This document shows, piece by piece, positions 1 to 40,112 of a stretch of 40,112 nucleotides of DNA. Under the pieces are notes generated by a model, which was not told the origin of the DNA, ran no database searches, and saw nothing but the letters and a program-made list of their open reading frames with translations. The translations under genes were made by a program, and so were the position numbers. Position 1 is the stretch's first letter. The number at the start of each line of letters is the position of its first letter. Origin of the DNA: a virus; IMG/VR virus record IMGVR_UViG_3300017726_002766, positions 1-40,112 of that record; one strand, given 5' to 3'.

Positions 1-941
1 ACCGGTGCCGCAACGAAGTTACCGACACTTTTAAGGCCGCCACCGAGCATGCTCAGGCCGCGACCCAAAAGGCTTTGTGGTTTAGGTGGTTTAGGCGCCC
101 TCCCACCTCCACCTCTCCCACCCGCTCCCGCTGCTGCACCGCCTGCTGCCCCTCCCGTTGCACCTTTAGCTAAAGCTGGAAATAACCTACTAATTCCCGG
201 GAGTTTAGAAAATATACTTTTAAAGAATTTACCAACTGATTTAAGTTTGTTAATAAAAAAGTTCTTTATTTTAGAGAAGAAGTTTTTTACTTTATCTATA
301 CCTGATTGTATTAATTTTTTAGCTGCTTGTATCGGTTTAGATTTCATTAAGCCTGTAAAAGCTCTTTTCAATAACCTACCTATACCCTTAATTGCTCTCG
401 TTACTAATCTCTTAACAAATCTAAAAATTGCTTTAGCTGCCTTCTTTAAAACTTTCCACGCTCCCTTAAGTATTTTTCCCGCCAGCCTAAGTAGCCCTTT
501 AAACATAGGTTTTAAAAGTTTACCTAATAATTTCAGGCCTTTTAAGAGCAATTTAAATAATGTTTTAACTATAGTTTTACCAAACGTAGCAAGAAACCCA
601 GCTAAGGCTAGTAGCATGCCAAGGATCCCCTTCTTACCCTTTTTTGTTTCTTCTTTTGCCTCTTTATTAACTGTTCCTGCAGCAACCTCCGCTGGAGTAC
701 TTACCTTAGTTTTACCCTTTGCATCTTTCTCATACTTACCTCTTATCTTATAGTACGTTTCCCAGAATACACTTGTTTCATTTACTAATCGTTGTCTTTC
801 GCCAGATGTCAGTCTAGGATTAGTAGCTTTTTTTCTATTGAAAGTTGAGGCATCTGACTCTATTACATTTTTAGCCACTAACCCATCACCACCATCATTA
901 GCGTTAAGGGCATTTAGTTTACCTAGTACTTCTTGTAACAC
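1..941 (-). CDS. Tape-measure-like virion protein, N-terminal part (runs off left edge)
   Basis: The reading frame stays open from a GTG at 941 to the window edge, about 313 codons. The GTG is chosen because the only nearby ATG frames stop quickly, and a late box lies exactly 5 bases upstream, as at neighbouring genes. After an ordinary N-terminus of about 100 residues there is a long run of basic and hydrophobic helical segments with recurring KxLxKxLKxL-like patterns, then a Gly/Ala/Pro-rich linker with GGAAGG-type sequence. Such a segment is compatible with a tape-measure or tail-lumen protein, and the position downstream of tube and hub genes fits that. No family-specific motif is recognised, so the role is inferred. 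The opposite strand shows a long spurious frame over the same bases. Confidence 0.6.
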   Translation of the reverse strand, partial: MLQEVLGKLNALNANDGGDGLVAKNVIESDASTFNRKKATNPRLTSGERQRLVNETSVFWETYYKIRGKYEKDAKGKTKVSTPAEVAAGTVNKEAKEETKKGKKGILGMLLALAGFLATFGKTIVKTLFKLLLKGLKLLGKLLKPMFKGLLRLAGKILKGAWKVLKKAAKAIFRFVKRLVTRAIKGIGRLLKRAFTGLMKSKPIQAAKKLIQSGIDKVKNFFSKIKNFFINKLKSVGKFFKSIFSKLPGISRLFPALAKGATGGAAGGAAAGAGGRGGGGRAPKPPKPQSLLGRGLSMLGGGLKSVGNFVAAP

Positions 942-946
942 ATATA

Positions 947-954
947 TATTTATT
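947..954 (-). promoter_or_regulatory. Late promoter box before the tape-measure-like gene
   Basis: AATAAATA on the minus strand, 5 bases before the GTG at 941; overlaps the stop codon of the upstream gene. Confidence 0.75.
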
Positions 955-1690
955 CATTGATACTACTATCAAAAAACTCAGAATCGATAGTTAGTTCAAA
1001 ATCTTCTGAAGTTAAAATATTATTATTATAATCATTAATTGTCTCAATGAATGCTGAAACTTCATTATAGATACTTAATGGTAGCTTTTCAACCAACTCC
1101 ATTCTTTCACTTATACGAATATCGGAAAAATCAATAACTTCGTCATCTATTTCTAGAGAAACAATAAATTTTAACAACTCTACGATATAAAGTAGACCTA
1201 CTCCTTGTTTTAAGTCTTCAGATTCGCTATCTATATCTTGCTCTACCTTATTTAGTAAAATGTTCTCCTGCTTAAGGGTAGGTACTTTTAAATTTAGCTT
1301 TAAATTCTTATACTTTACTGAGCTTTTATCTTTTATTTCTAGAGGAATTTTTTTAATATTAGCAAGTATACGCTCGAGATCAATTCGCTCATCCCCATTT
1401 TTTATTTTACCACCTAGAGAATCTTTTCTTAACCCGATAACTATAGGTAATCTATCATAAATCTTTAAATTATCAATATTAGTACTATCCAATACTACCT
1501 TATTTAACGTTCTGCTAAAATTAATAGCACCCTTTAACCCATCTAAAGAAGAAGAAATAAGATCTTTTTGTTGTTTTATAGTTAGTGAAGTGATATCAAT
1601 ATCCTTTTTAAGTGATGGTAGGTATACTTGGCTTTTATCATCGGAAATTTTTTCTAATTTAGAAACAAATGAAGATACGTTTTTACTCAT
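950..1690 (-). CDS. Baseplate hub protein, T4 gp26-like (copy 2)
   Basis: A 246-residue protein probably belonging to the T4 gp26 baseplate hub group. Its C-terminal half has a segment of the form DDEVIDFSDIRISERMELVE followed by KLPLSIYNEV, which lines up with DDQTIDMQSLETEERQDILN and RLPKSVFHLL in the upstream gene. The two are therefore diverged paralogs. The N-terminal parts also align (LTIKQQKDL against VLFKDIRNL). It sits in a late minus-strand run between the other hub gene and the tape-measure-like gene. It has its own late box, which overlaps the stop codon of the upstream gene. Assignment rests on motif memory and position; a general baseplate role is safer than the exact gp26 name. 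Confidence 0.6.
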   Translation of the reverse strand: MSKNVSSFVSKLEKISDDKSQVYLPSLKKDIDITSLTIKQQKDLISSSLDGLKGAINFSRTLNKVVLDSTNIDNLKIYDRLPIVIGLRKDSLGGKIKNGDERIDLERILANIKKIPLEIKDKSSVKYKNLKLNLKVPTLKQENILLNKVEQDIDSESEDLKQGVGLLYIVELLKFIVSLEIDDEVIDFSDIRISERMELVEKLPLSIYNEVSAFIETINDYNNNILTSEDFELTIDSEFFDSSINE

Positions 1691-1695
1691 GATCT

Positions 1696-1703
1696 TATTT
1701 ATC
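1696..1703 (-). promoter_or_regulatory. Late promoter box before the second gp26-like gene
   Basis: GATAAATA, 5 bases before the ATG at 1690. Confidence 0.75.
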
Positions 1704-2490
1704 CGTTATTTTGATTTTGCAAATTTTCATTTTCTTTCTCTACTTCATCTTTATATAGCGAATAATAATCCTCTATCTCGAAATAATTGCAATTTAGCAA
1801 AAAACTTACATCCCCAATCCTTTTACTTAATACAAAAATTATTTCTCTATAATCACTATCAGACATACAATTAAAAATATTATATATAAACATTGGAGTA
1901 GAAGGATTTAAGAGATTTAGATCAATTTTTTTAATATCTAACGACGGTCTTTCTTGTATTACATTAAATTTAAACTTCAATTCGTTTTTATTAATAAACT
2001 TTTCTAGTAAATGAAACACGCTTTTAGGAAGCCTATTAAGTATGTCTTGCCTTTCTTCAGTTTCTAGCGATTGCATATCAATAGTTTGGTCGTCCATTTT
2101 AAGTTCTTTAATACAAGAAAAAATAAAATCCGTATTACCTAAATTAAATTCGTATGGATAATCAAAAGTAACGAATAGATCATCAACCTGCTCAGTAACT
2201 TCAATTTCATCAAAGCTACCTACATTTTTATTAATATAGTCTAAGCTAACATTAATATTACCTTTATTAGAACCTACGCTTATATTCTCCCCTACGCACT
2301 TTTCTCTCAAGATCATGTACGCTTTAAATTTTTCAGCTACGTTAAGATTTTTAGAGATAATAAATTGCTCTAAGAACTCTATATTCCCTCTAAGAGTGCT
2401 ATCACTATACAACGTAAGGTTACGTATGTCTTTAAACAATACCTCCTTTACCTCTACCTCTCTATTATTAAGGTTAAATGTAAAGTTCAT
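1699..2490 (-). CDS. Baseplate hub protein, T4 gp26-like (copy 1)
   Basis: A 263-residue protein, paralogous to the next gene downstream. It shows the beta-rich N-terminus (VEVKEVLFKDIRNLTLYSD) and the C-terminal pattern DDQTIDMQSLETEER ... LPKSVFHLLEKFI seen in T4-type gp26 hub proteins. It ends with an Asn/Glu/Gln-rich tail. No good late box is seen before its start (TTAATTAT at the expected place), so it is probably read from the upstream tube-like gene, 9 bases away. The function is structural, at the tail baseplate hub; the specific gp26 assignment is inferred. Confidence 0.6.
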   Translation of the reverse strand: MNFTFNLNNREVEVKEVLFKDIRNLTLYSDSTLRGNIEFLEQFIISKNLNVAEKFKAYMILREKCVGENISVGSNKGNINVSLDYINKNVGSFDEIEVTEQVDDLFVTFDYPYEFNLGNTDFIFSCIKELKMDDQTIDMQSLETEERQDILNRLPKSVFHLLEKFINKNELKFKFNVIQERPSLDIKKIDLNLLNPSTPMFIYNIFNCMSDSDYREIIFVLSKRIGDVSFLLNCNYFEIEDYYSLYKDEVEKENENLQNQNNG

Positions 2491-2499
2491 ATAATATAA

Positions 2500-3090
2500 T
2501 TAAGTCTGTCTATAATTTTTACAAGCGAATGTTACGGTCTTTTGAATATATTCACCAGGACCTCTTGTTAGGCTATAACCTTCACAGGTAGTTGGAAAAG
2601 CATCTTCAAACACGTAACCTTTTCGTCGCCTTAATCTATTATCATACTGTGTTAATGTGATGGTAGATTTAAGACCTTGATTGATTAACCCATCTATTCC
2701 TAGAGCTATAGTCCATGGTCTAAAAAATGTATGCTCCAAATCGGTATCAGTTTCTAAGAAATTAACTGTTATATTTCTAGTTAAGAAACTTTCACGTTGA
2801 GTAATACCATATCCAGGTAAAAACCCTCCTCTATTCTCTTGACCAAAGTCGCTAAAAGAAGATTGTTCGGAGGGGATAGTAACTTCAGAAGCAACTAAAA
2901 TATCTCCGTTCCTACTAAAACTATTAGGTATCTGAGACGCTCTCCAAAATTCACCCCCTTTAGATAGAGCTTGATTTACTGCACCTATAACGTTACTTTC
3001 TATATTAACTTTCCAGAGAAATGGATGTGAAAGAAAGTATTTAGTATCGTTACTAAATGCCTGTAAGAAGGAATTTATTTCATTGGCCAT
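2500..3090 (-). CDS. Tail-tube-like virion protein
   Basis: A 196-residue protein encoded directly after the tail tube gene. Its composition and length (beta-rich, no signal peptide, conserved-looking segment FFRPWTIALGIDGL, C-terminal VTFACKNYRQT) resemble the tube-fold proteins that T4-like phages carry next to gp19. It could be a second tube or baseplate-tube initiator subunit. The late box is 6 bases before the ATG. I do not recognise a named T4 equivalent, and the tube-fold call comes from size, position and the general pattern. Confidence 0.5.
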   Translation of the reverse strand: MANEINSFLQAFSNDTKYFLSHPFLWKVNIESNVIGAVNQALSKGGEFWRASQIPNSFSRNGDILVASEVTIPSEQSSFSDFGQENRGGFLPGYGITQRESFLTRNITVNFLETDTDLEHTFFRPWTIALGIDGLINQGLKSTITLTQYDNRLRRRKGYVFEDAFPTTCEGYSLTRGPGEYIQKTVTFACKNYRQT

Positions 3091-3096
3091 TATATA

Positions 3097-3104
3097 TATT
3101 TAAT
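3097..3104 (-). promoter_or_regulatory. Late promoter box before the tube-like gene
   Basis: ATTAAATA, 6 bases before the ATG at 3090. Confidence 0.72.
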
Positions 3105-3116
3105 GGCTAATATCGA

Positions 3117-3650
3117 TTAGCTAAAATCTCTGTAGAAGTGATATGCAAAAGTCGCTGTAAAGTTTAATATATCTCCTGTACCATCTGCTATACTATATCC
3201 AATATCACCAACATCTCTTACAGATGCACCTACTAATTCAATAGTTTTTATTGTAGTAAGATCTTTATTAATTACATCTAATGCAATAATAGATTCGTCG
3301 CCTGGCATGCCATATTGACCTGTAGAAGTTTCGTTGTTAAAAACATTGCGTGAAGCTAGTTCAAACTTAGATCTTAAATCTATGTTTTCATCATGGAAGA
3401 ATTCAATTGAATAACCTGCAGCATTTGCGTAAGTAGATCTTCCCGGTACGTGAAACTCTTGACCGAAGTAGTTAACAGTCTTATCCTCAATCGTACGACC
3501 TGGTAATGCAGCTGTTTTAGCATATAGAAGATCAGTCTCACCATCAAATGAGACACCCTCAACATTGATCTGCTTTACTCTTAATAAAAAGTCTCTTGCA
3601 AATTGCTTTTCAGCTGCCCTTGAGAAGAAGTTTTGAATTGTAGTTGCCAT
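3117..3650 (-). CDS. gp19: Tail tube protein gp19
   Basis: A 177-residue protein with the typical gp19 layout: a short N-terminus (MATTIQNFFSRAAEKQFARD), then FLLRVKQINVEG, an ALPGRTIEDKTVNYFGQEF segment and a C-terminal FTATFAYHFYRDF strand. T4 gp19 is about 163 residues, so length fits. It forms the inner tube of the contractile tail, through which DNA passes. It lies immediately downstream of the sheath gene on the same strand, as in T4, and has its own late box 5 bases before ATG. Confidence 0.85.
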   Translation of the reverse strand: MATTIQNFFSRAAEKQFARDFLLRVKQINVEGVSFDGETDLLYAKTAALPGRTIEDKTVNYFGQEFHVPGRSTYANAAGYSIEFFHDENIDLRSKFELASRNVFNNETSTGQYGMPGDESIIALDVINKDLTTIKTIELVGASVRDVGDIGYSIADGTGDILNFTATFAYHFYRDFS

Positions 3651-3655
3651 AATAG

Positions 3656-3663
3656 TATTTAAT
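3656..3663 (-). promoter_or_regulatory. Late promoter box before gp19
   Basis: ATTAAATA, 5 bases before the ATG at 3650. Confidence 0.75.
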
Positions 3664-3675
3664 TGTTATTTTGTA

Positions 3676-6426
3676 TTAACCGATGATTTCTTCGAAGTTA
3701 GCGTCAGTTCTTGTAGCGTAGAAGTTAACTAAGATAAACTCAGCAGTTCTAACTGGCTTAATGTAAATATCTACTACCAATTCATTTGCGTCAATAACCT
3801 CTGGTGTGTTATTTCTTTCATCACAAACAATCAAGTAATCGTAAATACCTTCGTTATTTTTCGCTCTTTCGAATAGTGGGGTTAAAGTATTAATAAGTCT
3901 CTGTCTAGTAAACTCTGTATTTTGTTCAAATACGAAGAATCTAGAAGCTTTCTTAGTAGGTCTTTCAAGTGCTAAGAACAACCTTCTAACGTTAATTCTA
4001 TCAAATGCACTTGGCTTCTTACTAAGTGTCTTTTGACCGAATATAACTTGACCTTGATTAGGGAAGCTTGCTACAGGGTTAATATTAGCCTTGTAAAGTT
4101 CATCTCTTTGCTTCTGGTTAGGATTAACTGCAAGATCGTTAGCGAATTGAATTAACCCTCTGGTAAATCCAGCTGGAGCAAACCATGGGAAGTTTGCAGC
4201 ATCTGTTCTAGCCATTGCTGCACCTGCAAAGCCTGAGAATGGAACGAATACCTGTCTACCTGAAAAACTATCGTAAACTAACGGCCATTGTGCATAAACC
4301 GCTGCGTAAGAAGTATTTTCATTCTCAAACTGGTGGCGAATCGGCCAGTAAACATCTGTTTGGAAGTTTCTTAACTTGTTATCAAGAACTCTTGAATCTT
4401 CTCCTGTTACTAGAATCTGACGTAATACATCCGCTACAAAGATACAATCACCTCTCTGGCCTCCAAGGAATGGTGCTGTACAGAACCTTTCAAACTTATT
4501 AAAGATTGTAGAGTAGTTGTTTCTTAAATCTCTTGCATCTCCACCAATATCATTACTAGTGCGTAATCCATTAACAGCGCCTAATAGCTTTGTACTACTA
4601 TTATACTCATCGTAATATGCTGTCTCAGCAGCAGAAGCAGCTGCATAAACTGTACCCAGTCCCCCTTCAACAACAACGTCAATATCGTATAACTCATCGT
4701 TACTAATTCCTTCTAACGCTCTATCTACTTTAGAAGGAATATCGCCTAAGACCTTGTCTGTGATTTTACTATTAACAAAAGCGCCTGCAGCGTAAAGATT
4801 TTCAGCTTTACCTAACTGCGCGTTAAGCTCTGTAAATTTAGAATTATCAATACCGGATATATTAGAGGCAACAGCCTCCAGCTGTGTAGTATTAACTCTT
4901 AACTTCTTAGTCGGCTTACCATCTACCATGGCATCGGAACCATTAAAGTAATTCGAAATATATGGATTAACTAGTAATTTAACGTTTCTTGAATTACTAT
5001 CTCTCGTTTGGAGGAAGAATGGATTATTAGGACCTCCGGTAGGATTAAGTTGCTGTCTATAATAGTTAGCTGATCCTACCATACCTTCTTCAAGAACGTA
5101 ATCTAGCTTAAATGCTTCATTAGCAAAGATCGATTTGCGAAGTTTAAATACTCCAACGTTCAGAACATCATCATCTTCTCTACCATCGATGTTGTAATCT
5201 GTGAGATTTTCCATTACTTCCGATACTGTATTGGCAGTACCACGTGGAGTTGCAGATAAACTAAATTGTAATACACCTTTAGGTACCGTTGTGTAATTGG
5301 TGAGAGTGCTAGATGCAGCTGCATCAACCGATTTAACATCTAAAATAGAATCGAAATTAGAGTCTGGATTAATGTTAGTATTATCAGCAATACCTAAGTA
5401 GTATCCTTCGAACTGGCTATTAATAGTTGTTTGAGCCTTATTAAGTACAACCAAACCAGCTTTTCCAATAGTACTTACATCAGCAAAGGAATCTTTAGCA
5501 CCGGCAGTTGCCGACCAATCCCAGCCAGCACCTTCTGTCGCGCTAAGATATTGACTTTCAGTAAGTTCAAGGTGTGTAGGCTCTCCTAATACATATGTTC
5601 CTGATAATACATCTAAGTCAGTAGTAACTACTTGCTCAGTTGCAAAGTTAGTATTACCGCTTATCGTAAACGAGTTATCTGCGTTATTACTATAAGGGAA
5701 ATTAACAGCTGGTGTAGATGTAGCCGATCCTCCAGAATCAACAGAACTAACACCAATGGTTACTGTACTACCGTCAGTTGTGATTGTGCCATAATTAGCA
5801 GCATCTGGTGCACTATCAAGCACGGGCTGAAGAACGGTTTTTACTCTAGCCGCTGCTGCAGCTTTAGTTAATGTCGCAGTAGGTATTGTAATAAGTACAT
5901 CAGGTGCAGTAGAATAACCACCAGTTGCATCACCATTGTCTAATGTACTAAAGCCTACCGTGGATAAAGCACCAGTCGTGGATCTAAAAGAAAATGTAGC
6001 GCCAGACAGTGCGTTATTTACTGCGCCGGCATTAGGATATGTGAAAGTTAAATCATAACCACTAAGAGTACTACCCTCTGTAACTGGGTTGGTAACTGTT
6101 CTTACTGGATATACTAAGGCGGAATACTTGGATCCGAAACCATCACCACTACCAATTCCATATGGAAGTCTAGAAGCGTAAACATTACCTGGTGAATTAA
6201 GTAATTCGCTTATAGAGTAGTAAAAATATCTTTCTGCTGAATTAGTAGGAGTACCAAATACACGGTCTAACTCTTGCTTAGTAGTAATTTTTAAGACTTC
6301 ATCCAAAGGTCCTTGCTGAGCAAATCCTGTAATATAAAAATTTGTACCTATATTCTGTGGTGCGATAAGAGATAAATCCGTTTCTCTTATTTCAACACCT
6401 GGTGAGGTGATAGTTCTTTGAGCCAT
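3676..6426 (-). CDS. gp18: Tail sheath protein gp18, enlarged
   Basis: A 916-residue contractile tail sheath. The N-terminus (ITSPGVEIRETDLS, then GFAQQGPLDEV) and the C-terminal domain (NVRRLFLALERPTKKASRFF, FTRQRLINTLTPLFE, DIYIKPVRTAEFILVNF) are diagnostic of gp18. T4 gp18 is 659 residues. The extra length sits mainly after residue about 100, where a Ser/Thr/Gly-rich beta-type stretch to about residue 300 (for example STVTIGVSSVDSGGSATST) looks like one or more surface domains inserted into the outer face. The gene is followed by the tube gene, the usual order. A late box precedes it by 5 bases. Confidence 0.93.
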   Translation of the reverse strand: MAQRTITSPGVEIRETDLSLIAPQNIGTNFYITGFAQQGPLDEVLKITTKQELDRVFGTPTNSAERYFYYSISELLNSPGNVYASRLPYGIGSGDGFGSKYSALVYPVRTVTNPVTEGSTLSGYDLTFTYPNAGAVNNALSGATFSFRSTTGALSTVGFSTLDNGDATGGYSTAPDVLITIPTATLTKAAAAARVKTVLQPVLDSAPDAANYGTITTDGSTVTIGVSSVDSGGSATSTPAVNFPYSNNADNSFTISGNTNFATEQVVTTDLDVLSGTYVLGEPTHLELTESQYLSATEGAGWDWSATAGAKDSFADVSTIGKAGLVVLNKAQTTINSQFEGYYLGIADNTNINPDSNFDSILDVKSVDAAASSTLTNYTTVPKGVLQFSLSATPRGTANTVSEVMENLTDYNIDGREDDDVLNVGVFKLRKSIFANEAFKLDYVLEEGMVGSANYYRQQLNPTGGPNNPFFLQTRDSNSRNVKLLVNPYISNYFNGSDAMVDGKPTKKLRVNTTQLEAVASNISGIDNSKFTELNAQLGKAENLYAAGAFVNSKITDKVLGDIPSKVDRALEGISNDELYDIDVVVEGGLGTVYAAASAAETAYYDEYNSSTKLLGAVNGLRTSNDIGGDARDLRNNYSTIFNKFERFCTAPFLGGQRGDCIFVADVLRQILVTGEDSRVLDNKLRNFQTDVYWPIRHQFENENTSYAAVYAQWPLVYDSFSGRQVFVPFSGFAGAAMARTDAANFPWFAPAGFTRGLIQFANDLAVNPNQKQRDELYKANINPVASFPNQGQVIFGQKTLSKKPSAFDRINVRRLFLALERPTKKASRFFVFEQNTEFTRQRLINTLTPLFERAKNNEGIYDYLIVCDERNNTPEVIDANELVVDIYIKPVRTAEFILVNFYATRTDANFEEIIG

Positions 6427-6431
6427 AAAAT

Positions 6432-6439
6432 TATTTATT
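6432..6439 (-). promoter_or_regulatory. Late promoter box before gp18
   Basis: AATAAATA, 5 bases before the ATG at 6426. Confidence 0.78.
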
Positions 6440-6458
6440 TAAATTCGGCCCAAAAAAC

Positions 6459-7043
6459 TCAAAAATCTACTAATTCAGTGTGAAGTTGTGAATAAACAAA
6501 GGTAAATCCGGAAACTATCTCATCTGTATTTTGATAGTCATAATCAATTGAATCGATAGATGTTGGAAATGCCTTGGTATAGGTAAATTTTATTCTGTCG
6601 TTATTAAATTCATCCTTTCCCTTTATTGTAAGGTTTGTTTGATAATCAGCAAAGTTTTTGTCAACATTAATTTCCCTAGCATTATATCTACCTTCTCTTT
6701 GATCATGTAAAAGATTTAACCAATTATATAAGACCCAGTAATTTTTATATTCATTATCAATTTTAAATTTAACATTTACAGGAGGGTATGAATTTTTTGA
6801 ATGAGATGAAAGGTATAGTGTATTTCCAGCGTACCTATTTTCGACTGCGGGTACTGTTATTTCCGGTACTGCTGTGCCATATATTGAGAATTGTACAGAA
6901 TCCGGTACTATAGATATGCTATCACTTTTAAAATTCGAACTAAATCGCTTATCCTTTAAAATTGGTGGTACGTCAAAAATTAAAAGAAATTTATCAGTTC
7001 TAGACTTATTAAGAATAGATTGAGGTGTAGCGTTTCTTGCCAT
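6459..7043 (-). CDS. Tube-fold tail or baseplate protein
   Basis: A 194-residue protein between the terminase and sheath genes. It opens with a segment SRTDKFLLIFDVPPILKD, then DSVQFSIYGTAVPEITVPA, RYAGNTLYLSSHS and YWVLYNWLNLLHD. I recall similar conserved proteins at this position in marine T4-like phages, and the pattern resembles gp19/gp54-type tube-fold proteins. It has no recognisable catalytic motif. It probably is a minor tail-tube or tail-completion component. A late box lies 5 bases before the start. Confidence 0.55.
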   Translation of the reverse strand: MARNATPQSILNKSRTDKFLLIFDVPPILKDKRFSSNFKSDSISIVPDSVQFSIYGTAVPEITVPAVENRYAGNTLYLSSHSKNSYPPVNVKFKIDNEYKNYWVLYNWLNLLHDQREGRYNAREINVDKNFADYQTNLTIKGKDEFNNDRIKFTYTKAFPTSIDSIDYDYQNTDEIVSGFTFVYSQLHTELVDF

Positions 7044-7048
7044 GACTA

Positions 7049-7056
7049 TATTTATT
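7049..7056 (-). promoter_or_regulatory. Late promoter box before the tube-fold gene
   Basis: AATAAATA, 5 bases before the ATG at 7043, touching the terminase stop codon. Confidence 0.78.
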
Positions 7057-8749
7057 ACTGAAGAGGGGTAAACCCATTCATTTCTAATTCTGCCATATCA
7101 TCTTCCGCTTGATTATCACCCATACCAAATACAACAGGAGGCAGCATATTATTCGATCCTACTACTTCGTTATCTGAATATATAGAAGTCGCATCTTCAA
7201 AGTATTGAATACCATAATCCATAGGTTCTAATACTAGAGGCTTACCCATATCATCTAACTCTATTATTTCAAAGAAACGTTCTGTAATCTCCTTTTCTAA
7301 TATGAATAGAGAATAAAGTGTAGCCATTACCTTATCATCATGATAACCTTGTCTTGCTTTCCAGGTTCCATTAGGATATCTAACGAACGATTTTAATTCT
7401 TTGAGCGTTTCTTCATCCCGAATAGTAACAGAACGCGCTTCATTAATATAATAGCGCATATTAAGAACACCTTTATATTTAGTGTTTGTATGCGCTATCA
7501 TACCTTGCATTACCTTTCTCCTATGCGCCGCAGCATTTCCATATGATACAAGCTTTTCATAACCATAGTCGTTTGCCAATCTATCTACCACTTGCGCCCC
7601 AGGTCCATTTCTCTCTATTAAAGCTAATGGAGAACCATAGTTACGTAAAATAGAATATACCTTATTAGTATATTCTGCTGGAGGTATCTTATTATTATTA
7701 TAGCATGCTACTTGTCTAATATCTCTTAAATCAGTAATATCGAATATTTGAATTACGGAAGAATCAACTCCTACACCTTCTGCCGTATCCACCCCTGCAG
7801 CGTATACTCTAGAGGAATCTGCTTCTTCCCAAATTTTATAATGACCATCATCTAAAACTATTTTTGGTTCGCAAACCTGCGTCTGCATCTTTTCAAATAA
7901 CTCATCATCAATAGAAGATTCACCTGAATTTATAAACTGACAACAAAATTCTTGAAGCCAAGCATCATGTGAGCCTATAGCTTGTTTAGTATTATTAGCC
8001 CATACCTCATCTCTACCTGGTACCTCATCCCATAAAATTCTATCATAAGCCCAACCATTTTCACCAGACTCAGCACCAGCATATAATTTATAAAATAGAT
8101 TATCAGTACCGTTAGCAGTTGAACAAACAAATACCTTAGACTTTTTAGAAGATGTAATAACCGGAAAGACCGACTTCCAAAACTCTTCTACTAAGTGAGG
8201 CTCAATAAATGCCATCTCATCAATAACAAGGCAGTTGACAGATTGACCACGAGCAGCTGTACCAGTAGTAGTTGTAATACCAATACGTGATCCATTCTCT
8301 AACGTCATAGATGTCTTAGCATATTCCTTTACTGGGGATTTTAACCAGTTAGGTAACTCCTCATAAGCCATTCTAATTCGTTGGAAGATTTCTATCGCGG
8401 TCGCCTCTTTGTTAGCTACTAATAATATTCTCTGATCACTATTAAAGATAGCCTGCCATAGAATATAAATGGTCATCATAGTCGATTTACCTATCTGACG
8501 TGAAGCTAGTTGAATAAAGAATCTATTGTCTCTCATCTTTCTAAGAGCTCTCTTTTGAGCTTTATACAACTCAATCTTTTCACGACCTCGATCTAGGTTG
8601 ACAATATAAAAGAAATTTTCCGCAAAGTATAAAATGTTTTTATGCGCTTTTGTTAAAGCTTTTACTTGTTCTTTGGTATATTCGCCCTTCCAATTAACGT
8701 TGGGTAAGTTTTTATTACCCATATAATACATATTATCCTGCTGAGGCAT
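7055..8749 (-). CDS. gp17: Terminase large subunit gp17
   Basis: The 564-residue DNA-packaging motor. The ATPase part shows Walker A near residues 83-90 (SRQIGKST) and Walker B LVIDEMAF near 174-181, followed by CSTANG. The C-terminal RNase H-like nuclease shows AGVDTAEGVGVDSSV, LALIERNGPG and HDDKVMATLYSLF, which supply the acidic metal ligands. T4 gp17 is 610 residues. It docks on the portal and cuts concatemeric DNA. It leads the minus-strand tail cluster, and its start faces the plus-strand head genes across 32 bases that hold two divergent late boxes. The small terminase subunit is not in the window. Confidence 0.95.
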   Translation of the reverse strand: MPQQDNMYYMGNKNLPNVNWKGEYTKEQVKALTKAHKNILYFAENFFYIVNLDRGREKIELYKAQKRALRKMRDNRFFIQLASRQIGKSTMMTIYILWQAIFNSDQRILLVANKEATAIEIFQRIRMAYEELPNWLKSPVKEYAKTSMTLENGSRIGITTTTGTAARGQSVNCLVIDEMAFIEPHLVEEFWKSVFPVITSSKKSKVFVCSTANGTDNLFYKLYAGAESGENGWAYDRILWDEVPGRDEVWANNTKQAIGSHDAWLQEFCCQFINSGESSIDDELFEKMQTQVCEPKIVLDDGHYKIWEEADSSRVYAAGVDTAEGVGVDSSVIQIFDITDLRDIRQVACYNNNKIPPAEYTNKVYSILRNYGSPLALIERNGPGAQVVDRLANDYGYEKLVSYGNAAAHRRKVMQGMIAHTNTKYKGVLNMRYYINEARSVTIRDEETLKELKSFVRYPNGTWKARQGYHDDKVMATLYSLFILEKEITERFFEIIELDDMGKPLVLEPMDYGIQYFEDATSIYSDNEVVGSNNMLPPVVFGMGDNQAEDDMAELEMNGFTPLQ

Positions 8750-8755
8750 GTAAAA

Positions 8756-8763
8756 TATTTATC
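8756..8763 (-). promoter_or_regulatory. Late promoter box before gp17
   Basis: GATAAATA, 6 bases before the ATG at 8749; back to back with the box at 8769. Confidence 0.75.
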
Positions 8764-8768
8764 TCTAG

Positions 8769-8776
8769 TATAAATA
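8769..8776 (+). promoter_or_regulatory. Late promoter box before the acidic head gene
   Basis: Perfect TATAAATA, 5 bases before the ATG at 8782. Confidence 0.88.
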
Positions 8777-8781
8777 ATTGT

Positions 8782-9759
8782 ATGTCTAAAAACAATGATC
8801 TCACTAATCTAGGAGAAATTTATAGTGATGTTTTCAATAAAGTTGTTGTAACTGAGCAAAAAGTACCAGAAGGTGAAGTAGGAAACGCTGATTTAGAAAA
8901 GCAAGGTGGTCCTGAAGAAAAGGGCGGCTTTAAAGAATCAGAGAATGATATTACCAAAATAGGTAAAAAGAATAACAACTATAATGTTCGTGGCTACTCT
9001 TACGGTGATGGTAACGATCCTGGCTTAGGGTGTGATGGTCCATTACCTACAGGTAAGGGAAATGCTTATTCTGGAATCGTTGGTGAGGAAGACGAAGAAG
9101 ACAATGAAAAACCAGACTATATTGATCTAGATAAAGATGGTAATAAGAAAGAGTCTATGAAAAAGGCTGCTAAGGATAAAGAAAAAGAAGAAGAAAGTGA
9201 AGAAAATTCAGAAGAAACAGAGAAAATTGCAAAGGAGAGCCTAAATAATTTTATGGCGACTAAATCAGTATTCGATAAACTTTATGATAAGGTGATGGTT
9301 AACGAGAATTTTCCTTTTGCAGACGAAGCAGCAGAAGATGATCTCGATGCACTTGGATTAGCAGATGCAGAAACAGATGCAGAAGCTGGAGATGGTGAAA
9401 TTACAGTTACTTTAGATAAGGAAATGGCACAAGCTCTTTGCGATGTTCTTCAAGCAGCAATTGGTGATGAAGGAGAAGGTGAAGATGAAGACGCAGATCC
9501 AGAAGATGGTGAAGGTCACTACGGTGATGAAGAAATGGAAGAGTATGAAGAAGATGAAGAAGGTACTCCCACTGCAATGAATACTCACTATAATGATGGT
9601 AAGAACAACAAAGTAGGCAATCTTAAAGCTAAAGGAGCTGCTTCTGCAAAAGGAGCTTCTGGAAAAGTTGATCCGGGTTCATCAATGAACACTCATTATA
9701 ACGACGGAAAGAACAATAAAGTCGGTAATCTTAAAGCTGGTCAAGGAGCTTTCGAATAA
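8782..9759 (+). CDS. Acidic head or prohead-core protein with an internal repeat
   Basis: A 325-residue, strongly acidic low-complexity protein rich in Glu, Asp and Gly. Two short helical motifs resemble each other: LGEIYSDVFNKVVVTE near residues 10-25 and SVFDKLYDKVMVNE near 162-175. The C-terminus carries two identical 18-residue blocks beginning MNTHYNDGKNNKVGN, at residues 266-283 and 302-319. It starts the plus-strand head cluster with a perfect late box 5 bases before ATG and ends in a strong hairpin terminator. Acidic proteins here in T4-like phages are often prohead-core or head-associated; this is inferred from composition and context. No enzyme motif is seen. Confidence 0.6.
   Translation: MSKNNDLTNLGEIYSDVFNKVVVTEQKVPEGEVGNADLEKQGGPEEKGGFKESENDITKIGKKNNNYNVRGYSYGDGNDPGLGCDGPLPTGKGNAYSGIVGEEDEEDNEKPDYIDLDKDGNKKESMKKAAKDKEKEEESEENSEETEKIAKESLNNFMATKSVFDKLYDKVMVNENFPFADEAAEDDLDALGLADAETDAEAGDGEITVTLDKEMAQALCDVLQAAIGDEGEGEDEDADPEDGEGHYGDEEMEEYEEDEEGTPTAMNTHYNDGKNNKVGNLKAKGAASAKGASGKVDPGSSMNTHYNDGKNNKVGNLKAGQGAFE
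9577..9738 (+). repeat. Direct repeat pair of 18 codons within the acidic head gene
   Basis: Copies are at 9577-9630 and 9685-9738. The two encode the same 18 residues (MNTHYNDGKNNKVGNLKA) but differ at 8 bases, every one a synonymous third-position change. This shows the peptide, not the DNA, is conserved between the copies. Confidence 0.9.
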
Positions 9760-9785
9760 AGATTAGCAAAGCTTAACAATAAAGT

Positions 9786-9817
9786 AAAGCCTGGAGGTAC
9801 GCCTCCGGGCTTTTTTT
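9786..9817 (+). terminator. Terminator after the acidic head gene
   Basis: Stem AAAGCC(T)GGAGG with CCTCC(G)GGCTTT around a TACG loop, then more T. The following late box starts within one base of the T run. Confidence 0.92.
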
Positions 9818-9825
9818 AATAAATA
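9818..9825 (+). promoter_or_regulatory. Late promoter box before the capsid-targeted small protein
   Basis: AATAAATA, 5 bases before the ATG at 9831. Confidence 0.78.
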
Positions 9826-9830
9826 TATTT

Positions 9831-10166
9831 ATGAAAAGCTTTAAAAAATTTTTTGAATACTATCAGGGAGAAGAGCTTTTAAAATTTAAAGTAGGTAATA
9901 AGGATCCTAACAGACTCGGCTTTGATAAAAAACATCTAACAACTCAAAATAAAGATTACAAGCATAAAAATCACCATGTTAGTAATCTGATGAAAGGGTC
10001 GGCGTCTCAAATAAAACTTATGGGGTTACCTCTTCAACATCTCCTCAAAGATTATGAAGTAGAATATATACCCGGACAAACAAAAAGCCTAGGAAATTCA
10101 AATATTGAGTGTAAAATGTATGAGGATGAAGAGGGTAATAGTTGCGGGATAATAACAAGAAAATAA
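9831..10166 (+). CDS. Small protein with a capsid-targeting-like N-terminus
   Basis: A 111-residue basic protein of unknown function. Its start, MKSFKKFFEYYQGEE, resembles the T4 capsid-targeting sequence of the internal proteins (MKTYQEFIAEA in IPI/IPIII), which directs them into the prohead. The body is hydrophilic and basic (DYKHKNHHVSNLMKG), as expected for a DNA-associated internal protein. It has a late box 5 bases before ATG, immediately after the terminator of the preceding gene, and is followed one base later by gp14. An injected internal protein is a reasonable but unproven guess. Confidence 0.55.
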   Translation: MKSFKKFFEYYQGEELLKFKVGNKDPNRLGFDKKHLTTQNKDYKHKNHHVSNLMKGSASQIKLMGLPLQHLLKDYEVEYIPGQTKSLGNSNIECKMYEDEEGNSCGIITRK

Positions 10167-10167
10167 T

Positions 10168-10965
10168 ATGTCAATCTGTAATGAAAATAGGTTAAATTGC
10201 ACGCCAGAAGAAGTTCTTGCTGCTACAGCTATACCCAACTGCGGTAAGTTTGTTAACCCATCTAATTTACAAGCAGAGCAATTAGTATATGATCAAGCCT
10301 TTAATGATCTTATTAATAATTTTGGTTTGCCGGTAGATTATTATATTAATACTTTTAATTTATCAGCAGCAGATCTTCTATATGGAGAAGACACAACAAA
10401 GAAATTTCAAGGACCGTTATCAGGGATTCAAATGTATGTTGAACTAGATGACAGTGCTATTAGTTTAACAAAATTTGGTTTCGACGCTGGTGATGAATTT
10501 ACAGCTTATGTGCATATAGATACTTTTACAACAGCAGCATCTGCATATTTTGATTATTCTTCTGTAGGTCAATCTATTGAACCTAAAGCTGGAGATATAA
10601 TAGATTTAACAGTATTGGGTTGCGATAGACCCAATGATAGAGGGTCTGTTCTTTATGAGATTACTGAAAGAATGGATCAAGATGTTACAGCACTTAACCC
10701 AGTCTTAGGACATTATGTTTATAGATTGAGAGGTAAGCGTTATGACTTCTCATTTGAAAATGGTTTATCTTCTGAAAAGGTAAACGAGCAGATATATGAT
10801 AATTCATTTAGTGGTACGCTTTCAACAACATTAGTTGATCAACTAACTTCTGACGGTAAGACTTACCCTACTGAAGAAGATCCTTATGACATTGACGTAG
10901 TGTCGAAAGAGGATGTTTTTGATATGAGTACTAATAATACTGATATATACGGTGATTATTATTAA
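10168..10965 (+). CDS. gp14: Neck protein gp14
   Basis: A 265-residue protein (T4 gp14 is 256) that with gp13 forms the neck joining head and tail. Typical features are LLYGEDTTKKFQGPLSGIQM, a LTKFGFDAGDEFTAYV segment, AGDIIDLTVLGC, and near the C-terminus LGHYVYRLRGKRYDFSFE. It starts one base after the preceding stop, without an evident ribosome-binding site, so it is probably co-transcribed from the late box at 9818. In this phage the portal gene separates it from gp13. Confidence 0.8.
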   Translation: MSICNENRLNCTPEEVLAATAIPNCGKFVNPSNLQAEQLVYDQAFNDLINNFGLPVDYYINTFNLSAADLLYGEDTTKKFQGPLSGIQMYVELDDSAISLTKFGFDAGDEFTAYVHIDTFTTAASAYFDYSSVGQSIEPKAGDIIDLTVLGCDRPNDRGSVLYEITERMDQDVTALNPVLGHYVYRLRGKRYDFSFENGLSSEKVNEQIYDNSFSGTLSTTLVDQLTSDGKTYPTEEDPYDIDVVSKEDVFDMSTNNTDIYGDYY

Positions 10966-10971
10966 TAGTTA

Positions 10972-10979
10972 GATAAATA
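10972..10979 (+). promoter_or_regulatory. Late promoter box before gp20
   Basis: GATAAATA, 6 bases before the ATG at 10986. Confidence 0.76.
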
Positions 10980-10985
10980 TGTATA

Positions 10986-12776
10986 ATGGCTGACTCTTCA
11001 ACATCTTCTGGTCAAAATAGATCATATGTAACAAATGATGGACGTGCTTCTACTTTCGGAAGAAGTTTGGTTCAATATATTCAGAATAGACTTCCATATG
11101 CTGGTGCTACAGAAGACGATTCTTTAAATCCAAAGTATAAGATATTTAAACAGACAGGGATGAGAAGGGCTGATGCCCTTGTTAAGACTTCTGTATCTTC
11201 TTCTAATCCATATAATTCCACCCCTATAGGTGACTTTGGAAAGGACACTTCTTTCGGCGATGTAATGTATGCTAACTTATCACCAGATAAGCCAGGTAGA
11301 TTACGTGATTATAAAATAATGGCGGCCTACTCTGAAGTGTCAGATGCTTTGGATGAGATATGCGATGAAATCATTAATGTAGATGATAGTGGTGATGTTG
11401 CTAAACTAATGTATGATAATATTGATCTTTCAATTGATGAGAAGAGTGAGATTGATAAAGAGTTTAGTAAGTTTATAGAGTTTTTCGATCTTAAAAATAA
11501 AGGGTGGACGTTCTTTAGACAATTACTTGTAGAAGGTGAAGTATTCTTTGAATTAATAGTTCACGAAAACTATACAAATGAAGGTATATTGGGTGCTATT
11601 AATATACCAGGTGAGATAATTGACCCGGTATACAATAATATACAAAATATGCTAGTTAAAGGTTTTGTATATAAAAAGCCTATCTTTAGTGTTACTGATC
11701 CCTCTAAGGTAGAAAAGACAGAAATGATTCCTATGGAAGAGAATCAGATAGTATATGTCAATTCAGGTGTTTATAATGAGACAAAAAACTTCGTTACTCC
11801 GTTCTTGGAAAATGCTAGAAGGCCATACCGTCAACTATCTCTTATTGAAGACGCTATAGTCATTTATAGATTGGTAAGAGCTCCAGAACGTCTCGTATTT
11901 AACGTAGATGTTGGTAATATGGCCCCGCCTAAAGCAGAAGCATATTTAAGAAAGTTAATTCAGAACTACTGGGCAAGAAAAACATTTGATGTAGACCAGA
12001 CTAGTGTGGTAAATAAGTTTAATCCGCAGTCAATGCTTGATGCATTTTGGTTTGCAAAGCGTCAGGGGTCTGAAGGTACATCCGTTACTCAGCTACCCGG
12101 AGGCGCTAATTTAGGTGAGCTAGCTGATTTAATGTACTTTATTAAGAAGCTTTATAGGGCTCTTAAAGTACCATCTACAAGATTAGATCCTGCTGATCAA
12201 GCATCAGCTGACGGATCTACCATGTTAAGAGAGGAGCTTAAGTTTGCTAAATTTGTAGTTAGACAACAGCAAAGATTCGCTGCAGGGCTTAAGAGAGGCT
12301 TCTTTACTCATCTCAAGATGAGAGGTATTATTGATAAGTACGATATACAAGAAAATAATTTGGAAGTTATTTTTAACGTACCTACTAACTTCTACGAATT
12401 AAGAGAAAATCAAAAGCTAGAGCTTAAAGCTGCTAACTATAATAATTTAGCTGCGAACGAATATGTATCTGCAACTTATGCGCAGAAAAAATATCTTGGA
12501 TGGAAAGATAAAGATATTCTCGCTAACAGAGAGTTCTTAAGAAAGGATATGGAGCTTCAATGGGAATTAGCTCAAATACAAAACGCAGGTCCGTCATGGA
12601 AGGAAGCTGCTGCAGCAGAAAGTATTGCTGCTGAGCCTGGTGCCGGTGGCGAGGGCGGCGGTGTAGCTGCAGGTGATGTCGGAGATGCAGGTGATGTTCC
12701 TGAGTTTGGTGGAGGAGAAGCTTCAGAGGCTCCCCCTGAAGCTGCTGAGCCAGCTGAACCTGCTGCTGAGGTTTAA
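10986..12776 (+). CDS. gp20: Portal vertex protein gp20
   Basis: A 596-residue portal, the dodecameric ring at one head vertex through which DNA is packaged and to which the neck attaches. Recognisable are the KIMAAYSEVSDALDEICDEI region, LLVEGEVFFELIV, and the diagnostic YRALKVPSTRLDPADQ followed by REELKFAKFVVRQQQRF. T4 gp20 is 524 residues. The surplus is mostly a C-terminal tail of about 60 residues, Ala/Gly/Glu/Pro-rich low complexity. The late box is 6 bases before ATG. Its last bases overlap the stop of a small antisense gene. Confidence 0.95.
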   Translation: MADSSTSSGQNRSYVTNDGRASTFGRSLVQYIQNRLPYAGATEDDSLNPKYKIFKQTGMRRADALVKTSVSSSNPYNSTPIGDFGKDTSFGDVMYANLSPDKPGRLRDYKIMAAYSEVSDALDEICDEIINVDDSGDVAKLMYDNIDLSIDEKSEIDKEFSKFIEFFDLKNKGWTFFRQLLVEGEVFFELIVHENYTNEGILGAINIPGEIIDPVYNNIQNMLVKGFVYKKPIFSVTDPSKVEKTEMIPMEENQIVYVNSGVYNETKNFVTPFLENARRPYRQLSLIEDAIVIYRLVRAPERLVFNVDVGNMAPPKAEAYLRKLIQNYWARKTFDVDQTSVVNKFNPQSMLDAFWFAKRQGSEGTSVTQLPGGANLGELADLMYFIKKLYRALKVPSTRLDPADQASADGSTMLREELKFAKFVVRQQQRFAAGLKRGFFTHLKMRGIIDKYDIQENNLEVIFNVPTNFYELRENQKLELKAANYNNLAANEYVSATYAQKKYLGWKDKDILANREFLRKDMELQWELAQIQNAGPSWKEAAAAESIAAEPGAGGEGGGVAAGDVGDAGDVPEFGGGEASEAPPEAAEPAEPAAEV

Positions 12777-12934
12777 TTACCGTCATCAAAGATTAATACC
12801 ATTCTTGGTCCTGTCTCGAGAATTTGTATTAACGTACCACCAGATGGTACTGTAGCTGTCATAAATGTTGAAAGATACTCTGCTGACATTAAACCGCCAG
12901 TTACGGGTGGAACTATTGTTGCTGAAAGTGGCAT
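12773..12934 (-). CDS. Hypothetical 53-residue protein, antisense after portal
   Basis: A short open frame on the minus strand in the 225-base gap between gp20 and gp13. It encodes MPLSATIVPPVTGGLMSAEY at the start and MVLIFDDGN at the end; no family is recognised. The evidence for reality is a late-type box (ATTAAATA) 5 bases before ATG, the same spacing as at the structural genes, and the otherwise unexplained gap. Its stop overlaps the stop of gp20 on the other strand. The Gly/Thr/Val-rich composition would fit a small beta protein, perhaps virion-associated. Confidence 0.5.
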   Translation of the reverse strand: MPLSATIVPPVTGGLMSAEYLSTFMTATVPSGGTLIQILETGPRMVLIFDDGN

Positions 12935-12939
12935 ATCAA

Positions 12940-12947
12940 TATTTAAT
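12940..12947 (-). promoter_or_regulatory. Late promoter box before the 53-residue antisense gene
   Basis: ATTAAATA on the minus strand, 5 bases before the ATG at 12934. Confidence 0.6.
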
Positions 12948-12988
12948 ATAAAGCATATTTTTTTCTCCTATATTTTTATTTTTGTATG

Positions 12989-12996
12989 ACTAAATA
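12989..12996 (+). promoter_or_regulatory. Late promoter box before gp13
   Basis: ACTAAATA, 5 bases before the ATG at 13002. Confidence 0.74.
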
Positions 12997-13001
12997 ATGG
13001 T

Positions 13002-14153
13002 ATGGCTCTAGCGTGTGAAATTACCCCTCTTTCAGCTTTTTTATCTACAAATTTAAATAATAAAATTGAAACTTTTGATAGGCTGGGTGATAGAATTAAA
13101 AGATCATTAGGTTACCCTTTAGTTTCTTTAGAAATTCATACTGATCAACTTAGGGAGAATATTCAAATCGCTGTTGAATATTTTACAAAATATGCAGGAT
13201 ATACTAGGGAGTATATGATATTTGATTCTAATTTATATGAACTGAATAAAGGTATTCGTTTAGATCTATTGTATACTTTAGCTAATACTGATTTAGATAC
13301 TAATGCTAAGAAGCTAGCTGGTACTAATCCTCTTGGACCTAGTTCTGAATTTTATGTTGAAACTCCAGAAACTATTTTCACAGCAACTTCATCTATATTA
13401 TCAGCATCATTTGCAGCATCCCCGACCCTTTCTTCAACATTTACTGAGGGTATAGATCAGTTTGAATTATTTGATAAGTCACTTTATAGTTCTATTACGT
13501 CGTTTAATAGTTCATTATCTTCAGCTTTTAAAGAAAATAAAAGAAAGACATTATCATTAGAAGGTACAAATACAGAAGCAACTACTTACCAAAATGTATA
13601 TGATTACGATGTAATGGATTATAGAAAGGTTATATCTGTTACAGATTTTGAAGAAGGTTCATCTACTGGTATTAATACATTATTTACACTAGAACAAACA
13701 TTAGCTCAACAAACTTACTTTAGCTACGCATTAGGTAATTACGGATTTGATCTTGTTTCATGGTATACAATGAAGGAGTTTTTGGATACACGAGAAAAGG
13801 TACTTGCGTTAAGAAAAGATTTACAATTTGATGAGCGTACTCAATATTTAAGAATGTACCCGCAACCTAAAAAAGATAGATTCTATGGTGTTATATCTTG
13901 TTATCTTGAAAGACCAATTAGGGATATTATAAAAGAGCAGTGGGTATATGAATATGCTTTAGCTTTAAGTATGATTACAATAGGGAGGGTAAGAGGTAAG
14001 TTTGGTAGCGTTAATCTACTAGGAGGAGGAGCACTAAATTCGGATATGTTAGCTGAGGGTTCGACAAAGAAAGCAGAGCTTGAGCAAAAACTACTTGAAG
14101 GTGCATCTCCTGGAATGGGAGATAATGACCCTGCTCTCTTTATTGTAGGGTAA
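13002..14153 (+). CDS. gp13: Neck protein gp13
   Basis: A 383-residue protein (T4 gp13 is 309). The N-terminal part shows the gp13 pattern IKRSLGYPLVSLEIHTDQL followed by IQIAVEYFTKYAGY. The C-terminal part has DRFYGVISCYLERP, EQWVYEYALALSMITIGRVR and LLGGGALNSDML, which is the family's typical end. With gp14 it completes packaged heads and provides the tail docking site. Extra length lies in a Ser/Thr/Ala-rich stretch near residues 120-200. The late box is 5 bases before ATG. The stop and the next ATG overlap by one base. Confidence 0.85.
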   Translation: MALACEITPLSAFLSTNLNNKIETFDRLGDRIKRSLGYPLVSLEIHTDQLRENIQIAVEYFTKYAGYTREYMIFDSNLYELNKGIRLDLLYTLANTDLDTNAKKLAGTNPLGPSSEFYVETPETIFTATSSILSASFAASPTLSSTFTEGIDQFELFDKSLYSSITSFNSSLSSAFKENKRKTLSLEGTNTEATTYQNVYDYDVMDYRKVISVTDFEEGSSTGINTLFTLEQTLAQQTYFSYALGNYGFDLVSWYTMKEFLDTREKVLALRKDLQFDERTQYLRMYPQPKKDRFYGVISCYLERPIRDIIKEQWVYEYALALSMITIGRVRGKFGSVNLLGGGALNSDMLAEGSTKKAELEQKLLEGASPGMGDNDPALFIVG

Positions 14154-14590
14154 TGAAAAAAAGAACAAAATGGCGACAGGGGGAATTTGTACCGAAAAAT
14201 AAGGATAAGTTTATTGGTGCGAAAGCTACATATAGATCGGGCTTAGAGCTTAAGTTTTTTAGATTCTGCGATAACAACAAGAACGTACTAAAATGGGGAA
14301 GTGAGAATGTTATTGTACCATACACTAGTCCCTTAGATGGTAGAGTTCATAGATATTTTGTTGATAATTACGTCGTAATAAGAGAGGGTAAAGATATAAA
14401 AAAATATTTAGTAGAGATTAAACCGTCTAAGCAAACTAAACCTCCTCAAACAAAATATAGAAAAAAGCAACACCTATTATACGAGCAAAAAAATTATGTT
14501 ATTAATCAAGCTAAGTGGGAAGCGGCAAGAAAATATGGTAAAAAACGAGGGTTAACGTTTATTATACTAACTGAAAAAGAATTAATTTGA
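14153..14590 (+). CDS. gp4: Head completion protein gp4
   Basis: A 145-residue protein that closely follows T4 gp4 (about 150 residues): KWRQGEFVPKNKDKFIG, YRSGLELKFFRFCD, VPYTSPLDGRVHRYFVD, YLVEIKPSKQTKPP, and QAKWEAARKYGKKRG with a final LTEKEL. The family has a TnsA-like nuclease fold. It acts on filled heads before tail joining. It is translationally coupled to gp13 (ATG shares a base with the preceding stop). The natural TGA stop falls just where the T4 protein ends, showing that TGA is a normal stop in this genome. Confidence 0.93.
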   Translation: MKKRTKWRQGEFVPKNKDKFIGAKATYRSGLELKFFRFCDNNKNVLKWGSENVIVPYTSPLDGRVHRYFVDNYVVIREGKDIKKYLVEIKPSKQTKPPQTKYRKKQHLLYEQKNYVINQAKWEAARKYGKKRGLTFIILTEKELI

Positions 14591-14607
14591 CTTTTTAGTT
14601 ACTATTG

Positions 14608-14615
14608 TATAAATA
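14608..14615 (+). promoter_or_regulatory. Late promoter box before gp21
   Basis: Perfect TATAAATA, 5 bases before the ATG at 14621. Confidence 0.88.
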
Positions 14616-14620
14616 ATTGT

Positions 14621-15286
14621 ATGTCTCTTAAGCTTAATTTGGTCGTTGAAAAACCAGACGTGACCGACGAATTCGAATATATCGAAGAAGAAACTAATAA
14701 AAATTCGCCATCTAACCTTTACATTAAAGGACCTTATATGATGGCAGAGGGGGTAAATAGAAATAACAGACTTTACCCTAGGGAAGAGCTAGAAAGAGAA
14801 GTAGCTCGTTATAATGAAGAAATGGTTGTACCAGGAAGAGCTATGGGAGAGCTTAATCACCCTACTTCTGCTGATGTGGACTTAGAGAGAGCTTGTCATA
14901 TTGTAACAGAAATTACTCAAGATGATAATGTTTTTTACGGAAAGTCTAAAGTTTTAACAACTCCTTGTGGACAAATAGTACGTGCCCTTATAAATGATGG
15001 TGTAAAAGTCGGTATGTCTTCAAGAGCATTAGGTACATTAGAAGAAGGTAGTAATCATAATACAGTTAAGAACATGAAGTTAGTAGCTGTTGATTGTGTA
15101 GCTGATCCTTCTTACCCAAAAGCTTTTGTAAATGGTATACTTGAATCTAAACAATGGGTTTTAGCTGATGATGGTAAGTATGAAGAACTATACGATAATT
15201 TCGAAGAAAGCGTATCTAAACTACCTAAGAAGGATATAGATAGATTTTTAACAGAGAGAATCATAAGTTTCATTAATAAACTCTAA
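14621..15286 (+). CDS. gp21: Prohead maturation protease gp21
   Basis: A 221-residue serine protease that degrades the scaffold and trims capsid proteins after (I/L)-x-E. The catalytic His is in GELNHPTSADVD (H80) and the Ser in GVKVGMSSRALG (S133 or S134), both in the positions expected for gp21 (212 residues in T4). The start MSLKLNLVVEKP follows a perfect late box by 5 bases. It lies directly before the small core gene and scaffold, the T4 order. Confidence 0.93.
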   Translation: MSLKLNLVVEKPDVTDEFEYIEEETNKNSPSNLYIKGPYMMAEGVNRNNRLYPREELEREVARYNEEMVVPGRAMGELNHPTSADVDLERACHIVTEITQDDNVFYGKSKVLTTPCGQIVRALINDGVKVGMSSRALGTLEEGSNHNTVKNMKLVAVDCVADPSYPKAFVNGILESKQWVLADDGKYEELYDNFEESVSKLPKKDIDRFLTERIISFINKL

Positions 15287-15292
15287 TAAATA
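15285..15292 (+). promoter_or_regulatory. Late promoter box before the small core gene and gp22
   Basis: AATAAATA, 5 bases before the ATG at 15298; overlaps the gp21 stop. Confidence 0.78.
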
Positions 15293-15297
15293 CTAAT

Positions 15298-15441
15298 ATG
15301 GAAGAAAAAAATAAAATTTCTAAGTTTATAGAAGAACTTTCCAACAAAAATTACGCTCAGGCGAATAAATATTTGAAGAGCGTCATTGAGGACAAGATAA
15401 AATCTAGAATCGATACAGCAACAGAAAAACCACTCTTTTAA
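15298..15441 (+). CDS. Small prohead-core-like protein
   Basis: A 47-residue protein between protease and scaffold: MEEKNKISKFIEELSNKNYA at the start, then ANKYLKSVIEDKIKSRI and a final KPLF. T4 has the small prohead core genes 67 and 68 in the same neighbourhood, and comparable short helical proteins occupy this slot in other T4-like phages. It has its own late box 5 bases before ATG and ends 2 bases before the scaffold ATG. The core role is by position and character; I cannot tell whether it is the gp67 or gp68 equivalent. Confidence 0.65.
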   Translation: MEEKNKISKFIEELSNKNYAQANKYLKSVIEDKIKSRIDTATEKPLF

Positions 15442-15443
15442 TT

Positions 15444-16286
15444 ATGAATAACGAATTATTACCAAAAGAACTCCAAGAAGTATTAACAGAAGACTCTGTA
15501 AATGCTATTGAGACCGCGATCAAGGAAAAGGTCGAATTATCAGTAGAAGCTGCTTTAACTAACCAAGATGAGCTTTATGCTGAAAAGTTGGAAGAGTTGG
15601 TAGCAGCAATTGATAAAGATCATACAGATAAGCTTAAGAGAGTAGTAGAGGCAGTCGATACTAGTAATGCTACAAAGCTTATACATGTTGTTAAAAAGTA
15701 CGAAAAGGAAATTAACGAAGATGCTTCTAACTTTAAAGAGTCATTAGTAGAGTCTATTTCTGATTATATTGAAGAATATATTGATGAGTCTATTCCGGTT
15801 GCAGCAATTGAAGAAGCAACCAAGAATAGAACAGCTTCTGAAGTACTTAGTAATTTAAGAAATGTATTGGCTGTTGACTCTACATTAATGAAAGAGTCAG
15901 TTAAAGGCGCTGTTATGGAAGGTAAAAATACTATTGACGATCTTACTGCAAGACTTAATGAAGTTGAGAAAGAGAACAACCTTCTCAAAGAAGCTTACAA
16001 CTCAACACAAGCTGACTTATTCTTAGAGAAGAAGACTTCTGGTTTACAAGACAAGAAGAAAGAGTATCTTAGAAAAGTGTTAGGTGATAAGTCACCAACC
16101 TTTATTAAAGAGAATTTTGATTACACAGCTCGCTTATTTGATAAGAAAGAGCAAGAACGAATTGATGTAATTAAAGAAGAGGCATTTACAAACCGTAAAG
16201 TAAAGGCTGACGCACCAAAAGTTATCGAAGAGAAGATCGCTCCGGTAACTAACCCATATCTTTCGGAATTACAACGAATGAAGTAA
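15444..16286 (+). CDS. gp22: Prohead scaffold protein gp22
   Basis: A 280-residue, highly charged, almost wholly helical protein (T4 gp22 is 269). It contains long coiled-coil stretches (ARLNEVEKENNLLKEAYNST) and a C-terminal region with PTFIKENFDYTARLFDKKE, followed by VTNPYLSELQRM, which is typical of gp22. It forms the core around which gp23 assembles and is later degraded by gp21. It lacks its own late box and follows the small core gene by two bases, so it is probably co-transcribed. gp23 follows after a structured leader. Confidence 0.9.
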   Translation: MNNELLPKELQEVLTEDSVNAIETAIKEKVELSVEAALTNQDELYAEKLEELVAAIDKDHTDKLKRVVEAVDTSNATKLIHVVKKYEKEINEDASNFKESLVESISDYIEEYIDESIPVAAIEEATKNRTASEVLSNLRNVLAVDSTLMKESVKGAVMEGKNTIDDLTARLNEVEKENNLLKEAYNSTQADLFLEKKTSGLQDKKKEYLRKVLGDKSPTFIKENFDYTARLFDKKEQERIDVIKEEAFTNRKVKADAPKVIEEKIAPVTNPYLSELQRMK

Positions 16287-16305
16287 TTTTTAACCCCGAA
16301 CAATG

Positions 16306-16363
16306 AGGTGCTAGTCACCTGAGTATCTTGGGATTTATTCCCATGTAGGTCGAAAAGAAAGGA
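16306..16363 (+). promoter_or_regulatory. Structured leader of the major capsid gene
   Basis: The 91 bases between gp22 and gp23 hold two small hairpins, AGGTG-ctagt-CACCT at 16306-16320 and TGGGA-tttat-TCCCA at 16329-16343. A purine-rich AAAGGAAAA (16358-16366) follows, well upstream of ATG at 16378. No late box is present at the usual place. gp23 is thus one of the few late genes here with a clear 5' leader, perhaps an RNA processing or stabilising element. Confidence 0.5.
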
Positions 16364-16377
16364 AAATTAATTAAATT

Positions 16378-17847
16378 ATGAATAAACCACAATCATTTAT
16401 TGATAGAGATAGAGCAGACGCACTTCTAGAGAAGTGGGCTCCTGTTCTTGATTATACATCTGATAGCGTTAAGGCTATTGAAGATGACCACACCCGCTTA
16501 AATACTGCTGTTCTCTTAGAGAACCAGGAAAAGTGGTGCATTGAAGAATCTTCTTCCACTGGAGGAGGATCTCTCGGTCAGGGTGCGACTGTGTCTAACA
16601 CAATCTTTAACCCAACCGGTCAGACTAGTTCTGGCGATACCTATGCACAAGGTGATGCTCGTTTACCAAAAGTCTTAATCCCGATGATTCGTCGTACGTT
16701 TCCTGAGCTTATCACTAACGAAATCGTTGGTGTACAGCCTATGTCTGGTCCTGTTGGACTTGCATTCGCTCTTCGCTACGCTTACCAGTCCGATACCTTA
16801 GGTAACGGCGTTGACGGTAAGGGTGCGACTCCCACTGGACCTGGCGTTGGGCCAGGCAATAGTGCGAGTTATAGCGGTGCAGCTGGACTCCCTAACACCG
16901 AAGCAGGTTATCAATTACTTGATACTCGCTTTACTGGTGCTTCCTCAAGCCAATTAGTTGGCGGTAACGGTTGGGATTTTGCTGAACAAGACAAAGGTGT
17001 AGCTCAGATACTTTCTGCTTTCGAAATCACTGGAAACATTCCTCAAATGGAGGTTAAGTTCGAGAAAACAGCCGTTGAAGCTGGTACACGTCGTTTAGGC
17101 GCGCGCTGGTCGGTTGAACTCGAGCAGGACCTCAAGAACATGAACGGAATCGATATTGATGCTGAAATCACAAACGCTATGTCGTATGAGATCCAAGCTG
17201 AGATCGATCGTGAAATGCTCATGAGAATGATCCAAGCTGCCTTAGGTAGCAATCGTTTCTCTACCTGGTCACCTGCTTCTGCAGATGGTCGTTGGTTAGT
17301 TGAGCGTAATCGTGATTTCTATCAGAGATTAATCATTGAGGCCAATCGTATTGCTGTACGTAACAGAAGAGGCGCTGCCAACTTTATTGTTGCAACTCCT
17401 CGTGTATGCGCGATTCTTGAAATGCTCCCTGAATTCCAGTGGGTACCTGTTCAAGGTGACGTGAATACACAACCTGTTGGTATTGCCAAGGTTGGTTCAA
17501 TTGGTGGAAGATTTAACGTTTACCGTGATACTCGTACAGAAGTTCAAAATACCAATGAATACACAGGTTACTATACTAACCCTGCTGGTTCTGGTAATGG
17601 TATTGAATATGCACTCCTTGGTTACAAGGGTCCAGAATTCTACGATACTGGTATCATTTACTGTCCGTACATTCCTGTCATGGTACAGAGAACAATCGGC
17701 CCGAATGACTTCGCTCCACGTGTAGGCTTGCTTACTCGTTATGGCGTCGTCGATAATATCTTCGGGGCGGATCTCTACTATCATGTCATACTTGTGAATG
17801 GACTTGGTGAATCGTTTACACCAGGCTCTCAGTCTGTATACTTCTAA
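16378..17847 (+). CDS. gp23: Major capsid protein gp23
   Basis: A 489-residue HK97-fold capsid protein (T4 gp23 is 521). Recognisable segments are LPKVLIPMIRRTFPELITNE, IVGVQPMSGPVGLAFALRY, RRLGARWSVELEQDL, DREMLMRM and NFIVATPRVCAILEMLPEF. An N-terminal propeptide is expected. The best gp21-type site is Ile-Glu-Glu before a Ser run at residues 55-57, giving a mature start at S58. Arg is largely CGT/CGC in the core of the gene, while most neighbours use AGA, which fits very high expression. A strong terminator follows. Confidence 0.96.
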   Translation: MNKPQSFIDRDRADALLEKWAPVLDYTSDSVKAIEDDHTRLNTAVLLENQEKWCIEESSSTGGGSLGQGATVSNTIFNPTGQTSSGDTYAQGDARLPKVLIPMIRRTFPELITNEIVGVQPMSGPVGLAFALRYAYQSDTLGNGVDGKGATPTGPGVGPGNSASYSGAAGLPNTEAGYQLLDTRFTGASSSQLVGGNGWDFAEQDKGVAQILSAFEITGNIPQMEVKFEKTAVEAGTRRLGARWSVELEQDLKNMNGIDIDAEITNAMSYEIQAEIDREMLMRMIQAALGSNRFSTWSPASADGRWLVERNRDFYQRLIIEANRIAVRNRRGAANFIVATPRVCAILEMLPEFQWVPVQGDVNTQPVGIAKVGSIGGRFNVYRDTRTEVQNTNEYTGYYTNPAGSGNGIEYALLGYKGPEFYDTGIIYCPYIPVMVQRTIGPNDFAPRVGLLTRYGVVDNIFGADLYYHVILVNGLGESFTPGSQSVYF

Positions 17848-17870
17848 GATACAACTATCAAGCTAAAATT

Positions 17871-17904
17871 AAAGCAGTAGGGCGAAAGTCCTACTGCTTT
17901 TTTT
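17871..17904 (+). terminator. Terminator after gp23
   Basis: An 11-base-pair stem (AAAGCAGTAGG with CCTACTGCTTT) is extended by a G-T and a C-G pair closing a GAAA tetraloop, and runs into T7. It should end the gp21-gp22-gp23 transcript. Confidence 0.9.
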
Positions 17905-17913
17905 ATTATATGA

Positions 17914-17921
17914 TATAAATA
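17914..17921 (+). promoter_or_regulatory. Late promoter box before the 121-residue basic protein
   Basis: Perfect TATAAATA, 5 bases before the ATG at 17927. Confidence 0.88.
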
Positions 17922-17926
17922 ACGTT

Positions 17927-18292
17927 ATGAAGTTTTTGAGACTTATTGAAGCATTTAAAGAAACTGTTACATCAGCTGAAAAGCTATTTCTTAAATTTAT
18001 TGAAAAACGTAAGCAAGGAGCTGCTAAGACTGCCGCAGCAAGTAAGAAGAAAGGTGGTTACGCTTTACCATCGTTCTATCACTTTAATGCTAAAGCGAGA
18101 CCTTACGCTGAGTGCGAGAAACACTATGACGATGTAAAGTATGTAGAGCAAAAAGCTGAGGAGATATACAAGGGTCTAAAGGATTGGAGAAAAATGTCAC
18201 AGAAGAAGTTTCAAGAAGAAACTGGTAAATTAGAAGTATATGGTGAAGTATATATTCGTAAAACTAAACTTAACTCTTTAAAAATAGATTGA
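17927..18292 (+). CDS. Basic small protein, possible internal head protein
   Basis: A 121-residue Lys-rich protein of unknown function. The start MKFLRLIEAFKETVTSAEK recalls a capsid-targeting peptide and contains a potential gp21 cleavage site (Leu-Ile-Glu before Ala, residues 6-9). A Lys/Ala-rich linker is followed by GGYALPSFYHFNAKARPYAE and a charged helical C-terminus. It has a perfect late box 5 bases before ATG, lies just after the gp23 terminator, and ends at a bidirectional terminator. Packaging into the head is inferred from the N-terminus and location only. Confidence 0.5.
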   Translation: MKFLRLIEAFKETVTSAEKLFLKFIEKRKQGAAKTAAASKKKGGYALPSFYHFNAKARPYAECEKHYDDVKYVEQKAEEIYKGLKDWRKMSQKKFQEETGKLEVYGEVYIRKTKLNSLKID

Positions 18293-18303
18293 CCCTATAA
18301 ATT

Positions 18304-18333
18304 AAAAAAGCCGGCATTAATGCCGGCTTTTTT
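18304..18333. terminator. Bidirectional terminator
   Basis: A perfect 30-base palindrome (AAAAAAGCCGGCATT and its complement) lies between two convergent genes. T6 follows the hairpin in both directions, so it can stop transcription of the 121-residue protein gene and of queF. Confidence 0.92.
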
Positions 18334-18339
18334 GTTGTA

Positions 18340-19269
18340 CTACTGCTTGGGTGTCTTTACATGGGGTACTGTAACATCATGTAAGGTAAAATGTCGCATA
18401 CTAGCATCTGAATATCTTTCAGGGTTAATATCAATACCACCTCTACGTGCATATAGACATCTTACAGCTAGCTTATCTGGCTCAAGTATATCATATAAAC
18501 GCTTGTAAATAGTCTCACAAATCTCCTCATGGAAGTGACATTCATCTCTAAAAGAGACAATATATTTAAGTAGTGAAATAGGATCAACAGCCTTATCACC
18601 TTCAATTTCAATATACACATCACCCCAATCAGGTTGTGAAGTTACACGACAGTTAGACTTAAGCAATGCACTATGATAACGTACTACATCTACATCATTC
18701 TGAACAGTTACGAGTAGTTCTGGTGTCTCTTGATAGACAGTAAACTCCAAATCGTCGATAGGATACTCTTCTTCAAGAGTAATATGACTAAACTCACGGT
18801 AGTTATGACCCCATTCATCATTTGCAGTTGTAACTTCGCTAAGTACATGCTCGTTAGTATCAACTCTTACTTCAACATTACGTTCAAGTAACTCTGTAAG
18901 ATCAGCTTGCGCATTTCGTTCAATAGTCTTTAATACTTCTTCTTGAGTTTTTCCAAGCTTAGTCATATTAAAGGAGTTAAAATATAGCTTAAAGGATTTA
19001 GACTCGACGATAAATTCACTATCACAAGGAATATAAACCTTCGCAATACCTACTACAGGTAATCCATGATCTGTAAGTCCGGATACTTCATACGCGTTCC
19101 AAGTATCACCTCCTTCGAAAGGTAGATTATCATCGTCAATATCTAGATGCGTTCTATTAGACGCTCTAGGCTCTCTTACTAAAAGCTCTGGATCGTACGT
19201 ATCTTTATATTGAGACGATTGACCCAAATGCTTACTAATATTACTATTGTCTAGTTCTTTTAATGCCAT
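18340..19269 (-). CDS. queF: QueF, NADPH-dependent 7-cyano-7-deazaguanine reductase
   Basis: A 309-residue enzyme reducing preQ0 (7-cyano-7-deazaguanine) to preQ1 (7-aminomethyl-7-deazaguanine). The length and two-domain layout match the long, E. coli-type form. Key segments are the substrate-binding ESKSFKLYFNSFN (from E89), LLKSNCRVTSQPDWGDV with catalytic Cys207 and Asp214 seven residues apart as in E. coli QueF, FHEEICETIYKRL, and CLYARRGGIDINP. It is the last gene of an early operon. No preQ0-synthesis gene is in the window, so preQ0 would come from the host or genes elsewhere. A TGT/DpdA-like gene at 26494-27315 suggests the product is meant for phage DNA. Confidence 0.92.
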   Translation of the reverse strand: MALKELDNSNISKHLGQSSQYKDTYDPELLVREPRASNRTHLDIDDDNLPFEGGDTWNAYEVSGLTDHGLPVVGIAKVYIPCDSEFIVESKSFKLYFNSFNMTKLGKTQEEVLKTIERNAQADLTELLERNVEVRVDTNEHVLSEVTTANDEWGHNYREFSHITLEEEYPIDDLEFTVYQETPELLVTVQNDVDVVRYHSALLKSNCRVTSQPDWGDVYIEIEGDKAVDPISLLKYIVSFRDECHFHEEICETIYKRLYDILEPDKLAVRCLYARRGGIDINPERYSDASMRHFTLHDVTVPHVKTPKQ

Positions 19270-19272
19270 AAC

Positions 19273-19833
19273 TTAATTAATTTTAATATCTAACCCTCGT
19301 TCTTCAAGAGTTTCTTTTACAATTTTTAACCTTTCTTCCACCGTACCTGATAAGGTAACTACATTATCAAACCCATTTAAATACTCTTCAAATAATTCAA
19401 TAATATCATTTCTAAAATTTATATCAGCAGAACGTTCACCATCATCTACCAGCGGAACATCATGAGGATTCGTATAAAATATAACATCGTACTTATCTAC
19501 TAAATGAGTATATACTCTCAATGCAGCATCGTATATAACTGTACTCACTTTATTTTGCTTAGCTAACCAATCTGTATATACAATACCATCAACAGCACAC
19601 CTATCTAAGATAGTATGCTCAGCATACGTTTTACGATATACGTTTTCTATATGATCATTCATAATCATATATTGCGTAAGATCACCGCCATCCTCGTTGA
19701 TAGGCATATTGAACTTACGCTTAATCTTTCTAGTTACTTCATCTACAATAAAAATATCAGGATTATTATCCTTTAAGATATTAAGCAATGTAGACTTACC
19801 AGTACTTTGAGCTCCAGAGAATGATATCAGCAT
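19273..19833 (-). CDS. P-loop kinase, AAA_28/NadR-like
   Basis: A 186-residue nucleotide-binding protein. Walker A is at the N-terminus (FSGAQSTGKST), followed by VDEVTRKIKRKF, TILDRCAVDGIVYTDW, and VIFYTNPHDVPLVDDGERS, which acts like a lid or base-binding region. This arrangement is that of the AAA_28 family, which includes the ribosylnicotinamide kinase part of NadR and many T4-like phage proteins. The substrate cannot be read from the sequence; a nucleotide or nicotinamide riboside is plausible. It overlaps the formyltransferase gene upstream by 7 bases and precedes queF by 3. Confidence 0.75.
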   Translation of the reverse strand: MLISFSGAQSTGKSTLLNILKDNNPDIFIVDEVTRKIKRKFNMPINEDGGDLTQYMIMNDHIENVYRKTYAEHTILDRCAVDGIVYTDWLAKQNKVSTVIYDAALRVYTHLVDKYDVIFYTNPHDVPLVDDGERSADINFRNDIIELFEEYLNGFDNVVTLSGTVEERLKIVKETLEERGLDIKIN

Positions 19834-20405
19834 CTTTTAATTATATCTGTTGTTTTTAAAAAATCAATCCATGCTACTAGAGAAGTACCTTTTAATCCTC
19901 TATATACTTCATCGAGAGTCTTCATGGTATTAAATCGTTTTACTTCAGAAACTATCTCCCCACTATCGACCTCAGGTACAACCTTATGAACAACACTACC
20001 GTAGTAAGTATAGTTGCCATCATTAAACATACGCTCTTGCGGATCCTTCCCTTTCAGCTCTGGGTAGTCAGTAATAAGACCGGGATGGCCATTATAAATT
20101 GTATATATGTTACAAATACTCTCTGGTACGATACGTAACCATCCATGTAGGGTAATAAACGAATCCGGATCAGCTATATTGTGAAGGAAGTTAGCAGTTT
20201 TTGCTTGAACGTTATTAACTACTTTGATTCTAGATTTACCGCTTAATCCGGATAATCCCCTACTGTGAAGCTCGCGTATTTGAGGATGCCACTTTGACTC
20301 ATCACTATTATTAGTAACTATAATATCCGGCCACCTATCGAAATGTAAAGCGAGATCAACGACCTCGCTTCCTGTCTGCGAGAATAAAGCTATCCATTTC
20401 TTCAT
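19827..20405 (-). CDS. PurN-like formyltransferase
   Basis: A 192-residue protein of the formyltransferase family, which uses 10-formyl-tetrahydrofolate. The catalytic triad is visible: Asn105 and His107 in IYNGHPGL, and Asp147 in VVHKVVPEVDSGEIV. The N-terminus (WIALFSQTGSEVVDL) aligns with the GAR transformylase phosphate-binding region. The formyl acceptor is uncertain. It could be glycinamide ribonucleotide for purine synthesis, which would fit the nucleotide-metabolism theme, or a sugar nucleotide. It overlaps both neighbouring genes by a few bases, so it is translationally coupled in the early operon. Confidence 0.8.
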   Translation of the reverse strand: MKKWIALFSQTGSEVVDLALHFDRWPDIIVTNNSDESKWHPQIRELHSRGLSGLSGKSRIKVVNNVQAKTANFLHNIADPDSFITLHGWLRIVPESICNIYTIYNGHPGLITDYPELKGKDPQERMFNDGNYTYYGSVVHKVVPEVDSGEIVSEVKRFNTMKTLDEVYRGLKGTSLVAWIDFLKTTDIIKRC

Positions 20406-20782
20406 AGATACTTCAATGATAAGAAGTTAATCATTAAATGCAACGTATTATCGGTAATAATAAGTAGCCACATAGCAAGAAAATCAGGTGTCTTCTTGCA
20501 ATAACCGAAGTGAGATAAGTCACCATTTTGAGGCCAATGACTTCTCGGAGCAAGAAAGTTCTTAAGCTTTGCAACATGCTTAGCTAAACTATATCTATCA
20601 ATAATTAAATGCGTACCGAATATAACAAGCCAAGCATTAAGAGAAGGTTGTAGTAATAAGAATGGTGTAGAGTAAACTAGCGCGTGAATAAATGCGGCAA
20701 AATGGCATTTCGCTTTATTAGCTGCCATCCAACCTGACTGAAGAAGATAGTCTCCAATCAAATGTAATATTAACTGACTCAT
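20402..20782 (-). CDS. DUF3307 membrane protein
   Basis: A 126-residue membrane protein with the DUF3307 pattern: HLIGDYLLQSGWMAANKAK at the N-terminus, then AFIHALVYSTPFLLL, TFLIID-like GTHLIIDRYSLAKH, and further hydrophobic segments. The family is widespread in phages and bacteria and has no established function. It is the first gene of the early operon and lies 12 bases downstream of the -10 element of a clear sigma70-type promoter. Confidence 0.8.
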   Translation of the reverse strand: MSQLILHLIGDYLLQSGWMAANKAKCHFAAFIHALVYSTPFLLLQPSLNAWLVIFGTHLIIDRYSLAKHVAKLKNFLAPRSHWPQNGDLSHFGYCKKTPDFLAMWLLIITDNTLHLMINFLSLKYL

Positions 20783-20794
20783 GAGTCTACTATT

Positions 20795-20822
20795 ATTATA
20801 TAGAGTAAAATCTACTTTTCAA
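20795..20822 (-). promoter_or_regulatory. Early sigma70-type promoter of the DUF3307-queF operon
   Basis: Reading the minus strand: TTGAAA (20822-20817), 16-base spacer, TATAAT (20800-20795). Its -35 shares base 20822 with the late box of the divergent gene. Confidence 0.88.
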
Positions 20823-20829
20823 CTAAATA
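20822..20829 (+). promoter_or_regulatory. Late promoter box before the 93-residue membrane protein
   Basis: ACTAAATA, 6 bases before the ATG at 20836. Confidence 0.75.
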
Positions 20830-20835
20830 ATTTAA

Positions 20836-21117
20836 ATGGATGAATTTTTACAGGTGGCTGAGAAGGTGGGATTTCCGATTGCAGGAGCCTTAACTGCCGG
20901 GTTCTTTATTTTTATAATTCTTAAATTTATTCTAACCGAACTTACCGGTTCTATAAAAAGTCTTAATAATTTAATAACAGGACTAGTAAATAGAATTGAT
21001 ACAATGAATAATGATATTGTTAAAATAGATACTCTTATATCGGTAGCTTTTAACAAAAAACCAAACTTAGAAAGGTTAGCTGCAGCTGACGGCAAAGAGG
21101 ACTCGCGTAAAGACTAA
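20836..21117 (+). CDS. Small membrane protein, holin/BhlA-like
   Basis: A 93-residue protein with one N-terminal membrane segment (ALTAGFFIFIILKFILTEL) followed by an amphipathic helical region (INNLITGLVNRIDTMNN-like pattern) and a charged tail. It is a diverged paralog of the next gene, and both have the VGFPIAGA / YGFPVIAA motif before the membrane segment. The topology resembles BhlA/UviB-type small holins. It is expressed late, but it is far from the endolysin. Function unknown. Confidence 0.6.
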   Translation: MDEFLQVAEKVGFPIAGALTAGFFIFIILKFILTELTGSIKSLNNLITGLVNRIDTMNNDIVKIDTLISVAFNKKPNLERLAAADGKEDSRKD

Positions 21118-21371
21118 TGGACTCGGTAGTAGATATGGTAAGCAAGTATGGCTTTCCAGTCATAGCAGCTTGCGGCTTAGGGTATTTTGTATACTACATA
21201 TGGAAGTGGGTAACAACAGAAATAAAGCCTGTAATTGAAGAGACTACCGGTAAGTTAATAGGTTTAATTGATAAGGTTCGTATGTTAGATAACGATATGA
21301 TAAGACTTACGATGAAAATAAATCTTATTACAGAGGAAAAGACCCCTAACCATCGTACAAAAAATAAATAA
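21117..21371 (+). CDS. Small membrane protein, paralog of the preceding gene
   Basis: An 84-residue protein: VSKYGFPVIAACGLGYFVYY membrane segment, a Trp-Lys-Trp boundary, then KLIGLIDKVRMLDNDMIRLT, a pattern I associate with small conserved proteins of marine T4-like phages. Its ATG overlaps the stop of the paralog by one base, so the two are coupled and may form a hetero-oligomer. It could be a holin component or a membrane anchor; neither is proven. Confidence 0.6.
   Translation: MDSVVDMVSKYGFPVIAACGLGYFVYYIWKWVTTEIKPVIEETTGKLIGLIDKVRMLDNDMIRLTMKINLITEEKTPNHRTKNK
21363..21370 (+). promoter_or_regulatory. Late promoter box before csgF
   Basis: AATAAATA, 5 bases before the ATG at 21376, overlapping the preceding stop codon. 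It opens the curli-export genes. Confidence 0.8.
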
Positions 21372-21375
21372 CTAT

Positions 21376-21843
21376 ATGAAGGCATTACTTATAGCACTCA
21401 TGATAACATCAGCAGCAGCCGATCAATTAACATTTAGATTTAAATCACCATCGTTTAATGGTGTCGGTTATAGCTCACATAAAATTAATTTAGAAAATAT
21501 TTCGGCTGCTAGAAAAAAGACTATTAGAGATGAAATTAAATCATTAGAGATTCAAGCTAATTTAGCTTCTCAACGCACTCCCTTAAATGTATTTATGACT
21601 AATTTACAGTCCCGTATTTACTCTGAACTCTCTAAGCAAGTTACAGAACAACTATTTGCAGATACAAATAATGAATCAGGTGCATTCGATCTAGACGGTA
21701 ATACTATTTCTTGGTATAAGTTAGCAAATCAAATTAATCTTACTGTAACTGATACAGAAGGGAACCTTACAACTATATTAATTCCTATTGGTTCTCTCTT
21801 ACTACCGGAGCCTCCTGCTAATGAAACAACTTCTAACAACTAG
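21376..21843 (+). CDS. csgF: CsgF-like curli assembly protein
   Basis: A 155-residue exported protein. A signal peptide (MKALLIALMITSAAA) is followed at once by DQLTFRFKSPSFNGVGYSS, which matches the hallmark start of mature CsgF (LxFxFxNPSFxG). CsgF sits on the outside of the CsgG channel and couples secretion to nucleation of curli subunits. A middle helical region and a Pro/Glu C-terminus complete it. csgG overlaps its end by 23 bases. No CsgE is evident next to it. Confidence 0.82.
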   Translation: MKALLIALMITSAAADQLTFRFKSPSFNGVGYSSHKINLENISAARKKTIRDEIKSLEIQANLASQRTPLNVFMTNLQSRIYSELSKQVTEQLFADTNNESGAFDLDGNTISWYKLANQINLTVTDTEGNLTTILIPIGSLLLPEPPANETTSNN

Positions 21844-22621
21844 CCTTTTAAGCTCTTTTTTGCTTTTAGGTGGTTGTAGTTATATTTACAAGGATGTAAA
21901 AGAATCACCTGCTATAGCCCCGACTCCGTTAAAATCAGAGCTGGCTGAGCTACCCGTATTAGACGGCGCATCTATCTATATAGGTGTATCTGACTTTAAA
22001 GATCTAACAGGTCAGCGAAAACAATCAGATAATTATGCAAGCTTTTCCTCAGCTGTAACTCAAGGAGCTGAAGCTTGGTTAATTGAATCTTTACTAGAAT
22101 CAGGAAATTGGTTTAAAGTATTAGAAAGAGGTCAGTTAGATAGTATTATGCGCGAACGTGCAGTAGTACAACAAACAAGAGAAGACTTTACAGAAGAAGA
22201 TGATACAGGACTTCAACCTATGCTTTTTGCTGGGTTACTCATACATGGAGGCATTATTGGATATGATACTAATTACGTTACTGGTGGTATAGGAGCTTCT
22301 TATCTCGGGTTAGGAGCAGCAGAACAGTATAGAAAAGATGTAGTTACTGTTTCTATAAGATTTGTAAGTACATTAACTAGCGAAATACTTCTATCTTCAA
22401 CTGTATCAAAAACTATATATTCTGTATCGTTGGGCAGTGATGTTTTTAAATATGTTAAAAATGATATTAATCCATTAGAAGTTGAATATGGATTTGCTAA
22501 AAATGAAATGGTTTCTGTGGCTACTAGAGCTGCTATTGATTTAGCTATTATTAATATTATTAATAAAGGGGAGAAAAAGAAAATGTGGAAGTTTGTAAAT
22601 CCCCCTGCGGAAGCAAAATAA
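21821..22621 (+). CDS. csgG: CsgG-like outer-membrane curli secretion channel
   Basis: A 266-residue lipoprotein. The start at 21821 gives a proper signal peptide with lipobox LLLGGC; a longer frame from 21788 would bury it. Strong CsgG signatures are IYIGVSDFKDLTGQRK, NWFKVLERGQLDSIMRER, GGIIGYDTNYVTGGIGASYL followed by GLGAAEQYRKDVVTVSIR, and a LTSEILLSSTVSKTIYS strand. E. coli CsgG is 277 residues and forms a nonameric 36-strand pore. It overlaps csgF upstream and is followed by the curlin gene with its own late box. Confidence 0.93.
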   Translation: MKQLLTTSLLSSFLLLGGCSYIYKDVKESPAIAPTPLKSELAELPVLDGASIYIGVSDFKDLTGQRKQSDNYASFSSAVTQGAEAWLIESLLESGNWFKVLERGQLDSIMRERAVVQQTREDFTEEDDTGLQPMLFAGLLIHGGIIGYDTNYVTGGIGASYLGLGAAEQYRKDVVTVSIRFVSTLTSEILLSSTVSKTIYSVSLGSDVFKYVKNDINPLEVEYGFAKNEMVSVATRAAIDLAIINIINKGEKKKMWKFVNPPAEAK

Positions 22622-22634
22622 ACTGGTATTTTTC

Positions 22635-22642
22635 TATAAATA
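22635..22642 (+). promoter_or_regulatory. Late promoter box before the curlin-repeat gene
   Basis: Perfect TATAAATA, 5 bases before the ATG at 22648. It excludes the longer in-frame start at 22585. Confidence 0.88.
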
Positions 22643-22647
22643 TTAGT

Positions 22648-23442
22648 ATGAAGATAAAAGTATTCTCTCTCAGTATACTTGCCTCTACAGGCTTGGTTTT
22701 TGGTAGTAATGAAATTTACCTAGACCAGATTGGTAGTGCAGGTGTTTTTAATATATCGCAAATTGGATCTGCAAACAAATTAGGTGAAGGTACAAACCGG
22801 TCACGGATTGAAGGTGAAGAGGTTATATTTAACGTAGCTACTATCGGTAATCAAAACTTAGTAGATATTGATTCAGTTGGTAACGAAGAAGAAGTAAATC
22901 TTCAAGTTGAGGGAGATGCTAATGAGGTAATATTAGCTCTTGAAGGAGATCAAAACACTGTAAATACCTTTGTAGCAGGTGATTCTAATAATGTGTTAAT
23001 TGCAGGTAATCAGGAAGATTCAGAAAAAGCTTCTGTTAATAACGGCGTAATTAATCTTAATGTAGAAGGTGCTTCAAACGATGTTGAGTTACTTCTTTTT
23101 GATACTTCTTATACCTTTACGGATTACTTTATCGGAGGATCTTTAAACACTATTAGTTCTTATCAAGAAGGTCATGGTGGTTTGATTGGTCACTCGCAAT
23201 TAGTTGATGTTTACGGAAGTAGTAATAATTTATTAATATCACAAGTAGGTTCTGAGAGTCAATTCATAGAACTTTCTATTCTTGGAAATGAAAACAACTA
23301 TCAAATATACCAAACCGATGGTGGGTTTGATCCAACATATATGCCAGAGCAAACTGATAATTCAGTTACTCCAGTTAATGACTACTCCAATCCATCAGGC
23401 CCTCCTCATGATGGTCCGCCTCAAATCCTCGTTAATCCTTAG
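22648..23442 (+). CDS. Curlin-repeat (CsgA/CsgB-like) amyloid subunit
   Basis: A 264-residue exported protein: signal peptide MKIKVFSLSILASTGLVFGS, then degenerate curlin repeats of roughly 20 residues with the N-x-(hydrophobic)-x-Q-x-G pattern, for example YLDQIGSAGVFNISQIGSAN, VATIGNQNLVDIDSVGN, LALEGDQNTVNTFVAGDSNN and NNLLISQVGSESQFIELSI. A Pro/Asn-rich tail ends the protein. Some repeats lack the Gln, so this is an atypical curlin, perhaps nearer CsgB. It should be exported by the upstream CsgG. The FecR gene begins inside its 3' end. Confidence 0.8.
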   Translation: MKIKVFSLSILASTGLVFGSNEIYLDQIGSAGVFNISQIGSANKLGEGTNRSRIEGEEVIFNVATIGNQNLVDIDSVGNEEEVNLQVEGDANEVILALEGDQNTVNTFVAGDSNNVLIAGNQEDSEKASVNNGVINLNVEGASNDVELLLFDTSYTFTDYFIGGSLNTISSYQEGHGGLIGHSQLVDVYGSSNNLLISQVGSESQFIELSILGNENNYQIYQTDGGFDPTYMPEQTDNSVTPVNDYSNPSGPPHDGPPQILVNP

Positions 23443-24331
23443 TATATTAACTTGCTTATTAAGTAGTAGCTTAGCTGAAGTTGGTAACGTAACTGCTCAA
23501 ACAAGAGCAGCTCAAATAACTCGTAAGGGTGATAAGATTTTAACAGAAGTTGATACTCCTGTTGAAATGCGCGATCTCATACAAACATTAAAAGGTAGAG
23601 CTGATATAAAGTTTGTAGATGATACTAAAGTAAGTGTTACTGAGTATTCTAAACTTATAATTGATGAGTTTGTTTATAACCCAGAGAAAAAAACAGGTAA
23701 ACTATCTCTTAAAGCTGCGTTAGGTACTATCAGATATTCATCAGGTAAGATAGCTAAAAATTCTAGAAAAAATGTAAAGATAAAATCACCTACCGCGTCG
23801 GTATCTGTTAGAGGTACAGATTTTACTATGAACGTTCAAGAGGACGGGGCAAGTAGTTTTATACTTTTACCTTCAACAGATGAGGCAGGTAAAAGTTATG
23901 TCGGGTCAATTGATGTATCAACATTAGGAGGTACAGTAACTCTTAATCAAGCATATGAAGCAACTACAGTAACAACTGCTATAGCTCCTCCTACACCTCC
24001 TCAAGTTATACAGCAAGATGGCCCTGCTGAGCCTAAAAAGAAAAACAATAACGATAATAATGAAAATAATAATAACGCAGGAGATAATGAAGATGACAAA
24101 GAAAATTTTGATGATATAAAAATTAAAAGAAAAGAAAAACAACTAATGAATACTTTTTTAAAGATGGAGGATGGTAGATATGTATTCTTTTCTAAAGATA
24201 AGGATAATATGATATCATTAATTGTTGAAGATGGTAGTAATGTTACTGTTAATTATGATAATAAAGGTAGCATTATAAATGCTAAATTTAACTCCGGTAA
24301 CAATGTTCAATTTAATATAAAACAACAATGA
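23408..24331 (+). CDS. Exported FecR-domain protein
   Basis: A 307-residue protein starting at ATG 23408 (or 23411), which gives the signal peptide LKSSLILSILTCLLSSSLAE. The earlier in-frame ATG at 23282 lies in the middle of the curlin gene. The FecR domain spans about residues 30-160: KGDKILTEVDTPVEMRDLIQ, IKFVDDTKVSVTEYSKLIID, KLSLKAALGTIRYSSGKI, and SPTASVSVRGTDFTMNV. An Asn/Asp/Lys-rich linker precedes a small C-terminal beta region. FecR proteins of this exported type often accompany CHASE2 cyclases in bacteria. It overlaps both neighbours (curlin by 35 bases, cyclase by 4), so translation is coupled. Confidence 0.85.
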   Translation: MMVRLKSSLILSILTCLLSSSLAEVGNVTAQTRAAQITRKGDKILTEVDTPVEMRDLIQTLKGRADIKFVDDTKVSVTEYSKLIIDEFVYNPEKKTGKLSLKAALGTIRYSSGKIAKNSRKNVKIKSPTASVSVRGTDFTMNVQEDGASSFILLPSTDEAGKSYVGSIDVSTLGGTVTLNQAYEATTVTTAIAPPTPPQVIQQDGPAEPKKKNNNDNNENNNNAGDNEDDKENFDDIKIKRKEKQLMNTFLKMEDGRYVFFSKDKDNMISLIVEDGSNVTVNYDNKGSIINAKFNSGNNVQFNIKQQ

Positions 24332-26355
24332 AGATCTTTAACCTAAAAAACTATGCTATATGCTTAGTAGTAACTATAATATTTACTTGTTTGCGTATAC
24401 TCGACCCTTTCTTTATAGAAACAGCAAGATTAAAAGGATTAGATTATTATCAAAATAATCAAGAAAAGGTTAAGTCTGAAAATATTGCTATAATAGAAAT
24501 AGATGAAGATAGTTTAGATGAATACGGGCAATGGCCTTGGAAACGTGATCTTATAGCACAGGGTATAATAAAGGCTTATGAAAGTGGAGCGCAATTGGTA
24601 GTAGTACCTATTCTATTTGCTGAAAAAGATAGATTAGGAGGAGATAAAGAGCTTATAGAGTTGTTGACTGAAGCACCGGTTATTATTGGTCAATCAGCAA
24701 GTACAAGAGGTAAAGGAGATCCAGTACCTAGAGGGTTAGCTACTATAGGAGAAAGTTTAGATGGTTGGTTGTTTGATTACCCTGAAGCTATAGGACCTGT
24801 AAAGGAGCTCGGAGAAGTTGCTGCTGGTGTAGGTATGGTACTTACTGCTCCTGAGTTAGATGGAGTAGTGAGAAGAATGCCGTTAGTTATTCAGATTAAG
24901 GGAGAAGCTTATCCAACAATACCTTTAGAAGTTATAAGGTTGTTTTCAGGGGAGCAGTCATATCAAGCTAAAGTAAGTGAAATAGGAGTTGAGGCTATAA
25001 GAGTGCCGGGTTTTGATCCAATAGTAACAGATGAAAATTCTAGAGTGTGGGTGAACTTTAAATATGAGTTTGATAAGGTTTCTTTTAAAGATGCAGATTG
25101 GTCTGCTGTGCAAGATAAGATAGCTATAATAGGTATAACGGGAGAAGGTTTAGCTAATACTATAGCTACTTCAACAGGTATTAGTTACGGTCATGAGGTA
25201 AATTGTCACGCTTTGCAAATGATAATAGATGAAAATCGTTTAGAAAGAAATAAAGAATTTTTTATGCATGAATTATTAGTTACCGCTGGTATATGCTCCA
25301 TTATTATTATCGGAGCGTTATGGTTACCATATTTTATTAGTTTAGCGCTTTGCTTAGTAAGTATTAGTTCTTTACCGTGGTTAGGTAATTTATTATTTGA
25401 GCAAGGTAAACTATATGATTTTACATGGCCTATAGCTACTATTTTTATAACATGGTCAGCTGCTACTTTTGTAAGATTTGTTCAAGAAAATAAAACAAAG
25501 AAGCTTATTAAGAATCAATTTGAGCATTATTTAGCTCCATCGATAGTAAGACTATTACAAAAAAATCCTCAAAAATTACAGTTAGGTGGAGATACTAGAG
25601 AGCTATCCATTTTATTCAGCGATTTAAGAGATTTTACAACAATAAGCGAAACGTTTAAATCCAACCCTCAAGAGCTAACTGATCTTATAAATAAATACCT
25701 TACTCCTATGACTGGTTGTGTTATAGAAAATAACGGAACAGTTGATAAATTTATAGGGGACGCATTAATGGCTTTTTGGAATGCTCCTATAGATGATGAA
25801 GAACATAGAGATAACGCATTGGAATGTGCTATTCAAATGTTTGAATTGTTAGAAAAGCTTAACGTTGATTTAAAGGATAAAAATTTAGAGCTTAAAATGG
25901 GTATAGGTATCAATACTGGAGATGTTGTTGTCGGTAATATGGGTTCCAATCAACGATTTGATTACACCTGTTTAGGAGATGCAGTTAATCTAGCTGCTAG
26001 ATTAGAAAGTCAAACTAAAAATTACAAGGTAGGTATATTAGTAGGTGAAGGTACGGTTAAAGGTAATGACACTTTCAACTTTTACGAGCTCGATACAATT
26101 GCAGTTAAAGGTAAAACTGAAGGAGTAAAAATTTATACGATACTTCCCACGTTGAAAAATAAGCCCAATCATGATGCCTTTTTAACTGCATATAAAAAGC
26201 AGGAATGGGATAATGCTTTAAAACATGCTGAGTTTAATAAGAGAGGAATACCTCAACTATCAAACTATTACGTTATGATGTCAGATAGAATTCTAGAATT
26301 AAAAGAGCAAAATCCTATAGATTGGGATGGTATTTACCGATCATCATCAAAATAA
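24328..26355 (+). CDS. CHASE2-domain class III adenylate cyclase
   Basis: A 675-residue membrane cyclase. An N-terminal membrane segment (residues 8-24) leads to a periplasmic CHASE2 sensor (about 40-300, with AIIEIDEDSLDEYGQWPW and DKIAIIGITGEG). Membrane helices follow at about 313-385, then the cyclase domain (about 420-610). Catalytic residues are present: metal ligands Asp432 (FSDLRDFT) and Asp478, Lys474 in VDKFIGDALMAFW, and Asn554/Arg558 in LGDAVNLAARLE. It should therefore be active and make cAMP in the infected cell. ATG overlaps the FecR stop (ATGA). A phage-borne signalling enzyme of this type is unusual. Confidence 0.93.
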   Translation: MKIFNLKNYAICLVVTIIFTCLRILDPFFIETARLKGLDYYQNNQEKVKSENIAIIEIDEDSLDEYGQWPWKRDLIAQGIIKAYESGAQLVVVPILFAEKDRLGGDKELIELLTEAPVIIGQSASTRGKGDPVPRGLATIGESLDGWLFDYPEAIGPVKELGEVAAGVGMVLTAPELDGVVRRMPLVIQIKGEAYPTIPLEVIRLFSGEQSYQAKVSEIGVEAIRVPGFDPIVTDENSRVWVNFKYEFDKVSFKDADWSAVQDKIAIIGITGEGLANTIATSTGISYGHEVNCHALQMIIDENRLERNKEFFMHELLVTAGICSIIIIGALWLPYFISLALCLVSISSLPWLGNLLFEQGKLYDFTWPIATIFITWSAATFVRFVQENKTKKLIKNQFEHYLAPSIVRLLQKNPQKLQLGGDTRELSILFSDLRDFTTISETFKSNPQELTDLINKYLTPMTGCVIENNGTVDKFIGDALMAFWNAPIDDEEHRDNALECAIQMFELLEKLNVDLKDKNLELKMGIGINTGDVVVGNMGSNQRFDYTCLGDAVNLAARLESQTKNYKVGILVGEGTVKGNDTFNFYELDTIAVKGKTEGVKIYTILPTLKNKPNHDAFLTAYKKQEWDNALKHAEFNKRGIPQLSNYYVMMSDRILELKEQNPIDWDGIYRSSSK

Positions 26356-26488
26356 GAAACGGTAGTCCTATTATAGTGGCAGCTCCAAATAACCATACAA
26401 ACGAATAAAGAATAATTCTAGTAGCTCGTCTTGTTATTAAAGGGTAAAAATCGGTATCATTAGTATAAACTAGACCGCTACGTTTCAT
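26315..26488 (-). CDS. Small membrane protein, 57 residues
   Basis: A short minus-strand frame filling the gap after the cyclase gene and overlapping its last 41 bases in antisense. It starts MKRSGLVYTNDTDFYPLITR and has a membrane segment IILYSFVWLFGAATIIGLPF, with basic residues on the N-terminal side. It follows the DpdA-like gene and has a late-type box (CATAAATA) 6 bases before ATG. Function unknown. Confidence 0.6.
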   Translation of the reverse strand: MKRSGLVYTNDTDFYPLITRRATRIILYSFVWLFGAATIIGLPFLILMMIGKYHPNL

Positions 26489-26493
26489 ATGTA

Positions 26494-27315
26494 TTATTTA
26501 TGACGACCTATAATATTTTTAAATTGTTTCGTATTAAAAATAATATCGTCTAGTTGATCCACATTAACATTAACATCAATCATGTCAGCTAGCAGCATAG
26601 AAGGCTTATGATTAAGTCCTTGATTAGCCATATAACGATGTCCTAGTAGACCAGCTACAACCGGGTTAGACGTATCAAGAGAGCGTATATTAAGTTCTGA
26701 AGCAATAGGTGCGTAAGCGGCAAACTCTCGTGCAAGAGCCGCGCCTAGTAGGTGGTGTGGCTTTCGAGCATTCCATACACCATCAATAACTAGGCGAGTT
26801 ATAAGCCCGTGACGGCCTGCTGCCCATCGATCGAGAGTTCCTTCACGACCTGTCCTATTTGTTGTAGTTACTGTCTCGTACCATTTATAATCAAAAGAGA
26901 TAGCAATATAGTCAGCATTATCTGACATAAACTTATAACAATCTACTAGCTCCTGATAAGTATTACCTTGAACAACTCCAATAGTAGTTCTACCTTTAAG
27001 ATCAGAACCATAGTTCAAGAAGAACTTATTCCAAGAGGACATTGTACCTTGCGCATCTTCGAGAACATCAGGAACAATATAGAAGGAAGGATTAAGCTCG
27101 GTAATATATTTGATATATTTTTTAGGATCGAAAGACTCTCCAAGCTCGAAGATCGAATTATCAAGCAGCACCTCACGACCGGCAGCCAGCGAGCGTTTAA
27201 AAAAATTATAATACTCTGGATGCGTCTCGAACAAATGAACGAGAGCATAATCATAGTCATTATATAGCTTAGACTCTTCAAGAATTGATATTGGTGTTTC
27301 GTGACTAACAAGCAT
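26494..27315 (-). CDS. TGT-superfamily protein, DpdA-like (putative DNA deazaguanine transglycosylase)
   Basis: A 273-residue protein with the sequence landmarks of the tRNA-guanine transglycosylase barrel in shortened form: LLDNSIFELGES (Asp52, compare DSGGFQ), YIVPDVLEDAQGT, TIGVVQGNTYQELVDCYKFM, YIAISFDYKW, PHHLLGAALAREF, and RSLDTSNPV with Asp214 where the nucleophilic Asp is expected. No zinc-binding Cys cluster is seen, unlike bacterial TGT. Phage DpdA proteins exchange guanine in DNA for 7-deazaguanine bases. The phage also carries queF, so preQ1 in DNA is a coherent prediction. It has a good early promoter, and only 5 bases separate its -10 from ATG. Confidence 0.68.
   Translation of the reverse strand: MLVSHETPISILEESKLYNDYDYALVHLFETHPEYYNFFKRSLAAGREVLLDNSIFELGESFDPKKYIKYITELNPSFYIVPDVLEDAQGTMSSWNKFFLNYGSDLKGRTTIGVVQGNTYQELVDCYKFMSDNADYIAISFDYKWYETVTTTNRTGREGTLDRWAAGRHGLITRLVIDGVWNARKPHHLLGAALAREFAAYAPIASELNIRSLDTSNPVVAGLLGHRYMANQGLNHKPSMLLADMIDVNVNVDQLDDIIFNTKQFKNIIGRHK
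26495..26502 (-). promoter_or_regulatory. Late promoter box before the 57-residue membrane protein
   Basis: CATAAATA on the minus strand, 6 bases before the ATG at 26488, overlapping the stop of the DpdA-like gene. Confidence 0.62.
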
Positions 27316-27320
27316 ACAGT

Positions 27321-27348
27321 ATTATAACCACGTATTACATATATTCAA
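27321..27348 (-). promoter_or_regulatory. Early sigma70-type promoter of the DpdA-like gene
   Basis: Minus strand: TTGAAT (27348-27343), 16-base spacer, TATAAT (27326-27321), then 5 bases to ATG, so the mRNA is essentially leaderless. Confidence 0.85.
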
Positions 27349-27349
27349 G

Positions 27350-27357
27350 ATTAAATA
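27350..27357 (+). promoter_or_regulatory. Late promoter box before the gp5-like gene
   Basis: ATTAAATA, 6 bases before the ATG at 27364 and one base from the divergent early -35. Confidence 0.75.
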
Positions 27358-27363
27358 TGTATA

Positions 27364-28110
27364 ATGTTTGTTCGTGGTTCTAATGCAGCGGTAGAGTATA
27401 AAAGGGACGATACTAACTTCTATAAAGGTATAGTAGTTAAGAATTGGGATCCTCAAAAGCTCTACCGTATAAAAGTATTTATACCTGAACTATCTAATCA
27501 GCCTCTTGATGATTGGTTAAAAAATTATAGTAATTTAAATTTTAGATTTCCGGGTACTAATAATGAAAAGGATGTATGGAAAGATGCAAAAGTTTTTGAA
27601 GAGATATCTAAATTACTACCATACGCGGAACCTTGCTTCCCTATATTTGGCGAAAGTGGTCCAGCGAGATATCAATCTGTAGAAGAGTTAGCAGCTATAA
27701 CTGATAGTAATAATACAGAAGATTTCGAGAATAATAATAAAAATGACGAACCTCCTTCTATAGATACGGGAAGTTTTGGTCCTTCGTTTTTATATGAAAA
27801 CTTTAGTACAAATGGTGGAGATTTCTTTACTGATCCAAAGAGCAATTACTCAGGTAATAATAATCCCTATAGTTATAATTACAGACCCAGTAATCATGTT
27901 AATAAAGCCAAAGGGATGTTTGGATTACCTTCTGTTGGATCGCAAGTGTGGGTATTTCATTACCGTGGAGATTTAAACTTTCCTGTATATATAGGTAGTA
28001 GAATTGACTTTAGACAGTCAGTAACCTTAACTGATTCAGATAATGAAGATCAGCAAACTTTAGATTATCCTGGTATATTTGAAAATTTAAAAAAATTAAG
28101 CGATGAGTGA
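27364..28110 (+). CDS. Baseplate hub OB-fold protein, gp5-like without lysozyme
   Basis: A 248-residue protein. The N-terminal part (FYKGIVVKNWDPQKLYRIKV) and the late segment (GMFGLPSVGSQVWVFHYRGD, then FPVYIGSRID) form the OB-fold that starts T4 gp5. The middle is a low-complexity Asn/Asp/Ser linker. T4 gp5 (575 residues) joins an OB domain, a lysozyme and a C-terminal beta-helix. Here the lysozyme is absent, and the helix is encoded by the next gene, overlapping by 8 bases. It should be part of the central hub or puncturing device. Confidence 0.72.
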   Translation: MFVRGSNAAVEYKRDDTNFYKGIVVKNWDPQKLYRIKVFIPELSNQPLDDWLKNYSNLNFRFPGTNNEKDVWKDAKVFEEISKLLPYAEPCFPIFGESGPARYQSVEELAAITDSNNTEDFENNNKNDEPPSIDTGSFGPSFLYENFSTNGGDFFTDPKSNYSGNNNPYSYNYRPSNHVNKAKGMFGLPSVGSQVWVFHYRGDLNFPVYIGSRIDFRQSVTLTDSDNEDQQTLDYPGIFENLKKLSDE

Positions 28111-29680
28111 TAGTTTAGATCAGGAAAAGCAGGAATATAGAAGTAAGTCTATACTTAATCAAAAAGGTGCGGCTGTTGATATCAACAACTCTACTGATAG
28201 GGAGGAAATAAAAATTTCACAATATAGTGGATCTAATATATCTTTAAATAATTTAGTTAATAATGAACTAGCTACTAATAACAAACAAGTTAAGGTTATT
28301 AATGATAGTTTTACATCAGTCGGTAAAAATAAAAGCGTTTTTACAGGAAAAGATAGTATAGAGAGGGTACAGGAAAATACTTATTCTCTTAAGGGATTTG
28401 TAGATGATTCTAATTTAGAAGCAGCTGAAAACTGGAAGAATACATATAAACCTGCGGCAGAAGATAACGCTCTATTTCAAATAAAACGAACATCTAATGG
28501 AGGTTCAAGGGGTGATAATTCTACTAAAGAAGAGAAGTATACTCCAACTAATTCGAAGAAAAACGGAGGAGGTGATGTAATAGGGTATGAGGGCAGCGCT
28601 ATAGTAGATTCAGGTAAAGATGAAGTTACTAGTTTTTCGAAGCCAATATTTACTCCTGATACCCCACCGGAATCTACTTCCCCAGAAAACGAGGACATAG
28701 AATCGGGTAATGTAACCTACCCAGAAGGTGCTGATAAAAACTCAGCAACAGAAGGTGGTAATTGGTCGCCAGAGAAAAAGCATGAAGAATTAAATGATAA
28801 GATAAAAGACTTACAAGAAGAATTAAATGTAATCGAAGATAAATTAGGTAACGGTGGTGATGAAATTGAGTTTATAAAAAGAGGTAAGACACAAACTGTG
28901 GGTGCCGCTTTTAATGATTACCAGTCTATTAGAGTTGATACTGTTGGTAGATCGCAACCTCAAGAAGTAGTTGTCGGTCCTAATCTAACTTTTGTAAATG
29001 TAGGTAGTGTACCACACGTAGAGGATGTAGATAACTCTATGAACTTCCCTGTTGGTAATTATACACTAACTGTTGGTAATAGATATAATGTGTTAGTAGG
29101 TTCTGGTGGTATACAGTTAAAGTCAACTGGATCTGTTGAGGTTGTCGGTACGCACACTAAGGTCTTAGGGGCTAAAGTAGATATATCTGCTAAACATGGA
29201 GTATCTATAACTAGCCCGGAGAATATAGAAATTTCATCTGCTGGTAATTCTGGCGCTGGTATTAATATAAGATCTAATAAGCAGGTGTTTATAGAGCCTG
29301 GTCTTGGTGTAAAAAATAATATAACCACATCAGGTTCTCTGTACGCTGCTGGTGAAATATATACTCACCACATTACTGCTCCTTGCGAAGTGCAGCAAAC
29401 AGAATTTACTACTCTATACGGTAAATTTAACACAGACGAGCCTAGAAAATTAAAGATTGGTGAATGTGAAATTGGAGGTTCTTTCTTTCCTGTATATGCG
29501 GATCCGACAGATGATCTAATATTAAATTACCCTCACTCCCATAACTTTAACAACTTACCTTTACGCTTAATGAAAGATCATAAAGGGTTAAGAGATAAAG
29601 CTATAGGTGAGGGTATAAACAGAAATGGTTATTCTACACAAGCGAGAGAAGTTGTAAATGAAAAGAAGGTACCTCAGTAA
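28103..29680 (+). CDS. Baseplate spike protein with beta-helix, gp5 C-terminal-like
   Basis: A 525-residue protein. The N-terminal 220 residues are low complexity (Asn/Ser/Lys/Glu), followed by a short coiled coil (KIKDLQEELNVIEDKLG). The next part is a repetitive beta region with the short periodicity of VgrG/gp5 needles (STGSVEVVGTHTKVLGAKVD, ISAKHGVSITSPENIEISSA). The C-terminus has ADPTDDLILNYPHSHNFNN. The ATG overlaps the stop of the OB-fold gene. It probably trimerises into the membrane-puncturing needle or a related baseplate spike. Confidence 0.68.
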   Translation: MSDSLDQEKQEYRSKSILNQKGAAVDINNSTDREEIKISQYSGSNISLNNLVNNELATNNKQVKVINDSFTSVGKNKSVFTGKDSIERVQENTYSLKGFVDDSNLEAAENWKNTYKPAAEDNALFQIKRTSNGGSRGDNSTKEEKYTPTNSKKNGGGDVIGYEGSAIVDSGKDEVTSFSKPIFTPDTPPESTSPENEDIESGNVTYPEGADKNSATEGGNWSPEKKHEELNDKIKDLQEELNVIEDKLGNGGDEIEFIKRGKTQTVGAAFNDYQSIRVDTVGRSQPQEVVVGPNLTFVNVGSVPHVEDVDNSMNFPVGNYTLTVGNRYNVLVGSGGIQLKSTGSVEVVGTHTKVLGAKVDISAKHGVSITSPENIEISSAGNSGAGINIRSNKQVFIEPGLGVKNNITTSGSLYAAGEIYTHHITAPCEVQQTEFTTLYGKFNTDEPRKLKIGECEIGGSFFPVYADPTDDLILNYPHSHNFNNLPLRLMKDHKGLRDKAIGEGINRNGYSTQAREVVNEKKVPQ

Positions 29681-29682
29681 CC

Positions 29683-30342
29683 TTACTTAATTTCATCTAC
29701 TAATCCCAATTGTAAACACTTATTAGCATCAAACCAAAGGTCATGCTTTAGAATTTCATCTAACTTCTTCATAGGCACCTTTGTATGAGCTTTATAAATT
29801 GCCTTAATGGTATCCATTAAATTTTTATTATTCTCCATATCATCTTCTAACTCTGTATACTTACCATATGCTAAAGATGAAAGTTGATGAATAAGCATTT
29901 TAGAATATTTACCAATATATCTTTTCTTACACACTGTTGATATAATCGTAGCTGCTGAAGCTGCAGCTCCGTCAATATGTGAATGTACATCGCTTTTAAG
30001 ATTTCTGATACAATCAACTGTTGCTAAACCAGCGAATAGCGAACCTCCGTACGAATTAATTCTTAAGTTAATAATAGGATTAACATCTAGAAACTCTTTA
30101 GTTATACTAAGTTTTCTATCTACTTCAAATAAGGTAGAGTTAAGTTCAAGTGCATTGCTTTCAGTAATATCACCATAAAAATATACATTATTTTCGACTA
30201 CTCTAGTCACCGAACCACCTCCCCCTGCAGCTGCACTATTAACTATAAACTGTACCTGCTTCTCTTGTTCCTCTTCTTCAGAGTTATTGTATTTCCATTT
30301 CATATATTTAAAATTATTACCCTTCACAAGTAGAGCATTCAT
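29683..30342 (-). CDS. clpP: ClpP-like serine protease
   Basis: A 219-residue ClpP-family protease. The fold markers are VYFYGDITESNA, INLRINSYGGSLFAGLATVD, catalytic Ser129 in IDGAAASAATIIS and His152 in MLIHQLSS, 23 residues apart. A C-terminal DLWFDANKCLQLGLVDEI probably supplies the Asp. The start at 30342 overlaps nrdA but has a good ribosome site (GAGGT, 7 bases away); a second ATG at 30303 would give 206 residues. ClpP genes occur in other phages, sometimes for capsid maturation. Here a gp21 protease already exists, so it more likely works on host or phage proteins in the early/middle operon. Confidence 0.85.
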   Translation of the reverse strand: MNALLVKGNNFKYMKWKYNNSEEEEQEKQVQFIVNSAAAGGGGSVTRVVENNVYFYGDITESNALELNSTLFEVDRKLSITKEFLDVNPIINLRINSYGGSLFAGLATVDCIRNLKSDVHSHIDGAAASAATIISTVCKKRYIGKYSKMLIHQLSSLAYGKYTELEDDMENNKNLMDTIKAIYKAHTKVPMKKLDEILKHDLWFDANKCLQLGLVDEIK

Positions 30343-31963
30343 TTATAGACCTCGCTAGCTCTTGAGCTGGGTTAGCACTTCGCTGATAGTATAGGGACTT
30401 GATACCATTTTCCCACGCCCACACTAAAAGAGCATTAACTTCTTTAGGTGGTGTTTTCGGAGGTACTTGTAAATTAATAGACTGACCTTGATCAATATAA
30501 GGCTGTCGTTGCGCAGCTTGAATAAGTACTTCTTTCTGCGTAATTTCGCCAAAATTCTTGAATACTTCTCTTTCGTGATCTGTAAGAAACTTAAGATGCT
30601 GAACTGAGCCTCCCTTCTGTAAAATGCTTCTCCAGGTTGTAGTATCATTCTTATCATAAGAAATAAGGATTTTTGTAAGTTCAGGATTCTTATAAGTAAA
30701 TTTACCTTTAGCCAAATCCTTAGTAAAGTAATTACTGTTAAGCGGTTCAATAGAAGGACTGACTTGTCCTAAAATAAACGAACTACTTGTTGTTGGTGCA
30801 ATAGCTACCAAACAACTATTACGTAAACCATACCCTTCCATAAGCGAAGGTACGCCATACTCTACAGCCATCTTCTTTGAAGCGTTAGTTGTGCGCTCTT
30901 GAATAGTTTTAAAGATTACAGAGTTTTGTAACTTAGCTTCCATAGACTCAAAAGCAATACTCTCTTGCTGTAAATAAGAATGCCATCCTAATACACCCAC
31001 TCCAAGAGCTCTTTGTGTAACAGCGAACTTATGAGGCGCTTCCATATTCTTTATACCTCGTGTCTTGTTAATAAACTCTGTCATAACCGCATCAAGAAAA
31101 TATGTCAGAGTCTCTATAGCATCGGTTTTTTCAATATCTTTCCATCTTGCAAGATTTAATGAAGATAGATCACACACAAACGACTCATCTTCTTCTGCAG
31201 ATAAAAAGATCTCAGTACATAAATTTGAAGCGTAAATTCGCTTACCTTTATCCTTATATACTTGAGGTGCATTATCGTTAGCGTTATCAGAGAAGAAAAT
31301 ATATGGATAACCTGACTCATATCGCTTTTTAATAACCTTACCCCATATACTACGCTTCTGCTTATCACCTGCAACCATCGACTCCATCCATTCACTACTA
31401 ACAGTAACTCCAATAGATAGATCTTGAATAGCATTCCCTTCACCTCGAATACCTAAAAATTCATCAATATCACCATGATCGATAGGTAGGTAAGCTGCAA
31501 AAGAACCTCGTCTCACGTTACTCTGTGAAATGTAATTTGTAAGGGCATCAAAGACAGTTAACTGATGGTGTACTCCAGTAGAAGTACCGCCGGTAGAAAT
31601 TTCAGCTCCTCTAGGTCTAACATCACCAAAGTAAGCTGAAGTACCACCACCTACCTTAGACATAGTACCAACCTCAGCAACCTTACCAAGAATCTTCTCC
31701 ATATCATCAGGTATGTAAGAACCGAAACAAGAAATAGGTAACCCTCGATCTCTACCAAAATTAGACCAGATAGGAGATGAAAGAGAATAAAACCCTCTAT
31801 GCATGTAATCAATAAACTTATCTGCCCAGCCTTCTATACCAAGATACTCTTGCGCTTTATGCGCAATATCTATAATTCGCTGCTCAGGTGTTTCACCAGG
31901 TAGTAAGTAGCCTCTTTCGAGAAACTTACGAGAATCGTCGTTAAGCCAATATATGTCACTCAT
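30317..31963 (-). CDS. nrdA: Ribonucleotide reductase large subunit NrdA, class I
   Basis: The 548-residue catalytic subunit that reduces ribonucleotides for DNA synthesis. Key residues are Cys79 (PISCF) and Cys264 (FVCDLSSLN) as the redox pair, the active-site Asn247-x-Cys249-x-Glu251 (SNLCTEIF), and a Tyr-Tyr pair in SLYYQRSANP for radical transfer. A CxxC shuttle (CSTCEG) ends the chain. The N-terminal ATP-cone is missing, so overall activity may not be subject to dATP inhibition, as is common in phage enzymes. It follows nrdB by 15 bases and overlaps the ClpP-like gene. Confidence 0.95.
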   Translation of the reverse strand: MSDIYWLNDDSRKFLERGYLLPGETPEQRIIDIAHKAQEYLGIEGWADKFIDYMHRGFYSLSSPIWSNFGRDRGLPISCFGSYIPDDMEKILGKVAEVGTMSKVGGGTSAYFGDVRPRGAEISTGGTSTGVHHQLTVFDALTNYISQSNVRRGSFAAYLPIDHGDIDEFLGIRGEGNAIQDLSIGVTVSSEWMESMVAGDKQKRSIWGKVIKKRYESGYPYIFFSDNANDNAPQVYKDKGKRIYASNLCTEIFLSAEEDESFVCDLSSLNLARWKDIEKTDAIETLTYFLDAVMTEFINKTRGIKNMEAPHKFAVTQRALGVGVLGWHSYLQQESIAFESMEAKLQNSVIFKTIQERTTNASKKMAVEYGVPSLMEGYGLRNSCLVAIAPTTSSSFILGQVSPSIEPLNSNYFTKDLAKGKFTYKNPELTKILISYDKNDTTTWRSILQKGGSVQHLKFLTDHEREVFKNFGEITQKEVLIQAAQRQPYIDQGQSINLQVPPKTPPKEVNALLVWAWENGIKSLYYQRSANPAQELARSINECSTCEG

Positions 31964-31978
31964 AATAAATATAATCTT

Positions 31979-32953
31979 CTAGAATAGATCATCTTCATCA
32001 AACGACTGACTCTTTTTAGAGTACTCTACAGGACGTGAGTGGAAAAAGTCAGTCATATTGTTACCAAGAAGTTCTTCTTCAAACCACATTGTAGCTTCTA
32101 AAAGATCATTATCTACTTCAAAAATAGGTTTAAATCCTATTTGTTCGAGTGATGAGTTAATCCTATTTTTAATAAACTCCTTAACAGTATCAGCATCAAG
32201 ACCTGGCTCTTTAATACCATTAATCATCCAATCGACTATTTTTGCTTCTGATTTAAATGCTTCCTCAGCTTCACCTCTTATGCGCTCTTCTAATTCTTCG
32301 TCAAATAACTCCGGCATTTCATTACGAATTGTATTAATAATCTTAATACCAACGAGAGCGTGTATATTCTCTTCGTTACGCGTGTATTTGACTTGTTGGT
32401 CAGTATCCTTTAAAACGTTTTTATATCTAGCAAACCAGTTGATAACATAGAACTGAGAGAAAAGAGACACGTTTTCTACAAACAAAGTAAATAGAGTTAA
32501 CGCGTATAGGTATTGCTTTTTTGAGCTACTATAAAACTTATGAGTATATTTACGAAGATAGTTAACGCGACCTTGAATAAAATCTAGTTTAAGATTTTCT
32601 TCAAATATATCCTCCATATCAAGCACAGTTAAAAGTCTCTCGTAAGCATTATTATGGATTACTTCTGTATTGGCCATAACATAGCCTAAATCTTGAAGCG
32701 CTGGATGAGGTAAATTTTCACCTAATTTTGCCCAAAAACTCTTGACTGCTACTTCAATTTGACCAATAGCAGATAAAACCCTAACAATAATTTCACGCTC
32801 TTGATCTGTTAACGCAGTTTTAAATTGTTGAACGTCAGATGTAAAGCTAAACTCCTTATCAGTCCAGAACCCATTGTGCATAGATTCAATAAATTGCTCT
32901 GTCCATGGGTAATGGTTAGGCTTGCGAGACAGTTGTTCCACGAAAATTGACAT
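31979..32953 (-). CDS. nrdB: Ribonucleotide reductase small subunit NrdB
   Basis: The 324-residue radical-generating subunit. Metal ligands Glu97 and His100 and radical Tyr104 are in NTEVIHNNAYERLL. The second helix pair is LFVENVSLFSQF and RNEENIHALVG. The position usually held by Asp (D84 in E. coli) seems to be Glu67 (AIGQIEVAV), which recalls class Ic-type centres, although the tyrosine is kept. The C-terminus (QSFDEDDLF) is the usual NrdA-docking tail. It is first in the nrdB-nrdA-clpP run with its own promoter. Confidence 0.95.
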   Translation of the reverse strand: MSIFVEQLSRKPNHYPWTEQFIESMHNGFWTDKEFSFTSDVQQFKTALTDQEREIIVRVLSAIGQIEVAVKSFWAKLGENLPHPALQDLGYVMANTEVIHNNAYERLLTVLDMEDIFEENLKLDFIQGRVNYLRKYTHKFYSSSKKQYLYALTLFTLFVENVSLFSQFYVINWFARYKNVLKDTDQQVKYTRNEENIHALVGIKIINTIRNEMPELFDEELEERIRGEAEEAFKSEAKIVDWMINGIKEPGLDADTVKEFIKNRINSSLEQIGFKPIFEVDNDLLEATMWFEEELLGNNMTDFFHSRPVEYSKKSQSFDEDDLF

Positions 32954-32966
32954 AGTTGTTTTCTAT

Positions 32967-32994
32967 ATTATATGTTATTAAACTAAGATATCAA
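32967..32994 (-). promoter_or_regulatory. Early sigma70-type promoter of nrdB-nrdA-clpP
   Basis: Minus strand: TTGATA (32994-32989), 16-base spacer, TATAAT (32972-32967), 13 bases before ATG. The -35 overlaps the end of the preceding gene. Confidence 0.82.
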
Positions 32995-33221
32995 TTAAGA
33001 GGCATTGTAGATTGAAGGCCTCCATGCGGAAGAGTAAACGTTTTTGAAAATCGCTTACCGCCAACCTCAACAGTAACTGCAACTATATTTCCAGAAACGT
33101 AAGGCGAAGAAACTATATTACCACCGGTAGCTATTATTCTATATAAGGACCCAGTCTGTGCATCAAATACCTTGACAGTACTTGCAGACCCCTGTTGTAC
33201 GGTGAATGTTTTAGTTTTCAT
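32991..33221 (-). CDS. Hypothetical 76-residue beta-rich protein
   Basis: A short protein with alternating hydrophobic and polar residues (MKTKTFTVQQGSASTVKVFD, then SPYVSGNIVAVTVEVGGKRF), suggesting a single small beta domain. No family is recognised. It begins 11 bases inside the end of the preceding gene. A CATAAATA box lies 12 bases before ATG, so it might also be made late; a head or tail decoration role is possible but not shown. Confidence 0.6.
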   Translation of the reverse strand: MKTKTFTVQQGSASTVKVFDAQTGSLYRIIATGGNIVSSPYVSGNIVAVTVEVGGKRFSKTFTLPHGGLQSTMPLN

Positions 33222-33576
33222 ATTGTCTTATAGTATTTATGAATTCCGATACCTCTATATCTGATTTATGTGTAGAGAAGTTAATATTTTTAAATGCTCT
33301 TTTATTATTAGCATTAAAATTTAAATTATGATGATCGATTATGTCTTTTATATCTTGAGAGTCTTCTGACGGTAAATCCGGATCATCAACATTTAAAATA
33401 TTACGTATCTCCTTTACAGAGTATCCCCTACTTAAATACGTTCGAGCCTTTTTAGTTACAAAAAATTTACGTAACGATTCCTCATCCTTATATTCTGCTA
33501 TCTTTTTCTGATAGTAGTCTTTACCGAAAGTATAACTATTACCGGTTATTAAGCACTGTACTTTTCTCTGAGCCAT
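33211..33576 (-). CDS. Hypothetical protein conserved-looking, 121 residues
   Basis: I do not recognise a named family. The protein starts MAQRKVQCLITGNSYTFGKD, followed by a Lys/Glu-rich helix, FFVTKKARTYLSRGYSVKEI and RNILNVDDPDLPSEDS, which looks like a helical DNA- or protein-binding module. A single Cys is present, so no zinc finger. The ATG at 33576 is preferred; a TTG at 33600 would add 8 residues and overlap the upstream gene. It lies in the early operon behind the phosphoribosyltransferase. Confidence 0.6.
   Translation of the reverse strand: MAQRKVQCLITGNSYTFGKDYYQKKIAEYKDEESLRKFFVTKKARTYLSRGYSVKEIRNILNVDDPDLPSEDSQDIKDIIDHHNLNFNANNKRAFKNINFSTHKSDIEVSEFINTIRQYEN
33234..33241 (-). 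promoter_or_regulatory. Possible late promoter box before the 76-residue protein
   Basis: CATAAATA on the minus strand, but 12 bases before the ATG at 33221 and inside an upstream gene; the weakest of the set. Confidence 0.4.
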
Positions 33577-33590
33577 TGTTTCTATTATAA

Positions 33591-34037
33591 TTATTCCCAA
33601 GGAAAGTCAATCCAAGTATTATCTGGTACTAAAACTCCATAATGATCTATTTTCTTTTTCGCTCTCTTTTCTGCAAATAGTGTAGCGTATCTAACAAAAT
33701 CAAACTTTGTACCGATTTTATCTTTTATAAAATCTATCGTCCTACCTGTATCAGCTTTATCATCTATAATAAGAAGCCTACTACTTTGATCTAATTCATC
33801 AAAGTCAACAGTTTGTGTAATTTTTGTTTCTTTATTTTGCGTTGTCCCGTTATAACTATTAATACCATAAACAAGCATATCTATATCTAGCGCGTAACTT
33901 ATAATCTTAGCAGGTAGTAACCCACCTCTTGATAACCCAATAACATGAGTAAACTCTCTACCGTTTAATTTAAATCTCAACGCTAAGGATTTTGATAAAA
34001 AATCTATAACATCATAACCAACCTTTTGTTTATGCAT
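33591..34037 (-). CDS. Purine phosphoribosyltransferase (Gpt-like)
   Basis: A 148-residue type I phosphoribosyltransferase. The PRPP loop is LLIIDDKADTGRTIDF; the N-terminal FTHVIGLSRGGLLPAKIIS and the C-terminal WIDFPWE fit the xanthine-guanine phosphoribosyltransferase group (E. coli Gpt 152 residues). It would salvage free purine bases to nucleotides, consistent with the downstream ribonucleotide reductase. It is the first gene behind a strong early promoter, only 6 bases downstream of the -10. Base specificity cannot be told. Confidence 0.82.
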   Translation of the reverse strand: MHKQKVGYDVIDFLSKSLALRFKLNGREFTHVIGLSRGGLLPAKIISYALDIDMLVYGINSYNGTTQNKETKITQTVDFDELDQSSRLLIIDDKADTGRTIDFIKDKIGTKFDFVRYATLFAEKRAKKKIDHYGVLVPDNTWIDFPWE

Positions 34038-34043
34038 ATTAGT

Positions 34044-34071
34044 ATTATACTGTATAATTTATAACTTTCAA
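34044..34071 (-). promoter_or_regulatory. Early sigma70-type promoter of the phosphoribosyltransferase operon
   Basis: Minus strand: TTGAAA (34071-34066), 16-base spacer, TATAAT (34049-34044), 6 bases before ATG. The -35 shares base 34071 with the divergent late box. Confidence 0.88.
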
Positions 34072-34078
34072 TTAAATA
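34071..34078 (+). promoter_or_regulatory. Late promoter box before the GTG-start gene at 34084
   Basis: ATTAAATA, 5 bases before GTG. The spacing supports GTG, since the ATG two bases earlier is followed directly by a stop. Confidence 0.78.
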
Positions 34079-34083
34079 ATTAT

Positions 34084-34443
34084 GTGAAAAACGATTTAGC
34101 TGAACTTCAAAAGATATATGAAGGGTATGGTGGGCAGTCTATTGATTTTGGTCCTAATACTCAATACGCACCAGCTAATGCAGATTCAAACTTAACGTAC
34201 AGTAAGGGTAGGTTACCTACAGCATATCCTGGAATGGGTGGTCAGTACTCAGCATATTCATACGGTCAAGCTGGTCAAAATATAACCGAACCTGTTTCAG
34301 ATGAAGAAGTACCAGTTAAGGATATTAAAAATCATCACGTCCTAGATAAGATAGATGATCATATAGAGCAAGCGCACAAGGACGAAATGATGTATGCGGT
34401 GCATGTACTCGGTCAATTAAAAGAGCATATAAAGTCTCTTTAA
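34084..34443 (+). CDS. Hypothetical late protein, 119 residues
   Basis: Starts at GTG (first residues MKNDLAELQKIYEGYGGQSI). The N-terminal L-x-x-I-Y motif recalls the two motifs in the acidic head protein at 8782. A Tyr/Gly/Gln-rich central stretch (MGGQYSAYSYGQAGQN) is followed by a helical C-terminus with several His. It is transcribed late and alone, and converges on the DUF1360 gene with a 4-base overlap. A minor virion component is likely; no family recognised. Confidence 0.6.
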   Translation: MKNDLAELQKIYEGYGGQSIDFGPNTQYAPANADSNLTYSKGRLPTAYPGMGGQYSAYSYGQAGQNITEPVSDEEVPVKDIKNHHVLDKIDDHIEQAHKDEMMYAVHVLGQLKEHIKSL

Positions 34444-34694
34444 AGCTTATCAGTTAAGCGATCTATTATATAGCAAGTCGCTGCGCTATATAGAGCGAAT
34501 ACAAATGTATTGTATTCTGTAAAGGTAGAAAGAGCTAAACCTACCCAAAATCCTACACATAACGAGCAGGATAGCAGCTCTTTAAAGAACTTTATTTTAG
34601 TAAGTTTAGCTCTCGGTATATTAAAAATTGTGCCATACATTAATATATGACACAATCCATAAGCTGCTAAAGTAGCTAAAATAAGATTAGCCAT
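34440..34694 (-). CDS. DUF1360 membrane protein
   Basis: An 84-residue membrane protein with two or three hydrophobic segments and the DUF1360 hallmark ELLSCSLCVGFWVGLAL (C-x-x-C before FWVG). Members are found in Bacillus sporulation proteins and in phages, with no known phage function. It overlaps the ferredoxin gene by 8 bases and is the last gene of the transcript that begins at the endolysin. Confidence 0.72.
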   Translation of the reverse strand: MANLILATLAAYGLCHILMYGTIFNIPRAKLTKIKFFKELLSCSLCVGFWVGLALSTFTEYNTFVFALYSAATCYIIDRLTDKL

Positions 34695-34917
34695 CGTTAC
34701 CTATAGCCTCAACAGGACACCCCTCTAGAGCCTCCATACAAAGAGCATACTGTTCTTCGTTTTCAGGTTGCTTGTAGACGTATGAGTATCCTTCATCTTC
34801 TTCTCGTTGAAAATTATCAGGCGCCTGCTCGCGGCAAAGGTCACAATCAATACATTGCTCATCAACGTAAAAGGTACCTTCTACATTTTCCGGATTTTTA
34901 TCTTCAATCTCTGCCAT
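34687..34917 (-). CDS. Ferredoxin, single [4Fe-4S]-type
   Basis: A 76-residue acidic ferredoxin. Cluster ligands are Cys22, Cys25 and Cys28 in CIDCDLCREQAP and Cys67 in EGCPVEAIG; Cys60 is extra. The spacing is that of bacterial one-cluster ferredoxins (short C-x2-C-x2-C plus a remote Cys-Pro). It would be a soluble electron carrier. Its partner is not in the window; the ribonucleotide reductase is a class I enzyme that normally uses thioredoxin-type donors. It sits in a run started by the endolysin late box, so late expression is expected. Confidence 0.88.
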   Translation of the reverse strand: MAEIEDKNPENVEGTFYVDEQCIDCDLCREQAPDNFQREEDEGYSYVYKQPENEEQYALCMEALEGCPVEAIGNDG

Positions 34918-35117
34918 TACCCGTTAAGTAACTGTTGATCTTCATTAATAGTGGTAACAGCATCACCCATTAACTTGAGCTCTTCCTTTTTAACAACAAT
35001 AGAATTACCATCATCATCAGTCACTTTATAATGATCTTCATCAATCTTCTCTACTACCGGGCAACCTTTCTTACCGCAGCATACTTTAACTTTATTTTTA
35101 TCTAGTTTTTTAATCAT
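34917..35117 (-). CDS. Hypothetical 66-residue Cys-containing protein
   Basis: A small protein with an N-terminal KVKVCCGKKGCPVVEK segment (three Cys) and a charged beta-type remainder (HYKVTDDDGNSIVVKKEELK). The Cys cluster could bind metal. It lies between endolysin and ferredoxin, the stop sharing one base with the ferredoxin ATG. A link to iron-sulfur handling is tempting because of the neighbour, but it is unsupported. Confidence 0.65.
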   Translation of the reverse strand: MIKKLDKNKVKVCCGKKGCPVVEKIDEDHYKVTDDDGNSIVVKKEELKLMGDAVTTINEDQQLLNG

Positions 35118-35120
35118 AAT

Positions 35121-35855
35121 CTATAATGCAGCTTTTAATGCTGCTTTAATTTTTTCTTCCGCTCTCGTATCAACATCATCCTTACGACCTGGTGATATCT
35201 CTCTATGAGTAGTTATGGTTGATAAATCTTTAGGCCATCCCCACTTTTCAAAACGTGGTAATAACCACTCTACTGCTGAAGCTACTTCATCGTCGGTTAA
35301 CTCTCTTGTCTTTGTATTACCGGATACAGCTAAACCTAAAAGAAACCCATTACAACCACCACGCCCTTTAAATCTAGACTTACCAGCATGCCAGCATCTA
35401 CGATCGTCATCTGCAAAAGATGTACGACTACCATCAGTATCAATTATACAGTGATAAGATACATTAGATACATCCTTTAATATCCAACTAACGGAACCTC
35501 CATAAGAGCCGGATGAATGGTGAAGAACTACACCTTCTGGCTTAATACGAGAACTACTAACATTAGGTGAAGGTTTAAAAACTTCTGGGTAAGTTCCATC
35601 CACTTTAGCAGTTTTTACTACAGAAGGTTCCTTTTCCTTTTCTAAACCTAGTGCTTTTGCTACTTCCTTAGCTGTATTATTACCGTAAGATCCATCAGGA
35701 AGGGAACCAACCTTACGTTGAATGATTTCAGTAAGTTCCTTTTTTGATAGCTTTAAATCTTTAATAATAGCTAATGCGGTATTTTTTCCATATATACCAT
35801 CAGCTGTTACCCCTACTTTGGCTTGTATTGTTTTTGTAATATCGGCTAAAGACAT
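35121..35855 (-). CDS. N-acetylmuramoyl-L-alanine amidase (endolysin)
   Basis: A 244-residue peptidoglycan amidase. Two short N-terminal repeats (TADGIYGKNTALAII and LPDGSYGNNTAKEVA) resemble peptidoglycan-binding motifs. The Amidase_2 domain runs from about residue 100: GVVLHHSSGS (zinc ligand His112), CWHAGKSRFKGRGGCNG, and TITTHREISPGRKDD (His217, with Asp rather than the Cys of T7 lysozyme). There is no signal peptide, so it needs a holin. It is the first gene of a late minus-strand transcript and is divergent from the holin-spanin genes. Confidence 0.92.
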   Translation of the reverse strand: MSLADITKTIQAKVGVTADGIYGKNTALAIIKDLKLSKKELTEIIQRKVGSLPDGSYGNNTAKEVAKALGLEKEKEPSVVKTAKVDGTYPEVFKPSPNVSSSRIKPEGVVLHHSSGSYGGSVSWILKDVSNVSYHCIIDTDGSRTSFADDDRRCWHAGKSRFKGRGGCNGFLLGLAVSGNTKTRELTDDEVASAVEWLLPRFEKWGWPKDLSTITTHREISPGRKDDVDTRAEEKIKAALKAAL

Positions 35856-35860
35856 ATAAC

Positions 35861-35868
35861 TATTTATT
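35861..35868 (-). promoter_or_regulatory. Late promoter box before the endolysin
   Basis: AATAAATA on the minus strand, 5 bases before the ATG at 35855. Confidence 0.8.
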
Positions 35869-35895
35869 AGAAAATTGGGAAAATGATACGGCTAG

Positions 35896-35903
35896 CCTAA
35901 ATA
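35896..35903 (+). promoter_or_regulatory. Late promoter box before the holin candidate
   Basis: CCTAAATA, 8 bases before the ATG at 35912; divergent to the endolysin box. Confidence 0.7.
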
Positions 35904-35911
35904 TTATTGTT

Positions 35912-36130
35912 ATGGAATTTATTATACAATTTGTACAAGATCAGCCATGGTTCGGAGTAGCAGCAGCAGCAGTTCTTTTCGCATCATCTATTACAGCTCT
36001 TACACCTACCCCTAAGGAAGGTACATTTTTAGGTAAAGTATATAAGGTAATTGAAGTACTAGCGCTTAATATTGGTAAGGCTAAAGAAAAGGCCGCAGCT
36101 AAAGAAGCTGCTAAGAAAGCTAAGAAGTAA
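35912..36130 (+). CDS. Holin candidate
   Basis: A 72-residue protein with one N-terminal membrane segment (WFGVAAAAVLFASSITAL), a short polar turn, a second amphipathic or hydrophobic helix (VYKVIEVLALNIG) and a strongly basic Lys/Ala tail. Size, topology and charge fit a holin. It lies between the divergent endolysin and the spanin pair, all under late boxes. It contains no diagnostic family motif, so the call is by context. Confidence 0.68.
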   Translation: MEFIIQFVQDQPWFGVAAAAVLFASSITALTPTPKEGTFLGKVYKVIEVLALNIGKAKEKAAAKEAAKKAKK

Positions 36131-36139
36131 TTCTAGTAA

Positions 36140-36409
36140 ATGTTAGGTTTAATTAAAACTGCCTTAACGGCGTTAAGTGCTTATTTGCAATTGCGTAATA
36201 AGGCGTTCTACTATAACATTACTCAAGAATCAAGAAACAAACAACAGGATATTATAAATGAAATTGAAAGTTTGCGTAACAAGCGCAGCGCTGCTGCTAC
36301 TGAGCGCGCTGACCTCTTGCAGTCCCAGCTCCTCGCTGAAAAACAGTACATTAAACATATATCAACCTTCTACAATAGTATTGACTCCGGAGGTGACGAT
36401 ACAAACTAA
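36140..36409 (+). CDS. Rz: Rz-like inner-membrane spanin
   Basis: An 89-residue protein with an N-terminal hydrophobic helix (MLGLIKTALTALSAYLQL) followed by a coiled-coil-like periplasmic domain (QQDIINEIESLRNKRSAAAT). The second half of its gene contains the start of a lipoprotein gene in the +1 frame, the classical Rz/Rz1 arrangement. With the partner it would fuse inner and outer membranes in the last lysis step. The hydrophobic helix is weak for a membrane anchor, which lowers certainty. Confidence 0.72.
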   Translation: MLGLIKTALTALSAYLQLRNKAFYYNITQESRNKQQDIINEIESLRNKRSAAATERADLLQSQLLAEKQYIKHISTFYNSIDSGGDDTN

Positions 36410-36500
36410 AGAAGGTCAATATACTCCTCAGCTAGAGGAGATCTGGCATTCAGATAAAAGGTATAGGGATTTAGAAAGAAAGTTATATTATTCAGAATAA
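36258..36500 (+). CDS. Rz1: Rz1-like outer-membrane spanin lipoprotein, nested in Rz
   Basis: An 80-residue lipoprotein starting inside Rz in another frame and extending 91 bases beyond it. The signal peptide MKLKVCVTSAALLLLSALTS ends at a lipobox Cys (LTSC), and the mature part begins with a Ser/Pro-rich stretch (SPSSSLKNST), as expected for Rz1 (usually Pro-rich). It ends at a strong terminator, closing the lysis operon. Confidence 0.82.
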   Translation: MKLKVCVTSAALLLLSALTSCSPSSSLKNSTLNIYQPSTIVLTPEVTIQTKEGQYTPQLEEIWHSDKRYRDLERKLYYSE

Positions 36501-36503
36501 CAC

Positions 36504-36531
36504 AAAGCCGAGCTATAGCTCGGCTTTTTTT
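36504..36531 (+). terminator. Terminator of the lysis operon
   Basis: A perfect 24-base palindrome (AAAGCCGAGCTA and its complement, 36504-36527) followed by more T. The stop codon of the convergent small gene lies in the T run. Confidence 0.9.
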
Positions 36532-36667
36532 ATCTCACTTTGCCTTGGCCTCTATACTTTTTCTGATAGTTTTTAGAGTGCTTGTGATTTGAGCTTCTAG
36601 TTTTAGCTACTACACCTGGACGCTTCTTTGTCTTACGCTCTCTTTTAGTAATTTTATTAACTGCCAT
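36530..36667 (-). CDS. Small basic protein, 45 residues
   Basis: A 45-residue, extremely Lys/Arg-rich protein (MAVNKITKRERKTKKRPGVV then AKTRSSNHKHSKNYQKKYRG). I associate a KKRPGVxAKT...SKNYKKxYRGQG pattern with tiny conserved proteins of T4-like phages, with unknown role; nucleic-acid binding is likely from charge. A TATAAT lies 8 bases before ATG, but its -35 is weak (TTGAAT at a 14-base spacing). It converges with Rz1. Confidence 0.72.
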   Translation of the reverse strand: MAVNKITKRERKTKKRPGVVAKTRSSNHKHSKNYQKKYRGQGKVR

Positions 36668-36709
36668 ACGAATATATTATATGTAAGATTTGTTTATTCA
36701 AGCGTTTTC

Positions 36710-36717
36710 TATAAATA
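36710..36717 (+). promoter_or_regulatory. Late promoter box before the DUF1549/DUF1553 gene
   Basis: Perfect TATAAATA, 5 bases before the ATG at 36723. It proves phage control of this accessory pair and excludes the longer frame from 36690. Confidence 0.88.
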
Positions 36718-36722
36718 TAAGT

Positions 36723-38462
36723 ATGGTTAAGTTTGTAACGCTATTTGCTATACTTACAGTTAACTTATTCTCCCTCGAAGTTAACCATAGTAATAATATA
36801 GATAAAATCATTTCTAATGATTTAAAGTATAAAAAACTATCAATGCCTAAGAAATCATCTGATGATGTATTTGTTAGAAGAGCTTTTCTCGATATTGTAG
36901 GTAGGATACCAACGTATGAGGAGAGTATTGAGTTTAAAAAATATAATGATAGAGAGGATTTAGTTAAATATCTTATTAACTCGCAAGGTTATAATGAGTC
37001 GATGTTTAACTTCTACGCCGATAATCTTAGATTAAAGAAAAGACTTAACGGTAATGTATCTGGAGAAACATATATTACCTGGGTCAGAGAAGAGATTAAA
37101 AAGAATACACCATACAATATACTAGTTAAGAATATTTTAACTGCTAAAGGTACAATATATTCTAATCCAGCTGTTGGTTATTTTTTAAGAGATGAAGGTA
37201 TGTTACTTGATAATGTATCTAACACATTCCAGGCGTTCGCTGGTATGGATGTTTCATGTGCTCAATGTCACGACCATCCATTCGATGATTGGTCACAGAT
37301 GGAATATTATGAACTGAGTGCCTTCTTTACTACTGTTAATACTAGAAGCGATAAAGGTCTGCGTAAGGAATACCAAAGACTTCGTAAGGAAGCAGAAGCA
37401 ACAGATAAAGCTAAAGAAACAAAAGGCGCTCTTAATGAGATAGGTCAGTTCTGGCAACAGGGAGGTTATCGTAATAATGTAGATAGTGATCTTAAGAAGG
37501 TGCTTACTTTGCCACATGATTATAAGTATAGAGATGGTGATCCAGGAGAAGTTATAAAGGCAATCACACCTGTAGGTGATAAAGTTAGAGAGACTCGTAA
37601 GAGAAATAAACTACAACCTAGCTTTGCACAATGGATCATAAGTGAAGACCATCCTACATTCACTGCTAATATAGTTAATAGATTATGGAATAAGGCATTT
37701 GGATTTGCTTTAATAGATAACCTTAATAATATATCTGAGTATGACGAGCTAAGAGAGAGTCGCAATGATAAGTTGCTACTATATCTAGTTGATGTTATGA
37801 AGGAGGTTAAATACGATCTCAAGAAGTTTAATTCAATCTTATATAATACTAAGTTTTATGGATGTGAGACAGATCCAGAAGATAACTTTCAAGGACCTAT
37901 TATGAGACGAATGACAGCTGCTCAGCTTTGGGATAGTTTAATTACTCTATATACAGGTGATATAGATAAATGGCAGCCAGAGAATAGAATAGAGAAGTTC
38001 CGTTACATGTTTCCTGATTTAACAACTCTTAACTCTACACAAGCATTAAAGATATATAAAGACTTTAAAAAGATCGAAAAGGATTATTATAAAGGAGCTC
38101 CTAAAGCAGGAAAGGTTTTTGCAATTAGATCATCTCACATATTTGATGGTAGGGCTCGTAACTTTATGTTAGAGTTTGGTGGGTCAGATAGGGAGTTGAT
38201 CGAGAATGGCAATCAAGAAGCCAATATTATGCAAATATTAACTCTTATGAACTCTGGAATGACTAACGAGCTTATGTCCGTTAAGAGTCGACTTGGTAAG
38301 AAACTTTTAGATCTGAAAAGAGAGGAAGCAGTAGATTACGTCTTTCGTTCTTATATTGGTAGATCGCCGACTAAAGAAGAACAAAAAGCATTTAACGGTG
38401 TTGGATTCTCCGATATTGTTTGGGTGCTTATAAATTCACATGAATTTAAACTAATTATATAA
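36723..38462 (+). CDS. Exported DUF1549/DUF1553 (PSCyt2-PSD1) protein
   Basis: A 579-residue exported protein: signal peptide MVKFVTLFAILTVNLFSLEV, then a DUF1549 domain (DDVFVRRAFLDIVGRIPTYE) with a haem-binding-type CxxCH (Cys179, Cys182, His183 in SCAQCHDHPFDDW). A DUF1553 domain follows (FTANIVNRLWNKAFGFALID; RRMTAAQLWDSLITLY; EANIMQILTLMNSGMTNELM). In Planctomycetes and Verrucomicrobia these proteins are usually longer, often with an extra N-terminal cytochrome domain, and are followed by a DUF1501 gene, as here. Function in bacteria is not established; a role in surface polysaccharide breakdown has been suggested. Codon use matches the phage (AGA, AT-rich), so it is not a recent arrival. 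Confidence 0.92.
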   Translation: MVKFVTLFAILTVNLFSLEVNHSNNIDKIISNDLKYKKLSMPKKSSDDVFVRRAFLDIVGRIPTYEESIEFKKYNDREDLVKYLINSQGYNESMFNFYADNLRLKKRLNGNVSGETYITWVREEIKKNTPYNILVKNILTAKGTIYSNPAVGYFLRDEGMLLDNVSNTFQAFAGMDVSCAQCHDHPFDDWSQMEYYELSAFFTTVNTRSDKGLRKEYQRLRKEAEATDKAKETKGALNEIGQFWQQGGYRNNVDSDLKKVLTLPHDYKYRDGDPGEVIKAITPVGDKVRETRKRNKLQPSFAQWIISEDHPTFTANIVNRLWNKAFGFALIDNLNNISEYDELRESRNDKLLLYLVDVMKEVKYDLKKFNSILYNTKFYGCETDPEDNFQGPIMRRMTAAQLWDSLITLYTGDIDKWQPENRIEKFRYMFPDLTTLNSTQALKIYKDFKKIEKDYYKGAPKAGKVFAIRSSHIFDGRARNFMLEFGGSDRELIENGNQEANIMQILTLMNSGMTNELMSVKSRLGKKLLDLKREEAVDYVFRSYIGRSPTKEEQKAFNGVGFSDIVWVLINSHEFKLII

Positions 38463-38463
38463 T

Positions 38464-39663
38464 ATGGAAAGAAGAACATTTATACAAGCATTGGCAGCTA
38501 GTACATATGGAGTTAAAGCATACGCAGATGCTCCGGTAGCTGATAACGTAAAAGCAAAAAACATTATCTATATCAATCTTGATGGTGGTATGAGTCATAT
38601 TGATACATTTGACCCAAAAGATGATAAAGAGGTAATGGGTGATACTGAGAAAATTATTACAAGGGGTGATTTTCAGATAGGTCATAGACTTCCTAAGTTA
38701 GCAGAAGTAATGAATAAAGCAGTGGTAATACGCTCAACAACGTCTAAGACAGGGGCACACCAACAAGCTCAGTACCTCAGTAGAACGTCCTACAAGCAGC
38801 TCGGTACCATTACACACCCATCGTTAGGCTCATGGATATCACATATATCAAATAGAGATAAAGCTATCCCTGATTTTGTTCTCGTTAATGGTATAAGCAC
38901 ACATCCTGGATCTGGATTCTTACCAAAACGTCAATCACCATTACCTATTGTAGATCCTAAAGACGGACTTAAGAACTCTAAGGTAGATGATAAACTCCAA
39001 CAAAGGATGGCCTTACTTAAGGTTATTAACAGTAAGATTAATGCTCCTATAGCAGATACTTATAATGAATTTTACGATGATACAGTTAGATTTCTTAAAT
39101 CTAAAGACTTAGAGTTATTTGATATAAGCAAAGAGCCATCTGCAAAAAGAGAGCGATATGGTACTTCAAGACTAGGTCAAGGATTATTACTAGCGAAGAG
39201 ACTTGTTAAGGGTGATATTAAGTTTATTGAAGTATCGTCTGGAGGCTGGGATACGCATACAGATAACTTTACGAAGCTTGATGATAGAGTTAAAGAGCTT
39301 GATGATGGTGTTAGTGCTCTTGTACAAGATCTTGAAAGCGAAGGTCTATTAGACTCTACTCTGATTGTTATTGCTACAGAGTTCGGTCGTACTCCTAAAA
39401 TAAACGTCAACACCGGGAGAGATCATTATCCTAAGGCATACTCTACTGTCCTTATTGGTGCTGGAGTTAAAGGTGGTATGTCCTATGGTGAAACTGATAA
39501 TACAGCTTCAAAGGTTATAAAGAACCCTGTAACAATATCTGATATTAATGCTACCATAGCTCATTTAGCCGGTCTTGATGTATTAACAAAGCATGCATCA
39601 CCATCTGGTAGACCATTTGAGCTTGCTGATAAAGGTAAGGTAATAACAGATATAGTAACGTAG
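38464..39663 (+). CDS. DUF1501 protein with Tat-type signal
   Basis: A 399-residue protein of the DUF1501 family, whose fold is related to alkaline phosphatase/sulfatase-type enzymes. The N-terminus MERRTFIQALAASTYGVKAY is a twin-arginine signal (RRTFIQ). Family landmarks are IIYINLDGGMSHIDTFDPK, VVIRSTTSKTGAHQQAQYLS, FIEVSSGGWDTHTDNF, IVIATEFGRTPKIN, GRDHYPKAYSTVLIGAGVKG and ITDINATIAHLAGLD-like ISDINATIAHLAGLD. Metal-binding Asp/His candidates sit in these segments. It begins one base after the DUF1549/DUF1553 stop and shares its late promoter. Periplasmic or surface action is predicted; the substrate is unknown. Confidence 0.92.
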   Translation: MERRTFIQALAASTYGVKAYADAPVADNVKAKNIIYINLDGGMSHIDTFDPKDDKEVMGDTEKIITRGDFQIGHRLPKLAEVMNKAVVIRSTTSKTGAHQQAQYLSRTSYKQLGTITHPSLGSWISHISNRDKAIPDFVLVNGISTHPGSGFLPKRQSPLPIVDPKDGLKNSKVDDKLQQRMALLKVINSKINAPIADTYNEFYDDTVRFLKSKDLELFDISKEPSAKRERYGTSRLGQGLLLAKRLVKGDIKFIEVSSGGWDTHTDNFTKLDDRVKELDDGVSALVQDLESEGLLDSTLIVIATEFGRTPKINVNTGRDHYPKAYSTVLIGAGVKGGMSYGETDNTASKVIKNPVTISDINATIAHLAGLDVLTKHASPSGRPFELADKGKVITDIVT

Positions 39664-39665
39664 AC

Positions 39666-39692
39666 AAAAAAATACCCTCCTAAAGGAGGGTA
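39666..39692 (-). terminator. Terminator of the minus-strand gene at the right edge
   Basis: An 8-base-pair stem (TACCCTCC / GGAGGGTA) with a 4-base loop; on the minus strand it is followed by T7. The plus-strand side is less T-rich, so it serves mainly the minus gene. Confidence 0.82.
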
Positions 39693-39709
39693 TAATTGTT
39701 ATAATTCTA

Positions 39710-40112
39710 CTACCTATAGATAGGTACTCCAATTAGCTTAGGACGTGATCCATGTTTAGGACTTTTGCTTTCACTTAAAGTCTCTTCGTCTTCGTCTTCG
39801 TCTTTGTCTTCCTCTTCTTTCTCTTCGTCTTCCTTATCTGCTTTTTCTTCTTCATCACCATGAGCTTCATACATGACAATCTCAACATCTTCAGCTAAAA
39901 GGCCAACGAGTTTGCCGTTATGCTCTACATAGTATTCTTCGACAATACCCTCTTCAGTAAGGTTGTGGTGAAGGATCTTCTTAATTGACTCCCCAAACGG
40001 AGGAGCTTTAATATGAGACGCTCAATCATGCTCGACATCACCACCCTTATAAGCAGCTTCACTGTTATCCTCTACAGGATTAGGAGCATCAGCTGATTCA
40101 TTAAGTACGCCT
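39710..40112 (-). pseudogene. Acidic protein gene interrupted by in-frame TGA (runs off right edge)
   Basis: One continuous minus-strand frame runs from the right edge to TAG at 39712-39710, broken only by a TGA at 40024-40022. Upstream of it reads VLNESADAPNPVEDNSEAAY and KGGDVEHD; downstream ASHIKAPPFGESIKKILHHN, IVEEYYVEHNGKLVGLLAED, a Glu/Asp/Lys-rich run and SKSPKHGSRPKLIGVPIYR. Both halves look like normal coding sequence. Trp would fit at the break (TGG to TGA). The acidic character and the VLNE segment recall the head protein at 8782. It may be a decaying gene, a sequencing error, or readthrough. If the break is real, only about 54 residues could be restarted from ATG 39874. Confidence 0.55.

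Follow-up and report, generated by a model that had tools for sequence, protein, structure and literature searches.

The window, by which we mean the whole 40-kb virus record (40,112 nucleotides, ~35% GC), contains seven closely packed plus-strand genes between positions 20836 and 26355: A, B, csgF, csgG, curlin, fecR and a gene for a CHASE2 adenylate cyclase (Table 1). The last five had been recognized in the original prediction; all five open reading frames are present as described and each family assignment is supported. The gene overlaps it had claimed are real, spanning 23 nt between csgF and csgG, 32 nt between curlin and fecR, which starts at the ATG at 23411, and 4 nt between fecR and the cyclase gene. 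Two small membrane-protein genes directly upstream of csgF (20836-21371) had been overlooked.

Table 1. Genes of the module and late-promoter-like boxes in the window.
Feature	Position	Strand	Evidence or placement
Small membrane protein A, 93 aa	20836..21117	+	phrog_18771, E 4e-27
Small membrane protein B, 84 aa, paralogue of A	21117..21371	+	phrog_18771, E 1e-28
Late-promoter-like box AATAAATA	21363..21370	+	13 nt before csgF ATG
csgF, extracellular cap/chaperone of the curli channel	21376..21843	+	PF10614, E 8e-19
csgG, outer-membrane curli channel lipoprotein	21821..22621	+	PF03783, E 8e-48
Late-promoter-like box TATAAATA	22635..22642	+	13 nt before curlin ATG
Curlin-like repeat protein	22648..23442	+	AlphaFold2 model; Curlin_rpt in orthologues; alignment
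fecR, periplasmic FecR-domain protein	23411..24331	+	PF04773, E 7e-10
CHASE2 receptor adenylate cyclase, class III	24328..26355	+	PF05226, E 4e-36; PF00211 (Guanylate_cyc), E 2e-23

The family placements on which the original prediction hinged hold for both CsgF, directly through Pfam, and the curlin protein, through its orthologues and a structural model. By inspection, CsgF and the curlin protein carry signal peptides and CsgG an LGGC lipobox; a profile built from the phage CsgG proteins finds the E. coli CsgG structures at 1e-60. The curlin protein of the window has no Pfam match itself. The Curlin_rpt profile matches 19 of 24 aligned proteins of the same gene position (best 4e-9), and the AlphaFold2 model has 20 short β strands in a regular row (mean pLDDT 79, mostly 87-96 in the strand blocks). 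A fold search of the PDB with this model returned nothing significant. The product is predicted to be a curlin-like β-solenoid. The block has the CsgG channel, CsgF and a curlin-repeat subunit of a type VIII (curli) system, all shared with the classical E. coli csgDEFG-csgBAC genes, but it differs from E. coli in having no CsgD, CsgE or CsgC and in the addition of FecR and the cyclase. The CsgE gate, for which the block contains no gene, is also absent from published phage modules and alphaproteobacterial operons (PMC9599517) and is reported not to be essential (PMC7029224).

Genes A and B belong to the module. Protein A has a single N-terminal hydrophobic stretch and a conserved C-terminal D-x-R-K-D motif. 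Similarity to holins is weak: protein B matches holin phrog_4898 at E 0.004, 10 of 29 members of the A/B family match it weakly (best E 0.001), and the best match to YvrJ is at E 0.08. The pair adjoins the module in the cultured phages HTVC008M and Melnitz and in IMG/VR loci, mostly upstream, split around csgF in some loci and inverted beyond the cyclase gene in others. The pair occurs apart from module genes in only 5 of 80 loci found with protein B, and some of these five lie on short contigs. The "histidine kinase" reported upstream of csgF (PMC9599517), which is short and sometimes occurs twice, may be this pair.

In the model of the FecR protein, a signal helix is followed by a confidently modelled FecR domain, for which the PupR signalling domain is the closest solved fold (E 1e-3); beyond a disordered linker come C-terminal strands, which are modelled less confidently. 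Unlike a FecIRA-type system, the model includes no cytoplasmic anti-sigma part and no transmembrane helix, and the block encodes neither a sigma factor (FecI) nor a TonB receptor (FecA). The C-terminal strands end in the curlin-like motif GNNVQFNIKQQ. A curlin-like final strand (N-x-I-x-I-x-Q) is found in 44 of 46 non-redundant phage FecR tails, against a mean of 13 after shuffling; the tails compared come from related proteins, and their resemblance to curlin is at the motif level only. With curlin profiles, 48% of FecR tails and 2% of shuffles reach more than 5 bits, and the FecR protein has no match to Curlin_rpt. Among eight bacterial FecR proteins near CHASE2 genes without curli, one has the curlin-like end and seven lack it. 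That the likeness of FecR tail and curlin marks a functional link is, at present, only a hypothesis.

The extracytoplasmic CHASE2 domain of the cyclase occupies residues 17-329 (PF05226). As originally claimed, the enzyme appears catalytically intact, keeping the full adenylate-cyclase set (D432, K474, D478, T547, N554, R558). All 144 cyclases compared have the two metal-binding Asp residues and the purine Lys, and 142 have the Arg. The window cyclase has the Lys/Thr pair of class IIIb adenylate cyclases, together with the transition-state Asn. In 31 phage cyclases, including those of Melnitz (L003), L077, L087, L346 and 27 others, the purine-site Thr/Ser is changed to Asp together with a change of the transition-state Asn to Ser; the activity of these enzymes may differ. 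A search for free-standing phage cyclases of this type yielded no clear case: the loci without csg genes among the best 80 cyclase matches are, as far as visible, cut-off loci.

Late promoters and phage context

Late boxes had been claimed ahead of csgF and the curlin gene, and both are real. The T4 late box NATAAATA lies at −13/−14 of 12 of the 46 gene starts in the window, csgF and curlin included, against 0.1 in shuffles. The bare count of TATAAATA was rejected as evidence for late promoters (7 in the window, 9.2 expected by chance); the fixed spacing alone is above chance. The boxed starts are 8782, 9831, 10986, 14621, 17927, 21376 and 22648 on the plus strand and 1690, 6426, 7043, 8749 and 35855 on the minus strand. 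In 56 of the 89 phage loci, csgF is preceded by a T4-type late box at a distance of 13 nt from its ATG; of the phage curlin-1 genes fetched, that of the window alone has the box TATAAATA. A degenerate late-type box, ACTAAATA, precedes gene A. The spaced boxes support the late timing originally proposed for the module, which would be transcribed late in infection. In T4, the late box spans about −13 to −6 of the transcript, so a box at −13/−14 of the ATG implies that boxed messages would start at the ATG itself. The late messages of this phage are thus predicted to be leaderless; a Shine-Dalgarno-like motif was found at none of the 12 boxed starts.

T4-like genes flank the module on both sides, encoding tail sheath, terminase, portal, head-tail adaptor, major head protein and ribonucleotide reductase. 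The contig is a genuine marine T4-like phage; its lineage is distant from cultured phages, as the major head protein shares only ~32-36% identity with the best-ranked phage records. Rfam and tRNA scans of the window gave no matches. Curli genes are usually bacterial, which might point to an assembly that joined bacterial to phage DNA, a concern already raised with the original prediction. We consider this explanation negligible and ruled out by synteny: the same module sits between the same phage genes in six further contigs (L005, L269-L273; such labels denote contigs compared in this analysis), cultured phage genomes carry the module, and its GC content matches that of the rest of the window. 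These six contigs are the nearest relatives of the window and have the same single curlin gene.

The module in phages and in one bacterium

HTVC008M (host SAR11; gp011-gp019) and Melnitz (EXVC044M, host OM43; genes 97-104) carry the same block in the gene order of the window, including the small pair. The combination had been thought new in the original prediction; it is not, being present in these two phages and in the literature. The GenBank records of both already name CsgF, CsgG, curlin and the cyclase, and that of Melnitz also FecR. CsgF and CsgG were reported in pelagimyophages by Zaragoza-Solas et al. 2020 (PMC7029224), and Wittmers et al. 2022 (PMC9599517) described CsgA/B, FecR, adenylate cyclase and the "histidine kinase" with csgF-csgG in podo- and myophages. 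Among the papers retrieved on CHASE2 and phages, none seemed, by title and abstract, to deal with this module. This is a real and widespread system, most of which has been published, and the window holds a divergent, single-curlin version of it. The window proteins are 36-46% identical to those of HTVC008M in CsgF, CsgG, FecR and the cyclase, but curlin only 26-28%. Unlike the pelagiphage and methylophage modules, the window has no second curlin gene, has a distant head protein and has a late box before curlin as well. Our additions are the A/B genes, the constancy across loci, the cyclase residues, the csgF late box, the FecR tail and a bacterial operon described below.

To follow the recurrence of the block, we scored neighbouring genes with profile HMMs built in this analysis in IMG/VR loci found by CsgG (80), protein B (80) and the cyclase (80), and in phage-like contigs in bacterial metagenome-assembled genomes (MAGs), counting only loci with enough flank. 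The block recurs in many phage contigs. Phage csgG loci contain CsgF (161/161), curlin (164/164), FecR (135/135), the cyclase (77/78) and the small pair (30/37); as the loci partly overlap, are related and are the matches nearest the queries, these are not independent counts. Purifying selection acts on all module genes (pN/pS 0.14-0.31, relative to L269). Many ocean virus contigs carry the module, and the known hosts, SAR11 and OM43, are without curli.

A bacterial counterpart lies on a 705-kb contig of Hyphomonas sp. TMED17 (L126), where csgF, csgG, curlin, fecR and the CHASE2 cyclase gene follow one another in the order of the window, surrounded by ordinary bacterial genes of similar GC. 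The operon resembles that of the window in its five genes and their order, and the two differ in that the former is chromosomal, has ~50% GC, encodes a longer curlin, lacks A/B and has a FecR tail without the curlin-like motif at its end. In trees of CsgG, the cyclase and FecR, TMED17 joins the phages and not the other sampled bacteria. Trees of CsgG and the cyclase had been suggested as a way to the donor lineage; by these trees TMED17 may be either donor or recipient, since it stands among the phages in the CsgG tree but a tree with the phages in a single clade is not rejected (p-AU 0.21). In a search for further bacterial operons of the phage type, CsgF occurs in 29 and CHASE2 in 96 of 249 genomes of the same order, adjacent only in TMED17 among the matches listed; in 385 genomes of the class, phage-type CsgF reaches 187 bits in TMED17 and no more than 73 in any other genome. 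FecR and the cyclase have been stated to lie outside bacterial curli operons, and TMED17, a single MAG, is a counter-example. Its operon bears on the origin of the module.

FecR also accompanies CHASE2 cyclases away from curli. Of eight bacterial CHASE2 cyclases of comparable type in the taxonomic order of TMED17, six have FecR encoded no more than 5 kb away; of ~70 bacterial curli loci fetched, that of TMED17 alone contains it. FecR-domain genes near CHASE2 cyclases, as in the window, are found in Caulobacterales and Campylobacterota (PMC9239204), and unlike the window these pairs have no curli genes nearby. Because FecR accompanies CHASE2 in bacteria and rarely curli, the phage FecR is better read as a partner of the cyclase than as an iron regulator.

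Interpretation of the module

We propose that the phage carries a late type VIII (curli) export module joined to a FecR/CHASE2 envelope cAMP sensor, a reading to which we give about an even chance. From what is known of the families, CsgG would form the outer-membrane channel late in infection with CsgF as its cap, and curlin exported by Sec would cross CsgG to form β-solenoid fibres or a surface layer. A sensor made up of FecR in the periplasm and the CHASE2 cyclase in the inner membrane would convert the state of the envelope into cytoplasmic cAMP. A and B may serve to anchor or gate the system, or they may contribute to the timing of lysis. The likeliest benefit would be an altered surface of the infected cell that excludes other phages or holds neighbouring cells close. 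Fibres, aggregation and a block to superinfection, as in the original prediction, are plausible and have largely been proposed before (PMC7029224, PMC9004378, PMC9599517). The present analysis extends the five-gene block to a defined late module of seven or eight genes, whose testable joints are the A/B proteins, FecR tail and curlin, FecR and CHASE2, and cAMP output.

This reading draws on the family matches, the curlin model, the constancy of the module, the csgF late box, the conserved catalytic residues, purifying selection, the FecR-CHASE2 pairing, the curlin-like FecR tails and the TMED17 operon. Weighed against it are the lack of clumping reported for Melnitz-infected cells (PMC9004378), the absence of CsgE, the motif-level likeness of the tail and the 31 cyclases with Ser. 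As the link between export and sensing, we favour a C-terminal strand of FecR that would bind curlin on its way out or at the base of the fibre; cyclase activity would then be set by curlin export or its backlog. A self-sensing curli system of this kind, in which the strand docks on curlin and reports export to the cyclase, to be answered with cAMP, is a tentative suggestion, possible yet unlikely as a whole, and it is the part of the favoured mechanism most worth testing.

Other readings give the same genes different work. CsgG and CsgF might form a pore that depolarises or perforates the envelope when infection ends, perhaps together with the holin-like A/B proteins; for Melnitz CsgGF, such a role in lysis was suggested by Buchholz et al. 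2022 (PMC9004378), and the link to A/B is our own. The late box at csgF, the module-linked small membrane proteins with their weak holin similarity and the lack of clumping with Melnitz are consistent with such a timer. We nonetheless regard it as unlikely, since it leaves the universal curlin and FecR and the near-universal cyclase unexplained and since the best holin match reaches only E 0.001. Alternatively, curlin could serve as a surface shield or adhesin while the cyclase pair reprograms the host independently, FecR not sensing curlin. Bacterial FecR-CHASE2 pairs without curli indicate that coupling is not required; against this, the phage FecR gene always accompanies curli genes and its tail is curlin-like, and we judge this reading unlikely, slightly more so than the lysis timer.

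A role without fibres, in which CsgG admits larger solutes and FecR/CHASE2 tunes host metabolism through cAMP, continues earlier proposals of uptake (PMC7029224, PMC9599517). The missing CsgE periplasmic gate suggests that the pore may be open, and the cyclase has kept its catalytic residues. A curlin gene in every one of the scored loci with enough flank, under purifying selection, is hard to reconcile with this idea, which we judge the least likely of these three.

Variant and misplaced loci

Two phage loci depart from the common pattern. L072 (IMGVR_UViG_3300047457_001050) has csgF, csgG, curlins and FecR and is without the cyclase or the small pair, a combination seen in no other locus with enough flank. 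In L275, the flanks and A/B are nearer the window than those of other relatives, whereas csgF to fecR are farther (curlin 40% identity), and this part looks as if it had been exchanged.

A csgG match in Salmonella phage S.Kent was set aside as an unverified 1.5-kb fragment, probably of host DNA. Contigs L085, L087, L088, L090, L096, L109, L112, L139, L141 and L149, in MAG bins of Bacteroidota, Synechococcus, Pirellulales, Rhodobacteraceae and Pelagibacter, also carry curli genes of the phage type, and most of them have the A/B pair too; these are probably misbinned phage contigs.
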